Positions 1-64,000 of a DNA stretch of 64,000 nucleotides are shown here, in pieces. This DNA is from Aliivibrio fischeri. Its GTDB lineage: Bacteria; Pseudomonadota; Gammaproteobacteria; Enterobacterales; Vibrionaceae. A program made the position numbers and the translations under genes. Position 1 is the first letter of the stretch. Each line of letters begins with the position of its first letter. The stretch is from contig CP160629.1 in NCBI GenBank assembly GCA_038993745.2, forward strand, positions 2,046,001 through 2,110,000, given 5' to 3'. Below the pieces are notes generated by a model, which was not told where the DNA came from, searched no databases, and worked only from the letters and a program-made list of their open reading frames with translations.

Positions 1-1020
1 CCCCAATTTTTTTCGCATCAATTGACTAAAATAATCATGCAATTTTATTTCATATTGCTCTAATGCTTTTTCTAAATCTGACTTATCAATTAATGGAGAA
101 AGCGAATGTGCCAAGGCCGATAAGTTCCATAAGCCAATTCTAGGTTGTTGATTAAAGGCATAACGCCCTTGATAGTCAGAATGGTTACAGATATAACCAG
201 GTTCATAATCATCAAGAAAGCCAAAAGGACCATAATCGAACGTTTGGCCAATAATCGACATATTATCGGTATTCATAACACCATGGGCAAATCCCACAGC
301 CTGCCATTGCGCAATCATATAAGCAGTTCTATCGACAATATTATTAAACATTGCGAGATATGGCTTATCTTCACCTAAACAACAAGGGAAATGCCATTCA
401 ATCACTTTATCCGCTAATAACTTTAGCTCTTCCAATAAATTTGAATAAAACAGATGCTCAAAATGACCAAATCGAATATGAGTTTCAGCCATTCTAATGA
501 GTAGAGCCCCAGTCTCATAGCCTTCTCTAAATACCGGAGTATCACTCGTCATCATTCCTAATGCTCGTGTAGTAGGAATACCAAGCCCAGCCATCGCTTC
601 ACTACATAAATACTCACGAATTGTAGAGCGTAATACAGCTCGGCCATCACCAGAACGCGAGTAAGGCGTTAAACCAGCTCCTTTTAAATGAAGATCAAAA
701 CTATTCCCTTTTTTATCTTTTATTTCTGCTAGTAAAAGTCCTCTTCCATCACCAAGGTCTGGGTTATAACTACCAAATTGATGCCCTGCATATTTCATGG
801 CTAGTGGAGCAAAGACGGGCGGCACTGTTTCACCCGAAAACACATCTAACAGCTCAGAATGATTATGTACGTTCTCAGGTAAATCAAACTGTTTAGCTAA
901 TTCACTGTTCCATATAAGCCAACGAGAATTATCTAAGGGGGTCGGTTGTACATACGTGAAAAAACAGCGAGGCAATCTTGAATAGCGAGTAGTAATTGAA
1001 AGTGAATTCCAAAAAGACAT
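1..1020 (-). CDS. selO: Protein adenylyltransferase SelO (YdiU), 3' end cut by window
   Basis: The first 340 residues of a SelO/YdiU (UPF0061) pseudokinase are read from ATG at 1020; the gene runs off the left edge, so the C-terminus is missing. SelO family members transfer AMP from ATP to Ser/Thr/Tyr of target proteins, several linked to redox stress. Visible family blocks are GDGRG near residues 90-94, [11 protein letters not shown] near 112-122 with the ATP-binding Lys, the MNTDN block near 246-250, and [14 protein letters not shown] near 262-275, which holds the metal-binding Asp. No clear Shine-Dalgarno sequence precedes the ATG. It is convergent with nothing visible and lies downstream of the tRNA-Arg gene on the same strand, separated by a terminator. 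Confidence 0.93.
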
Positions 1021-1086
1021 AAGAGTAATCCATTAACTATGCAATGAACTAACGCTAGCATATTGATAAATAATATGACAGAAATG

Positions 1087-1124
1087 AAAAAAGCCGCACT
1101 AACCATAAGGTTAATGCGGCTTTT
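1087..1124 (-). terminator. Rho-independent terminator after tRNA-Arg
   Basis: A long stem (AAAAGCCGCATTAACC / GGTTAGTGCGGCTTTT on the minus strand, loop of 4) is followed by a T-run in the minus direction. It ends transcription of the tRNA gene before selO. The stem is nearly symmetrical, so it may also work on the plus strand. Confidence 0.8.
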
Positions 1125-1131
1125 CCAATTT

Positions 1132-1208
1132 TGGCGCGCCCTGTAGGATTCGAACCTACGACCACATCCTTAGAAGGGACGTGCTCTATCCAGCTGAGCT
1201 AAGGGCGC
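1132..1208 (-). tRNA. tRNA-Arg (anticodon TCT)
   Basis: A 77-nt cloverleaf can be folded on the minus strand. The acceptor arm is GCGCCCT paired with AGGGCGC, the discriminator is G and CCA is encoded. The D arm contains AGCTCAGCTGGATAGAGC, the anticodon loop reads CTTCTAA with TCT as anticodon, and the T arm contains GGTTCGAATCC. The anticodon TCT decodes AGA/AGG arginine codons. It stands alone, between a terminator and the folD promoter region. Confidence 0.97.
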
Positions 1209-1388
1209 TTTGTGTGGTAGGATTATACGAATATCCGAAATCAGATCAATCCTTTTCTTATCATTATCTTACTGAGTGATGAAAAATGAGTCACTTTGCT
1301 CACTTTATAGCAACAAGAAAACCATTCTGAGTAAAAAACCTACAAATATCATTGATATTACGATGTTTTGGTACTTAAAAAACCTCGA

Positions 1389-1404
1389 ACGCAAACGTTT
1401 GCTC
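1389..1404 (+). promoter_or_regulatory. PurR-type operator upstream of folD
   Basis: The sequence ACGCAAACGTTTGCTC fits the gammaproteobacterial PurR consensus (ANGCAANCGNTTNCNT). Its centre lies about 80 bases before the folD ATG, a usual position for promoter repression. FolD makes the one-carbon folates needed for purine synthesis, so purine-responsive control is sensible. The site is seen; binding is inferred. Confidence 0.65.
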
Positions 1405-1474
1405 TATAGCTATTATGAATTAATTCTGCGACAATACTTAGGTCAACCAGTAACTGCCCTTTAGAAGGATCACT

Positions 1475-2332
1475 ATGACCGCTCAAATTATCGATGGAAA
1501 ACTCATTTCTCAAACCGTTCGCTCTGAAGTCGGGGCTCGTGTTAAAGCTCGTGTAGAAGCAGGATTACGTGCTCCAGGCCTTGCAGTTGTATTAGTTGGA
1601 CAAGACCCAGCATCTCAAGTTTATGTAGGTAGTAAGCGTCGTGCCTGTGAAGAAGTCGGTTTCGTTTCAAAGTCATATGACCTTCCAACGACCACATCTG
1701 AATCAGAACTTCTTAACCTAATTGATGAACTAAACCAAGATCCGGAAATTGATGGTATTTTGGTTCAATTGCCTCTTCCTGCTGGAATGGATAGCACTAA
1801 AATTTTAGAGCATATCGATCCTGAAAAAGACGTTGATGGTTTCCACCCATATAACGTAGGTCGATTATCACAACGTATTCCAAAACTGCGTTCTTGTACA
1901 CCAAAAGGGATCATCACTCTACTTGACCGCTACAACATTCAAGTTCGTGGTATGCATGCCGTTGTTGTTGGTGCTTCAAATATTGTTGGTCGACCAATGA
2001 CACTTGAATTACTTCTTGCTGGTTGTACAACCACCACTTGTCATCGCTTTACAAAAGATTTGGAAAGCCATATTCGTCAAGCTGATTTGGTTGTGGTCGC
2101 CGTCGGTAAACCAAATTTCATTCCAGGTGAATGGATTAAAGAAGGTGCTGTCGTTGTTGATGTAGGTATTAATCGACTGGATTCAGGTAAGTTAATTGGC
2201 GATGTCGAGTATGACGTAGCCAAAACAAAAGCAAGTTATATTACTCCAGTACCAGGTGGAGTTGGTCCAATGACAGTAGCGACACTTATCGAAAACACCC
2301 TACTTGCCTGTGAGCAATACCACAGCAAATAA
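1475..2332 (+). CDS. folD: Bifunctional methylene-THF dehydrogenase / methenyl-THF cyclohydrolase
   Basis: FolD interconverts 5,10-methylene-THF, 5,10-methenyl-THF and 10-formyl-THF using NADP in the cytoplasm. At 285 residues it has the normal family length. The catalytic pair Tyr50 and Lys54 is seen in YVGSK, followed by the conserved [15 protein letters not shown], the Rossmann segment GASNIVGRP, and the C-terminal signature [19 protein letters not shown] just before the ATG is a good ribosome binding site. It is a single-gene unit with a PurR-type box upstream and its own terminator. It complements fhs at 29.4 kb, which makes 10-formyl-THF by a separate route. Confidence 0.98.
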
Positions 2333-2360
2333 CTTTTAATAGTTACAAAACTATCAATTA

Positions 2361-2387
2361 GCGAGCAATTTTACTGCTCGCTTTTTT
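2361..2387 (+). terminator. Terminator of folD
   Basis: GCGAGCA and TGCTCGC form a short GC-rich hairpin followed by seven T residues, 28 bases after the folD stop codon. Confidence 0.85.
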
Positions 2388-2517
2388 ATATCTGCGCTTC
2401 CCCACACTTCTTGACCAAATTTCACTCTATTTTCAGTTTTTTCTTGGACAAAATAAGCATTTAGTTACTAGGCTTAGTATGCGTAATTTAAAAAACGGAT
2501 GACAAGAGGAAATGGAT

Positions 2518-4452
2518 ATGAGTATTTTTGACCACTATCAAGCCCGTTATGAAGCGGCAAAAGATGAAGAGATGTCACTGCAAGATTTCTTATCACTATG
2601 TAGTAATGACAAAAGTGCTTATGCTAATGCAGCAGAAAGACTACTGCTAGCCATTGGAGAGCCTGAGGTCATCGATACTGCACTTGATCCGCAACTCAGT
2701 CGCATTTTCTCTAATCGTGTTATTTCTCGCTATGAAACCTTCAAAGATTTCTATGGTATGGAAGAGCCAATAGAACAAATTGTTTCTTACTTAAAGCATG
2801 CTGCTCAAGGTCTTGAAGAGCGTAAGCAAGTGCTTTATTTATTAGGCCCAGTAGGCGGTGGTAAGTCTTCACTTGCTGAAAAACTAAAAAGCTTAATGCA
2901 AAAATTACCTATTTATGTACTTAGCGCAAATGGGGAACGCAGCCCAGTTAACGATCACCCTTTCTGTTTATTTGATGTCAATGAAGATGGTGAACTACTC
3001 AAAAACGAATACGGTATTGAACCACGTAACCTACGTTCCATTATGTCTCCTTGGGCAGCAAAACGACTGCATGAATTTGGTGGTGACATAACAAAATTTA
3101 AAGTCATTAAAGTTCACCCATCGATTCTTGACCAAATCGGTATCGCAAAAACAGAACCGGGCGATGAAAATAATCAAGACATTTCCTCTCTTGTAGGTAA
3201 GGTCGATATTCGTCAATTAGAGCATTTCGCCCAAGATGATCCTGATGCTTATAGCTATTCGGGGTCATTATGTAAAGCGAACCAAGGCCTAATGGAATTC
3301 GTAGAGATGTTTAAGGCGCCGATTAAAGTGCTCCATCCTCTTTTAACTGCAACCCAAGAAGGTAACTTTAATGGGACAGAAGGACTGTCAGCGTTACCAT
3401 TTGATGGGATGATCCTTGCTCACTCAAACGAATCAGAATGGCAAACATTCCGAAATAACAAAAACAACGAAGCCTTTTTAGATAGGGTTTATATCGTAAA
3501 AGTCCCTTATTGTTTACGTGTATCGGAAGAAATGAAGATATACCAAAAACTACTAGAACACAGTGAATTGTCTCATGCACCTTGCTCTCCTAGTACATTA
3601 GATATTCTAGCGCAATTCTCAATATTATCGCGTCTAAAAGAACCAGAGAATTCATCTCTCTTCTCTAAAATGCGAGTTTATGACGGTGAAACCCTAAAAG
3701 ACACCGATCCAAAAGCTAAAAGTTACCAAGAGTATCGAGATTTTGCTGGTGTTGATGAAGGTATGTCAGGCTTATCAACTCGATTCGCCTTTAAGATCCT
3801 CTCTCGTGTATTTAACTTTGATCAAACCGAAGTCGCAGCCAACCCTGTTCATCTTTTTTATGTAATAGAACAACAAATAGAAAGAGAACAATTTGCGCAA
3901 GACATTGCAGATAAATACACCGAGTTCTTAAAAGGGTTCCTAATCCCTAAATATGTCGAGTTTATCGGAAAAGAAATTCAAACCGCTTATCTTGAATCTT
4001 ATTCAGAATATGGTCAGAACATTTTCGACCGTTACGTAACCTATGCTGATTTTTGGATTCAAGATCAAGAGTATCGTGACCCTGAAACTGGCCAATTATT
4101 TGACCGTTCAGCACTTAACGATGAATTAGAAAAAATAGAAAAAACAGCCGGGATCAGCAATCCAAAAGATTTCCGTAATGAAATCGTGAATTTTGTTCTT
4201 AGAGCAAAAGCAAACAACAACGGACAAAACCCAACCTGGACCAGTTACGAAAAACTGCGTGTAGTTATTGAGAAGAAAATGTTCTCCAATACAGAAGATC
4301 TTCTTCCAGTTATCTCCTTTAACGGAAAAACCTCAACCGACGATCAGAAAAAACATGATGATTTTGTAGCTCGAATGATGGAAAAAGGCTACACCAAAAA
4401 ACAAGTAAGACTATTAGCAGAATGGTACTTACGTGTTCGTAAATCATCATAA
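2518..4452 (+). CDS. prkA: PrkA-family serine protein kinase / AAA+ protein YeaG
   Basis: A close relative of E. coli YeaG, a kinase with an N-terminal AAA+ module linked to nutrient stress and stationary-phase adaptation. The Walker A motif GPVGGGKS is at residues 110-117, followed by the family blocks LSANGERSPVNDHPFCLF and TKTEPGDENNQD-like text, and the C-terminal kinase-like region ending WYLRVRKSS. I chose ATG 2518 (MSIFDHYQ) over ATG 2512 because AAGAGGA ends 7 bases before 2518 but only 1 base before 2512. The resulting 644 residues equal the E. coli length. It heads the prkA-yeaH-spoVR operon; a 130-base gap to yeaH could hold a second promoter. Confidence 0.95.
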   Translation: MSIFDHYQARYEAAKDEEMSLQDFLSLCSNDKSAYANAAERLLLAIGEPEVIDTALDPQLSRIFSNRVISRYETFKDFYGMEEPIEQIVSYLKHAAQGLEERKQVLYLLGPVGGGKSSLAEKLKSLMQKLPIYVLSANGERSPVNDHPFCLFDVNEDGELLKNEYGIEPRNLRSIMSPWAAKRLHEFGGDITKFKVIKVHPSILDQIGIAKTEPGDENNQDISSLVGKVDIRQLEHFAQDDPDAYSYSGSLCKANQGLMEFVEMFKAPIKVLHPLLTATQEGNFNGTEGLSALPFDGMILAHSNESEWQTFRNNKNNEAFLDRVYIVKVPYCLRVSEEMKIYQKLLEHSELSHAPCSPSTLDILAQFSILSRLKEPENSSLFSKMRVYDGETLKDTDPKAKSYQEYRDFAGVDEGMSGLSTRFAFKILSRVFNFDQTEVAANPVHLFYVIEQQIEREQFAQDIADKYTEFLKGFLIPKYVEFIGKEIQTAYLESYSEYGQNIFDRYVTYADFWIQDQEYRDPETGQLFDRSALNDELEKIEKTAGISNPKDFRNEIVNFVLRAKANNNGQNPTWTSYEKLRVVIEKKMFSNTEDLLPVISFNGKTSTDDQKKHDDFVARMMEKGYTKKQVRLLAEWYLRVRKSS

Positions 4453-4582
4453 AAATAAACAGGACGTTACAGCCCATAGCTGATTATGGGCTGATCTAAT
4501 AACATTTTAGCTAATTTGTTGTCTATATAAGTAAGTTCCTTTAGACAATCGCTAAGGTGATATGAATCAGGAGGGCAATATT

Positions 4583-5854
4583 ATGGCTCAATTTATTGAC
4601 CGAAGGTTGAATGGTAAAAAGAAAAGTACCGTCAATAGACAGCGCTTTATTCGTCGCCATAAAGACCAAATAAAACGTGCGGTTTCTGATGCTGTAAATC
4701 AACGTTCAGTAACCAATACAGAAAGTGGTGAAAGTATCTCTATTCCAAAGGGAGATATATCTGAGCCTGTTTTTCATCAAGGTCAAGGTGGTATTCGTGA
4801 ACGTGTATTACCCGGCAATGACCAATTTATTAAAGGTGATAAAATTGAACGTCCTCAAGGAGGAAATGGTGGCGGAGGTGCTGGTGATGGAGATGCCAGT
4901 GCGGATGGCGAAGGTCAAGACGACTTTATTTTTCAAATTTCGAAAGATGAATACCTTGATATTCTTTTTGAAGAGCTTGAATTGCCTAACCTTGAGAAAA
5001 ACCAAGTTCAAAAAATAACAGAATGGGAAACCCATCGAGCAGGTTATCAAACCGCCGGTGTCCCTTCTAATATTGATATCGTCCGTTCTCTACAGCAATC
5101 ACTTGCTCGTAGAACTGCCATGACAGCGGGTAAAAAACGATTACTCTCCGAATTAGAACAAGAATTAGAAACCATTAAAAACAGCGAACCAAGTCAACCG
5201 CTTGCTGTTCGTAAAATGCAGGAACAAATAGAAGAACTTCGAGAAAGAATTAAACATGTTCCTTATATTGACTCATTTGATTTGCGTTATAAAAACTACG
5301 AGCGAACCCCTATCCCATCCAGTCAAGCGGTAATGTTTTGCTTAATGGATGTATCTGGGTCTATGGATCAAGCAACCAAAGACATCGCAAAACGTTTTTA
5401 TGTCCTGCTTTATCTCTTTTTAACTCGAACTTATGAAAACGTAGAAGTCGTTTTTATTCGCCACCATACTCAGGCGAAAGAAGTAAATGAACACGATTTC
5501 TTCTACTCTCAAGAAACCGGTGGGACCATGGTTTCAAGCGCATTGAAACTCATGAGAGACATCGTTGCTGAACGTTTTCCTGCAAATGAGTGGAATATTT
5601 ATGCCGCACAAGCCTCTGATGGTGATAATTGGGCTGATGACTCACCAAAATGTAAAGAGTTGCTGACGTCATCCATTCTTCCAACTTGCCAATATTACTC
5701 ATATATCGAAATCACAAAACGTCATCACCAAACATTGTGGACTGAGTACGACAAGTTGGCACAAGGCTTTGATAATTTTGCCATGAAAAATATTCGTTCC
5801 GTTGAAGATATTTACCCAATATTCAGAGAATTATTTCAAAAGCAGCTGGCTTAA
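4583..5854 (+). CDS. yeaH: UPF0229 (DUF444) family protein YeaH
   Basis: Homologue of E. coli YeaH, of unknown biochemical role but almost always next to PrkA. The start at 4583 ([12 protein letters not shown]) is preferred to ATG 4562 because AGGAGGG lies 7 bases upstream and because the family begins with this sequence, giving 423 residues. The N-terminus is basic. A low-complexity Gly-rich linker ([19 protein letters not shown]) spans about residues 94-112. The C-terminal half has a von Willebrand A-like fold with the MIDAS motif DVSGSM. The stop codon overlaps the ribosome binding site of spoVR, indicating coupled translation. Confidence 0.93.
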
Positions 5855-5864
5855 GGAGGCAATG

Positions 5865-7382
5865 ATGAAAAGGACGACAAAGCTACCTGATGGGCCAGAT
5901 TGGACCTTTCAAATGCTTGAAGAATATCATGTAGAAATTAAGCGTGTTGCCGAGCATTACCGTTTGGATACTTACCCAAACCAAATCGAGATCATCACAG
6001 CTGAACAAATGATGGATGCTTACTCTAGTGTTGGTATGCCTATTAATTATCATCACTGGTCATTTGGTAAAAAATTCATCCAAACAGAACAAAACTATAA
6101 GCACGGTCAAATGGGACTCGCTTATGAAATCGTTATTAACTCCTCCCCCTGTATTGCCTATTTAATGGAAGAGAACACTATTACAATGCAAGCCTTAGTC
6201 ATGGCACATGCTTGCTATGGTCATAACTCATTTTTTAAAGGTAATTACCTATTTCAAACTTGGACTGACGCCAGTTCGATTGTCGATTATTTATTGTTTG
6301 CTCAACAATACTTAACCAAGTGTGAAGAAAAATACGGTGTTGATGAAGTAGAAAAAATTCTCGATTCTTGTCATGCCTTAATGAACTATGGCGTAGATAG
6401 ATATAAACGCCCTGAAAAAATCTCAATAGCAGAAGAAAAAATTCGTCAAGAAGACAGAGAAGCCTATCTTCAATCTCAAGTAAATGACCTATGGCGAACC
6501 GTTCCAAAATCAAAAGAAGAAAGTAGCGAAGAAAAAATTCGCTTCCCATCTGAACCACAAGAAAACATTCTTTATTTTATTGAGAAGCACGCCCCACTCC
6601 TTGAGTCATGGCAACGAGAAATTGTTCGGATTGTACGAAAAATTAGCCAGTACTTTTATCCACAAAAACAAACCCAAGTAATGAATGAGGGTTGGGCAAC
6701 CTTTTGGCACTATACGATCCTTAACCACCTTTATGACGAAGGGTTAGTGTCTGAAAAGTTTATTCTAGAGTTCTTACACAGCCATACAAATGTTGTTGCT
6801 CAACCGAGTTATAACAGTCCTTATTACAGCGGAATTAATCCTTATGCTCTTGGTTTCGCTATGTTTCAAGATATTCGTAGAATATGTGAAGAACCGACAG
6901 ATGAAGACAGAGAGTGGTTTCCTGATTTAGCAGGAACCGATTGGTTAGATGCCGTACATTTTGCTATGCATAATTTTAAAGATGAGAGTTTCATTAGCCA
7001 ATACTTATCACCCAAGTTAATACGAGAGTTTAAACTGTTCTCCATCTTAGATAATGATAAAAACAAACATATTGAAGTCAGCGCAATTCATGATGATACA
7101 GGCTATCGTGAAATCAGAGAGAAGCTTGCTGCTCAATATAACTTAAGTAACCTAGAGCCGAATATACAAGTATGGAATGTAGATGTACGAGGTGATCGTT
7201 CGATGATTCTACGCCATATCCCTCATAATCGTATTCCTTTAGATAAAAGCCATGAAGAAGTAATGAAGCATCTTCATCGTTTGTGGGGATTTGATGTGAT
7301 TTTGGAAGAAGTGATTTCATTTAATCGAGCAGAAATAATATCTTCTTGTCCGAAGCGTAATTACTACAATACGAGTATTTAA
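5865..7382 (+). CDS. ycgB: SpoVR family protein YcgB
   Basis: A SpoVR-family protein. In Bacillus the namesake affects spore cortex formation; in gammaproteobacteria it accompanies PrkA and YeaH and its activity is unknown. Conserved blocks include SYSSVGMPINYHHWSFGK-like text near residue 46, EIVINSSPCIAYLMEEN, the HACYGHNSFFK block, and MNEGWATFWHYTILN. AAGGAGG at 5853-5859 fits ATG 5865 (5-base spacing) better than ATG 5862. The protein is 505 residues, close to the family norm. Its ribosome binding site sits on the yeaH stop, so the two are co-translated. In E. coli ycgB is unlinked from yeaGH; here all three form one unit. Confidence 0.94.
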   Translation: MKRTTKLPDGPDWTFQMLEEYHVEIKRVAEHYRLDTYPNQIEIITAEQMMDAYSSVGMPINYHHWSFGKKFIQTEQNYKHGQMGLAYEIVINSSPCIAYLMEENTITMQALVMAHACYGHNSFFKGNYLFQTWTDASSIVDYLLFAQQYLTKCEEKYGVDEVEKILDSCHALMNYGVDRYKRPEKISIAEEKIRQEDREAYLQSQVNDLWRTVPKSKEESSEEKIRFPSEPQENILYFIEKHAPLLESWQREIVRIVRKISQYFYPQKQTQVMNEGWATFWHYTILNHLYDEGLVSEKFILEFLHSHTNVVAQPSYNSPYYSGINPYALGFAMFQDIRRICEEPTDEDREWFPDLAGTDWLDAVHFAMHNFKDESFISQYLSPKLIREFKLFSILDNDKNKHIEVSAIHDDTGYREIREKLAAQYNLSNLEPNIQVWNVDVRGDRSMILRHIPHNRIPLDKSHEEVMKHLHRLWGFDVILEEVISFNRAEIISSCPKRNYYNTSI

Positions 7383-7402
7383 ATACTGAAATAGACATAA
7401 CA

Positions 7403-7437
7403 AAAAGCCTTGAGGTATCACTACCTCAAGGCTTTAT
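7403..7437. terminator. Bidirectional terminator between ycgB and icd
   Basis: A 14-bp stem, AAAGCCTTGAGGTA with TACCTCAAGGCTTT and a 4-base loop, has A-rich and T-rich flanks. It lies between two convergent genes and can stop both. Confidence 0.88.
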
Positions 7438-7462
7438 TATATCAATCTAATGCGTTAATCAA

Positions 7463-9691
<2,229 letters not shown>

Positions 9692-9761
9692 TTAATTTCC
9701 CTATTTAATCCACAAAACCCACAACAAAACGTATAATAGGTTCTGTAATTTACCGACTTTG

Positions 9762-9793
9762 ATACCAATTCTAATCATTCATTACATTGGTAT
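9762..9793. repeat. Short palindrome ATACCAAT...ATTGGTAT
   Basis: Two 8-base inverted arms are separated by 16 bases in the icd-rluE intergenic region. A similar arrangement (TACCAATC...GATTGGTA) is at 56653-56694. They may be members of a dispersed palindromic repeat or protein-binding sites. Confidence 0.4.
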
Positions 9794-9895
9794 TATTTTT
9801 ATTAGTCTCTTGTTTCACGCGCACACTATAGCGAAAAGCGGTGAACTTTAAAACTAAACACCACAAAAGCTTTACAAATCTGCAAGGTAGTTAAC

Positions 9896-10516
9896 ATGAC
9901 ATTCAAACGCTCCCCTAATTGGAAAAAACCGGCTTTTAAGAAAAAAAACACACAAAAGCCACGCCCTGCACCTAAAGATCGTAAAGTTATTATCTTTAAT
10001 AAACCTTTTGATGTATTGAGTCAATTTACTGATGACCAACATCGCCAGACCCTCGCAGATTTTATTTCTGTTAAAGACGTTTATGCTGCAGGCCGTCTTG
10101 ATCGCGATAGCGAAGGTTTATTAATTTTAACTAATGATGGAGTGTTACAAGCTCGATTAACTCAACCAGAATCTAAATCACCAAAAACTTATTGGGTACA
10201 AGTTGAAGGCGCACCTACTGAAGATGATTTAGATAAATTACGTCAAGGGGTTGAGCTAAAAGATGGCATGACGTTGCCAGCAAAAGTAGAAATCATACCG
10301 GAACCAAACGTGTGGGAACGCAATCCACCTGTTCGTTTTCGTGCCGCTATTCCAACAACATGGATTTCAATTACGATCATTGAAGGTCGTAACCGACAAG
10401 TTCGCCGTATGACAGCAAACATTGGTTTCCCTACCTTACGCTTAATACGCTATTCAATGGGAGATTGGACAATAAAAGATGTGGCTCACGGCACTTGGAA
10501 AGAAGTATCACTTTAA
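9896..10516 (+). CDS. rluE: 23S rRNA pseudouridine(2457) synthase RluE
   Basis: An RsuA/RluB/E/F-type pseudouridine synthase of 206 residues. After a basic N-terminal tail (residues 1-28) come the family motifs [10 protein letters not shown], the catalytic-Asp motif [19 protein letters not shown] near residues 63-81, and [10 protein letters not shown] near 162-171. No N-terminal S4 domain is present, and this together with the length favours RluE over RluB or RluF. RluE modifies U2457 of 23S rRNA in E. coli. It is divergent from icd, with AAGGTAG before the ATG. Confidence 0.9.
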
Positions 10517-10618
10517 AAACAATAAATTAAATTGTAATAAAAACGTTAATTTTACTATCTGTTTACTGCTTTTTAAATTAGACTGACTACATTAATTATA
10601 AAAAATAAAGGGATCATT

Positions 10619-10792
10619 ATGAACACTATGATTAAAGCAGTAGGACTCACTAGCGTACTCTTGCTTAGTGCTTGTGCTCCAGCAGATAGAGCTGATATTA
10701 ACTCAACAGAATTGACTAATGAGCATTATAAAAATCAAGAAAAGCAGCAGCAAAACTGTATGCTAACTGGTGAAATTGGCTGTGCTGACTAA
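10619..10792 (+). CDS. Small predicted lipoprotein (57 aa)
   Basis: A short gene begins MNTMIKAVGLTSVLLLSAC, a typical lipoprotein signal with lipobox LSAC and the acylated Cys at position 19. The mature part is only about 39 residues, polar and Gln-rich, with two further Cys near the C-terminus (QNCMLTGEIGCAD) that could form a disulfide. AAAGGGA lies 5 bases before the ATG and a strong terminator follows 13 bases after the stop. No function can be assigned. It is in its own transcription unit. Confidence 0.78.
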   Translation: MNTMIKAVGLTSVLLLSACAPADRADINSTELTNEHYKNQEKQQQNCMLTGEIGCAD

Positions 10793-10805
10793 CGTATGAC
10801 TTTAT

Positions 10806-10844
10806 AAAAAGGCCTGATAGTTCTAACACTATCAGGCCTTTTTA
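10806..10844. terminator. Terminator after small lipoprotein gene
   Basis: Stem AAAAAGGCCTGATAG / CTATCAGGCCTTTTT with an 8-base loop, A-rich on the left and T-rich on the right. It serves the plus-strand lipoprotein gene and can also serve the convergent minus-strand gene that ends at 10885. Confidence 0.9.
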
Positions 10845-10884
10845 TTTCAATATCAAAGACAATTACTGCCTACAAATATTGGAA

Positions 10885-11157
10885 TTATTCATCACCCATG
10901 AAGCTCATATCTGGCAATGATTCTAAGTTTTCTTTATAACGCTTTTGATTAAACTCCGCGCCATTTTTCATTACATCAAAGACTTCAATTGCAAGCGCAC
11001 ACGCCATCATTTCAATCGCTTCTTCACGTGGGTTACCCGTCATAACTAAGCGCATTAATGTTTCTTTAACTGCAATTGGGTTACCGTCTTCAATTTGATT
11101 TTTTACGGTTTCAATCAGTGTTTCTTCCGTCATGAAATCGTCTAGTTGTTCTGTCAT
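10885..11157 (-). CDS. Conserved hypothetical protein (90 aa)
   Basis: An acidic, soluble, probably all-helical 90-residue protein starting MTEQLDDFMTEE and ending MSFMGDE. It has no signal peptide or membrane segment. Codon use resembles neighbouring genes, and a shared terminator lies just downstream. I do not recognise a family with known function. The predicted helices around residues 27-70 (KETLMRLVMTGNPREEAIEMM, then an Ala-rich stretch) suggest a small helical-bundle protein. Confidence 0.75.
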   Translation of the reverse strand: MTEQLDDFMTEETLIETVKNQIEDGNPIAVKETLMRLVMTGNPREEAIEMMACALAIEVFDVMKNGAEFNQKRYKENLESLPDMSFMGDE

Positions 11158-11444
11158 GGATACTACTCACTTAATAATTTTGTCTACTATGCCATAGAAA
11201 AAGTAAAAAAACGCATTCATTTGGAAAATATTAACAGTAGAAAAATCGATTTTAACATCAAGTATCCATATAAAAACAAAATGCAACAGAAGTTAGACAT
11301 GCAAAAAAAATATCGGAAAAAATCTCAGAAAATAAAAACGCTCACTTTTAGTGCAAACACTCTAAATAATTAAAGGGTGAATATTCCCTTTTCATTTTTT
11401 ATAAATACAATCCGCATCTCATTTTTCAGCCTCTGACATTTTAT

Positions 11445-13064
11445 ATGTTTACTTTTCTAAAAGACGTTAAATTAAAAACACAATTACTAGGTTTAAGTTG
11501 GATCACTATTAGCTTTTTCTTTTTAGTCATTTATATCTCATTTAAATATTTTGAAACTGCACAAAAAGAATCAAGTCTTCAAATATCAAATGCAGTAAAT
11601 ACAATCAATTTTGTAAATGACCAAGAAGTAACTCAACTGTGGGTTATACGTGTTCATTATTTTCGTTCACTTCAAGATAATAAATACCGTCAAACCTATA
11701 CAAACGCATTAAATACTTGGTATGCCGACGTTAACAAATCATTTAAAGATGACGGTCAACAATCAACTAAAGAACGAAAAATGGCGTTTGATGCTTACTA
11801 TCAACACATGACACAAACAGAAACCGTACTAGACAATTACGCTAATGGCTTAATATCAAAAAACGAACTTAGACAATGGCAAGACAAAGCAAGTATGTTA
11901 GGCATGGATGTGGTCGATAAATTAAATTTATTTACTACTGAGCTTTCTAATCGTGTTGATGATTCGATATCAAATTCTGAAGAAAAGTTTTCTTCCTTAA
12001 TTACCATGTTCAGTATGATTAGTTTTCTTTTCTCTGTATTAATGCTTGCTATTTCATTTGTATTATCAAACTCAATTGTTAATCCAATTATTTCTATAAA
12101 AGATGCAATGCTGAAAATTGCAGAGGGTGATTTATCATCAAAGCAACCAGAAGATAATGGTTCAAATGAACTCGCTCAATTGACTTATAGTATAAATCAA
12201 ACAGTTGATAAATTAGCTACCATAGCTCAAGGCTCCCATTCTATTGCAGAAAATGTATCTTCAGCTTCACTAGCATTAACAAACGTGATGGAAGAATCAA
12301 CAGTCAATGTCCAAATTGAATTAGAGCAAATTGAGCAAGTTGCGACAGCCGTAAATGAATTATCTCAAACCGCAACAGAAGTTAGCCTTAATGCTTCTAA
12401 TGCAGAAAAAGCAACCGTCAATGCAAATAATAGCATTTCAGAAGGTTACGATGCATTAGAGCGTTCAAAACACATTGCTGAAAAAATTAATGATTCGGTA
12501 AAAGAATCAGCAACGATAGTAAATCAATTGCGTGAATATTCTTCTGATATTGGTTCAGTCGTTGAAGTGATTAATAACATTTCTGAACAAACGAATTTAT
12601 TAGCACTTAATGCAGCTATTGAAGCAGCGAGAGCTGGTGAACAAGGAAGAGGATTTGCGGTTGTTGCAGATGAAGTTCGAGCATTAGCGGCAAAAACTCA
12701 ACATTCAACGGTTAGTATTCAAGAGATTATTTCCAAATTACAAGAACAAGCTGAGAAGGCAGATCAGCATATGACTGAAAATTCACATTTAGTCGGAGAA
12801 TCTCAATTCATCGCAGAAGAAGTGAATACAACGTTCAATCAAATCTCGAACGCTGTACTTCATATTTCAGAAATGAATACACTTGTTGCAACAGCTTCTG
12901 AAGAGCAGGCGTGTGTAACTCAAGAAATAACAAAAAATATCATGTTAACTTCAGAAATGGTTAATCAAAATGCTGAGAGCATCAAAAAGAATGCTCAGGA
13001 AAGTGAAATATTAGCTCGACAGTCTGAAGAACAAAAACACCTTCTATCTTTCTTTAAAATCTAA
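11445..13064 (+). CDS. Methyl-accepting chemotaxis protein
   Basis: A 539-residue inner-membrane chemoreceptor. TM1 spans about 14-34, a four-helix-type periplasmic ligand domain about 35-185, TM2 about 186-208, HAMP about 209-260 and the cytoplasmic signalling coiled coil after that. The hairpin tip that contacts CheA and CheW is at about 380-414 ([18 protein letters not shown], then [15 protein letters not shown]). The ligand cannot be predicted. There is no C-terminal CheR/CheB tether pentapeptide. It is a lone gene, as is usual for Vibrio receptors, and no clear sigma28 promoter was found in front of it. Confidence 0.95.
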
Positions 13065-13080
13065 TACTAAGTATTTCTCA

Positions 13081-13108
13081 CCATCAATGCTCACAGGAGC
13101 ATTGATGG
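13081..13108. terminator. Hairpin between convergent chemoreceptor and yeaR genes
   Basis: CCATCAATGCT and AGCATTGATGG form an 11-bp stem with a 6-base loop between two convergent genes. Neither side has a proper T-run, so intrinsic termination is uncertain. Confidence 0.45.
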
Positions 13109-13139
13109 CTGAAATACATACTCGATGCAAAAGTATAAA

Positions 13140-13475
13140 CTATTTCGTATTGAACATTTTTTTACCGCTTTTATCTTGATCAGACCAAAAATTAATATTG
13201 AATTGAGCATCGTCACTTAACTCAATACGATGCCAATATTGAGGTGGGCTTGTAGCAAACTGTCCTGCATTAATAACAACTTTAATCTCAGGTTCTGTTG
13301 CTTCTGAATTTGCAAATCCATAATAAGTGACAACCCCTTCCATAACACAGATCTGTCCGAATACATCTACAGCTGTATTATGATGAGTTAGTAGTGCCTC
13401 AGGTACATTATCTTTAGTAAAGAATGGCGTTGAACGTTGAATTGTCCAATTTTTTGGGATACGTAAATGACTCAT
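13140..13475 (-). CDS. yeaR: YeaR/TehB-like cupin protein (DUF1971)
   Basis: A 111-residue protein similar to E. coli YeaR (DUF1971, cupin-like, once tied to tellurite resistance). Shared blocks are RSTPFFTKDNVPEALLTHHN near residues 14-33, FGQICVMEGVVTYYG, and EAGQFA/PPQYWHRIE-type text with the metal-site His. The start at 13475 (MSHLRIPKNW) is chosen over an upstream in-frame ATG because GGAGAAA lies just before it. In E. coli yeaR-yoaG is induced by nitrate and NO. Here it is the last gene of the norV-norW-fpr-yeaR series, which supports a role in nitrosative stress. Confidence 0.85.
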   Translation of the reverse strand: MSHLRIPKNWTIQRSTPFFTKDNVPEALLTHHNTAVDVFGQICVMEGVVTYYGFANSEATEPEIKVVINAGQFATSPPQYWHRIELSDDAQFNINFWSDQDKSGKKMFNTK

Positions 13476-13520
13476 AATATTTCTCCAAATTGTTTTGTAT
13501 GATTCAAACAAAGCGAATCA

Positions 13521-14294
13521 CTACCAATAATTTTCTGAGCTAAATTGCCCAAGTTTCCGACGTAAATGCTTTTCAAAACCTAATTCTTTTAGTGCATCAG
13601 ATGTGTCTTTAACCATGTTTGGGTTACCACAAATATATAAGAAGCTAGATGTTTTACTAAGTTGAAGTTCTGCTCTCTTTTCAAGCTCTCCGTTGAGTAA
13701 TAAAGACGGGATTCGTCCACATAAAGCTCCGCTGACATATTCTCTAGAAACAATTGGTACATAATGAAACCTCTTGTTATATCGTTTAGATAACTGTTCA
13801 ATTCGTTGTTGATAAATCAGTTCAGACTCTGTTCTTACCGCATGAACTAACACAAAATTGTTAAAGCGTATTTCAAGTTCTGGTGTTTCTAATATCGATA
13901 TAAATGGGCCAATGGCAGTACCTGTTGAAAGCAACCAAAAATCATCTGCATTTTTAGGAACTTCATCAATAGTCATAAAACCACTGGCGTCTTTACCTAC
14001 AAAAATCTCGTCACCAGAATTCAGTTTTTGCAAACAAGGAGATAACTCTCCCTTCTGATCGGCTATGATCAGAAATTCCATTCGCTCTCGTCCTTCAATA
14101 TGCTCAGGGTTATTTACGATTGAATAAGCCCTTCTTACCCAGTCACCTTTATCATTTAATAATGCCAACTTGGTAAACTGTCCCGCTTGATAAGCATTGA
14201 TTGGCGCTTCAACAAACAGACTAAATAATCTATCAGTCCAATCATGGCGTTTTAAGACAACGCCTTTAATTAAGCCATGAGGAATTTCTGTCAT
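13521..14294 (-). CDS. fpr: Ferredoxin/flavodoxin-NADP reductase (Fpr type)
   Basis: A 257-residue FAD-dependent reductase moving electrons between NADPH and small iron-sulfur or flavin carriers. The FAD motif RRAYSIVN is near residues 53-60, the NADP-binding segment STGTAIGPFISI near 117-128, and the C-terminus ends in aromatic YW, as in E. coli Fpr. It starts 13 bases after the norW stop and is followed by yeaR. Placing an Fpr in the nor operon suggests that it supplies electrons for NO or nitrosative-damage repair alongside NorW; this is inference. A separate housekeeping fpr may exist elsewhere. Confidence 0.88.
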   Translation of the reverse strand: MTEIPHGLIKGVVLKRHDWTDRLFSLFVEAPINAYQAGQFTKLALLNDKGDWVRRAYSIVNNPEHIEGRERMEFLIIADQKGELSPCLQKLNSGDEIFVGKDASGFMTIDEVPKNADDFWLLSTGTAIGPFISILETPELEIRFNNFVLVHAVRTESELIYQQRIEQLSKRYNKRFHYVPIVSREYVSGALCGRIPSLLLNGELEKRAELQLSKTSSFLYICGNPNMVKDTSDALKELGFEKHLRRKLGQFSSENYW

Positions 14295-14307
14295 AGTTCA
14301 CCTCTTT

Positions 14308-15453
14308 TTAATTCGTTGTATTTAACTCTCTAAATAGTGGGAAAGCATTTTTAACTCGCTCATTTGTCACTACAAATCCCGTTAATTGATTATTTATGTT
14401 GTAAGCTTTAGCACACAAGCCTTGTGTATCAATATCAACAGACCATCGCTCGATATCAGTGGATGTATTGCCAGCTAACTGTATTGGATAATTAGGTGTT
14501 TTCACTTTCACCATCATATTAGGCAGAGAAAGAGCAGTATCTGTACCTAATAGTGTTTTGGCTAATGCATTCGCGCTTAATAAAATAGGTTGAAGATACG
14601 CCATAACTTTGCCTTCAATTTCCGCACAGTCACCTAAAGCATAGATATTATTAGCTGATGTTTGTAAATTTAAATCCACCACAATTCCCCGATTAACCAT
14701 GAGATTTGCTTCTGTTGCTAATTTCGTATTAGGTTTTAATCCTGCTGCCGATATTACACAATCAACATAATATGAATGACCATTACTGGTTGTTACTCTG
14801 TAACCTTGTTCTTGCTTATTTACGGCTTGCACACAATCAGATAAATTGACAGTAATTCCCTTTTCTTTACAAGCTTTCTCTAGCGGTAAAGAGATAAAAT
14901 CAGGCACCATATTGGCTAATAAATGGGTATTTGGTTCAACTAAGGTCACCATTTTTCCTGCATTTGCCAAATCCATTGCGAGCTCTGTACCTATTAAACC
15001 ACCACCAATAACAAGTACTTTTTTAGACTCCAGTACTTTTTGTTGAATACCAGCAAATTCTTTTAGGCTATTTAACGTCAGGATATCTCCACATCCATCA
15101 CCATGAAAAGGTGGAATAAATGTTTGAGAGCCTGTCGCTAAGACCAATTTTCCATAAGCATATTGCTCACCATTTGCAGTAATGGCTTGGCTCTCAGTAT
15201 CTATCGACTCAACCCAAGTGTGCCTATGCAGAATGACATTGTATTGCTCAGCAAAATCCCCTCCAGATAATGTAACTACCTCTTCTGGACTTTGTTGTTT
15301 TGAAAATACGTGACTCAAATCTGGCTTGTTATAATCGTCACCGCTGTCATTCGTAAAGACATGAATCGGGCAATCATTGTTAGTTCGACGAATGGTTTTA
15401 ATTAATTGGTAAGAGGCAAATCCACTACCGATAATCACTATAGGTAAATTCAT
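14308..15453 (-). CDS. norW: Nitric oxide reductase FlRd-NAD(+) reductase NorW
   Basis: NorW reduces the rubredoxin domain of NorV with NADH. The 381-residue protein has an N-terminal FAD site ([17 protein letters not shown], residues 5-21), a central NAD site ([21 protein letters not shown] near 145-165) and the second FAD signature [12 protein letters not shown] near 264-275. It begins 11 bases after norV and is co-transcribed with it. The length and position match E. coli norW. Confidence 0.96.
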
Positions 15454-15464
15454 GATCGTTTCTC

Positions 15465-16955
15465 CTAAATAATTTCCACAAATACGTCTTTACCTAAATG
15501 ACATTCAGGGCATAAGAAATCATCAGGAACTGAAGACCACGGTGTATTTGGTTCTACACCTTGATTCGATTCACCAATTTCAGGGTCATAGACCCAATTA
15601 CAGACCGAGCAAAGCATGCACTGTTTTGCATCTTTTGATGACGTCACTTCTGTCGCCGTTTTTTCTAGTTCGGCACTTGGTTTAACAAGAACAACCGGTT
15701 CCTCTATTGTCTGAATTTTTTTATCGACATTAATTGTATTAAATGTCGTTGTTAATGGTGCTAACGCCCACTGTTTTGCAATAAATTGTCCATGTTCTCG
15801 ACATAACTGCATTGCTTTACCATCTGGACGCCATTTCGCTTTTAAACCTACTGCGGTTTCAAAACCAGCATCGGTTAAACGTGAATGGATTCGATCAACA
15901 GCACCACCATTCCAACCGTAACTACCAAATGCTCCAGCTTTTTTTGCTCTAAATCTAAGACCAGTAATCTCTTCTAACATGCCCGCAATTTTAGGCATCA
16001 TTACATTATTCATGGTTGATGAACCTACAAGGATCCCTTTTGAGCGGAACACACTGGTTAAAATATCATTCTTATCTTGGCGAGAAACATTGAATACTTT
16101 GACTGCAACAGCAGGGTCTACATCGTGAATACCTTGGGCAATAGCATCAGCCATCATTCGAGTGTTGTTTGACATAGAATCATAAAAAATCGTAATACGA
16201 TCTTCTTGATAATTATCAGCCCACTCTAAATATTGATGAATAATTTGAGTAGGGTTATCTCGCCATACACAACCGTGAGAAGTTGCAATCATATCGACAG
16301 GTAAATTAAAGCTTAATACTTCTTTAATTTTAGCGGTAACCAAAGCACTGAATGGCGTAAGAATATTCGCGTAATAACGTAAACATTGCTCCATCAATTC
16401 TGTTTGATCTACCTCGTCATTAAATAAACGTTCATCGCAATAATGTTGACCAAATGCATCGTTACTAAACAGAATTGCATCACCAGTTAAATAGGTCATC
16501 ATGCTATCTGGCCAATGAAGCATAGGTGCTTCAACAAAGATCAATTGCTTTCCATTACCAATATCCAATGCATCACCTGTCTTAATTGGATTAAAATTCC
16601 ACTCTGGGTGATGATGATGTCCGACAATGGAATCAATCGCATTTTCAGTGCAGTAAATTGGAGTACCAGGGATTTTCTCCATTAATGCAGCAAGCGCTCC
16701 TGAATGATCTTCTTCAGCATGGTTAATGACAATGTAATCAATGCTCGCAAGATCAATTTCCATTTCTAAATTTTGAATAAATTGATGACTAAAACGATGA
16801 TCGACCGTATCAATAAGCACGGTTTTTTCTTCTTGAATAAGATAGCTGTTATAACTTGTACCCTTGGTCATTTTGAATTCAGTACCATGGAAATCAGATA
16901 CTTCCCAATCGCGTTGTCCAACCCAGTTAACATTGTTTTTAATATGAATAGTCAT
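15465..16955 (-). CDS. norV: Anaerobic nitric oxide reductase flavorubredoxin NorV
   Basis: NorV reduces NO to N2O anaerobically in the cytoplasm. This 496-residue protein has three modules. The first is a metallo-beta-lactamase-like di-iron domain with H79, E81, D83 and H84 in the HAEEDH motif. The second is a flavodoxin domain ([16 protein letters not shown] near 254-269) that binds FMN. The third is a C-terminal rubredoxin with two Cys pairs ([10 protein letters not shown] and CPECH, about 445-490). It heads the norV-norW-fpr-yeaR series and has a sigma54 promoter and NorR sites upstream. Confidence 0.97.
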
Positions 16956-16993
16956 TGTTTTTTCTCATTTAATTATTAGCGTTGCTATACATA

Positions 16994-17010
16994 TTGCATC
17001 GCGCATGCCA
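16994..17010 (-). promoter_or_regulatory. Sigma54 promoter of norV
   Basis: On the minus strand TTGGCATGCGCGATGCAA has the required GG and GC pairs exactly 10 bases apart (TGGCAT at -24, TGCA at -12). The predicted transcription start is near 16984, about 29 bases before the norV ATG. NorR is a sigma54 activator, and E. coli norVW is sigma54-dependent, so the promoter type fits. Confidence 0.85.
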
Positions 17011-17063
17011 ACTTTTATCTCATTGTTTTACAAGGAAATAAAAATAAAACCACCCACAACAAT

Positions 17064-17119
17064 GTCATTATGACAATTATTTACTTTTGTCAAAACGACA
17101 CTATAATTGTCAAATTAAC
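17064..17119. promoter_or_regulatory. Three NorR-type enhancer sites
   Basis: Three copies of the NorR core GT-N7-AC lie in a row: GTCATTATGAC at 17064-17074, GTCAAAACGAC at 17089-17099 and GTCAAATTAAC at 17109-17119. They sit 54 to 120 bases upstream of the norV sigma54 promoter and just ahead of the norR start at 17144. E. coli NorR also needs three such sites. The first copy is a perfect palindrome (GTCA-N3-TGAC). Their closeness to the norR ATG would let NorR repress its own gene, as in E. coli. Confidence 0.8.
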
Positions 17120-17143
17120 ACTGTTTATATCTACGAGGTTTCA

Positions 17144-18682
17144 ATGAAAAATATTAAAGATGAATGGGTTCAAATTGCATTGGATCTCACCTCTGGATTA
17201 TCAAGCAAAGATCGTTTTGAACGTTTGTTATCAACGATCAGAAATGCCTTAAAATGCGATGCTTCCGCTCTTCTATTATTTAAAAATCAGTATTTTTCTC
17301 CTCTTGCTACCAATGGCTTAGACGACGATGTCATTGGTCGTCGTTTTGCTATTTCTCAACATCCTCGTTTAGAGGCGATTGCCCGAGCTGGAGACATTGT
17401 TCGATTTCCTTCAGATAGTGATTTACCTGATCCTTATGATGGTTTGATTGCTAATGAAAAAAGTCAGTTGCAGGTCCACTCATGTATTGGTTTACCTCTA
17501 CTGGTTAATGAACGATTAATTGGAGCGGTCACAATAGATGCATTTGACCCTACTCAATTTGATACATTTACAAACAAAGAGTTAAGAATAATCAGTGCAT
17601 TAGCAGCAACTAGCTTGCATACCGCTTTATTGATGGAAAGATTAGAAAATCAATCGGGAGAAAACTCAAATAACTCATCATTTGAGCGATCATCTGATAA
17701 TCATGTTGAAATGATTGGTGAATCCCTCGCAATGCAAGAGTTGCAAGCCAACATTAACGCCGTTGCTAATACAGAATTATCCGTATTAATTACGGGCGAA
17801 ACCGGTGTGGGTAAAGAACTGGTTGCGAGTGCTTTACATCAGAGATCAGCACGAGCGCAACAAAACTTAGTGTATTTAAACTGCGCGGCATTACCTGAAT
17901 CCGTTGCAGAAAGTGAACTATTTGGACACGTTAAAGGTGCTTTTACAGGGGCGATCAGTAACAGAAAAGGGAAATTTGAATCGGCTGACAATGGTACGCT
18001 ATTTCTGGATGAGATAGGCGAGTTATCATTGGCTCTGCAGGCTAAATTACTGCGTGTTTTACAATATGGTGATATTCAACGTATTGGTGATGACAACCAT
18101 ATTAAGGTAAATACACGAATTATCGCAGCAACCAACAAAACACTGAGTGATGAGGTAAAAAATGGTGATTTTCGTGCTGACTTATATCATCGATTGAGTG
18201 TCTTCCCTATTTTTGTTCCACCGCTTAGAGACAGGGGTAATGACGTCACTTTACTCGTTGGTTACTTTGCAGAAAAAAGTCGTATTAAATTAGGGGCGAC
18301 AAGTATACGAATCACACCTGAAGCCATCACTTTACTTAATGACTATTCATGGCCTGGGAATATTCGAGAATTAGAGCATGTAATAAGCCGAGCTGCCGTT
18401 TTATCAAGAGCTCAAAGTGACGATTCTGATTTAGTATTATCTCCTACTCATTTCTTAATAAAAAAAGAAAACCATGCAGAAAAAAACATAGCGAATCAAA
18501 TTGTTACACCACATTCAAAAAACACCAAAGATTTACGCTCTGCTACGGATGAATTTCAAACTAATTTAATTAAAAAAACATATCAAGAACAGCAACAAAA
18601 TTGGGCTGCAACCGCCAGAGCATTGCAACTTGATACAGGAAATTTACATCGTTTAGCAAAACGGTTAAATCTAAAAGAGTAA
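17144..18682 (+). CDS. norR: Nitric oxide-responsive sigma54 activator NorR
   Basis: A 512-residue enhancer-binding protein. An N-terminal GAF domain (about 20-165) binds NO through a non-heme iron in E. coli. The AAA+ domain has Walker A GETGVGKE near 217-224, the sigma54-contact loop GAFTGA near 265-270 and Walker [10 protein letters not shown] Fis-type helix-turn-helix ([23 protein letters not shown]) is at the C-terminus. ATG 17144 ([10 protein letters not shown]) is chosen over 17087 because GAGG lies 5 bases upstream and because the earlier start would run through the NorR sites. It is divergent from norV. Confidence 0.95.
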
Positions 18683-18797
18683 AAGCAATAATAAACATAT
18701 TTTTACCGATATAATTATGTGATTTTGCTCTCGGATCTGTCCCACGCATATTCTTTCTGTTAGAATCTGCCTCAAGTTTTATTAGTGGTGTTAAAGA

Positions 18798-19922
18798 ATG
18801 TCAGACAACAGCCAAAAGAAAGTCATCGTCGGTATGTCCGGTGGTGTGGATTCTTCAGTATCAGCCTACCTACTTCAGCAACAAGGATACCAAGTTGAAG
18901 GTCTTTTCATGAAAAACTGGGAAGAAGATGACAACGAGGAATATTGTACTGCAGCCGAAGATTTAGCAGATGCGCAAGCGGTGTGTGACAAATTAGGTAT
19001 TCACCTTCACACCATTAACTTTGCTGCTGAATATTGGGATAACGTATTTGAATATTTCCTAGAGGAATACAAAGCGGGTCGTACACCAAACCCAGATATC
19101 TTATGTAATAAAGAAATTAAATTTAAAGCCTTCTTAGAGTTTGCTGATGAAGTGCTTGATGCTGACTTTATTGCTATGGGTCACTACGTTCGTCGTACCT
19201 TCCCAACAGCTGAAGAAATCGCTAATGGCGTTAAACCACAAATGTTACGTGGTTTAGATTCAAATAAAGATCAAAGTTACTTCCTATACACATTAAGCTC
19301 AGAGCAAGTTGCTCGTAGTTTATTCCCTGTTGGTGAACTTGAGAAACCAGAAGTACGCCGCATTGCTGAAGAGCAAGGTTTGATCACAGCGAAGAAAAAA
19401 GATTCAACAGGTATCTGCTTTATCGGTGAGCGTAAATTCACTGAATTCTTAGGCAAATACTTACCAGCACAACCAGGTAATATCGAAACACCTGAAGGTA
19501 AAGTGATTGGTCAACACCAAGGTTTGATGTATCACACTTTAGGTCAGCGTAAAGGTCTACACATCGGCGGCACCAAAGGCGGTGGCGGTAATGAAGATCC
19601 ATGGTTCGTTGGTGAAAAAGATCTAAAACGAAACGTATTAATTGCAGTTCAAGGCAAAGATCACCCATTATTGAAATCTCAAGGTCTATTGGCTTCTCAA
19701 CTTCATTGGGTTGATCGCACACCAATTAAAGCACCATTGAGCTGTACGGTTAAAACACGTTACCGTCAAACTGATATCCCTTGTACTATCATCCCTGTTG
19801 ATGATGAAAACATTAAAGTGATTTTTGACGAGCCGCAAATTGCAGTGACTCCGGGTCAATCTGCAGTATTCTACCTAGACGAAGTATGTCTAGGCGGCGG
19901 TATTATCGAAGAGCGTATTTAA
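18798..19922 (+). CDS. mnmA: tRNA-specific 2-thiouridylase MnmA
   Basis: MnmA thiolates U34 of the Lys, Glu and Gln tRNAs, taking sulfur relayed from IscS through the Tus proteins. The 374-residue sequence has the ATP pyrophosphatase PP-loop GMSGGVDSS at residues 12-20, the first catalytic Cys in [12 protein letters not shown] near 103, and the second in [13 protein letters not shown] near 200. Length and motifs are normal. It is followed 11 bases later by hflD, then purB, the same order as E. coli mnmA-hflD-purB. Confidence 0.97.
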
Positions 19923-19933
19923 GGAGTTAACGC

Positions 19934-20551
19934 GTGGCGAACACTTTATTTGACAGAACCATTGCATTTGCTGGCATTTGCCAAGCTGCAAGCTTAGTTC
20001 AAAAAATGGCAAAAGATGGTCACTGTGATCAAGAGGCGTTTGACACAGCAATTCAATCAATTCTAGAAACGAACCCAAGCAATACGGTTGCAGTTTATGG
20101 AAAAGAATCAAATTTACGAATTGGCCTAGAGTGCTTAGTTCGTGATTTTGATAATACGCCTTCAGGTAGTGAATTAACTCGTTACCTTATTAGCCTTATG
20201 GCTCTAGAGCGCAAACTGGCAGGTCATCGTGATGGCATGAGTAAATTAGGTGAACGTATCGGTACTATCGAACGCCAACTTGAGCACTTTGACATTCACG
20301 ATGAACAAATGTTGAGTAACATTGCGAGCATTTACTTAGACGTGATCAGCCCAATGGGTCCACGAATTCAAGTAACAGGTACTCCATCAGTTCTTCAACA
20401 ACCGATGACTCAGCATAAAGTACGAGCTCTATTGTTATCAGGTATTCGCTCAGCCGTATTATGGCGTCAGGTGGGAGGCAAACGCCGTCACTTGATCTTT
20501 GGCCGAAAGAAAATGGTTGAGCAAGCAAAAATTATTCTCGCTCGAATTTAA
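19934..20551 (+). CDS. hflD: High frequency lysogenization protein HflD
   Basis: A 205-residue HflD homologue, a peripheral membrane helical protein that in E. coli binds phage lambda CII and affects lysogeny; its cellular role is unclear. It starts with GTG at 19934, with AAGGAG 7 bases upstream that overlaps the mnmA stop codon, so translation is probably coupled. Conserved family text includes [23 protein letters not shown] residues near 53-73 and the C-terminal region [20 protein letters not shown]. Confidence 0.94.
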
Positions 20552-20557
20552 AAAATT

Positions 20558-20587
20558 AAAGCCTACTTGATTTCAGGTAGGCTTTTT
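20558..20587 (+). terminator. Terminator after hflD
   Basis: AAAGCCTACTTGA and TCAGGTAGGCTTT form a hairpin followed by T residues in the short hflD-purB gap, so purB probably has its own promoter or depends on read-through. Confidence 0.8.
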
Positions 20588-20611
20588 CCTTTAACATTTA
20601 TACATATCTAG

Positions 20612-21991
<1,380 letters not shown>

Positions 21992-22010
21992 TCGCTACAG
22001 TAAACCATTT

Positions 22011-22040
22011 AAAAGGCTGGCATTTTGTCGGCCTTTTTTA
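22011..22040 (+). terminator. Terminator of purB
   Basis: AAAAGGC and GCCTTTT arms with an imperfect inner stem, followed by a T-run, 20 bases after purB. Confidence 0.75.
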
Positions 22041-22058
22041 TTACCTTTCATATAAAAC

Positions 22059-22913
22059 CTAAAGGCTACTAAACTTCTTCCTGTATTGATTTGGCGTCAG
22101 TTGCTTATAATCCTTAAACAAGCGATTAAAATTCGTTTGATTTCTATACCCTACTTGCTCTGCTACAATTCCAATTGGTAAACGACTGTGAGTAAGTAAA
22201 TTAGCGGCGTGATTGAGTCTCAGTTTTTTCAAATATTGGCTAAAACTTTCACCAAAATGAGACTGAAATAATCGATGAATAGTACTTTCACTGGTGCAAA
22301 GATGCTCAGCTACATTCAATAATGTAATTGAGTTTTGGTAATTATCATCAATATACTGGCAAACAAGGTCAATCTTCTCTTTTCCTTCTTTATCCGAGGC
22401 CTCTTGCTTTGAAAATAGTTGAAGCGGTCTAGTCTCTTTATCAGAACATAAACAACCTAGAATCTGAATTAAATAGCCAAGATCATCAAGAATAGAATCT
22501 TTAAATAGCTTTTCAATAAATTGATAAACCTTTTCAGCTGTCGAAGTTGAAAAGCACAATCCATTACTAGAACGTTTAAATAGTTCCCCCATTCTTCTTA
22601 GCTCTGTACAACTGAATATCATATTCTCAACCCACTCCTTTGGTAGCCAAATAATATGAGATTCACATTGCAGTTCCTTTTCTTCTAACAACTCAATAGC
22701 GTGTGGCATCTTAGGGGGAATCAGCCATAATGTATTTTTCTCAATGACTCTCTCAAAATGCCCCACCATTCCCTTGGCATTATTTTTCCGAAATAGCACC
22801 AATTCATACTCATTATGAAAGTGCCAGTGACAATTTTTTTCAACACCATCAATTTTTTTATATCGCCAAGAAGAACCAATACGAATTGGAACTCGTTCTA
22901 AATTCGCTTTCAT
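22059..22913 (-). CDS. AraC-family transcriptional regulator
   Basis: A 284-residue regulator with an N-terminal cupin-like sensing domain (HWHFHNEYELVLF near residues 29-41) and a C-terminal pair of helix-turn-helix motifs (about 185-284: ITLLNVAEHLCTSESTIHRLF, then IGIVAEQVGYRNQTNFNRLFK and the family signature end LTPNQYRKKF). The ligand and target are unknown. The gene is divergent from a 64-residue protein gene at 23079, a possible target. Like many AraC regulators of this type it probably senses a small sugar or aromatic molecule, but nothing in the sequence decides this. Confidence 0.92.
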   Translation of the reverse strand: MKANLERVPIRIGSSWRYKKIDGVEKNCHWHFHNEYELVLFRKNNAKGMVGHFERVIEKNTLWLIPPKMPHAIELLEEKELQCESHIIWLPKEWVENMIFSCTELRRMGELFKRSSNGLCFSTSTAEKVYQFIEKLFKDSILDDLGYLIQILGCLCSDKETRPLQLFSKQEASDKEGKEKIDLVCQYIDDNYQNSITLLNVAEHLCTSESTIHRLFQSHFGESFSQYLKKLRLNHAANLLTHSRLPIGIVAEQVGYRNQTNFNRLFKDYKQLTPNQYRKKFSSL

Positions 22914-23078
22914 TTATTGGTACCCATTCACTAAATAATGCTAAAACATGCCTTAATAGTACTGTTTATTTCATAAAAAAGTAGGGCTTGATGGAATAGT
23001 ATTAAAAGTAGATTAGTTAATGCTCTTTTTCTTACTTTCTCTTTTTACTATAGAGAAACACCAAAAAGGAGAATAATT

Positions 23079-23273
23079 ATGAATCGAATAAAAACAATGC
23101 TTAAACAAGCCATTAATAACAATAGAAAAGAATGGCTTGCACTCATTACTTATGGATACAACATTGAGTCTAAATCAGCGTGGCAATACCTTGGCTACCA
23201 ATCAAAAAATGCATATTTTTATGACCTTAAAGAAAACCTACATCAATTGCCAACAGCACTTAACAATCACTAA
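23079..23273 (+). CDS. Small uncharacterised protein (64 aa)
   Basis: A 64-residue basic protein, MNRIKTMLKQAINNN at the start, with the strong ribosome binding site AAAAAGGAGA before the ATG and a strong terminator 7 bases after the stop. It has no signal peptide or membrane helix. Aromatic residues cluster at 35-50 (SAWQYLGYQSKNAYFYDLKE). Because signals for translation and termination are both good, I take it as a real gene. It is divergent from the AraC-type regulator and could be under its control. I do not recognise the family. Confidence 0.7.
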   Translation: MNRIKTMLKQAINNNRKEWLALITYGYNIESKSAWQYLGYQSKNAYFYDLKENLHQLPTALNNH

Positions 23274-23280
23274 TACAAAA

Positions 23281-23313
23281 AATGCCAACGTAATCTACAC
23301 TACGTTGGCATTC
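23281..23313. terminator. Terminator between the 64-aa gene and the lipoprotein gene
   Basis: A 12-bp stem AATGCCAACGTA / TACGTTGGCATT with an 8-base loop between two convergent genes. A-rich and T-containing flanks allow function in both directions. Confidence 0.8.
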
Positions 23314-23338
23314 ATATATTAAAAAATAAGGGAGTAAC

Positions 23339-23767
23339 TTACATTACGCACTCTTGCATCTCTTTGGCACTCTCTACGCCTTTTTCAATTAGACTTTGTG
23401 CATCTTCATTCGTAATTTTAGACATCACTTTGTTTAGCAGCTTCTCCGCATTTGATTCTGATGATGCTTCAACCAAACAGCTATATGCATTTGCAATGTG
23501 CTCTTGTATCTCAGTCAACGCCTTTGGATTCGTATAATCTGCATTTAATGCTTCATTAATCGACTCAGCAAACTCAGATGCAGAACCCACAGCGCCATCA
23601 AATTGATCTAAATTCAGTTCTTTAAAATCCATACTTTCTAATTTTGATTGCATGCTATCCACGGCTTGGTTTGCTGCATTTTGTGCCTTATCAATGGTTT
23701 CACTTGCATCATCACAACCCATTAAAGCAATCGAACACAACAAAGGTAATAGTATTTTTTTATTCAT
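23339..23767 (-). CDS. Predicted lipoprotein (142 aa)
   Basis: MNKKILLPLLCSIALMGC is a lipoprotein signal with lipobox LMGC and the acylated Cys at position 18. Asp at the next position is the inner-membrane retention signal in E. coli, though Vibrio rules may differ. The mature domain is acidic and helical, with a coiled-coil-prone part (ETIDKAQNAANQAVDSMQSKLE) and two Cys near the end. No function is recognised. It is a lone gene, divergent from the chemoreceptor at 24008. Confidence 0.82.
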   Translation of the reverse strand: MNKKILLPLLCSIALMGCDDASETIDKAQNAANQAVDSMQSKLESMDFKELNLDQFDGAVGSASEFAESINEALNADYTNPKALTEIQEHIANAYSCLVEASSESNAEKLLNKVMSKITNEDAQSLIEKGVESAKEMQECVM

Positions 23768-23944
23768 TTTCTTTCACCATTAAAACGTAATATAGATTCA
23801 ACTACCCCTCTAAGAATAACAGAAAAGCAACAAATAGAGAGAGTTAGCGTGTGTCTAAATATGAATTATCAGTATAAACCTGCAATTGTGAACTTAACGT
23901 GAATAACAATAAGAACAAAACTTATAAAACATCCTTTGTTTTAT

Positions 23945-23971
23945 TAAGGATTATTTATTTTCCGCCGATAA
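23945..23971 (+). promoter_or_regulatory. Sigma28 (FliA) promoter of chemoreceptor gene
   Basis: TAAG, 15 bases, then GCCGATAA matches the flagellar sigma28 consensus TAAA-N15-GCCGATAA with one mismatch, and the -10 part is perfect. It is 36 bases upstream of the chemoreceptor ATG at 24008. Confidence 0.75.
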
Positions 23972-24007
23972 GTAAGTCTATAAATAATTATTTGGCATGG
24001 AAGGATT

Positions 24008-26101
24008 ATGTTCAAATCAATAAAAACACGCATAGCAGTTAGCGCAGGTCTTGCAATATTCATCACTCTAAGTACAGCAATGTTTTTTACAACGGTGTCG
24101 TATAATGGGGTAAATAAAGAGATCACTCAGCAAGTATCAAATCAACTTGCTGCAAATATTGACTATAAATTGTTGTCTATCGCAGACCAACAACGTGCCG
24201 AATTAAACGGTCAATTTGCACCTGTAATCAGTAACCTAAAACAGTTACAGTCACTACTAGAACTATCAAACCAACACCAAGCAAGTGCGAGTCTTTTAGT
24301 TGAGCAATTCACTTCATCTCTAAAAATTCAAAATGAGAGCGTATTTGCTGGCTACATGGTATGGGAAGAAGAAAACTTCATTAAAGACGATTCTGAACTC
24401 ACACAAAAAGCGCTCAATAAACAAGGCATATTATCCCCATTTTTCTCTCCTACAGGTTCAAGCTTTGAAGCTTTAGGTATGGATAGCTTTAACAATACGT
24501 CTTTAAATAATAATGGTGAACGTATTGATGAATGGCATCTAGCTCCTTTTGAATCTGGTAAAAGCTTTGTAATGGAACCATATTATTACAATGTAAGGGG
24601 CAACCAAGAGCTTATTACAACCATCAGCTTACCATTACTTTACAACAATAAAATTGTAGGTTCATTAGGATACGATTGGTCAATCAAAAGCTTCCAAGAG
24701 ATAAGTAAAAAAGCGGCTCAATCTATTGGCATCCCTGGCGCTGTTGTATCTATCGCATCATGGAACGGTACACTGCTTTCGTTCAGTCAAAATGAAGAAT
24801 TTGTCGGAAAAAAAGTTAAAGACGATTTCGCCAAAAACTGGGGACAAATCCAACAAGAAGCTCAGAATAAAACGGCTTTCTTAAAAGACATTGGCCAATT
24901 TAAAACCGCGATTGCAACGATTGAAACAGGCTCTAAACCGTGGATCGTTATGGTTTCTATACCGTCAAATGTATTACAAAAAGAGATCACCGATTTCAAT
25001 ACACTCAGCAATGAGTTAAGTAATAATGCCCTTTCAAACGGTCTGCTAAGCGGTGTAATTTCATCGATTATTGGTATTGTTATCATCTTTATTCTAGCAA
25101 GACAGATCGGTAATACACTCATGAATTTAACCTCTCGCTTTGAGAATATTGCTCAAGGTGACGGTGATTTAACTCAACGTATTGATATTGATTCAAAAGA
25201 TGAAATTGGTCAATTAGCATTCTGGTTTAATACGTTTATCGAGAAAGTTCAAAATACATTACATAACGCTAAAGACACGGCTGAATTAGTATCTCAATCT
25301 TCAATGAACACCATGGCAGAGACTGAGAAATCACAAGTTAAACTTCAAAACCAAGTAAATGAAGTAACTCAGTTGGCAACAGCGATTAATGAAATGAGTG
25401 CAACGGCAATGGAAGTGGCTTCATCAGCCCTACAAGCAGCAACAGCAGCAAGCCAGATTCAAACAAGCAGCGAAGATGGTCAGAAGATCATGGATAGAGC
25501 TGCGGCTTCTGTTGAAGAACTCGCACAATTTATTAATGAAGCTCAAGAACAAGTGGTTAACCTATCAGCATCAAGCAATGATATTCAAAATATCTTGGCT
25601 GAAATTGGAGGTATTGCAGAGCAAACCAACCTACTTGCACTTAATGCCGCTATTGAAGCCGCTCGTGCAGGTGAATATGGTCGTGGTTTTGCTGTTGTTG
25701 CGGATGAAGTGAGAAATCTTGCTAGTCGTACGCAAACTTCAACTCAAGAGATCAATAACATGCTTGGGGTTTTACAACAAAATACTCAAAGCATTGTTAC
25801 TGTAATGGATAACAGCCAAAAACAAGCATTATCAACAAAAGAAGAAACATTAATTGCACAAGAAAATCTCAAAGAGATCAGCAGTGCAATTCTGGTTGCT
25901 AATGATATGAACAATCAAATTGCTTCCGCAGCTGAAGAGCAAAGCTCAGTATCAGAAGAAATTAATCGTAATGTTACAAGCATTAATGAAGCAGCTAACG
26001 AAGTGCTGTGTGATATGCAAACATCACTAAAAGATACAGAAGAGCTAACCAAAGAAAGTCATTCATTAACTGAAAAATTGAATGAGTTCAAAACCCAGTA
26101 A
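24008..26101 (+). CDS. Methyl-accepting chemotaxis protein with dCache-type sensor
   Basis: A 697-residue chemoreceptor. TM1 spans about 9-29, and a large double-Cache periplasmic domain about 35-340 contains the characteristic segments [20 protein letters not shown] and [17 protein letters not shown]2 is near 345-367, HAMP about 368-420, and the signalling domain has its tip near 537-570 ([33 protein letters not shown]). dCache receptors often bind amino acids or other small organics; the ligand here is unknown. GGAAGGAT is just before the ATG, and a sigma28-type promoter upstream ties it to the flagellar regulon. Confidence 0.95.
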
Positions 26102-26127
26102 CATTTAAGCAATTATCCACTCTAATT

Positions 26128-26161
26128 AAACACCAATACTAAGAAAGGTATTGGTGTTTAT
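26128..26161 (+). terminator. Terminator of dCache chemoreceptor gene
   Basis: AAACACCAATAC and GTATTGGTGTTT form a 12-bp stem with an 8-base loop. The following T-run is short. Confidence 0.6.
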
Positions 26162-26226
26162 TCCTCTGCTGTCATTTCTTTTTTTCATGCTACAATCCTC
26201 TTCTATTCATATATCTGAGATTTCAC

Positions 26227-27423
26227 ATGCCATTTTCTAAACTTGGGTTAAGTGACCCAATTTTAAAAGCTATCGACGAGTTGGGTTATAAAGCACCAAC
26301 ACCAATCCAACAAAAAGCGATCCCTGTTGCACTTACAGGTAAAAACCTAATTGCTGCTGCGCAAACAGGTACAGGTAAAACAGCAAGTTTTGTATTACCT
26401 ATCTTAGAAATTCTCAGTGAAGACCCAACAAAAGTTAGAGCAAAACGTATTCGCGCTTTGATCTTAACGCCAACTCGTGAGCTTGCGATTCAAGTTGAAG
26501 AAAATATTCAACAATACAGCAAGCATATCGATATCACTTCTCTGGCTATGTACGGTGGTGTTGACTATAAAGAGCAAAAGCAACGCTTAATTGAAGGGGT
26601 TGACGTATTAGTTGCAACGCCTGGCCGTTTGCTTGATATGTACACTCAAAGAGCGATTCACTTTGATGAATTAGATATTCTGGTTCTTGATGAAGCTGAC
26701 CGTATGCTAGATATGGGCTTTATCGAAGACATTAATAAAATTATCGAACGTTTACCGTTAGATCGTCAAAACATGCTGTTTTCAGCAACGTTATCAGATC
26801 AAGTTCGTTATTTAGCAAAAACAGCCATCAATAACCCAATTGAGATTTCAATTTCTCCAAAAACGACATCTTCACCACAAATTGATCAGTGGTTAACGAC
26901 TGTTGATAAAGATAAGAAATCAGCGCTACTTAGTCATTTAATAAAAGAGAACAATTGGGATCAAGCACTGATCTTTATTGAAACAAAACACGGCGCTGCA
27001 AAACTAGTTAGTCAATTAGAAAAACGTGATATCAGAGCCGAAGCGTTCCACAGTGGCCGTAGCCAAGAAGCTCGTGCAAAAGTATTAAACGACTTTAAAG
27101 AAGGCAAACTACAATATTTGGTTGCAACAGGGATTGCCGCTCGTGGTATTGATATTGATGAATTAACACGAGTTGTTAACTATGACTTACCTTTCCCTGC
27201 TGACGATTATGTTCACCGTATTGGTCGTACAGGTCGTGCGGGAGCAAAAGGTGAGGCGATTTCATTTGTATCTAAAGACGATTTTAAAAACTTATGTATG
27301 ATTGAAAGTCGTTTAGGTCATCTCATTGTACGTAAAGAAATTGAAGGATTTGCACCACGTAAAGAAGTGCCAATTTCAATTCTAAACTACAAACCAAAAA
27401 GAAAACCGACACCGAAAAACTGA
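26227..27423 (+). CDS. DEAD-box ATP-dependent RNA helicase, RhlE-like
   Basis: A compact 398-residue DEAD-box helicase. The Q motif (TPIQQ, near 21-25), motif I AAQTGTGKT near 44-52, motif Ia PTRELA, motif II DEAD near 155-158, motif III SAT and motif VI HRIGRTGRAG are all present. The C-terminal tail is short and basic (KPKRKPTPKN), as in RhlE-like proteins, which unwind short RNA duplexes in ribosome assembly or RNA decay. Vibrios carry several RhlE-type paralogues, so I give no gene symbol. It has its own terminator. Confidence 0.93.
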   Translation: MPFSKLGLSDPILKAIDELGYKAPTPIQQKAIPVALTGKNLIAAAQTGTGKTASFVLPILEILSEDPTKVRAKRIRALILTPTRELAIQVEENIQQYSKHIDITSLAMYGGVDYKEQKQRLIEGVDVLVATPGRLLDMYTQRAIHFDELDILVLDEADRMLDMGFIEDINKIIERLPLDRQNMLFSATLSDQVRYLAKTAINNPIEISISPKTTSSPQIDQWLTTVDKDKKSALLSHLIKENNWDQALIFIETKHGAAKLVSQLEKRDIRAEAFHSGRSQEARAKVLNDFKEGKLQYLVATGIAARGIDIDELTRVVNYDLPFPADDYVHRIGRTGRAGAKGEAISFVSKDDFKNLCMIESRLGHLIVRKEIEGFAPRKEVPISILNYKPKRKPTPKN

Positions 27424-27461
27424 GTTATTTAATCAGTAATCATGATACATCTAATTAAAAT

Positions 27462-27496
27462 AAAAAAAGCTCATACAAATAGTATGAGCTTTTTAT
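27462..27496. terminator. Bidirectional terminator between helicase and patatin genes
   Basis: AAAAGCTCATAC and GTATGAGCTTTT form a stem with a 5-base loop, A-rich before and T-rich after, between convergent genes. Confidence 0.88.
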
Positions 27497-27509
27497 TGGT
27501 TTTTATCCA

Positions 27510-28397
27510 TTACAATAGATGTTTTAAAGCGTGTTCAGCTCTCTCGTAACCTAAATCTATCATTTCCGCAGTACGTTCAAATTCAAATGTTCCACATGCA
27601 TCTCGTGCAATTTCAACCGTAATATCTGGCGGGTATGATGCTAGCTTTTGTCTCGCAATGGTACTTTGCATCGCATCAAAGGCTTGGTTAGCAATATCAT
27701 ACATCCCTAAATCAATTCTTGATGTTTTTGCTGTTAAAGAACCAAAGTAGTCACTGACTTTTCTATGGAACGGTGTGTCTTCTTCTTTTGAATCTTCAGC
27801 TGAAATATTTACTTGGTTGACTTCAAAGTCATCAATACTATGACTGATCTCCCCAGCTAAGTTAACTGCTAACGTTATATCTGAATGATCACCAAACGTT
27901 GGAGCAATCGGTACTGGGTTTAGCACACCACCATCAATTAACGTCTTACCATTAAATTCAATCGGCATTAAATACAAAGGCAATGAAATAGACGCTCTAA
28001 TAGCTTGTAACAAAGAGCCTTTTTGTAACCACACTTCTTTTTCATTACTGATATCAGCGGCAACCGCAGTATAAGGAATAGAAAGGTCTTCAATATGAAG
28101 ATCGCCTAAAATATCCCCAAGGCGATTCATTACTTTTTCGCCTTTAATTAAACCGCCTTTCCCCCAGTTAAAATCCATTAAAGAAACAATATCTAACTTA
28201 GTGATTGTACGCATCCACGCTTCAAACTCATCAAGTTTACCTGCAGCATAAACACCTCCAACGACAGTACCAATTGAGCAACCTGAAACCGATACAATCT
28301 CAAAGTTATGCTCTTCTAACCAACGGATAACACCAATATGAGCAAGCCCTCTTGCCCCTCCGCTACCAAGAACAAGCGATACTGTTTTTTTTCTCAT
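27510..28397 (-). CDS. rssA: Patatin-like phospholipase family protein, RssA-like
   Basis: A 295-residue patatin-like serine hydrolase. The oxyanion-hole motif GSGGARG is near residues 11-17, the nucleophile motif GCSIG near 40-44, and the catalytic Asp motif DGGV near 155-158, so the Ser-Asp dyad is intact. The size and lack of signal peptide resemble E. coli RssA, whose substrate is unknown. The start at 28397 (MRKKTVSLVLG) is preferred to the upstream in-frame ATG because AGGGAG lies 7 bases before it. It follows ybaK closely and is probably co-transcribed with it. Confidence 0.85.
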   Translation of the reverse strand: MRKKTVSLVLGSGGARGLAHIGVIRWLEEHNFEIVSVSGCSIGTVVGGVYAAGKLDEFEAWMRTITKLDIVSLMDFNWGKGGLIKGEKVMNRLGDILGDLHIEDLSIPYTAVAADISNEKEVWLQKGSLLQAIRASISLPLYLMPIEFNGKTLIDGGVLNPVPIAPTFGDHSDITLAVNLAGEISHSIDDFEVNQVNISAEDSKEEDTPFHRKVSDYFGSLTAKTSRIDLGMYDIANQAFDAMQSTIARQKLASYPPDITVEIARDACGTFEFERTAEMIDLGYERAEHALKHLL

Positions 28398-28423
28398 GGT
28401 TTTTCTCCCTTCCATGATGTGAA

Positions 28424-28894
28424 TTACTCAGCTTTAATATCCAAAAACTGCGCATTTAGCACTTGTTGTAAATCTTTTGGCGCAAGACCAATATCTAAAC
28501 CTCTTTTGCCACCACTAACATAAATGCTTTCCAGAGATTCAGCTGTAATATCAATGACTGTTTTTAAGCGCTTCTTTTGACCAAGAGGACTGACACCTCC
28601 AAGCACATAGCCAGTTGTCTTTTGAACCACAGCAGGATCAGCCATTTTTGCTTTTTTACCTTTAACCGCTTTTGCAATTAGCTTCATACTAAGTTGATCT
28701 GCAACTGGAATAATACCTACAACGAGCTCTTTTTCATCCACTTGTACAACTAATGTTTTAAATACTTCTTTTTGATCTAATCCCAACTTTTCCGCTGCCT
28801 CAAGACCATATGCTTGAGTTTTAGGATCATGATGATACTCAAGCACCTGATGTTCAATTTTTGCTTTTTTTAATAACTTTGTTGCTGGTGTCAT
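28424..28894 (-). CDS. ybaK: Cys-tRNA(Pro)/Cys-tRNA(Cys) deacylase YbaK
   Basis: A 156-residue YbaK/EbsC-type editing enzyme that hydrolyses Cys mischarged on tRNA(Pro). The family text LEAAEKLGLDQKEVFKTLV near residues 31-49 and the invariant Lys in the KTLV segment are present, with GYVLGGVSPLGQKK near 92-105. Length is normal. It lies first in a two-gene unit with the patatin gene. A perfect FNR-type box lies 205 bases upstream, in the long gap shared with fhs. Confidence 0.94.
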   Translation of the reverse strand: MTPATKLLKKAKIEHQVLEYHHDPKTQAYGLEAAEKLGLDQKEVFKTLVVQVDEKELVVGIIPVADQLSMKLIAKAVKGKKAKMADPAVVQKTTGYVLGGVSPLGQKKRLKTVIDITAESLESIYVSGGKRGLDIGLAPKDLQQVLNAQFLDIKAE

Positions 28895-29402
28895 GGTGTT
28901 ACGCCTTAAAAATAATTCTATATTTTGAAATACGTTCGTTCAGGTCGCTCAAACTGCAATAAGACAGAACAGCACTCAATTCTCCTGAACCAGTTAATAT
29001 TAGAAACAATGCACCTATTAAGTGCTATCTATCAATACACTTGCAAATCTTATTGTTGAAGTACTAAGGTTAGAATGCAACCTAGCCTCAATGATGGATT
29101 GATCAATATCAACTCACTCTGAAAATTGTAACCCACTCATATCCCTAACTGCAGTAATTCATATTACACCAAGAGAATATATTTTTATCCTTGATACTGC
29201 TTATAAAACTGACAACAAAGCGTATCACAATCCATTAACCTAATCTTAAAGCCTCCTCATACTCTTGATCACACCTTATGAATAATTCAGTCAATTCTGA
29301 GTTATTTTTATGGAATAGATTCTGTATCACCTCAATTATGTGGTATAAAAAGCACGCTTTCTTTTCTGATGTTTTAACTACTTCCTATAGGTTCCCGTTA
29401 TT
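28895..29402. other. Gene-free 508-base ybaK-fhs intergenic region
   Basis: This divergent intergenic region holds no ORF with a credible ribosome binding site and no terminator-like hairpin. It does contain a perfect FNR-type palindrome at 29099-29112. The distance from the box to the fhs ATG (about 290 bases) implies either a long 5' leader or that FNR acts on a different start. Confidence 0.6.
29099..29112. promoter_or_regulatory. Perfect FNR-type box
   Basis: TTGATCAATATCAA matches the FNR consensus TTGAT-N4-ATCAA at every fixed position. It lies between divergent ybaK and fhs. At class II spacing it would give a plus-strand start near 29147 or a minus-strand start near 29064; neither has a strong -10 element. 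Confidence 0.6.
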
Positions 29403-31151
29403 ATGAAAAGCGATATTGAAATCTGCCAAACTGCGACACTTACACGAATGAAAACGATTGCGTCAAACTTAGGACTGCATGATGATGACATTACTCCGCA
29501 AGGTCCATTTAAGGCAAAAGTAAATATCGACGCCTTAAAACGATTAAAATCAGAACCAAATGGTAAATTAATTTTAGTCAGCGCCATCACTCCAACACCA
29601 CTTGGTGAAGGTAAAACGGTAACCACTATTGGCCTTGCTCAAGGGCTAGCTAAATTAGGTGAATCCGTCAGTGCTTGTATTCGACAGCCATCAATGGGGC
29701 CCGTTTTTGGTGTAAAAGGAGGTGCCGCTGGCGGTGGTTATAGCCAAGTAGCTCCAATGGAAGAGTTAAACCTACACTTAACTGGTGACATCCATGCCAT
29801 CACCGCAGCTCATAACCTAGCTTCTGCTGCCATTGATGCTCGTATCTATCATGAACAGCGTTTAGGTTATGACGTTTTCTCAGAAAAGAATGAGTTACCC
29901 GCTTTACGTATTGACCCTCAACGCGTGGTCTGGAAACGTGTAATGGACCACAATGACCGTGCTCTTCGCATGGTTACCATTGGCAAAAATGAAGATGGCA
30001 AAACCATTAATGGCTATGAGCGTGAAGATGGGTTTGATATTACTGCGGCTTCAGAATTAATGGCTATCTTAGCACTTGCAACCGATTTACAAGACTTACG
30101 CCAACGAATTGGTCGTATTGTTGTTGCTTATAATTTAGATGGTGAACCAGTAACGACTGAAGATTTACAAGTCGCTGGTGCAATGACGGTAACCATGAAG
30201 TTTGCGATTAATCCAACATTGATGCAGACATTGGAAGGTGTACCTACCTTTGTTCACTCTGGACCATTTGCAAATATTGCCCACGGTAACTCATCAATCA
30301 TTGCTGATAACATCGCTTTAAAATTAACGGATTATACCGTTACCGAAGGTGGCTTTGGCTCAGATATGGGATTCGAAAAAGCCTGTAATATCAAAGCACC
30401 GTTATCAGAAAAATCACCAGATTGTGCGGTTTTAGTCGCAACATTACGTGGTATTAAAGCCAATTCAGGCCTATTCCCTCTATCACCAGGCCAATCGTTA
30501 CCTAAAGAATTATTTGCTCCAAATAAAAAAGCATTAGATGCTGGTCTTGATAACTTATTATGGCACATCAATAACTGTGCTAAATACGGCTTGCCTGTCG
30601 TTGTCGCTATTAACCGATTCCCGGAAGACACTCAAGAAGAGCTAGATTCATTATTAAATTGGGTTTCTAATTTAGACATGAATGTCGATGTAGCAATTAG
30701 CGAAGCGTTTGTTAAAGGCGGTAACGGTACATTAGAGTTAGCTGAAAAAGTAATTAAAGCGTGTCAACAAGAGACACAATTTACTCCTTTATATACTTCT
30801 GAGATGAGCTTATTCGATAAACTTAATGCTGTGGCAATAAAAGGTTATGGTGCTGAACGAATCGAATTATCAGAAAAAGCCCAGCAACAATTAGCGGCAT
30901 TTGAAAAATTAGGTTACCAATCATTATCTGTCTGTATGGCAAAAACACCTGCTTCTATTTCTACTGATGGAAATATCAAAGGTGCACCAACGGATTTTGT
31001 TGTGCCTATCAGAGAATTAAAACTCTGTGCAGGTGCTGGCTTTATCTATGCATTATGCGGAAATGTAATGACAATGCCAGGGTTACCAGAAAAACCAGCA
31101 TTCATGAATTTGGACATTGATGGCGATGGTAACATCGTTGGATTAAGCTAA
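29403..31151 (+). CDS. fhs: Formate-tetrahydrofolate ligase
   Basis: Fhs makes 10-formyl-THF from formate, THF and ATP. The 582-residue protein is slightly longer than the usual 555-560. The ATP-binding P-loop [13 protein letters not shown] is near residues 66-78, followed by [20 protein letters not shown] near 93-112 and the C-terminal [15 protein letters not shown]. No strong Shine-Dalgarno sequence is seen before the ATG. E. coli lacks fhs. With FolD it gives the cell two routes to formyl-THF, one that consumes formate, which fits possible FNR control. Confidence 0.97.
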
Positions 31152-31237
31152 GATCACATAACTTAATGTAGATCATGTTCTATGTGTTACATTTACTGTT
31201 AATCTAGCTTCAACTTTTTATACAATTTTAATTATAA

Positions 31238-31756
<519 letters not shown>

Positions 31757-31780
31757 TTCAGCTAACATAAAACCAATTTG

Positions 31781-31807
31781 AATCCTCGCCTTTGCGGGGA
31801 TTTTTTA
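31781..31807 (+). terminator. Terminator of yfbU
   Basis: AATCCTCGC and GCGGGGATT form a stem with a 4-base loop, followed by six T residues. Confidence 0.88.
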
Positions 31808-31837
31808 TACCCGCTATACACCCACAAAACGAATAAA

Positions 31838-31870
31838 CAAAAAATCCTCACTGACGGATCAGCGAGGATT
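31838..31870 (-). terminator. Terminator of the porin gene
   Basis: On the minus strand AATCCTCGCTGATC pairs with GTCAGTGAGGATT (one mismatch), followed by T residues. It is 78 bases after the porin stop. Confidence 0.8.
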
Positions 31871-31947
31871 GAGCTTCTAACCTGATTGATAGTTAACTAA
31901 AAATCCACCCTTATAGATTAACAGTTGTATCAATATTATTGGTCAGA

Positions 31948-33009
31948 TTAGAATTCATAGCGAAGACCTAAGTGATAGTAATCTTCTTCAGCGTTATTCC
32001 AAGTCATAACAGCTGGAGTTCCTAGTCCTGTACCATTTTCACCGTTACGCATTACGTAGCTTGTGTAAATAGAAGAGCGCTCTGTTAAGTGATATTGAAC
32101 TTCTAATGTTGTATCTTTGTATTCAGTTTCATCACCACCGGTATTCTCTAATGCACGGTAGCCAGCACGAGCTGTCCAATCATCATTAATGTTATATACA
32201 GCGGTTAACTCGTAACTCTTATCTTTAGAAGTACCAGAGATACCTTGCCCTTCAATTTCATCTTGGTTGTACATAGCACCAAGTGTTAATGCATTTAGTT
32301 TATATTGAAGACCTGCACCCCAGAACGTGTAATCACGATTTGCATTGCTACCTGTATCGCCAGTGCTGTTCGCTTGATATGCTGCAATTGGAATTAATTG
32401 ACCTGCATCACCCATATCAAATGTGTAACGAGCCGCAGCATTGTAAGAACCATCTTGATTAGACTCAGAGTTACCTAAAATGTAAGCAACAGACATATCA
32501 AAAGCACCAAAGCTGTTTTGATATTGAATTGTACCGTCTTGACGGAAAGTTTGAGCTGCTGAGTTATCAACAAGTTCTAACTGACGACCTAAAACCACAT
32601 CAGATGCAGCAAATACATCACCTACATCAGAAAGCATGATAATGCCAGAAGCAACACGGCCGAAAGTTACTTTACCCGCTTCAGATGCATCAATACCAGC
32701 CCAAACATAACGAGGAGTAAAGCTGTTATCTGTACCACGTTGCTCTGCTGCACCAACTGAATATTCAGCCCAACCAATTACAGAAACTTTATCATTAACT
32801 ACTTGAGAACCACCAAGACCAATACGTGCATCAAAATTACCAACAGCATCGCCATCTTCACCCATACCTGCACGGTCAGTAATATTGAAACCTAAACGGC
32901 TATATACATCGATTGTCGAACCATCTTCTGCTGTATATACAGTTGCAGCTGATGCTGAGCCAGCCATTAATAGTGCTGGTACCGCTAGTGCTAAAAGTGT
33001 CTTTTTCAT
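31948..33009 (-). CDS. General porin, OmpU/OmpC-like trimeric beta-barrel
   Basis: A 353-residue gram-negative porin. The signal peptide MKKTLLALAVPALLMAGSASA is cleaved after residue 21. The mature protein begins ATVYTAEDGSTIDVYSRLGF, has many alternating beta-strand segments, the porin motif YVWAGIDASEAGKVTFGR near 106-123, and ends in the barrel-assembly signal YEF. It forms a diffusion channel in the outer membrane. Vibrionaceae carry several related porins, and I cannot decide between OmpU and a paralogue. The 500-base upstream region suggests complex regulation. Confidence 0.92.
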   Translation of the reverse strand: MKKTLLALAVPALLMAGSASAATVYTAEDGSTIDVYSRLGFNITDRAGMGEDGDAVGNFDARIGLGGSQVVNDKVSVIGWAEYSVGAAEQRGTDNSFTPRYVWAGIDASEAGKVTFGRVASGIIMLSDVGDVFAASDVVLGRQLELVDNSAAQTFRQDGTIQYQNSFGAFDMSVAYILGNSESNQDGSYNAAARYTFDMGDAGQLIPIAAYQANSTGDTGSNANRDYTFWGAGLQYKLNALTLGAMYNQDEIEGQGISGTSKDKSYELTAVYNINDDWTARAGYRALENTGGDETEYKDTTLEVQYHLTERSSIYTSYVMRNGENGTGLGTPAVMTWNNAEEDYYHLGLRYEF

Positions 33010-33505
33010 GTTCTATACCCTATATATTTAAATTTATATTGGTTTGATGGCTCTTTTAATGAACACCAAACTCAAGAATTCTTGCATTCCATACATGTTT
33101 TCTAAATCCGTTGACAACAATCATGCAATATTAATTCGCCTCACAAAATTAATAGGAGGAATAGTTTGAAGGGGCTCAAAAACACAGCACATAAAAAAAC
33201 AAAAAACATTTTAAAACATATAGATATAAAGAATTAATAAATTCAACTTTTAGGAAAATTTGCCTCCAACTTGGTTTACGTCACAAAATAACGGTTATAA
33301 AAGAGAACTTATAGTGATCAAAATCACTCTATTTTTACAACAAAAAAGGTCTTATTAGCTTCTATTAGGAGGTGTATTTGAAGTGACTCACATTATTAAT
33401 TTTGAGGGTAAAAATAAATAGACCAGAATTATTTTCACTGATAGTTCTTTTTATTCAATAAACGAACCAGTACACTGCTGCTTCTCTTTAATTCTAGGTA
33501 TGGTT
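33010..33505. other. Long porin-rlmA intergenic region with two orphan Shine-Dalgarno repeats and a CRP-like site
   Basis: This gene-free stretch is very AT-rich. It holds an imperfect direct repeat, TAGGAGGAATAGTTTGAAGG at 33153-33172 and TAGGAGGTGTATTTGAAGTG at 33366-33385, each continuing with NNCTCA or NCTCA. GTGA-N6-TCAC at 33314-33327 resembles a CRP site. No convincing protein gene is present. Confidence 0.5.
33313..33328. promoter_or_regulatory. CRP-like site between porin and rlmA
   Basis: AGTGATCAAAATCACT is a perfect palindrome around the GTGA-N6-TCAC core of CRP operators. It is about 300 bases from the porin ATG and 180 from rlmA, so its target is unclear. Confidence 0.4.
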
Positions 33506-34315
33506 ATGTCTTATCAATGTCCTTTGTGCCAGCATGAGTTGCACTTTTCTAACAATCAATATCGTTGTGAAAACAATCATCAATTTGATAACGCAAAAGA
33601 AGGTTATGTAAACCTAATGCCTGCTCATCACAAACGTTCTAAAAATCCAGGTGATAATAAAGAGATGATGCAAGCAAGACGTGCATTTTTAGAAGCAGGG
33701 CATTACCAACCAATGCAGCAAAAAGTGGCTGATTTATGTCAACAGTATGTCACCAGCGATTCAGCCTCTTTACTGGATATTGGTTGTGGTGAAGGTTATT
33801 ACACCTCCAAAATAGCAGCTCAACTGGATGGTAAAGAAGCACAGGTCTTTGGTTTAGATATTTCTAAAGTAGCTATTAAGTATGCAGCTAAAAGATATTT
33901 AAACTGTAAATTTAGTGTAGCTTCAAGCCATCGTTTACCTTTTGCAGATCAAAGCTTAGATGGCGTTGTTCGTATCTATGCTCCTTGCAAGGGTGAAGAA
34001 TTGCATCGTGCAATTAAAGATGGAGGCTACCTATTTACAGTAACACCTGCAGGCCATCATCTATATGAATTACGTGAAGGCGTTTATGGTGATGTTCGCT
34101 TACACGATGAAGAACCAGAAAATATAAATGGATTTGAACTTATTGAAGAGCAGAAATTAACTTACCATATGCAATTAAATGGTACAGAAGCATTACAGCT
34201 GCTTGATATGACGCCATTCGCTTGGAAAGCAACTTCTGAGTTTAAAATGAACCTAAAAGCGTTAGAAAACTTCAATTGTAAAGCCGATTTCATGATTCGA
34301 GTTTACAAAAAATAG
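33506..34315 (+). CDS. rlmA: 23S rRNA (guanine(745)-N(1))-methyltransferase
   Basis: RlmA methylates G745 of 23S rRNA. This 269-residue protein has the N-terminal zinc site C5, C8, C21, H25, then the family block NPGDNKEMMQARRAFLEAGHYQP, and the SAM-binding motif LLDIGCGEGYYTS near residues 88-100. The start at 33506 (MSYQCPLC) is chosen over ATG 33500 because it matches the family N-terminus and AGG lies 7 bases before it. Length matches E. coli (269). Confidence 0.95.
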   Translation: MSYQCPLCQHELHFSNNQYRCENNHQFDNAKEGYVNLMPAHHKRSKNPGDNKEMMQARRAFLEAGHYQPMQQKVADLCQQYVTSDSASLLDIGCGEGYYTSKIAAQLDGKEAQVFGLDISKVAIKYAAKRYLNCKFSVASSHRLPFADQSLDGVVRIYAPCKGEELHRAIKDGGYLFTVTPAGHHLYELREGVYGDVRLHDEEPENINGFELIEEQKLTYHMQLNGTEALQLLDMTPFAWKATSEFKMNLKALENFNCKADFMIRVYKK

Positions 34316-34333
34316 CCTTATCTCAAAAATAAG

Positions 34334-34379
34334 ACACCACATAATCCTATGATAAATAAAGATTTATGTGGTGTTTTTT
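34334..34379 (+). terminator. Terminator of rlmA
   Basis: ACACCACATAA and TTATGTGGTGT form an 11-bp stem with an 18-base loop, followed by T residues. Confidence 0.75.
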
Positions 34380-34460
34380 ATTTCCCTGTCGAAAAACCCT
34401 CAAGCTTGTTCTCATTTTTAAAGCATTCCTGTCTACACTATAAAAACGCAGCGTGAAAAC

Positions 34461-34475
34461 TTGATGTAGATCACA
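34461..34475. promoter_or_regulatory. FNR/CRP-like box upstream of the small outer-membrane protein gene
   Basis: TTGATGTAGATCACA matches FNR TTGAT-N4-ATCAA with one mismatch and also holds TGA-N6-TCACA of CRP sites. It is about 100 bases before the ATG at 34567. Which regulator binds cannot be decided by eye. Confidence 0.4.
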
Positions 34476-34566
34476 ATACATCGATAAAACAAACTTTATC
34501 GAACTTCAAAGAGCATTATTTGGAGAGCTATTGTCTGGTCTGATACTTACATAATAATCAATATGG

Positions 34567-35178
34567 ATGAATCTTATGAAGTACTTACTTTCTTGCGCAT
34601 TGCTGCTTATCTCTTGTAACTGTTTTGCTAAATTTGATGGTCTTTACCTATCATCAGGCTTGGCTAAATCATCACTCACTCTTAACGGTGCTGAAATTGA
34701 TTTAGATAACGGATTATTTATCAAAGCAGGCTACCCATTCATGCTTGCTCCAGAGTATTACCTTATTGTTGAACTTGAATACAATAAACTGGGTGATTAT
34801 GAACATCATTATTCAAATGGCGCTAATTACGACAACACAGAGGTCGAAGCGAGCTCTATAGGAGCAAACTTAAAATACCAATCTTATTTGTTTGATACCG
34901 AGTTTTACCTAGCAAGTATTTTGGGTGTACATCAATATTCTTTAGATTTAATGGTTGATACGTATTCTCAAAATACGCTAAATGGAAAAACAATTACCAC
35001 AACCATTACTGGTGAGAATTCAATTAGTGAAGTAGGTTTATCATATGGAGTTGAGTTAGGATACTCGCTGCCCTACTCTCTAAATATTGCAGCGAGTTAT
35101 ACGATGGGACGTATTATAGCTAATGGAATTGGAATCGATTTCATTACCAGTCAGGTTACATTAAGTTACGTCTTTTAA
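34567..35178 (+). CDS. Small outer-membrane beta-barrel protein (203 aa)
   Basis: An exported protein with an N-terminal signal ending CNCFA near residue 21, followed by KFDGLYLSSGLAKSS. The mature part has about eight amphipathic beta-strands, conserved-type aromatic girdles (FKAGYPFMLAPEYYLIVELEY-like text) and a terminal Phe (LSYVF), typical of OmpA/OmpX-sized eight-stranded barrels. A lipobox-like LISC sits inside the signal, but the aromatic C-terminus argues for a barrel. ATG 34576 is an alternative start. Its 3' end overlaps the convergent clcA gene by 18 bases. Specific function unknown. Confidence 0.8.
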   Translation: MNLMKYLLSCALLLISCNCFAKFDGLYLSSGLAKSSLTLNGAEIDLDNGLFIKAGYPFMLAPEYYLIVELEYNKLGDYEHHYSNGANYDNTEVEASSIGANLKYQSYLFDTEFYLASILGVHQYSLDLMVDTYSQNTLNGKTITTTITGENSISEVGLSYGVELGYSLPYSLNIAASYTMGRIIANGIGIDFITSQVTLSYVF

Positions 35179-36567
35179 AGGAGCTTGGTGATCTGCTCTT
35201 AACTCTTTGTCCTTAACTAATGATTGTTTCAATAAGGCAGAATAAAGGGGTTGACCACCTAAAGCCTGAGCAATAAACGTTGCGCCCAATGTTGTAACCA
35301 ATAAAGGTAAAATTAATTGATAATTATTGGTCATTTCTACAACAAGAATCACCCCAGTTACTGGCGCTCTAACCGTTGCAGCAAACAATGCGCCCATGCC
35401 AGCAATCGCATAAACACCAGGTTCCGCTATCCAACCAGGGAACCAAGCTGACATCACCATACCATAAGATAAGCCAAGCAAAGTGCCTAAAGCTAACATT
35501 GGGGCAAAAATCCCTCCTGGAGCACCCGATGAAAAACAAGCAACAGTCACAATCACTCGAAGAACAAAGAAGCCAACCATAAGAATCCAAGCCATTGGGC
35601 TATGAAACATTTCAGTAATGATCGCCATGCCACTGCCTGAAAGTTCGGGAGCAACTAAATGTAAGAATGAGAAGGTAGCACCAAAAGCCGCCCCCATAAG
35701 AACAATTCGAGATAATTTGTTCTGATGAAATTTCTTAACTTTACTTGTTCCTTTAAGGATCCATTTATTAAAGTTTACTCCAATAATGCCAAAGATAATC
35801 CCTAAAATAGCAAACAAGATAAGCGATCTTAGTGGTGGAACTTCAAAACTAGGGATGGTTAAAAAGGCTTCCTGTCCATGCAATGAACGCATAACGATCG
35901 TTGCAACCGCTGTTGCTAATGTCACGCATTTAATTGAAGTAATGTTATATCTAAATTGTGGTCGCATCTCTTCTACAATAAAAAGAATACCTGCTAATGG
36001 CGCATTAAAGGCAGCAGCCAAGCCAGCAGCAGCACCCGCAGCAGTCAAAATATGAGAAGAGTGACTAAATCGCTTTCCTTTACTCGCAACCATTCGACCT
36101 ACCGCACCACCAATTTGTATAGAAGGCCCTTCACGCCCCAATACCATTCCAGAGCCAATAGTTAATGTACCTGCAATAAATTTAACAGGTAGAACTCGAT
36201 GCCAACGAATTTCATGCGTGCCATCCAATGCGCCTTCAATGTGTGGAATACCACTACCTGCCACTTCTGGAGCAAACTTAAACGTTAACCAAAAACCTAA
36301 CGCAGCCATTGCAGCACCAGCAACTACAGCACCAATTGGAGCAATAAATTCAGAATAAGGAAGTGAATCAAGAAAATGTAAGCGCTGTTCACCAATGAGT
36401 CGAATAGACGCTTCAAACATGGCAACAACGGAACCAGCAATACCGCCAACTAAAGCAGATAAAAGCAGCAGTGCATAGTAATCAGTTTGTGTGGTTAAAA
36501 ATTTTGGAGTTGTGCGATGTTTAAGCATCCCACCTTGAAAGAAACGAAAATTGGGTGATTTTGGCAT
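35161..36567 (-). CDS. clcA: H(+)/Cl(-) exchange transporter ClcA
   Basis: A 468-residue CLC-family antiporter of the inner membrane, exchanging chloride for protons; E. coli ClcA helps survive acid shock. The selectivity-filter motifs are all present: GSGIPHIEGAL near residues 105-115, GREGPSIQIGG near 146-156 with the gating Glu, the internal proton Glu in FIVEEMRPQFRYN near 200, and GGIFAPMLALG near 352-362. Ten or more hydrophobic helices fit the CLC fold. The coding end overlaps the outer-membrane protein gene by 18 bases, tail to tail, without a terminator between. Confidence 0.96.
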   Translation of the reverse strand: MPKSPNFRFFQGGMLKHRTTPKFLTTQTDYYALLLLSALVGGIAGSVVAMFEASIRLIGEQRLHFLDSLPYSEFIAPIGAVVAGAAMAALGFWLTFKFAPEVAGSGIPHIEGALDGTHEIRWHRVLPVKFIAGTLTIGSGMVLGREGPSIQIGGAVGRMVASKGKRFSHSSHILTAAGAAAGLAAAFNAPLAGILFIVEEMRPQFRYNITSIKCVTLATAVATIVMRSLHGQEAFLTIPSFEVPPLRSLILFAILGIIFGIIGVNFNKWILKGTSKVKKFHQNKLSRIVLMGAAFGATFSFLHLVAPELSGSGMAIITEMFHSPMAWILMVGFFVLRVIVTVACFSSGAPGGIFAPMLALGTLLGLSYGMVMSAWFPGWIAEPGVYAIAGMGALFAATVRAPVTGVILVVEMTNNYQLILPLLVTTLGATFIAQALGGQPLYSALLKQSLVKDKELRADHQAPLKDVT

Positions 36568-36775
36568 TTATCGAATCAACTTAGCACGTAAAGAGCATTG
36601 GCAACATTTATTAGAATAAGATCACAAATAATTATACGCTTCAGTAGCCGATAGACCCTAACCATTTACAAAAACTTAGATTGATTAAATGACCGAGATC
36701 GACCTTTGATATAAATCAAATAAATAACTTCTAGTAATTCTGTTACAAAACGAATAACAAAAATTTCTATGTGAC

Positions 36776-36812
36776 ATAAAAAACCCGCAGAATTATATAA
36801 TTCTACGGGTTT
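36776..36812 (-). terminator. Terminator of lpxM
   Basis: A long AT-rich stem AAACCCGTAGAATTA / TAATTCTGCGGGTTT (one mismatch) is followed by T residues on the minus strand, 26 bases after the lpxM stop. Confidence 0.85.
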
Positions 36813-36838
36813 CAAATAAGAGCCGAATAACAAAAAAG

Positions 36839-37780
36839 TTAATACAAACGGCTACCATCTGGACGAGAGCGTAGTAAGTTTAATACCCACATATATTGTT
36901 CAGGACGCTCAGTCACAAGCTGCTCAATGGCAATATTCATCGCGCGAGCATCTGTTTCTTCATCACCAGATGGAAAATCAGCAATAGCGGGTAAGGTAAT
37001 AATTTCAAACTGACCCGTTTCAGAGTTATAAGATGGCAACATTGGCACTACTTTCGCTTTTGATAAGCGAGCTAATTTACCAAACCCTTTTAGCGTCGCT
37101 TTCTGAGTCGCAAAGAAAGGCACAAATACACTATTTTGAGGACCATGATCTTCATCTGGTAGGTAATACGCTAAGTAGCCTTCTTTGATCGCTTTAATTA
37201 ACGGTTTAATACCCGCACTACGAGCATAGATCTTACCGCCATATTGCATTCGCTGAACGTGCATTAGCCAGTCTGTAATTGGGTTTTTCTGTGGTTTCAT
37301 CATTGTGGTTACATGATAACCACGAGAAGCTAATAAGATAGCTGGAAAATCAATAGCCCATGCATGAGGTGCTAAAATAATGATGTTTTCTTTCTGCTCA
37401 AGAAGAGGAAATAAATTCTCTCCTCCCACAAAAATACCACGTTTTTCATTATGCTTACGGCTACGAACAAGCAACTCAGAAAAGCCAAGCATAACTTGAG
37501 CACCCGTAATATAAGTATCTTCAAGCAGTTTCTGTTGCTCTTGTTCTGATTTTTCAGGAAAACAGGTCGCAATATTTAACTTAGCACGCTTAATACCACC
37601 ACTTGGTTTCTTAAGTACTAATTTAACGATTTTCGCTGCTAATTTGTCACGTAATCGAAATGGAATAAAAGCCAAAATAATAGCAAAACCAATCCCAAGC
37701 CACGTTGGCCAGTATCTAGGATGAAGGAATGCCCATTGAAAAGTTGGGTTATAAACGTTTTTATCGATTTTTTCAGTCAT
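36839..37780 (-). CDS. lpxM: Lipid A secondary acyltransferase, LpxM type
   Basis: An LpxL/LpxM-family acyltransferase that adds a secondary acyl chain to Kdo2-lipid A at the inner membrane. An N-terminal hydrophobic anchor is near residues 28-45, the catalytic HX4D-type motif is HAWAID in ILAPHAWAIDFPAIL near 136-150, and the block YYLPDEDHGPQNSVFVPFFA is near 207-226. Overall similarity is closest to E. coli LpxM (MsbB). I chose ATG 37780 (MTEKIDKNVYNP, 313 residues) over GTG 37792; neither has a strong ribosome binding site. Divergent from the HIT gene. Confidence 0.9.
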   Translation of the reverse strand: MTEKIDKNVYNPTFQWAFLHPRYWPTWLGIGFAIILAFIPFRLRDKLAAKIVKLVLKKPSGGIKRAKLNIATCFPEKSEQEQQKLLEDTYITGAQVMLGFSELLVRSRKHNEKRGIFVGGENLFPLLEQKENIIILAPHAWAIDFPAILLASRGYHVTTMMKPQKNPITDWLMHVQRMQYGGKIYARSAGIKPLIKAIKEGYLAYYLPDEDHGPQNSVFVPFFATQKATLKGFGKLARLSKAKVVPMLPSYNSETGQFEIITLPAIADFPSGDEETDARAMNIAIEQLVTERPEQYMWVLNLLRSRPDGSRLY

Positions 37781-37858
37781 GAATTGCTTCACTGTCTCAT
37801 TATTATAAGTGAGTTATGATATAACAAAGCATTGCTGATAGAAACCTAGGAGATAGGG

Positions 37859-38284
37859 ATGGCTTTCCAATTACACCCACGTTTGCAACAAGACTGTATT
37901 GTTTTAGGAAATTTACCTTTATGTAAGGTACTTTTAATTAAAGAAGATATTGGCCCTTGGTTAATTTTGGTACCAAGAATTGAAGAGTTAAAAGAAATTC
38001 ATCACATGACTGATGAGCAACAAATCCAGTTCATTAAAGAATCAAGTGCGGTTGCTCAATTATTAGAAGATAATTTCTCCCCTGATAAAATCAATATCGG
38101 TGCATTAGGTAATTTAGTACCTCAACTGCATATTCATCATATTGCTCGCTTCACTACTGATGTCGCTTGGCCGGGACCAGTATGGGGGAATACAACGGGC
38201 GTTATTCGTGTGCAATCTTCTCAAACTCAATTAGTTGATCTGCTAAGAGACAAATTAAGTAATATCTCAGGCTTTAAGCGATAA
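37859..38284 (+). CDS. HIT family protein
   Basis: A 141-residue histidine-triad superfamily protein, probably a nucleotide hydrolase or transferase. The triad segment reads QLHIHHIARF near residues 91-100, with the His residues of the family motif slightly rearranged compared with the classical HxHxH pattern. The N-terminal region LGNLPLCKVLLI and GPWLILVPRI follows the usual HIT fold. AGGAGAT precedes the ATG. Substrate unknown. Confidence 0.88.
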   Translation: MAFQLHPRLQQDCIVLGNLPLCKVLLIKEDIGPWLILVPRIEELKEIHHMTDEQQIQFIKESSAVAQLLEDNFSPDKINIGALGNLVPQLHIHHIARFTTDVAWPGPVWGNTTGVIRVQSSQTQLVDLLRDKLSNISGFKR

Positions 38285-38304
38285 CTTTACATAAGAAACC
38301 AATA

Positions 38305-38337
38305 AAAAAAGGCAGTTATCTATTAACTGCCTTTTAC
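38305..38337. terminator. Terminator between HIT gene and yfcL
   Basis: AAAAGGCAGTTA and TAACTGCCTTTT form a 12-bp stem with a 5-base loop and A-rich/T-rich flanks, between convergent genes. Confidence 0.88.
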
Positions 38338-38363
38338 TTACTAACACTAAGCCTTAAAGCTAA

Positions 38364-38624
38364 TTAAGCGTGTTGTAATTCATCCCACAGCTCAGCAACA
38401 ATAATACGGTCTGCTGGAGATAATTCTGATTTTGCTTTTTCAAGGCTATCATTAATATGATTTTTTAAGATATCGAGATCGTTAATACCTTGCTCTTCGC
38501 AATTAGCTACTGATAACGAAATATGACCACGTAAGTAGCCGCCGGCAAATAACTCATCATCAGATGCCGATTCAATTCGAGCATCAATTAATTCAAGCAT
38601 TTTTTCTTCAAATTCAATGATCAT
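38364..38624 (-). CDS. yfcL: YfcL family protein
   Basis: An 86-residue protein matching E. coli YfcL (SASDDELFAGGYLRGHISL near residues 20-38 is the family hallmark). Function unknown; probably helical and cytoplasmic. The start at 38624 (MIIEFEEKML) is preferred to the start at 38642 because TAGGAAAAA lies directly before it and it matches the family N-terminus. It lies 7 bases after epmC, the same pairing as in E. coli. Confidence 0.9.
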   Translation of the reverse strand: MIIEFEEKMLELIDARIESASDDELFAGGYLRGHISLSVANCEEQGINDLDILKNHINDSLEKAKSELSPADRIIVAELWDELQHA

Positions 38625-38631
38625 CTTTTTC

Positions 38632-39162
38632 CTATTGGACAATAAATTGTTCTTTAGTTAATGGGGCTATTTGATAAAACTCACGCAATGCATTAGATAG
38701 CATATCAACTCGTGGTGGTAATCCACTATCTAAAATTGTCATTACTTCATTATGTACTTTTGTCATGAATGCTAAACGATCTGGCTCAAAATCGCCATTC
38801 AAGTTATCGCAGCTAACGTTAAATTTTAATCCTGCGCTTAATGACAAAATCCATTCATACGCTTGTGGTCGAATTTCAACTTTTTCAAACTCAGCTTGCA
38901 CTTGCTCTGTACGTCCATCAGGCTCGTACCAATAACCGAAATCTTCCAATAATCGACGTTCAGGTCCAGCAACACACCAATGTGCTATTTCATGCATACC
39001 TGATTGATAGAAACCACGAGCAAAAATAATACGATGATAAGTAAATTCATCATCTGCAGGTAAATAGATAGGTTCATCACCACCAAGCTCTAGCTTAGTA
39101 TTGAAAGAATCATAAAAGGTATTATTAAAAATAGAGATTAAATCTTGGTATTGGTGCGACAT
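38632..39162 (-). CDS. epmC: Elongation factor P hydroxylase EpmC (YfcM)
   Basis: EpmC hydroxylates the beta-lysyl-lysine on elongation factor P, the last step of EF-P modification. The 176-residue sequence has the metal-binding motif HEIAHWCVAGPERR near residues 57-70 and the conserved ED FGYWYEPDGRTE and NVSCDNLNGDFEPDR segments near 74-85 and 115-129. Length is close to E. coli (182). It is co-transcribed with yfcL. Confidence 0.95.
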   Translation of the reverse strand: MSHQYQDLISIFNNTFYDSFNTKLELGGDEPIYLPADDEFTYHRIIFARGFYQSGMHEIAHWCVAGPERRLLEDFGYWYEPDGRTEQVQAEFEKVEIRPQAYEWILSLSAGLKFNVSCDNLNGDFEPDRLAFMTKVHNEVMTILDSGLPPRVDMLSNALREFYQIAPLTKEQFIVQ

Positions 39163-39351
39163 GCCACGAGCTTAAAAATTATAAATTGAACGACATTCTA
39201 CCGCATGAATATTAAAAGACATATGTAGATAAATTTTTTTATCTTCTTTTTCAAAATTATTCATTATGTGTAAAAAGATCGAACTGATACTCTCCGCAAA
39301 AATTACCTATGTGAATTATTTTATCCTTTTTTATTTGGAGCTATCAAAGCT

Positions 39352-39885
39352 GTGAATGACATCACTTTAGATTTAACTCAATTACTCGATTTAGGCCCTT
39401 TTTCTTGGACTGCGATTTTTGCTTGTGCATTTAATGGCTTTCTTATTGGCACAGAGCGCCAAACACGTGGAAAACCAGTAGGAATAAGAACTTCTATTTT
39501 AATTATTTCAGGCACTTACTTCTTTCTTGCAATGGCGGTATCTCTATCACCAAATACATTAGATCAAGCAAGAGTATTAGGACAAATTATTACTGGAGTT
39601 GGCTTTCTTGGCGCAGGTGTAATGATGACTCTTGATGGAAAAATACATGGTGTAACCTCTGCGGCCATTATTTGGGTGCTTGCGGCTTTGGGTATGATGA
39701 TAGCACTAGGTTATATTCAACAATCCATCATTATTACTTTACTCGCTCTGTTTGTACTCTTAGGAATTGATAAACTTGAAAATTCATTTAAAAGTTTACG
39801 TCGTGGTGTACACCAAAAAATTCTAAATATCAGAATACACAAACCAAAAGCTCAAAAAATAGACATTAGACATAACAAAAACTAA
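39352..39885 (+). CDS. MgtC/SapB family membrane protein
   Basis: A 177-residue inner-membrane protein with about four to five hydrophobic helices. The MgtC/SapB family signature is seen as FLIGTERQTRGKPVGIRTSILI near residues 30-51 and GVGFLGAGVMM then GVTSAAIIWVLAALGM near 80-115. The C-terminal tail is basic and soluble. MgtC itself helps growth in low magnesium by affecting the F1Fo ATPase; the role of this shorter homologue is not known. It starts with GTG; GGAG is 11 bases upstream, a loose spacing. Confidence 0.88.
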   Translation: MNDITLDLTQLLDLGPFSWTAIFACAFNGFLIGTERQTRGKPVGIRTSILIISGTYFFLAMAVSLSPNTLDQARVLGQIITGVGFLGAGVMMTLDGKIHGVTSAAIIWVLAALGMMIALGYIQQSIIITLLALFVLLGIDKLENSFKSLRRGVHQKILNIRIHKPKAQKIDIRHNKN

Positions 39886-39990
39886 TCCAAATTAATTCAG
39901 AATAGTTTTTTTCATTCGTCATTAGTCGTTTAATTACATAAAATCTGTGGCTTCTTTTTTCGCCTACTTGGCACGTTATGGTATTAGAAA

Positions 39991-40632
39991 ATGTTATTAA
40001 CAATTCTTTATATTATTGGGATCACCGCTGAAGCTATGACAGGCGCATTAGCTGCCGGTAAGAAAAAAATGGATTGGTTTGGCGTAATGCTGGTTGCAAG
40101 TGTAACTGCCATTGGCGGTGGTACTGTACGAGATATCCTTCTTGGACACTACCCTATCGGATGGGTGAAAAATCCACAGTTTCTAGTAATTACGTGCATT
40201 GCGGGTGTATTAACTACTTGGATCGGCCCATGGGTGGCTAAGAACCATCGCTTCTTTGTTTTACTTGATGCGATTGGCCTTATCGTATTTAGTATCATCG
40301 GCTCTCAAGTTGCGTTAGATATGGGATTACACCCACTAATTTGTGTTGTTGCAGCTATCGTAACTGGTGTATTCGGCGGTTTACTTCGTGATCTTTTCTG
40401 CCGCCAACAACCTATGGTATTACATAAAGAGCTATACGCATCCGTCTCTTTATTATCTGCTGTTTTATACATTGGCTTACTTCATTTTGGCGTTGATGAG
40501 TTAATTACAACGATTGTCACTATCGTTATTGGTTTCTCTGCACGTATGGCTGCAGTTAAATTTGGTTGGTGTTTACCAGTATTCCACTTGGATATTGGAG
40601 AAGAGCAACCAGAAACGGTTGAAAAAAGATAG
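39991..40632 (+). CDS. TRIC/YicG family inner-membrane protein
   Basis: A 213-residue protein with six to seven hydrophobic helices arranged as two repeats. The first repeat carries AIGGGTVRDILLG near residues 40-52 and the second VFGGLLRDLFCR near 126-137, the signature of the UPF0126/TRIC family of trimeric cation-channel-like proteins (E. coli YicG; some relatives were proposed to carry glycine). No specific substrate can be assigned. The stop is followed within 7 bases by an inverted-repeat element. Confidence 0.88.
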   Translation: MLLTILYIIGITAEAMTGALAAGKKKMDWFGVMLVASVTAIGGGTVRDILLGHYPIGWVKNPQFLVITCIAGVLTTWIGPWVAKNHRFFVLLDAIGLIVFSIIGSQVALDMGLHPLICVVAAIVTGVFGGLLRDLFCRQQPMVLHKELYASVSLLSAVLYIGLLHFGVDELITTIVTIVIGFSARMAAVKFGWCLPVFHLDIGEEQPETVEKR

Positions 40633-40639
40633 CGCCTAA

Positions 40640-40786
40640 AGAGACTCGATTTTTTAGGGACGAATAAGATCAGAAAGAGCCAGATTGAATATAACGTCAA
40701 TCTGGCTCTTTTTATTTATGTCAGTAGTAGGGGGCTATTCTCCCCGCTTTTAACTCGCTCTTATTCGTCCCTAAAAACTAGTCCCT
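40640..40786. mobile_element. Small TIR-flanked intergenic repeat (MITE-like), copy A
   Basis: Ends at 40640-40672 and 40754-40786 are inverted copies that share the exact core TTTTTAGGGACGAATAAGA. The element is about 147 bases long, has no coding capacity, and carries an internal terminator hairpin. A related, more diverged copy is at 53239-53412. It sits between two convergent genes, 7 bases after one stop and 7 bases before the aroC stop. Target-site duplications are not evident. Confidence 0.6.
40674..40714. terminator. Strong hairpin inside repeat copy A
   Basis: AAAGAGCCAGATTGA and TCAATCTGGCTCTTT form a perfect 15-bp stem with an 8-base loop and T-run. It terminates the upstream TRIC-like gene and may act on aroC transcripts too. 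Confidence 0.85.
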
Positions 40787-40793
40787 TAATCAC

Positions 40794-41879
40794 CTAAATC
40801 TTAGGCGTCTCAGTTTGAACACCAAAGTTTTGTCCACGATGACGTACTAAGTGATCCATTACAACAATCGCTAGCATCGCTTCTGCGATTGGCACAGCAC
40901 GAATACCAACACATGGATCATGACGACCTTTAGTTATCAATTCTGTTTTTTCTCCGCTGCGAGTAATGGTTTCACCCGGAACCGTAATGCTTGACGTTGG
41001 TTTTAAAGCAATATGAGCCACAATATCTTGGCCAGATGAAATACCACCTAAAATACCACCGGCGTGATTCGAGCTAAAACCTTCAGGCGTCAATGGATCA
41101 CGATGTTCAGAACCACGCTGATTAACCACTTCAAAGCCATCACCAATCTCAACACCTTTAACAGCATTAATCCCCATAAGAGCATGAGCAACATCTGCAT
41201 CTAAACGATCAAATACCGGCTCGCCTAAACCAACAGGAACGCCTTGCGCTACAACCGTGATCTTTGCTCCAATAGAGTCACCTTCTTTCTTTAACTTACG
41301 AATAAGCTCATCAAAAGCATCAACTTTACTCGCGTCAGGGCAGAAAAAAGCATTATTTTCAATTTCATTCCAATCAACAGAATCAATCGATACATCGCCC
41401 ATTTGTGATAAATAAGCTCGGATCTCAATACCAAACTCTTGCTTCAAATACTTTTTAGCTACCGCACCTGCAGCAACACGCATAGCAGTTTCACGTGCGG
41501 ATGAACGACCACCACCACGGTAATCACGTTGCCCATACTTCTGATGGTAAGTGTAATCTGCATGGCCTGGGCGGAATTTATCTTTTATCTCAGAGTAATC
41601 TTTTGAGCGTTGATCTGTATTTTCAATTAACAGACCAATAGAAGTACCCGTTGTTTTTCCTTCAAAAACACCAGATAAGATCTTCACTTCATCCGCTTCA
41701 CGGCGCTGTGTTGTGTATTTTGACGTCCCCGGTTTGCGACGATCAAGATCAACTTGTAAATCAGCTTCGGTTAATTCCAAACCTGGAGGGCAGCCATCAA
41801 CAATGCAGCCTAACGCTAACCCGTGGCTTTCACCAAACGTCGTTACTCGAAAATGTTGTCCTATAGAATTTCCAGCCAT
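40794..41879 (-). CDS. aroC: Chorismate synthase
   Basis: AroC converts EPSP to chorismate, needing reduced FMN, as the last shikimate step. The 361-residue length matches E. coli. The signatures are [15 protein letters not shown] near residues 14-28, the [29 protein letters not shown] block near 103-131 and the second GISSGQD-type motif near 283. GAGGAAGT lies before the ATG. In E. coli it follows prmB directly; here a small plus-strand gene sits between them. Confidence 0.97.
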
Positions 41880-42223
41880 TACTTCCTCTGTAAATATAAG
41901 TGATTAGTCATCATTCACCTGACTAACAATCAGTTCTTAATAAAACCATATTGGCTTGAATCGTATTGAGAGTAAACCCCTATCCCAAGGTTTATCTTTC
42001 AGTTATTGGTTTTTTTAATTTTAATCCTTTTTTGCCACCTTCACCCAATAACGGCAAAACGTGACCGCCATTCCAAAAATATGATAAGATAACTCTCAGA
42101 TTAAAGAATAAATAAATTTAAATAACTTAAAACTTGCTATTAAAAATAAAAATTGAACATTTTTGATACAAAAAAGCAAAAGTTTTCAATTTTACTGTCG
42201 ATATAATTATCAATAGCATGTAA
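41880..42223. other. AT-rich leader region upstream of aroC, no protein gene seen
   Basis: No credible ORF or terminator lies in this stretch. It should carry the aroC promoter (minus strand) and, toward its right end, any activator sites for the sigma54-type promoter at 42225. I recognised no known enhancer-binding-protein consensus in it. Confidence 0.5.
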
Positions 42224-42224
42224 T

Positions 42225-42240
42225 TGGCACTAATCCTGCT
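42225..42240 (+). promoter_or_regulatory. Sigma54-type promoter before a small gene
   Basis: TTGGCACTAATCCTGCT has TTGGCAC at -24 and TGCT at -12, with GG and GC exactly 10 bases apart. The predicted start is near 42251, which leaves a short leader to the 37-residue ORF at 42279. The match to the sigma54 consensus TGGCAC-N5-TTGCW has one mismatch in the -12 part. Confidence 0.65.
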
Positions 42241-42278
42241 ATATACAATATGTAGTTAATTTAATGGATATCAATTCA

Positions 42279-42392
42279 ATGAAACTGATTCGTTTAGTTA
42301 AAAAAGCATTAAGTAAGAAGCATTCAAGTCAAAAACAACAAGAACTTCGCAAACGACTGGATTTTGCAATGTCACAAAGTAAACAAGCATAA
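42279..42392 (+). CDS. Small basic peptide (37 aa) behind a sigma54-type promoter
   Basis: ATG 42279 opens a 37-residue ORF, MKLIRLVKKALSKKH and on, ending MSQSKQA. It is very basic, with an amphipathic helical N-terminus and a Lys/Gln/Arg-rich middle. GGA lies about 9 bases upstream. An in-frame ATG at 42264 would give 42 residues but leaves almost no leader. A terminator starts 3 bases after the stop, and a sigma54-type promoter lies 38 bases upstream. These signals make a real transcription unit likely; whether the product is the peptide or the RNA is open. Family unknown. Confidence 0.55.
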   Translation: MKLIRLVKKALSKKHSSQKQQELRKRLDFAMSQSKQA

Positions 42393-42393
42393 A

Positions 42394-42421
42394 AAAAGCC
42401 CGATGTTTCCATCAGGCTTTC
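42394..42421. terminator. Bidirectional terminator between the small gene and prmB
   Basis: AAAGCCCGATG and CATCAGGCTTT form a stem (one mismatch) with loop TTTC. The T-run is longer on the minus strand, so it serves prmB best, and it also serves the small plus-strand gene. Confidence 0.78.
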
Positions 42422-42438
42422 ATTTAGATTAATTTGGT

Positions 42439-43371
42439 TTAGTCGCGATAAAGAGCAAACTCATCTGCGCAATCAAGAAGTTGCTGCTTAGTTAACATGA
42501 ACACACCATGTCCACCTTCCGCAAACTCAATCCAAGTAAATGGAATGTCTGGGTATTGCTCCATCATATGAACCATTGAGTTACCCACTTCACAGATTAA
42601 GAAACCGTTATCCATTAAATAATCTGGTGCATTTGCTAAAATACGGCGAACTAACTTCAATCCATCTGTACCTGCTGCTAAACCTAATTCAGGTTCATGC
42701 TCAAACTCTTCCGGTAAGCTGTTCATATCCTCTTCATCCACATAAGGTGGGTTAGAGACAATGAAGTTATACTGATCTTTAGGAATATCACGTAATAGAT
42801 CTGAGCGGATTGGGAACACTTGTTGCTCCATGCCATGATCTTGAACATTTTGTTCAGCAACCATTAATGCATCCGTCGAAATATCAATCGCATCTACTTC
42901 CGCATTTGGGAACGCATGAGCACACGCAATCGCAATACAACCACTCCCCGTACATAAATCCATAATACGTGTAGGCTCTTCGGTTAACCACGGTTCGAAT
43001 TGTGTTTCAATCAACTCTGCAATTGGTGAACGAGGCACAAGTACACGCTCATCAACAAAGAACTCAAGGCCACAGAACCACGCTTTATTCGTTAAATAAG
43101 CCGTAGGAATACGCTCATTAATACGACGTACAACACGCTCAACAATACGTAAACGCTCTGTTGATGTTAAACGTGATTCACGCACATGCGCTGGCACATC
43201 AATTGGTAAATACAGTGTTGGAAGCACAAGTTGAACAGCTTCATCCCATGCGTTATCTGTACCGTGACCATAAAAAAGACCCGCAGCATTAAAACGACTT
43301 ACCGTCCAACGCAGCATATCTTGTAACGTATGAAGCTCAGCGACCGCCTCTTCTACAAAAATCTTATCCAA
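42439..43371 (-). CDS. prmB: 50S ribosomal protein L3 N(5)-glutamine methyltransferase
   Basis: PrmB methylates a glutamine of ribosomal protein L3. The SAM motif [18 protein letters not shown] is near residues 138-155 and the catalytic NPPY motif [11 protein letters not shown] near 206-216. No ATG fits: TTG 43371 gives (M)DKIFVEEAV, the same N-terminus and 310-residue length as E. coli PrmB, with GGGGG 5 bases upstream. An upstream in-frame TTG at 43383 is less likely. Divergent from smrB, as in E. coli. Confidence 0.93.
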
Positions 43372-43423
43372 AATTGCCCCCAAAACAAGTTATAATACTA
43401 CTGTTAATTATTGGAATTTAAAA

Positions 43424-43957
43424 ATGAGCAAAAACGACCACCTATCAGATGACGAACTTTCGCTGTTCCGTGAAGCAGTACAAGGCTCTAAAAAGTTGCA
43501 ACAGGATACCATAATCCATCAGCCGAGTAAGAACTTTAGCGACCTACAACAGCAAAGAAAATCATTAAAAGAAGGGAAAAATGAAGAGTTTTTCTTTTCT
43601 GATGAATTTGTACCACTTCTGAGTGAAGATGGTCCGATTCGCTATGCCCGTGATGACGTATCAAAATACGAAGTAAAACGCTTACGACGTGGCGTATACG
43701 TACCTGATGTATTTTTAGATATGCATGGTATGAAGCAAGATGAAGCCAAGCGTGAATTAGGCTCTATGATCGCTTATTGCCTTAAAGAAAATATCTCTTG
43801 TGCGAGTGTTATGCATGGTATTGGCAAGCATATTCTTAAACAAAAAGTGCCTCTATGGTTAGCCCAACATCCCGATGTAATGGCTTTTCACCAAGCCCCT
43901 TTAGAGTTTGGTGGTGCAGGTGCAATTCTAGTATTACTCTCAATACCTGATAGATAA
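43424..43957 (+). CDS. smrB: Ribosome rescue endonuclease SmrB
   Basis: SmrB cleaves mRNA upstream of collided ribosomes, starting their rescue. The 177-residue protein has a flexible polar N-terminal arm (about 1-90) and a C-terminal SMR domain with VFLDMHGMKQDEAK near residues 97-110 and the MHGIGKHILK motif near 129-138. Length and divergent position next to prmB match E. coli SmrB (YfcN). Confidence 0.94.
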   Translation: MSKNDHLSDDELSLFREAVQGSKKLQQDTIIHQPSKNFSDLQQQRKSLKEGKNEEFFFSDEFVPLLSEDGPIRYARDDVSKYEVKRLRRGVYVPDVFLDMHGMKQDEAKRELGSMIAYCLKENISCASVMHGIGKHILKQKVPLWLAQHPDVMAFHQAPLEFGGAGAILVLLSIPDR

Positions 43958-43997
43958 AAAAAGATCCCACAGCCGTTAAGCTCTGGGATCTTTTTTA
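43957..43997. terminator. Terminator between smrB and sixA
   Basis: AAAAAGATCCCACAG and CTCTGGGATCTTTTTT arms (one internal mismatch) with A-rich and T-rich flanks, between convergent genes. Confidence 0.88.
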
Positions 43998-44020
43998 TTT
44001 CATCTGTTTTCTATATGAAT

Positions 44021-44491
44021 TTATGGTTGCTGCAACCAAAGTAACTCACTTTTCCCTGTTGTATATGAATATTCAACACAAGACATTGCAGATGTTGGGA
44101 ACATCGGAGGCATAATTCCCGGAACAAAATCAGCAGTAAGGTAGCCAACGAGTGGTAAGTGAGAGACTAGTAAAATATTCTCAATATCCTCAACACTACC
44201 CAAAGCTTTTACATACTCAACCACATCATCTGAGTCGCCATAAGGAGTAATATCTTCACATATTTTTACTTTTGCGTCCGCCACATTCAAAATTGGCTTA
44301 ATCGTATTCCACGTTTGTTGCGCTCGAACATAAGGGCTAACCAAGACATAATCAAACTGTATCTTATGCTCAGCCATCAGCCATTGTGCTATTTTCGCCG
44401 ATTGGCTTTCGCCATGAGCAGTTAAATTACGCTCTTCATCTGAAGGAGCATAAGCTTCAGCCTCACCGTGACGCATTATGAATACTTTCAT
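44021..44491 (-). CDS. sixA: Phosphohistidine phosphatase SixA
   Basis: SixA removes phosphate from phosphohistidine; in E. coli it acts on the nitrogen PTS protein NPr. The 156-residue protein belongs to the histidine phosphatase superfamily with the RHG motif MRHGEAEAY (nucleophile His8), the conserved Arg in SPYVRAQQT near 52-60, and the second catalytic His in LLVSHLPLVGYL near 108-119. Length is normal. It lies near fadIJ, as in E. coli. Confidence 0.95.
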   Translation of the reverse strand: MKVFIMRHGEAEAYAPSDEERNLTAHGESQSAKIAQWLMAEHKIQFDYVLVSPYVRAQQTWNTIKPILNVADAKVKICEDITPYGDSDDVVEYVKALGSVEDIENILLVSHLPLVGYLTADFVPGIMPPMFPTSAMSCVEYSYTTGKSELLWLQQP

Positions 44492-44735
44492 TTATTCATT
44501 CTCAAATCATTACTAACTTCACAATAGTAGCAAGCAAAAGTAAAAATAGGAAAGAGAGAGTTTGCTAGTCTGTGGTATCAGCGCCATAATTGATAAAATA
44601 ATTATACAAATAATGTCAAAAGAGTTAGCCATTATATTCAATTGGTTATCTTATTATTGATAACCATTGATAAACTCTGCATTCAATATTTGACTATAAA
44701 AATAAAGCCCTTACGCCTTAAAACAGGAGCACCCT

Positions 44736-47513
44736 GTGCACATCAGTCCGAATGATAAAAAACATTACCGCTTAATTGAGCTTGATAATAAATTACCCGT
44801 CTTGCTCATTCAGGATGAAACAGCACCACGCTCAGCCGCCGCCCTTTCTGTTAATGTCGGTCATTTTGACGATCCTGATGATCGTCAAGGCCTTGCTCAC
44901 TTTTTAGAGCATATGCTGTTTCTCGGTACACAAAAATACCCAAAAGTTGGAGAGTTTCACTCTTTCATTAATCAGCAAGGTGGCTCTAATAACGCATGGA
45001 CAGGAACCGAAAACACCACCTTCTTTTTTGAAGTATCGCATTCAGCGTTTGAAGAAGGATTGGATCGCTTTGGTCAATTTTTCTATGCCTCATTATTCAA
45101 TGAGGAAGCTGTAGATAAAGAGCGTAATGCGGTTGATTCAGAGTATAAACTCAAATTAAAAGATGATGTTCGCCGCATTTATCAAGTTCATAAAGAAACG
45201 GTTAACCAAGCCCACCCTTTCTCTAAATTCTCCGTTGGTAGCATTGATACATTAGCAGATAAAGAGGACTCATCTATCCGCGATGAAATGCTCACTTTTT
45301 ATCAAACGCATTATTCTGCTGATTTAATGACAGCCGTTGTACTTGGAAACCGACCTCTTTGTGAGTTAGAACTATTAGCAACTCAATCTTTTGCATCAAT
45401 CCCTAATCAAAATCTTGGGCATAAAGAAATTAATGTTTCTTATGTCACACCAAAAGAACAAAGTTGTTGGATTAACATTGAACCACTAAAAGAAGTTAGA
45501 AAGCTAAGTCTTGCGTTTCATTTACCTAATCAAGATCGTTTTTATAAAACAAAACCGCTTAATTATCTTGGTCACCTTCTTGGCTATGAAGGTGACGGTA
45601 GCTTAATGCTTTACCTGAAAAAATTAGGATATATTCACTCATTGACAGCAGGCGGTGGAGTAAGCGGAAGTAACTTCAGAGAATTTACTCTTTCTTTTAA
45701 TCTAACCGAAAAAGGCATGCTTCATCTTGATGAGATCATTCTCAATACTTATCAGTATATTGAATTGATTAAACAGCAAGGTCTTGATGAGTGGCGCTAC
45801 AATGAAAAGAAAGCGGTATTAGTATCTGCATTTCAATTCCAAGAAAAAACTAAGCCTCTTGATTTAGTCAGTCACTTAGTCATGAATTTACAGCGCTATC
45901 ATAAAGAAGATGCCATATACGCTGATTACATGATGGAAGGTTATCATGAACAACACGTTCTCGATCTACTTGAGCAATTTACTCCTGAAAAAATGCGAGT
46001 CACTCTCGTAGCTCAAGGTTTACAATATGATCGTAAAGATAAGTGGTATCACACCCCTTACTCTGTTCAGCCATTAAGTGAAGCCCAAATAAAGAGTTGG
46101 AGTCATGCTGAACTGCATCCTGAACTTCATTTGCCAGAGAAAAACCCTTATATCTGCTATGATTTAGAGCCTCAAGAATTAAAAGAAACCACCGTTCTTC
46201 CAACATTACTTGAAGACCTACCTGGTTTTCGCCTATGGCATAAGCAAGAAGAAGAGTTCCGTGTGCCAAAAGGCATGGTATATATTGCAATAGATAGCCC
46301 ACATGCCATTTCAGATCCAAGAAAAATAGTAAAAACACGCTTATGCGTTGAAATGCTTATGGACGCACTCAGTGAACAAACTTACCAAGCTGAAATTGCA
46401 GGAATGGGGTATAACCTATATTGCCATCAAGGAGGCGTAACATTAACGCTTTCTGGCTTTAGTCAAAAACAACCCTTATTGCTGGATGTGATATTAAAAC
46501 GTTTTTCTACACGTGAATTCAGCGCTGAACGATTCGAGTTTATAAAAAATCAATTGATCCGTCATTGGGGGAATGCATCAAAAGAGCGACCTATTTCACA
46601 GCTTTTCAACGCATTATCTGGAATTTTACAACCAAACAACCCTCCATACCCAGTACTTCTTGAAGCATTAGAAAGTATTGAAGTGGATGATTTACCGAAT
46701 TTTGTTCAAGCTATGTTCGCTGAATTGCACGTTGAGATGTTTGTCTATGGCGATTGGACGAAAGAACAAGCATTGGAATTAGGTCGTTCTTTAAAAGATA
46801 CCCTACGAATGCAAAATCAAACTTATGGCGAATCATTCCGTCCATTAGTTATGCTTGGGGAATCAGGAACATTCCAAAGAGAATTAGTATGTGACCATTC
46901 TGATTCTGCACTTTTGGTTTATTATCAATCTCCACAAGAAGATCCACGCAGTTTTGCCCTTTATACTCTTGCAAACCATTTAATGTCGGCTTCCTTTTTC
47001 CATGAGATCCGTACAAAGCAGCAATTGGGTTATATGGTAGGAACAGGAAACTTACCTCTTAATAAGCATCCTGGATTAATTTTATACGTACAATCACCAA
47101 TGGCGCCACCCGCTATTTTACTTGATGCTATTGATGAATTTTTAAATGCTTTCTATATGGTCTTATTAGAGTTAAATGAGCACCAATGGCAATCCAGTAA
47201 ACAAGGTTTAATCGATCAGATATCAGATCCTGATACTAATCTACGAGGTCGAGCTCAACGTTTATGGACATGCATAGGAAATAAAGACACGAATTTTGAT
47301 CATAAAGAACGTGTCACTGAGGAGCTTAAGAGTTTAACGAGAATTGAAATGATCCGTTTTGTCGTTGGCATATTAAAACCAAGAACAGCGAATCGTTTAA
47401 TTATGCACTCTCAAGGAACAGAACATCAGCAATATGACCGCTTAGATGTTGGCTTTGAAATTGATTCTATTGACCAATTTCAACTAAGAAAAAAAGACAT
47501 CAACCTCGGTTAA
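44736..47513 (+). CDS. Insulinase-family (M16) zinc peptidase, protease III-like
   Basis: A 925-residue M16 metallopeptidase in the pitrilysin/insulysin class. The inverted zinc motif HFLEH is at residues 55-59 and the third ligand Glu in the ERNAVDSEYK region near 130-138. Active N-terminal and degenerate C-terminal M16 domains repeat across the length. Unlike E. coli PtrA no signal peptide is visible, so it may be cytoplasmic. It starts with GTG; AGGAG lies 6 bases before. It is a lone gene with its own terminator. Confidence 0.93.
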   Translation: MHISPNDKKHYRLIELDNKLPVLLIQDETAPRSAAALSVNVGHFDDPDDRQGLAHFLEHMLFLGTQKYPKVGEFHSFINQQGGSNNAWTGTENTTFFFEVSHSAFEEGLDRFGQFFYASLFNEEAVDKERNAVDSEYKLKLKDDVRRIYQVHKETVNQAHPFSKFSVGSIDTLADKEDSSIRDEMLTFYQTHYSADLMTAVVLGNRPLCELELLATQSFASIPNQNLGHKEINVSYVTPKEQSCWINIEPLKEVRKLSLAFHLPNQDRFYKTKPLNYLGHLLGYEGDGSLMLYLKKLGYIHSLTAGGGVSGSNFREFTLSFNLTEKGMLHLDEIILNTYQYIELIKQQGLDEWRYNEKKAVLVSAFQFQEKTKPLDLVSHLVMNLQRYHKEDAIYADYMMEGYHEQHVLDLLEQFTPEKMRVTLVAQGLQYDRKDKWYHTPYSVQPLSEAQIKSWSHAELHPELHLPEKNPYICYDLEPQELKETTVLPTLLEDLPGFRLWHKQEEEFRVPKGMVYIAIDSPHAISDPRKIVKTRLCVEMLMDALSEQTYQAEIAGMGYNLYCHQGGVTLTLSGFSQKQPLLLDVILKRFSTREFSAERFEFIKNQLIRHWGNASKERPISQLFNALSGILQPNNPPYPVLLEALESIEVDDLPNFVQAMFAELHVEMFVYGDWTKEQALELGRSLKDTLRMQNQTYGESFRPLVMLGESGTFQRELVCDHSDSALLVYYQSPQEDPRSFALYTLANHLMSASFFHEIRTKQQLGYMVGTGNLPLNKHPGLILYVQSPMAPPAILLDAIDEFLNAFYMVLLELNEHQWQSSKQGLIDQISDPDTNLRGRAQRLWTCIGNKDTNFDHKERVTEELKSLTRIEMIRFVVGILKPRTANRLIMHSQGTEHQQYDRLDVGFEIDSIDQFQLRKKDINLG

Positions 47514-47538
47514 TAATCTAAAATTCACGTCATAAAAA

Positions 47539-47566
47539 TAAGGCCATCACAACGATGGCCTTTTAG
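47539..47566. terminator. Terminator between the M16 peptidase gene and fadJ
   Basis: AAGGCCATC and GATGGCCTT form a 9-bp stem with loop ACAAC and T residues after, between convergent genes. Confidence 0.85.
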
Positions 47567-47580
47567 TTATATTGGTATTA

Positions 47581-49680
47581 TTACTCAATAAATCGATCAC
47601 CGTATTTATCGGCATAGTTTCTCATTAAGGTCGCTAATTTCTCTTCCCCTAACGTGTTCATATAAGTAAAAGGTCCCCCTAAAAATGGAGGAAAACCAAT
47701 GCCAAAAATAGCACCGATATCGCCATCTCTTTCAGAAGCTATTATCCCTTCATCTAAACAACGTTTTGCCTCTGCCAACATTGGTAATACACAACGCATT
47801 GCGATTTCATTTTTACTGAGTTGCGACTGTGGTTTGATGTTTAATAAGGTATACACCTCTTGATCAGGTTCTTTCTTTTTCCCTTTATAAACATAAAATC
47901 CACGTTTTGTTTTTTTTCCCAATCGCTTATCGTCAATTAAGGTCTGAAATACATCAGGGCTTCGGAATCTATCTCCTAACTCCGCTTCCAATATCGGCAT
48001 AATTTTCGCGCCAATATCAACTCCAACCTCATCTAATAATGAAATAGGCCCAACAGGAAATCCAAAATCCAATAAGGCTTCATCGAGCACCTCTATTGGC
48101 TCTCCGGCAAGTAACAGACGTGCCGCCTCATTCATATAAGGCGCAAGGATACGATTAACATAAAAGCCCGCAGAATCTTTTACAACAATAGGCGTTTTAC
48201 CCTGTTGCCTAGCCAAAGCCACTACGGTTGAGATGGTTTCATCGCTGGTTGTTGCGTGTGGAATAACCTCAACCAATGGCATTTTTTCAACTGGACTAAA
48301 ATAATGAAGGCCAACAATATTTTCAGGCTTTTGAGCCCCCTCGGCTATTTGGCCTATGGGAAGCGAAGACGTATTCGTTGCAAAAATAACGTCTTCTTTG
48401 CCTTGTTCTTGTACTGCTTTTACCATCTCTTGCTTTAGGTTTAAATCTTCAAATACGGCTTCAACAACCACATCTAACTTTTTAAAACCGTCAAACTCTG
48501 TCACTCCAGTTAATTGCAGCATTTGTTGTTGTAATTGCGCTTTTGAAATAATTCGGCGCTTTCTCAACGTATCTAATCGTTGATAGTGATATTGGTAAGC
48601 ATTAAGTAATCCATCATTATTGATGTCTTTTATCGTTACTTTCTTTTTCGCTTTAGCAATAGAAACATGGGCAATACCTCCTCCCATTAATCCACCACCT
48701 AGTACCCCAACATAATCGATGGATTTAGGTTCAGCATCACTGCCTTTTTCTTTTTTCATCTCTGTCATGGCAAAGAATAAAGAGCGTAATGCCGCCGATT
48801 CTGGCGTCATGGCCAATCGAGCAAATTGTTCAGCCTCTCGTTGTAATCCTTTTTTCATCCCTTTATCTAAACCATGCTCGATACTATCTAAAATAGCGGC
48901 AATGGCAGGATAATTACCACGAGCTTTTTTCTGTGCTTGTTTTTCCGCTTGCGAGAAAATGACATTACGTCCTAATGGATTTCGAGATAACCCCCATTCT
49001 TTTGCAGTCAATTTACGTTTCGCTTTTTTCTTTAAAGCAAAGTCCGCAGCTATACGAGACAAAATAGTATGAGGAACAGAAGCATCTACTACACCTAATT
49101 TCAGTGCTTTTTTAGGTCTTAGTTGCTTACCCGTTAAGATAATATCCAAACTTGGCAGTAGCCCGATTAATCGTGGTAATCGCTGAGTTCCGCCAGACCC
49201 CGGAAGCAACCCTAATTGCACTTCTGGCAAGCCTAATTTTGTTTTATTGTCATCACTGCAAACACGATAATCACATGCTAGAGCTAGCTCTAATCCACCG
49301 CCTAGGCATGGACCATGTATCGCGGCAACCGTTGCAAATGGAAGATCTTCAATCCTCTGAAATAATTGCTGTCCTTTTTCAGCCAACGCTTGTGCTTCTG
49401 AGGCATTTTGGCAATTAGCTATCATATTAATATCTGCGCCTGCGATAAAATTATCGGGCTTACCTGATTGAATCACTAACCCCTTAATATGAGCTTGTTG
49501 CTCTTCAATCTCATCTAAAACTTGAGTCACTTGCTCAGCAAAAGCAGCTTGGAGTGTATTCATTTTTTCATTCGGAACATCGATAGTTAACCATGCAATT
49601 TGGTCATCATCTTTAGTCCATGCAAATGCACTGGTATTTTTAACGGCTTCAAGCGTATTATTTTTCGTTTCTAACGTCAT
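47581..49680 (-). CDS. fadJ: Fatty acid oxidation complex subunit alpha FadJ
   Basis: FadJ carries enoyl-CoA hydratase and 3-hydroxyacyl-CoA dehydrogenase activities for anaerobic beta-oxidation. The hydratase domain (about 15-200) has AGADINM near 76-82 and [17 protein letters not shown] near 119-135. The dehydrogenase domain starts near 323 with [17 protein letters not shown], and [18 protein letters not shown] lies near 450. At 699 residues it is complete. Its ATG overlaps the fadI stop in TAATG, so the pair is translationally coupled; the fadI upstream carries frameshifts that could reduce coupling. Confidence 0.97.
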
Positions 49681-51008
49681 TATTCAACCTCCAATACCAT
49701 TGCTGCACCTAAACCACCAGCGGCACAAGCCGTATTTAATCCTAATCCACCACCACGACGTTTTAATTCTCGTAATGTTTGAATAATCATTCTGGCTCCT
49801 GTTGCTGCAAATGGATGCCATAGGCTATTGACCCACCAAGGACATTAAATTTCTCCATATCAATTTCGCCAATGGCTTTATCTCTACCTAAACATTCTTT
49901 AGCAAATTTGTTTGAAGCAAACATTTTCACATTTGAAAGGGTTTGTGCTGCAAAAGCTTCATGCATATCAATTAAGGTAAGGTCTGATAATGAAATTCCC
50001 GCTTTATCCAAGGCCATTGGTGTCGCATAAGATGGTCCCATTAACATATCGTGATGTACATCTATCGCACTGAACGCAAACGAACGAATATAACCTAATG
50101 GTTCATAACCTAATTCTTTTGCTCGTTTTTCACTCATTAATAATAAAGCGGCGCCACCATCCGTTAATGGCGTACTATTAGCTGCAGTGACTGAACCATA
50201 TTTACGATCAAACGCAGGGCGCAATTTGGCATAACTTGCTAGTTCTGAATCATGACGAATATTATTATCATGATCTAACCACGCGGTATAAGGTTCAGGG
50301 AAAGCGGTCATTACTTCATCTTGAATAAGCCCATCTTTCCATGCTTTGGCTGCAAGTGTATGTGAACGATGTGCTAATGCATCTTGTTCTTCACGTGTTA
50401 TTCCATGACTTTTAGCCATTTGTTCTGCAGTTTGTCCCATAGAAATTCCCGTTGAATACTCAGCTACAGCGGGAGGAACAGGAGCAATGTCTTTTAATGA
50501 TAAAGTGCGAAGAAGTGATAACTTTTGGTAAACGGTTTTTTGTTTTACTAAGAGCAAGTAAAGTAGAAGCTAACTTTTTAGAGACACCAATAGGCAATAC
50601 AGAGGAAGAATCTGCACCACCAGCAATACCAATATCAATCGTGCCTGCCATAATACTCTCCACAACATTAGCTGTCGTTTGAAAGCTCGTCGCACAGGCT
50701 CTAGTTACACTGTAAGCATCAGTACCTATATTCATCCCCGTACCCAAAACAATTTCGCGAGCAATATTCGGAGCTTCTGGCATTTGTACTACTTGGCCAA
50801 ACACGACTTGATCAATTAATTTAGGATCAATATCCGTTTTATCCATTAATGCTTTTACCGCTAATTTACCAAGATCTACAGCAGGTGTAGTGCTGAATGC
50901 TGTCGATTGTTTAGCAAACGGAGTTCGAATGCCTGATACAACAGCAATACGATCACCTTGTCGTGTCGTTAACGGTTGATACTTACTTGAATTTACGCTG
51001 TTTGACAT
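49680..51008 (-). pseudogene. fadI: 3-ketoacyl-CoA thiolase FadI, two compensating frameshifts
   Basis: FadI is the thiolase partner of FadJ. Residues 1-160 read normally from ATG 51008 ([18 protein letters not shown] upstream), including the nucleophile Cys in [16 protein letters not shown] run of six A on the minus strand (T at 50536-50541) adds one base; the protein continues in another frame ([12 protein letters not shown] to [11 protein letters not shown]). Near 49818 one base is missing after TATGG, and the frame returns for [15 protein letters not shown] and the second catalytic Cys in [13 protein letters not shown]. As read, translation stops soon after the first shift and no active thiolase is made. 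Correcting both bases gives 442 residues. Sequencing error is a real alternative. Confidence 0.88.
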
Positions 51009-51033
51009 TGCTTCTCCTTGCATACATCAAAGG

Positions 51034-51043
51034 TGGTCAGACC
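51034..51043. promoter_or_regulatory. FadR-type operator of fadIJ
   Basis: TGGTCAGACC is the core of the FadR consensus (TGGTNNGACCA-like), 26 bases before the fadI ATG, so it would overlap the promoter or leader. FadR represses fatty-acid degradation genes and leaves the DNA when it binds acyl-CoA. Confidence 0.65.
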
Positions 51044-51222
51044 TCAAATTGTAACCAAGTTGTTAATAAGATATAGTGATGATAATCACAGGCTCATCAT
51101 AGAATAATGAATTTGGTCATGGGCTTAATTAAACGATAAATAGCAATGCTTTTATTGGTATATAAATTTCGAGGTTATAGATAGGTATTAAGGAGGTTTT
51201 TGATCTAATTCTGTTTTTTGGT

Positions 51223-51250
51223 AAAAAAAAACCACATCAGTCGATGTGGT
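51223..51250 (-). terminator. Oligo-U terminator of the candidate small RNA
   Basis: ACCACATC and GATGTGGT stem with loop GACT, followed by nine T on the minus strand. The plus-strand side has no T-run, so it acts on a minus-strand transcript. Confidence 0.82.
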
Positions 51251-51377
51251 CAGAATAAAAAACAATTAACGAGTAGCCAATTGTAAAAATCAGTTTCACC
51301 TGATAAGGAGAAAGTAAAGTCAGCCTTCAAAAGGAAATGTTATCTTGCTCAACGGGTTGATTACTCAACCAGATAAC
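51223..51377 (-). ncRNA. Candidate FNR-activated small RNA (about 155 nt)
   Basis: On the minus strand a FNR-like box (51425-51412) is followed 21 bases later by a -10 hexamer TATAGT (51390-51385), class II spacing, which predicts a start near 51377. The RNA would begin with GTTATCT, which pairs with AGATAAC around an inner GGTTGA/TCAACC hairpin. Then comes a single-stranded pyrimidine-rich part (CTTTACTTTCTCCTTATC), able to pair with ribosome binding sites. It ends in an 8-bp hairpin ACCACATC/GATGTGGT with nine U. No neighbouring minus-strand gene explains this terminator. The layout resembles enterobacterial FnrS, but I see no clear sequence identity. Confidence 0.55.
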
Positions 51378-51411
51378 GAGATCAACTATAACGTTAATCT
51401 CAATTCATTTA

Positions 51412-51425
51412 TTGAAATAGATCAA
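51412..51425 (-). promoter_or_regulatory. FNR-like box of the candidate small RNA
   Basis: TTGATCTATTTCAA on the minus strand differs from the FNR consensus TTGAT-N4-ATCAA at one position. It is centred about 41.5 bases before the predicted RNA start. Confidence 0.55.
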
Positions 51426-51763
51426 TTTTATGTTCTTTTACTACTTTTTGGCTCTATGAATACAAAACCCACCTTCCGTTCATCAAACTGATGCTTTTTC
51501 CCTCACCATAAAATTAAAATACAAAAACGGGTTAAAAATCACGATTTTTCATTTAGTTAACCATTTTTTTGACGCTTAGTTAGAGTATAAGCTCCACTTT
51601 CACCTAAGTAAGCAATCTATAACTTTAAAATCAATAAGTTACAAACCCAAAAATAAACATTAAAAAGCACAAAAAATAGAGTTAAAGCTCTATTAACATC
51701 AATTAGAACGCTATTTACGAACAAATCACGTCCAGATCACGAATTTTAACGATTTTTTAGCAG

Positions 51764-51773
51764 TGGTCGGATT
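51764..51773. promoter_or_regulatory. FadR-like operator upstream of the first fadL
   Basis: TGGTCGGATT matches the left half of the FadR operator and part of the right half. The same core, TGGTCGGAT, is found before the second fadL. It lies 116 bases before the fadL ATG. Confidence 0.5.
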
Positions 51774-51888
51774 TGTCGTCTATGCTCAGATCGTTATTAT
51801 CTCGCCATCGAGATTTAAGTCTCAACTAAATAAATCTTTTCAGTCTTGAGAATTGAAAGGAAATAACAATACACGGAATATAATAATT

Positions 51889-53150
51889 ATGAATAAGAAG
51901 CGTCTGTTTTCAAAAACACTTCTAGCAGCAACCATCACTCTTGCAACACAACAAGCTACTGCTGCCGGTTTCCAACTAAACGCACAATCAGCAACAGGCC
52001 TAGGCCGTGCATTTGCTGGTGATGCTGTAATCGCTGATAACGCATCAGTAATGTCACGTAACGCCGCTGCAATGGCTCTTTTTGATTCATCACAATTTTC
52101 AGCTGGTGTTAATTACATCAAAACGGATATTGACGTTACTGATGTTAACTATGTAACCGGAGCTCCTGTTGACGATGCAAATAATGGCAGCGGTACTCCA
52201 GTTCCTAACATTTACTATATCCATAGAATTAATGAAAAATGGGCTGTTGGTGCAGGTATTTACTCTAACTTTGGTACAGAGAATAACTTTGACGATAGCT
52301 TTGGTGCAGGCTCTAGTGCTGTAATTCCACCGGCAACTGTTATTCCTGGAGCAACAGCTTTTGGTGGCACGACTGAAATTAAAAGTATCAACTATGCACT
52401 AACGGTTTCTTACCGTATCAATGAGCAATTCAGTGTTGGTGGTGGTTTAGATATCGTTCAAGGTAGCGGAAAACTTAAGCGTGAAACAGGGTTAGCGATT
52501 CCAGGAACAGAAACAGCTTTAGATGTTGAAGCTGATGGAATTGGACTAGGTTGGAACTTAGGTGCTGTTTACGAATTAGATGAACGTAACCGATTTGGTT
52601 TCTCGTATCACTACAGTCCAGAAATTGAAGCTGATGGTGATATGTATATGAACGATATGGCCGGCGGTAATGCGATTCAAGGCCATACGCTTTTAATGCC
52701 ACTACCAAGCATGGCTGAATTCTCTGGTTATCACGAAATCAAAGACACTAAGTTTGCTGTTCACTACTCTGTACAGTGGATCGGTTGGAGTGCGTTTGAC
52801 GAGTTAAATACTAAAGAAGGTGTAAACCTAAACTCTTATGAATGGCAAGATGGAATGCACTATGCGATCGGTGGTACTTACTTCCTAAATGATGCATGGA
52901 CACTGCGTGCTGGTTACATGTATGACACAGCTGCTCAAGATCAACTAACATCAATCTCTGTACCTGACTCTGATCGTCAATGGTTATCTGGTGTTTCAGC
53001 TACCACTTTGAGAAAAAACACACTGTTGATTTCGGCTTCACTTACCTAATGGGTGATGATGTAGATGTAAGTGAAAGCAATGGTGCTCTAACAGCAACAA
53101 CACACGCAGATGCAATTCTTGCTGGTGTTCAATACAGCTACAGCTTCTAA
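51889..53150 (+). pseudogene. fadL: FadL/OmpP1-family fatty acid transporter, frameshifted near the C-terminus
   Basis: A FadL-type long-chain fatty acid channel of the outer membrane. The signal MNKKRLFSKTLLAATITLATQQATAA is followed by AGFQLNAQSATGLGRAFAG, the family N-terminus. The barrel reads normally until about 52990, where one base is missing (most simply from the T-run in GGTGTTTCAGC). In the restored frame the last two strands SYHFEKKHTVDFGFTYLMG and the end GVQYSYSF are found. As read, the protein ends at 53049 with an unrelated tail and lacks the terminal Phe needed for barrel assembly. The conserved NPA kink motif reads NAA. ATG 51889 is chosen; an upstream TTG is unlikely. Confidence 0.85.
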
Positions 53151-53174
53151 GATTTATTCTTAAAAGTGCAATTC

Positions 53175-53203
53175 AAAAGGTCAGCGTATGCTGGCCTTTT
53201 TTG
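53175..53203 (+). terminator. Terminator of the first fadL
   Basis: AAAAGGTCAGC and GCTGGCCTTTT form a stem with loop GTAT, followed by T residues, 24 bases after the restored fadL stop. Its position supports 53150 as the original end of the gene. Confidence 0.85.
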
Positions 53204-53238
53204 ATCTTGAAAAACAGTATTTAGAACGCTTCGCTTCA

Positions 53239-53412
53239 AGGGACTAGAGACTAGGGACGAGTAAGAGCAGACAACCCCCTCTAACTCCCCCTTCTATTTA
53301 CTTTATCGACCCCAATGACTCATCAATCAAGGGGAGAACCTTCTTTGATGCTATACGTTCAGCGTTCTGAATCCAGCTCCTCCTGAATTCTAGTCGCTAA
53401 AAACTCGTTCCT
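53239..53412. mobile_element. Small TIR-flanked intergenic repeat (MITE-like), copy B
   Basis: The left end AGGGACTAGAGACTAGGGAC (53239-53258), continuing GAGTAAGAGC, and the right end, reverse complement AGGAACGAGTTTTTAGCGAC (53412-53393), are related to each other and to the ends of the element at 40640-40786. The interior has C-rich and G-rich blocks (AACCCCCTCTAACTCCCCC, AAGGGGAGAACC) but no gene. It lies between the two fadL genes. Confidence 0.55.
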
Positions 53413-53495
53413 GCCCATAACCCCCTAAAAATTTCAGCGTACACATATACCCTCAAATACATATTCAGACCTACACCTGTACGCCCAAATAACAC

Positions 53496-53507
53496 ATCCG
53501 ACCAGAT
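53496..53507. promoter_or_regulatory. FadR-type operator upstream of the second fadL
   Basis: ATCCGACCAGAT (reverse complement ATCTGGTCGGAT) closely follows the E. coli FadR operator ATCTGGTACGACCAGAT in its left half. It is about 170 bases before the ATG at 53673. Confidence 0.6.
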
Positions 53508-53672
53508 AAATACAGAAAATTTAGCTAATTTTGAAGTTTTTTGCAGAAAAAAGCCCTTAAAACACGAAAATATCGATTTTTTATTTGAAGTTTTTGCTCT
53601 AAAACGTATTATCCACCCCAACTAATCACCACCAAATTCAGCGAACACTTGAATTTGATTTTGGAATTTATA

Positions 53673-54998
53673 ATGAACAACAATAAAAATCGTCTATCTA
53701 TCGCAGTGGCACTTGGCCTATTAGGTTCAGTTGCAAGCTCAAACACTATGGCTGCAGGTTTCCAACTTGCAGAATATTCAGCTACAGGTTTAGGCCGTGC
53801 TTACGCAGGTGAAGCGGCAATCGCTGATGGTGCTGACACACAATGGCGTAACCCTGCAATGCTGACATATTTAGAAGGCACTCAAATTTCTGTTGGTGGT
53901 ATTTATGTTAATCCAAACGTTGATGTAAATGGTTATGTTGATGGTTCTAAATCACTAACTCAAAAAAGTGGACATACCTCATCTAAAGATTTTGCTCACA
54001 GTGCAGTAATCCCTAACTTTTACCTATCGCACCGTGTTAATGAAAAACTAGCTCTTGGTGTCGCTCTTGGTACCAACTACGGTATGGAAACCGATCTTGA
54101 TGATAACTTTGCAGCAAGCCATTTTGGTAACACAGCAAGCATCATCACTAAAGAGTTGAATCTAAACATCGCTTACCAAGTAATGCCACAAGTAAGCATT
54201 GGTGGTGGTGTACGTTATGTTATGGGTGAAGGACATTTTGGCGCGAAAACACCAAGCAATATAAACCTTGGTCCTCTTGGAAATATCCCTAAAGGTACCA
54301 CATTAAAATATATGGAAGGTACGGATGAAGCTTTTGGATGGCAATTGGGGACAGCTTGGCAAATCAACGAAGCTAACCGCATTGGTTTTACTTATAAATC
54401 AAAAGTCGATTTAAGCTTAGAAGGTCATGCGGAAGGGTTTGCATTTAACCCTAAAAATCCAACAGAACATTACTCAGGCTCAATGGCTTTAGCTATGCCA
54501 GCAACAGCTGAATTAGCTAGTTTTCATCAGCTAACAGATACCATAGCACTTCACGCTAGTTTTAACTGGACAGATTGGAGCAGCTTTGAAAAATTAGAAG
54601 CGAATATCCCTTCTCTTAGTACGCCAGTTCAAGATATCAAAGAAGAACATTGGGAAGATAACTACCGTCTAGCTATCGGTGGTACTTACCAATTAGATCA
54701 AAAACTAACTCTACGTTCTGGTATTGCTTACGATACTTCAGCGGTTAGTGATAAAAATCGTACAATTACTATCCCAGAAACCGATCGCTTATGGTTAAGT
54801 ATTGGTGCCGGTTACGACTGGTCTAAAAACTTAAGCTTAGATGCTGGTTTTACTTACATCGTAGCTAAAGACGCACCGATCACTGAATCTCGTGGTTATG
54901 AGTCGGATGATGCAGCTCAAGCAATTGGCGGTCAATTCACTGGCGAAACAACTGGTAACGTATGGCTAGTTGGTGTTCAAGCGAACTACCGTTTCTAA
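53673..54998 (+). CDS. fadL: FadL/OmpP1-family outer membrane fatty acid transporter
   Basis: A complete 441-residue FadL paralogue. The signal peptide runs to about residue 26 (MNNNKNRLSIAVALGLLGSV, then ASSNTMA), and the mature N-terminus AGFQLAEYSATGLGRAYAGEAA forms the hatch. The conserved NPA motif is present (WRNPAMLTY), unlike in the neighbouring copy. Many beta-strands and a terminal Phe (VQANYRF) fit a 14-stranded barrel. ATG 53673 is chosen over an upstream TTG; GGAA lies 8 bases before it. The tandem arrangement suggests duplication followed by divergence; this copy could maintain fatty-acid uptake if the first is inactive. Confidence 0.94.
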   Translation: MNNNKNRLSIAVALGLLGSVASSNTMAAGFQLAEYSATGLGRAYAGEAAIADGADTQWRNPAMLTYLEGTQISVGGIYVNPNVDVNGYVDGSKSLTQKSGHTSSKDFAHSAVIPNFYLSHRVNEKLALGVALGTNYGMETDLDDNFAASHFGNTASIITKELNLNIAYQVMPQVSIGGGVRYVMGEGHFGAKTPSNINLGPLGNIPKGTTLKYMEGTDEAFGWQLGTAWQINEANRIGFTYKSKVDLSLEGHAEGFAFNPKNPTEHYSGSMALAMPATAELASFHQLTDTIALHASFNWTDWSSFEKLEANIPSLSTPVQDIKEEHWEDNYRLAIGGTYQLDQKLTLRSGIAYDTSAVSDKNRTITIPETDRLWLSIGAGYDWSKNLSLDAGFTYIVAKDAPITESRGYESDDAAQAIGGQFTGETTGNVWLVGVQANYRF

Positions 54999-55018
54999 TC
55001 TGAAAACCATTTATATTG

Positions 55019-55047
55019 AGGCCTCTAATTTTAGAGGCCTTTTTTAT
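55019..55047 (+). terminator. Terminator of the second fadL
   Basis: AGGCCTCTAA and TTAGAGGCCT form a perfect stem followed by T residues. Confidence 0.9.
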
Positions 55048-55159
55048 TGAACTTTACAACTCAAACACTCAATTCTAAATAAATCAACTTGATAGAAACG
55101 ACTTTCAAGTTACACTTTTTATATTCATTCTTTAAGTGTGCAACTCGGAGTATTGATTT

Positions 55160-55765
55160 ATGTCTATACCTCAATCCATAAAACAGCAACCTATGCTACT
55201 GGCTCTCACATCTCTTTATTCTGTGATATTTCTTTTTTCTGCTTTTGAGCCTGTATCACGAGCGGTATGGTTTGCTGAAATTATTCCTGCATTATTAATT
55301 TTAGCTGGCATTTTTTACATGGCGACACGCTTTCAGTTCAGCAAAACTGCCTTGGTATTCATGTTTATTTGGCTATTTCTTCATACTATTGGCGCTAAAT
55401 ATACTTTTGCCGACGTTCCTTTTGATTGGTTTAATAACTTGATTGGGTCTGAGCGAAATAACTTCGATCGAGTCGCACACTTCTCAATTGGTTTTTACGC
55501 ATACCCTATCGCTGAATATCTCATCAAAACAAAGAAATGCTCTACTCCTCTTGCGATGGCTTTTGGCTTATTCACATTAATGAGTGTTGCTGCTGGATAT
55601 GAGATTATTGAATGGTGGTATGCCGCTATTGCAGGTGGTGATGAAGGGATTGCTTTTTTAGGATCTCAAGGGGATATTTGGGATGCGCAGAAAGATATGT
55701 TATGTGATACAACCGGCTCTCTATTTGCTTTATTAATCTTATTTTTCCAGCGGAATAATCGCTAG
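55160..55765 (+). CDS. DUF2238 inner-membrane protein, YjdF-like
   Basis: A 201-residue integral membrane protein with about five to six hydrophobic helices, similar to E. coli YjdF (DUF2238). The family block HTIGAKYTFADVPFDWF near residues 74-90 and the FDRVAHFSIGFYAYP region near 101-115 are seen, then YEIIEWWYAAIAGGDEG near 143-159 and the DAQKDM segment. Conserved acidic and His residues in or near membrane segments hint at a metal or proton role, but no function is known. Its position between fadL and mlaA is not conserved in E. coli. Confidence 0.87.
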   Translation: MSIPQSIKQQPMLLALTSLYSVIFLFSAFEPVSRAVWFAEIIPALLILAGIFYMATRFQFSKTALVFMFIWLFLHTIGAKYTFADVPFDWFNNLIGSERNNFDRVAHFSIGFYAYPIAEYLIKTKKCSTPLAMAFGLFTLMSVAAGYEIIEWWYAAIAGGDEGIAFLGSQGDIWDAQKDMLCDTTGSLFALLILFFQRNNR

Positions 55766-55801
55766 GTTTCAGGTTTCAGGTTTCAGGTTTCAGGTTTCAG
55801 G
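55765..55801 (+). repeat. Heptamer tandem repeat (GGTTTCA) x5.3
   Basis: Five full copies of GGTTTCA plus a partial one stand directly after the DUF2238 gene stop. An inverted copy TGAAACCTGAAA follows at 55814-55825, so the array can fold into hairpins. The copy number is likely to vary between strains by slippage. Confidence 0.9.
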
Positions 55802-55825
55802 AGAATACCAACCATGAAACCTGAA
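55787..55825. terminator. Hairpin formed by the heptamer array and its inverted copy
   Basis: TTTCAGGTTTCA pairs with TGAAACCTGAAA across a loop of about 15 bases between two convergent genes. It lacks a strong T-run, so its terminator role is only possible. Confidence 0.4.
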
Positions 55826-55840
55826 AGACTATTACTGTTT

Positions 55841-56623
55841 TTACTCGTCTATTTCATCTAAATAGTCATCGATATCATCTTCAGCATCTAAATCAACTTC
55901 AGGTTCAATCTCAGCTTTAAAGTCTTGACGTTGTAAATAAACATCTCGTGTTAATACGTAAGGATCTGGTGACGCTTCTAGCATAGGTTCTTGCGAAATC
56001 AACAGCACACGAGACTCCATGCCTTCTAGTCCCCACTTACCTAAACCTTGCCAGAAATTAAGGTATGACAGCGGCATATATAAACCATCAACAAAGTCCC
56101 CAGCTTCTCGCAGTGTCCAAGGCCCGTAACCAGGTAGCATAAAGTAAGGGCCATTACCTACACCATAATGTCCTAAAGCATCACCAAACGATTTACTGTC
56201 TGGTTTCTGTATATCTGCAGCACTAGCAATATCAATTAAGCCAACGAGGCCTAATGTTGTATTTAGCCAAAAACGATTAAAGTGAACCATCGCCATATTG
56301 CCATTTCCCATGAGTAAATTATTTATCATGCTTGATGGCTCATCTAAATTAGCTAAAAAGTTTGCAATCCCATATCGAATTGGGGTTGGCGTGTATTCGA
56401 CATAACCAATAGATACAGGGCGAACTAGATATGGGTCTAAATAATCATAATTTAGCCCCCACATTACACGGTTAAATCCTTCAAGAGGATCACTTACGTG
56501 CGTTTCTTCATATTCCGTATCAATCTGTTGTGTTGTATCTAACTCTTCTTCTGTTTGTTCTGGTGTTTGTGAGCAAGCACTCACAAAAAGTAGAATACAA
56601 CAAGAAGTCCATACTCTTTTCAC
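55841..56623 (-). CDS. mlaA: Outer membrane lipoprotein MlaA (VacJ)
   Basis: MlaA removes mislocalised phospholipids from the outer leaflet of the outer membrane for return by the Mla pathway. The 260-residue precursor has the signal MKRVWTSCCILLFVSAC with acylated Cys17. The family block DPLEGFNRVMWGLNYDYLDPY is near residues 45-65, NNLLMGN near 100-106, and GPYFMLPGYGPWTLREAGD near 158-176. The C-terminus is an acidic tail (DLDAEDDIDDYLDEIDE) that many homologues lack. It is next to fadL, as in E. coli. Confidence 0.95.
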   Translation of the reverse strand: MKRVWTSCCILLFVSACSQTPEQTEEELDTTQQIDTEYEETHVSDPLEGFNRVMWGLNYDYLDPYLVRPVSIGYVEYTPTPIRYGIANFLANLDEPSSMINNLLMGNGNMAMVHFNRFWLNTTLGLVGLIDIASAADIQKPDSKSFGDALGHYGVGNGPYFMLPGYGPWTLREAGDFVDGLYMPLSYLNFWQGLGKWGLEGMESRVLLISQEPMLEASPDPYVLTRDVYLQRQDFKAEIEPEVDLDAEDDIDDYLDEIDE

Positions 56624-56652
56624 TACTAAAAACCTTTGCCAATAAGTAACTG

Positions 56653-56694
56653 TACCAATCGATATAAATAATTGTTCACTTAGTATGATTGGTA
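56653..56694. repeat. Short palindrome TACCAATC...GATTGGTA
   Basis: Two 8-base inverted arms separated by 26 bases lie just upstream of mlaA. The pattern resembles the palindrome at 9762-9793. Confidence 0.4.
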
Positions 56695-56725
56695 TAACTA
56701 TATGTATTTTATTATTATAGATGAT

Positions 56726-56762
56726 AAAAACGGGCAGAAGCGCAACGCCTCTGCCCGTTCTA
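56726..56762 (-). terminator. Terminator of the ccm operon
   Basis: On the minus strand GAACGGGCAGAGGCG and CGCTTCTGCCCGTT form a strong stem with a short loop, followed by a T-run. It lies 20 bases after the restored ccmI stop. Confidence 0.88.
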
Positions 56763-56781
56763 GTATGACACTTGTAATGTA

Positions 56782-57998
56782 TTATTGATATTGCTTATCA
56801 ATACTTAGTGATACATTTTTACCTAATGTACTCACTTCACTTTCACCATACCAATCACCTGATTTTGTTGCTACATTGCCATCTTGGTCAATACGAGCGC
56901 GAACAATAAAGCTCTCCATATCTGACAATTTACGCTGTTCTATCATGTTGTTTTCATCTGACATCATGATTTTAAGCGGGAAGCGACTTAATGGTGCTCT
57001 TGCTGCTGCAATCGGCATTGGTGAACCATCTGCGGGTGAATTGATACAATCACAAATCCCTGCTTTGGTAGTTGCACGTTATTACCCAGATTAATAGTAA
57101 CAGGAACCTGCTTCTCTAATGTTGCTTCAGGGTTTAATTTAGATTGTGCACGTTCAATACTACGAACTAACATTTCATAACGAGAATCATCAGGGCCAAT
57201 CAACATCTGCATTGCTTTCCATGCAGAAATAGCACCTTTATAATCTTGATTCTCAAATGAGTAGAAAGCAAGTAGTGATAAAGCACGTAAATTTGTTGAG
57301 TCTTCACGTAGAGCTTCACGAAGTAATTGTTTCGCTTGCTCTGCTTTTGCTTCATTACCACTTAACATTAATGATTGAGCATAGCCCAACTTAATCTCAG
57401 TATCTTTTGGTTTAAGTGCATAGGCTTTTTTCATTGCACCAACTGATGTATCAATGTCACGATTCATCATACCAATACGACCAAGTAGCAACCAACCCAT
57501 TGCATCATCGGGTTCGTGATACAGTTTAGTTCGCAGCGCTAACGTAATATCTCTGATTTCAGAGTCTGTTAAGCCTGCACTTTCTGGATCAAGTAATTGT
57601 TGTGATAATTCAGGTAAGCGTGCACTTACTTCTTGCCACTTTTCTACTTTATCGATATTGCCAAATTTAAAATATAAACCGTAAGAAATAGCGACAAGTA
57701 CAATTATCGACGGAAGAATAAATAATCTTGCGTTTAAACTGTCTTGCTGTGCTTTTTCTTTTACTGGAATATCATCAAGCAGTGATTGCTTAAGCTCTGT
57801 GATTAACTCTTCTTGGTTATTCACAAGACCTTCAGCGTCTTCCTCTTCCAATTCAGCTAAGCGATCTTTATAAAACGCTTTATTTAATTCATCTCGACGA
57901 GCTTCATCATCTTGCGCTCTTGCTTTCCATAGCGGAAGAATAATAAAAAACACGCCAACAAAAATCAGGGCTAAGGTTGAAATCCAAAACAAAGTCAT
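56782..57998 (-). pseudogene. ccmI: Cytochrome c maturation protein CcmI, frameshifted in the C-terminal third
   Basis: CcmI brings apocytochrome c to the haem lyase. From ATG 57998 two membrane helices (about 4-21 and 93-111) and a TPR region (about 150-260) read normally. Near residue 320 (about 57030-57036), one base is missing from CACCCGCAG, and the reading frame runs to an early stop at 56988 with an unrelated tail. In the next frame the periplasmic domain continues ADGSPMPIAAARAPLS to the stop at 56782 (SLSIDKQYQ). The terminator follows this second stop. N-terminal and TPR parts are intact, so the truncated protein could be partly active, or the shift may be a sequencing error. It overlaps ccmH by 4 bases. 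Confidence 0.85.
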
Positions 57999-58510
57999 TT
58001 GTTTACCTTCCCATTGTCATTATTGTCTTCATTTAATAAAGCGTTCAAACGTTCTTCATGTTCGTTATCCCACTCTTCAGATTTTGCTTCTTTTTCTGCT
58101 GCCGTTTTACGACTGCGAATCACAATAAGACCAAAACCAAACACTAAGACACTTAATGGACCTAACCATAAAACAAGTGTTCCAGCCGTTAAAGGTGGAT
58201 CATAGGTTACAAAGTTTCCGTAACGATCAATCATGTACGAAATAATTTCATCATCAGATTTACCTTGTTTAGTCATTTCATACACTTTATGGCGCATGTC
58301 TTGAGCCAACTCGGCACTTGAATCTGCAATGTTGTTATTTTGACATTTTGGACAACGTAAAGTCTGACCTAACTCTTTAAATTGCTGCTCTTGCTCTGGC
58401 GAATCAAACTCATATAAGTCAATCGTTGCGTAGCTTACTTGCACTGCAAATAAACTAAATGCAATCACCGCAAAACTGCGAAGACCTAATTTACGTAGGT
58501 TTAATTTCAT
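57995..58510 (-). CDS. ccmH: Cytochrome c maturation thiol-redox protein CcmH
   Basis: CcmH keeps the CXXCH haem-binding cysteines of apocytochromes reduced. The 171-residue protein has a signal/anchor helix (about 9-28), the periplasmic motif LRCPKCQN with Cys53 and Cys56, and a second helix near 107-128 (TLVLWLGPLSVLVFGFGLIVI). This is the short form, with CcmI as a separate protein, unlike E. coli CcmH, which fuses both. Stop and start codons overlap with ccmG (TAATG) and ccmI (ATGA). Confidence 0.95.
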   Translation of the reverse strand: MKLNLRKLGLRSFAVIAFSLFAVQVSYATIDLYEFDSPEQEQQFKELGQTLRCPKCQNNNIADSSAELAQDMRHKVYEMTKQGKSDDEIISYMIDRYGNFVTYDPPLTAGTLVLWLGPLSVLVFGFGLIVIRSRKTAAEKEAKSEEWDNEHEERLNALLNEDNNDNGKVNK

Positions 58511-59061
58511 TATTTCGCCTCCGCAACAAGTTGGTCATACATTGGTTTTAGTGTTTCATTCCAATTACGCTCATTAACATCACCAACATGACGGTAGCGA
58601 ACAATGCCATTGCTATCAATTAAGAAAGTCTCTGGAGCACCATACACACCAAGATCCATACCTAACATACCATCACCATCAAAAAGAGTAATAAGGTATG
58701 GATTACCTAGCTCTTTTAGCCATTGCACAGCACCTGCACGGTCATCTTTGTAGTTCATACCGATGATTTTTACGCCTTCTGTTGCTAGCGTATTTAAATA
58801 CTGGTGTTCTGCATAACACGTTGGACACCATGTAGCCCATACATTTAGCAGTAAAGGCTCTCCTTTGAAGATGCTTTGATCATAAAGCTTTCCTTCTTGA
58901 GCAAGATCTTCTAAGCGGAATTCAGGTACTGGTTTACCTACCAGTACCGATTCAAGTTTAGTTGGATCATCACCATTTGAGTTGCGTGTTAACTGAGTAG
59001 CAAACACTGCGACTAAAATTAAAAACAGCGCTAATGGTGCAAATAAAAAGTTCTTATTCAT
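58510..59061 (-). CDS. ccmG: Thiol:disulfide interchange protein CcmG/DsbE
   Basis: A membrane-anchored periplasmic thioredoxin-like protein of 183 residues that reduces apocytochrome or CcmH. An N-terminal anchor is near residues 5-23, the active site NVWATWCPTCYAEH near 74-87 has a WCPTC motif, and the cis-Pro segment YGAPETFLID is near 140-149. It lies 3 bases after ccmF and overlaps ccmH by one base. Confidence 0.95.
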   Translation of the reverse strand: MNKNFLFAPLALFLILVAVFATQLTRNSNGDDPTKLESVLVGKPVPEFRLEDLAQEGKLYDQSIFKGEPLLLNVWATWCPTCYAEHQYLNTLATEGVKIIGMNYKDDRAGAVQWLKELGNPYLITLFDGDGMLGMDLGVYGAPETFLIDSNGIVRYRHVGDVNERNWNETLKPMYDQLVAEAK

Positions 59062-59064
59062 AAA

Positions 59065-61023
59065 TTAAGCTTCCTGTTTTTTAGCATTTTTACGGAAACG
59101 ATAGCGTTTATCAGACATAGCTAATGCACCACCAAATGCCATAAACAATGAACCAGCCCAGATCCAACGAACGAATGGTTTGTAGTAAATACGTACAGCC
59201 CATGAACGGTTGTCATCTAAACGCTCACCCATTGCGATGTATAGGTCACGAGTAAAGCCACGATCAATTGCCGCTTCAGTCATCATAGAACCTGCTGTTT
59301 CATAGAAACGTTTTTCAGCGTGCAATGTATTAATCGCTTTACCATCTAATGTAATGTCAAAATCAGCGGTATAACCATCATAGTTAGGACCATCTGTATC
59401 TCTAACACCTGCGAAATAGAACTGGTAGCCATTCATTTCAATGTGCTCACCTGGCGCTAAACGTACATCTTTTTCAATACTGTAGTTTTGCACCATAGCA
59501 ATACCGATAATCGTAACGGCAAGACCAATATGAGCAAAAATCATCGCCCAGTGACTGCGTCCTAGCTTAGTAATACCTACAGAGAATGAGTGACGGTGCG
59601 TAGCACGTTCATACAACTCAAATCCATGTAAAATCACAATCCAAATCGCCATCATCCAGCCTAAATACGGCATGAATTGGAATTTATCAGCAAACATAAC
59701 CATCATTAACGCTGCAAGCGGTACAGTTATCGCACCAGAAATCACAAGACGTTTTGATAGATTGCTTAGTTTGTCTTTCTTCCAACGAATTAGTGGACCA
59801 ATACCTAATAGGAAAGCAAATGGGATCATCAACCATGCAAATAGCATGTCGAAGAATGGAGCACCAATTGATACTGAGCCTAAGCCTAGTTGCTTATGAA
59901 CCAGTGGTAATAAAGTGCCAACAAGTACCACAACTAATGCTGTAACTAATAAAATGTTATTTGCTAATAACGCATTCTCACGAGAGAACAGAGAGAAATT
60001 ACCTCGAACACGAACTGATGCACCTTTTAAGGCAAACAGTAATAGTGAACCACCAATAACCATCACCAAGAAACCGAGAATAAACATGCCTCGAGAAGGA
60101 TCTGATGCAAAGGCGTGAACTGATACTAAAATACCAGAACGAACTAAGAATGTGCCTAATAAGCTTAATGAGAATGCTGAAATCGCCAGTAATACAGTCC
60201 ATGCTTTAAACGTACCGCGCTTTTCTGTTACTGCTAATGAGTGCATTAATGCAGTACCAACAAGCCAAGGCATAAATGATGCGTTTTCTACTGGATCCCA
60301 GAACCACCAGCCGCCCCAGCCAAGTTCATAGTACGCCCACCAAGAACCTAGAGAGATACCAACAGTTAGGAATGACCATGCAGCAATAGTCCAAGGACGA
60401 GACCAACGAGCCCAAGCTGTATCTAAACGCCCCGTCATTAATGAAGCAATTGCAAAAGAGAATGCAACAGAGAAACCAACATAACCCATGTAAAGCATTG
60501 GAGGGTGAATAATTAAACCTGGATCTTGAAGTAGTGGGTTTAAGTCACGACCATCAATTGGGAAATAAGGCAGAGTACGTAAGAATGGGTTAGACGTTAA
60601 AATAATAAACAGTAAGAAACCAACGGTGATCCACCCCATTACTGCTAATACACGCGCAACAGATTCTTGTGGCATACCACGGCTGAATGTCGCTACAGCA
60701 ACAGTCCAACCAGCTTGGATTAATACCCAAAGTAATAGTGAACCTTCATGCGCACCCCAAACCGCGGTTAAACGATAGTACCAAGGTAATAAACTGTTTG
60801 AGTTACTTGCTACATACTGAAGAGTGAAATCATTAACATAGAAAGCCCACATTAAAATTCCAAATGATAAACTTAGGAGTAAAAACATCCCCCAAGCTAA
60901 TGGTCTTGCACTCTGCATTAATGCCTTATTACCACGGCTTGCGCCATACATAGGTAATATGCTCAAAAGGACGGCAAGCCCTAATGAAGCAATCATTGCA
61001 AAGTGACCAAGTTCTGCGATCAT
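59065..61023 (-). CDS. ccmF: Haem lyase subunit CcmF
   Basis: CcmF is the core of the cytochrome c haem lyase. This 652-residue protein has about 13-15 membrane helices. The tryptophan-rich haem-binding WWD domain ([19 protein letters not shown]) is near residues 235-253, and periplasmic His residues flank it (for example [10 protein letters not shown] near 91-100, and [11 protein letters not shown] near 171-181). Length matches the family. It overlaps ccmE by 4 bases. Confidence 0.97.
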
Positions 61024-61505
61024 TGACCCGTTCCTTGTTTTTGTTGTTCAGTATACTGAAGCGGTTCATGTGTCTTTTTCATCGCTTCTGCAACTTCTGG
61101 TGGCATGTATTCTTCATCGTGTTTTGCTAACACTTCGTGAGCTTTAATCGTTGTTGCATCAACTAGGACACCTTGAGCAACAATACCTTGGCCTTCACGG
61201 AATAAATCAGGAAGAATCCCATCATAAATTACGGTCACTTGAGGGCCTACATCGGCAACCTTAAATGACACTTCAAGAGAATTATTATCACGTACAACAG
61301 AACCGGCTACAACCATCCCACCAATGCGTAGACGTTGTCCAACCTCAGGTTTTGTACCGTCTGGTTTACCGTTAACTAATTCCGTTGGGGTATAAAACAA
61401 GTCCATGTTTTGATTTAATGCATACAACATTAATCCCACTGTTGCACTGATCCCTACAAATAGAGCAAGGATCAATCCTAGGCGCTTTTTACGTCTCGGA
61501 TTCAT
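61020..61505 (-). CDS. ccmE: Haem chaperone CcmE
   Basis: CcmE carries haem covalently on a His and delivers it to CcmF. The 161-residue protein has a basic N-terminus ([10 protein letters not shown]), one membrane anchor near 10-29, an OB-fold periplasmic domain, and the haem-binding motif [11 protein letters not shown] with His near residue 130 and the axial-ligand Tyr four residues later. It overlaps ccmD and ccmF by 4 bases each. Confidence 0.96.
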
Positions 61506-61708
61506 AGTGTATTCTCCATAGTTTTTGCTTTTTTAATTCGTTCTTCTCGTGCCATTTTTTGCTCAATCTCTTTTAGCAATTGACGACGTTTGCCTAAGCT
61601 AGAAAATAGAATCCAAAATAATGAAAGAAAAGTGGCACCAAATGCGCCCCATACATAAGTGGCATACCCACCCATGGCTAAAAAATCACTGAATGTATCA
61701 AAATGCAT
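61502..61708 (-). CDS. ccmD: Haem exporter protein CcmD
   Basis: A 68-residue small membrane protein with one helix ([21 protein letters not shown] near residues 15-35) and a basic, coiled cytoplasmic tail ([22 protein letters not shown]). CcmD helps release haem-loaded CcmE from CcmABC. It lies 23 bases after ccmC and overlaps ccmE. Confidence 0.93.
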
Positions 61709-61731
61709 GACAATAATTCCTATTTCTTACA

Positions 61732-62484
61732 TTACTTAGACTCGGTAGATTTAGTCTCTACCAATGCTCTAACCCAAGGTCTGTGGCTCTCTTTTGCTAA
61801 AATTTCATTCCTAAAGCGAATAAGAGTCACAGAAGCGAAGAAAGTTGCAAAGCCAAGTATATTTAATAGCAATGGCCACAACATATCTGCTGAAATTGAA
61901 GGTTTATCAAACTTTGTGATTGTTGCGCCTTGATGAAGCGTGTTCCACCACTCAACAGAGAAGTGAATAATTGGTAGATTAATCACACCAACAATCGCAA
62001 GAATACCTGCTGCTCGTGCCGCCGTTCTTTGATCATCAAATGCGTTATAAAGCGCCATTACACCTAGGTATAAGAATAGAAGGATCAGTTCAGAAGTTAG
62101 ACGAGCATCCCATACCCACCATGCACCCCACATAGGTTTACCCCATACCGCACCAGTTAATAAAGCGATAAAAGTAAACACTGCGCCAATAGGAGCCATT
62201 GCAGCCGCTGCCATATCAGACAATTTTAATTGCCAAACTAGACCAATAAATGCAGCAATAGCCATCGACATATACGCACCCATAGACAAAATAGCAGAAG
62301 GTACATGGATGTAGATGATTCTAAAGCTGTCACCTTGCTGATAATCAGATGGAGCAAAAGCAAGACCCCAGATGGTTCCTACTGTTAAGCTGATAATAGA
62401 AATCACCGCAAACCACGGTAATAGTGTGGTACTTAGTTGATACGCTTTTTCTGGTTTAGCGTAAGGATGTAGCCATTTCCACAT
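61732..62484 (-). CDS. ccmC: Haem exporter protein CcmC
   Basis: CcmC attaches haem to CcmE. The 250-residue membrane protein has six predicted helices and the WWD motif WGAWWVWDARLTSE near residues 119-132, with flanking His in YIHVPSAILSMGAY near 58-71 and INLPIIHFSVEWWNTLHQ near 176-193. It lies in the middle of the ccm operon. Confidence 0.96.
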   Translation of the reverse strand: MWKWLHPYAKPEKAYQLSTTLLPWFAVISIISLTVGTIWGLAFAPSDYQQGDSFRIIYIHVPSAILSMGAYMSMAIAAFIGLVWQLKLSDMAAAAMAPIGAVFTFIALLTGAVWGKPMWGAWWVWDARLTSELILLFLYLGVMALYNAFDDQRTAARAAGILAIVGVINLPIIHFSVEWWNTLHQGATITKFDKPSISADMLWPLLLNILGFATFFASVTLIRFRNEILAKESHRPWVRALVETKSTESK

Positions 62485-62527
62485 TGGTTTATCTCACTTA
62501 CTTTCAAATATAAAAATTATAATTATG

Positions 62528-63196
62528 TTATTGCACACTGACTCGTAATGCCGAACTAATGGCAAACGGAGTCAATGTTGCAGAGCCCATTAGTAAGGCT
62601 CCTAAAATCGCTAATTGGCCATTATAAGCCATACCTAAACTTGCAGCATCTATCGCTGATGTTGCAAAAATTAAAACGGGAATATATAGAGGAAGGATCA
62701 ACAAACTTAATAGCACACCTCCCTTCTGTAAACCTACGGTTAATGCCACTCCAACACCACCAAGAAAGCTCAATGTCGGCGTACCCAACAATAATGTCAG
62801 TACAATCGCTAACCAAGTATTAAAATCCAAAGAAAGTAAAATAGCGAGTAATGGACTAATAATAATTAAAGGCAGCCCAGTTAATAGCCAGTGAGCAACC
62901 ACTTTGGCTAACACCAATACTGAAAGAGGTGTTGGCATTAACATCATTTGTTCTAGTGAACCATCAGAGAAATCATCTCGGAATAGACGCTCTAATGAAA
63001 GTAATGCTGATAATAATGCAGCAACCCAAACAATACCTGCTGCAATACGTGCTAACAAATTTGGCTCAGGGCCAATACTTAATGGAAATAGCGTAATAAC
63101 GATAATAAAGAACCATAATGGATTCAAAATATCGGCTTTACGACGAAAGGCAATCAAAAGCTCACGTCGAATAACAGTTGTCATTGATGTTAACAT
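62528..63196 (-). CDS. ccmB: Haem exporter protein CcmB
   Basis: CcmB is the membrane subunit of the CcmAB ABC transporter, which releases holo-CcmE. It has 222 residues and six hydrophobic helices. Conserved text includes NPLWFFIIVITLFPLSIGPEP near residues 25-45 and LERLFRDDFSDGSLEQMML near 67-85. Its ATG directly follows the ccmA stop codon with no gap, so translation is coupled. Confidence 0.96.
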   Translation of the reverse strand: MLTSMTTVIRRELLIAFRRKADILNPLWFFIIVITLFPLSIGPEPNLLARIAAGIVWVAALLSALLSLERLFRDDFSDGSLEQMMLMPTPLSVLVLAKVVAHWLLTGLPLIIISPLLAILLSLDFNTWLAIVLTLLLGTPTLSFLGGVGVALTVGLQKGGVLLSLLILPLYIPVLIFATSAIDAASLGMAYNGQLAILGALLMGSATLTPFAISSALRVSVQ

Positions 63197-63811
63197 TTAC
63201 TCACCTAACCTAATTTTTTTAAGTTCATTACTATCAATGAATAAATCTTGGTGAGTCGTTAATAACACAATTCCACCTTGTTTTGCATGATCCATAAATA
63301 ACTTTTCGAGCACCTTTACACCCTGCTTATCAATCGCAGTTAAAGGCTCATCCAGTATCCATAATTTATGATTACTTAACCAAAGACGCGCTAAAGCAAC
63401 TCGTCTTTGTTGTCCTGCAGATAATTGTCCAGCAGCTACATCTTCTCTACCAGCTAACCCAACGCGAGCGAGTGCATCCCATATTGCAGCTTCGTTATAG
63501 TTATCATGCATTGACTGGTAAAAGGCTAAATTCTCAAACGCCGTTAGCTCTCGTTTAACACCAGTATGATGCCCAAGAAACAGTAAGTCAGAATGAAACT
63601 CTTCACGATTCTGTTTTATTGATTCATTTTTCCAAAAAATATCGCCTTCATCAGCATATCCTAGCCCAGCAATAATTCGGAGTAAGGTTGTTTTACCCGC
63701 ACCATTTTGTCCTTCTATCTGAATTAGCTCACCATCAGAGATAGTAAAGTTTAAACGCTCAAACAAAACACGTTCATCACGGATACAGGTTACGTTGCGG
63801 ATTTCTAACAT
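63197..63811 (-). CDS. ccmA: Cytochrome c biogenesis ATP-binding protein CcmA
   Basis: The 204-residue ABC ATPase of the CcmAB complex and first gene of the ccm operon. Walker [10 protein letters not shown] is at residues 34-42, the signature [14 protein letters not shown] near 130-143, Walker B LWILDEP near 148-154, and the switch His in TTHQ near 185-188. It is normal in length. No distinct promoter was recognised in the AT-rich DNA to its right (63812-64000). Confidence 0.97.
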
Positions 63812-64000
63812 AGACTTCTATTTATTGGAAAATATTGAAAGCATTCTAGCACAGCAAAAAATGGGAAACTTAGATATTAAACAAATCTATTTGGATAGAT
63901 AAGTAAATAAATATGTCTTTTAGTGATAGTTTTGTAATACCTTGTAATTTGTATGGCTATCATAGAGTTAGTTTACGATTTTACAAATACCACTTTGTAG

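Follow-up and report, generated by a model that had tools for sequence, protein, structure and literature searches.

FnrS, on which Durand and Storz worked in 2010, reportedly curbs aerobic metabolism, and AniS of Neisseria (Fantappie, 2011) is said to be an FNR-controlled, Hfq-dependent small RNA (sRNA) made at low oxygen. PrrF is controlled by Fur. NrrF, also Fur-controlled, represses sdh and cytochrome bc1 (PMC5586341). In Vibrio cholerae, many putative sRNAs change with nitrate (PMC11980369).

One V. cholerae sRNA, Vcr043, lies between VC1046 and VC1045, a sigma-70 gene transcribed in the opposite direction whose promoter reportedly overlaps that of Vcr043 (PMC8545128). The RNA is about 160 nt long, has steady levels in LB and activates rpoS about 3-fold (PMC8545128). 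It yields several stable RNase E products (PMC7398697), its stability is Hfq-dependent (cited in PMC5089854), and it is one of 14 sRNAs possibly serving as 5' UTRs (PMC5089854). It forms many RIL-seq chimeras in V. cholerae, and its validated targets, which include grxA, vc0036 and sdhC (PMC9732341), hint at electron transport; no signal for it is named in the texts consulted. The term FNR is absent from the main text of PMC9732341, PMC8545128, PMC7398697 and PMC7695739, and no link between Vcr043 and FNR appeared in the open-licence titles and abstracts searched. FNR sites upstream of fadIJ were predicted in 2007 in all four Vibrionaceae studied, within a searched region from -500 to +100 (PMC1805755).

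A candidate sRNA upstream of fadI in Aliivibrio fischeri

The window analysed here is a 64,000-nucleotide stretch of Aliivibrio fischeri DNA (contig CP160629.1). A sequence-only reading of it had proposed an FNR-activated sRNA of about 155 nt on the minus strand between fadI and the first fadL gene. The landmarks of that proposal are all where it placed them (Table 1): an FNR-like box with one mismatch, a -10 element at the expected distance, a 5' hairpin, a C/U-rich segment and a terminator with nine T. The candidate RNA folds at -39.7 kcal/mol, compared with a shuffle mean of -25.9 (z -3.9; 0 of 200 shuffles as low), and a scan of 1 kb, in which 0.3 terminator-like sites were expected, found its terminator as the only one. 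With the start inferred at the G that opens the first stem, the putative promoter has the geometry of a class II FNR promoter when tested for it, the box being centred at -41.5 and followed by a -10 element. No Rfam family reached its cut-off at the sRNA; the only match in the window to do so is a tRNA.

Table 1. Coordinates of the sRNA locus and its downstream neighbour within the A. fischeri window.
Feature	Position	Strand	Basis or remark
FNR-like box TTGATCTATTTCAA	51425-51412	minus	read from sequence; 1 mismatch vs TTGATNNNNATCAA
-10 element TATAGT	51390-51385	minus	read from sequence; 21 bases past the FNR-like box
sRNA, about 155 nt, Vcr043 ortholog	51223-51377	minus	fold, homologs, landmarks
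5' hairpin of the sRNA	51377-51339	minus	inner stem GGTTGA/TCAACC
Closing stem, 5' arm GTTATCT	51377-51371	minus	pairs with AGATAAC at 51345-51339
Closing stem, 3' arm AGATAAC	51345-51339	minus	helix 1, 99.6% of cells paired
C/U-rich core GAAGGCTGACTTTACTTTCTCC, 22 nt	51307-51328	minus	conserved; presumed base-pairing region
C/U-rich stretch CTTTACTTTCTCCTTATC	51319-51302	minus	read from sequence
Intrinsic terminator	51223-51251	minus	hairpin start 51251, 9-bp stem, nine T ending at 51223
FadR-operator-like GAGGTCTGACCA	51034-51045	minus	read from sequence, before fadI
fadI, downstream neighbour	49684-51008	minus	frame broken

A V. cholerae-like genome (G315) was chosen for comparison by its match to PDB entry 4p96, which we take to be V. 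cholerae FadR; the identity was 99%, with 97% in the next genomes. Homology can be followed from the window to an intermediate locus (L016, E 1e-36) and from there to G315 (E 7e-74). The G315 homolog (L083) measures 159 nt by the landmarks that give 155 nt in the window, and lies on the fadI strand; fadI is on one side of it and, on the other, a 188-aa gene read in the opposite direction, assigned to the sigma-70 family by visual inspection and a short motif. The divergent neighbour in this locus (L083 1883-2449) resembles an ECF-type sigma factor gene. Place, strand, length, core, terminator and promoter box are common to Vcr043 and the A. fischeri sRNA, whereas the divergent neighbour differs, being fadL in Aliivibrio and the sigma gene in V. 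cholerae. Given the shared position, strand, length and sequence, the sRNA of the window is the Aliivibrio ortholog of Vcr043 and in itself no novelty.

Conservation of the RNA structure and core

For structural analysis, 42 sequences (40 distinct) were aligned, comprising 41 of the 70 homologous loci fetched (see below) and the V. cholerae-like one, of Aliivibrio, Vibrio, Photobacterium and Enterovibrio types. Their stems covary. The consensus structure has 30 pairs, with 98.1% of cells paired compared with 93.2% in shuffles, and 11 of its pairs have changed on both sides compared with 4.5 in shuffles (0 of 500 shuffles as many); relatedness of the sequences can beat shuffles without any structure, which does not apply to the slid-structure control, where a shift of 1-3 columns left 24-47% paired. 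Helices 1 (the 5' stem) and 4 (the terminator) hold nine of the 11 two-sided pairs, with 4 of 7 and 5 of 10 of their pairs, respectively, changed on both sides. Helix 3 contributes the other two, and four more of its pairs deviate through unpaired cells only; helix 2 is invariant and thus uninformative either way.

The 22-nt core is invariant across the 42 aligned sequences and exact in 69 of the 70 fetched loci, the last base being changed in L049. It was absent as an exact match from the viral contigs searched. In the window's own genome, the sRNA itself aside, the nearest complements to the core are sites with three mismatches, and near-complements do not exceed the reversed control (22 matches compared with 24).

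A conserved box at a fixed distance from the -10 element

The window contains 13 FNR-like sites with at most one mismatch where 6.9 are expected, a count reached by 5 of 100 shuffles. A lone box of this kind is not clearly above chance, so the case rests on its conservation at a fixed place. A DNA search with positions 51440-51215 against 150 Vibrionaceae genomes gave homologs (E-value 1e-6 or lower) in 121, one of which (G024) is identical to the window across the query; the best E-value in the other 29 was 0.0024. Seventy of the 121 loci were fetched and none was dropped. The FNR-like box is present in all 70, with at most one mismatch in 67, as TTGATCTNNTTCAA in 66, TTGATCTACCTCAA in one and TTGATCTNNTGCAA in three; the pattern that places the box presets some of its letters, and no fetched locus failed it. 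The hexamer that starts 35 nt past the box's first base reads TATAGT in 62 loci, TATATT in seven and TAATAT in one. By script, the distance from this base to the inferred start is 48 nt in 62 loci and 47 nt in eight, which puts the box centre at -41.5 and -40.5, respectively.

Information content was computed for 46 non-redundant loci, those less than 85% alike. The two box arms hold 2.0 and 1.9 bits per position, the four middle positions 1.3 and the -10 element 1.8, compared with 0.27 for the spacer between box and -10 and 0.31 for the region upstream. Box and -10 element are islands of conservation, and the intervening spacer has drifted.

A separate scan of named genomes for the exact 22-nt core returned at least 117 stretches, 80 of which, among the matches listed, carry the names Vibrio, Aliivibrio, Photobacterium, Enterovibrio or Grimontia; this set overlaps the fetched loci in species, and the two are not independent. 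Among the matches listed, 115 of the 117 loci have the -10 element exactly 35 nt from the box's first base (79 of the 80 named stretches and 36 of the 37 others). The two exceptions listed are a locus cut by a contig end (L372) and that of V. furnissii CIP 102972 (L357), in which the right half of the box has decayed. The -10 element of the 80 named loci among those matches is TATAGT in 71 and TATATT in eight, with one unscored. Box, 5' stem and terminator are thus kept in related Aliivibrio and widely across the Vibrionaceae, and the conservation on which the sequence-only reading had staked its case is present.

Relation to FnrS, PrrF, NrrF and AniS

FnrS resembles the Vibrionaceae sRNA in being intergenic (110-121 nt in the FnrS loci examined), with an upstream FNR-like box and a terminator; in E. 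coli fnrS, this box is centred at -42.5. The two differ in genome place, which for FnrS is zntB-ynaL-dbpA, and share neither a model match nor the conserved part of FnrS. The FnrS model (RF01796), run with stricter filters on 295 genomes of the order, gave 26 matches and none in the Vibrionaceae, of which the sample holds at least 20. FnrS was likewise absent among matches with E up to 10 for the window stretch and for L053, and its conserved 5' end, GCAGGTGAATGCAACG, is absent from the Vibrionaceae sRNA.

An exact 15-mer, ACTTCCTTTTTTGAA, is shared with FnrS in two of 18 loci tested, both from g3 (Enterovibrio-type); 0 of 500 shuffles were as good in these two and 2 to 32 of 500 in 11 others, the 15-mer having been noticed before it was tested. 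It falls where FnrS sequences vary and is for that reason not used as evidence of homology. Homology to FnrS was rejected because the Rfam model finds no member in the Vibrionaceae, and the initial description, of an architecture like that of FnrS with no clear homology, still holds.

The segment UUUCUCCUUAUCAGG (51299-51313, minus strand) resembles the PrrF core UAUCUCCUCAUCAGG. The Rfam match is sub-threshold (E 0.0034), and its 28.8 bits compare with a gathering score of 90 for PrrF (RF00444); the resemblance possibly reflects convergent pairing against sdh. Both PrrF and NrrF differ from the Vibrionaceae sRNA in their control, which is by Fur, in contrast to the FNR box found here. AniS, going by its description, would share with the Vibrionaceae sRNA the control by FNR and the dependence on Hfq.

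Predicted pairing with sdhC

In 20 genomes, predicted duplexes of the core with sdhC span the start region of the latter, with energies from -12 to -19 kcal/mol. Of 300 shuffles, no more than 62 were as good in 17 genomes, and 74 to 163 in the other three; the sdhC start codon assumed for G004 is doubtful. Scores as good as that of sdhC were reached by 11 of 333 gene starts sampled in the window's genome (G000) and by 16 of 328 in G315, compared with 3 and 5, respectively, for the reversed-core control. By duplex energy, sdhC ranks among the best 3-5% of the gene starts sampled, and the pairing is no more than moderately strong. So modest a prediction does not prove a target alone, which the published V. 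cholerae reporter does.

We considered petA as a further target. Its start region has a 9-nt complement to the core, GGAGAAAGT (L277; window genome C1 near 2515600), in three Aliivibrio of the 20 genomes only; in the other 17, the complementarity is not kept and the site is mostly a plain ribosome-binding site. No claim is made for petA.

Loss and rewriting of the sRNA body

Of the 29 Vibrionaceae genomes without a DNA match, 28 carry FadI, 26 of them above the cut-off. The sRNA covariance model found three matches in these 29, each just upstream of fadI, of which one is clear (G003, E 3e-7) and two are weak (G032 and G072, E 0.003). Upstream of fadI, eight genomes of genus g10, which is probably Salinivibrio, have the box TTGATCTGTTTCAA (L169, L170, L172-L176 and L181), and six of g8 (Photobacterium) have the box TTGATTNNCCTCAA (L156-L161). 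In these 14 genomes and G003, a TANANT hexamer is found exactly 35 nt from the box's first base, and at least seven consecutive T follow 213-242 nt past that base, with hairpins visible ahead of the T runs. The Vcr043 core is gone from all 15, the best alignments matching 11 to 13 of 22 positions. This suggests that promoter and terminator may have outlived the sRNA body in g10 and in one clade of g8. In six small-genome members of g12 (Vibrio) that have fadI (L162-L167), there is neither a box within 700 nt nor the sRNA.

Beyond the Vibrionaceae, the model found nothing convincing in the order. Its 14 weak matches (E 2e-4 to 7e-3) mostly show, by eye, a good terminator after an apparent CDS end and were treated as chance; the 160 nt preceding each contain no FNR box matching at 9 of 10 positions.

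A model for oxygen control and its alternatives

We favour, with a probability of roughly 0.7, the reading that the RNA is a Vcr043 ortholog with a class II FNR promoter, activated by FNR at low oxygen, that trims aerobic electron transport. The FNR-activated sRNA first proposed for this site is in that respect supported by the conserved box, -10 spacing, 5' stem and terminator. The RNA would be a stand-alone, trans-acting sRNA transcribed from the minus strand, its box at -41.5 replacing a -35 element ahead of a good -10. As oxygen falls, FNR, whose gene A. fischeri presumably has, would switch the sRNA on, and transcription would end at the sRNA's own terminator ahead of fadI. The C/U-rich core, presumably with Hfq, would then pair with translation-initiation regions of aerobic electron-transport mRNAs, sdhC above all, and lower their output; that sdhC is lowered rather than raised is our inference, and we likewise expect the targets in Aliivibrio to be those of V. 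cholerae.

What is likely new for Vcr043 is a promoter of the FNR type and, through it, a signal. Conservation of that promoter suggests both a signal and a purpose for this RNA, which would be the RNA component of the oxygen response in the Vibrionaceae, a family without matches to the FnrS model; the sRNA would fill the role of FnrS with no detectable relation to it. More tentatively, and at slightly less than even odds in our judgement, the Vibrionaceae may have evolved an FNR-controlled sRNA of their own, unrelated to FnrS, that shuts down aerobic respiration at low oxygen, with the FNR site credited to fadIJ being its promoter, and with promoter and terminator having outlived the RNA body.

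It is unlikely that the sRNA, while real and a Vcr043 ortholog, has a box used by some other regulator of the CRP/FNR type, or a mainly constitutive promoter, with oxygen not the signal. The core of an FNR site is TTGA-N6-TCAA, in which the TGTGA of CRP does not occur. In favour of this reading, the box departs at one conserved position from the FNR consensus, a T being kept in place of the A found in E. coli, and Vcr043 levels are steady in LB (PMC8545128). These points are set against a class II spacing fixed in 115 of 117 loci among the matches listed, the similar box at nearly the same distance in E. coli fnrS and, weakly, the fact that a V. cholerae CRP-binding paper (PMC6050953) does not mention VC1045, VC1046 or VC1043 in its main text.

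Compared with FNR activation of a free-standing sRNA, it is quite improbable that the FNR site serves fadIJ and that the RNA is a terminated fadIJ leader (5' UTR), which FNR would lengthen through read-through. A motif ahead of fadI, GAGGTCTGACCA, resembles a FadR operator, has a similar counterpart ahead of fadI in the V. cholerae-like locus (L083) and suggests that fadIJ has a promoter of its own. The leader reading draws on the 2007 predictions, which credited the FNR site to fadIJ in four Vibrionaceae (PMC1805755), on the listing of Vcr043 among possible 5' UTR sRNAs (PMC5089854) and on the presence of fadI motifs downstream in 78 of the 80 named loci among the matches listed, the other two having less than 700 nt of DNA there. 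However, a strong, conserved terminator ends the sRNA about 215 nt ahead of fadI, the box is centred at -41.5 relative to the start of the sRNA, some 400 nt away from the start codon of fadI, and regulation in trans by Vcr043 is published (PMC9732341, PMC8545128).

By short motifs, among the matches listed, the divergent neighbour is ECF-sigma-like in 78 loci and fadL-like in 13, with 26 loci too short to tell; since the box is kept with either neighbour, it does not follow that neighbour and most likely belongs to the sRNA. Scanning the 400 nt past the sRNA terminator turned up a 9-of-10 FNR box in only one of the 70 fetched loci, so that the site predicted for fadIJ in 2007 is probably the sRNA's box, which we would re-read, by its position, as the sRNA promoter. 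The earlier suggestion that an oxygen-responsive RNA beside fadIJ would be new needs two corrections: the RNA is the ortholog of Vcr043, and an FNR site had already been predicted there and credited to fadIJ (PMC1805755).

That these are chance features of an AT-rich intergenic stretch with no transcript we consider negligible in probability: one-mismatch FNR boxes are common in the window, but against it stand the breadth of conservation, the covarying stems and a transcript published for V. cholerae that matches in size and location (PMC8545128).

Two minor observations concern other parts of the window. Perfect FNR consensus boxes occur at 29099-29112 and 36706-36719. On the minus strand at 49684-51023, fadI is broken up among two or three frames, which may stem from recent decay or from a fault in the assembly; the gene is a single open frame in A. 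fischeri emors.2.1 (L328).
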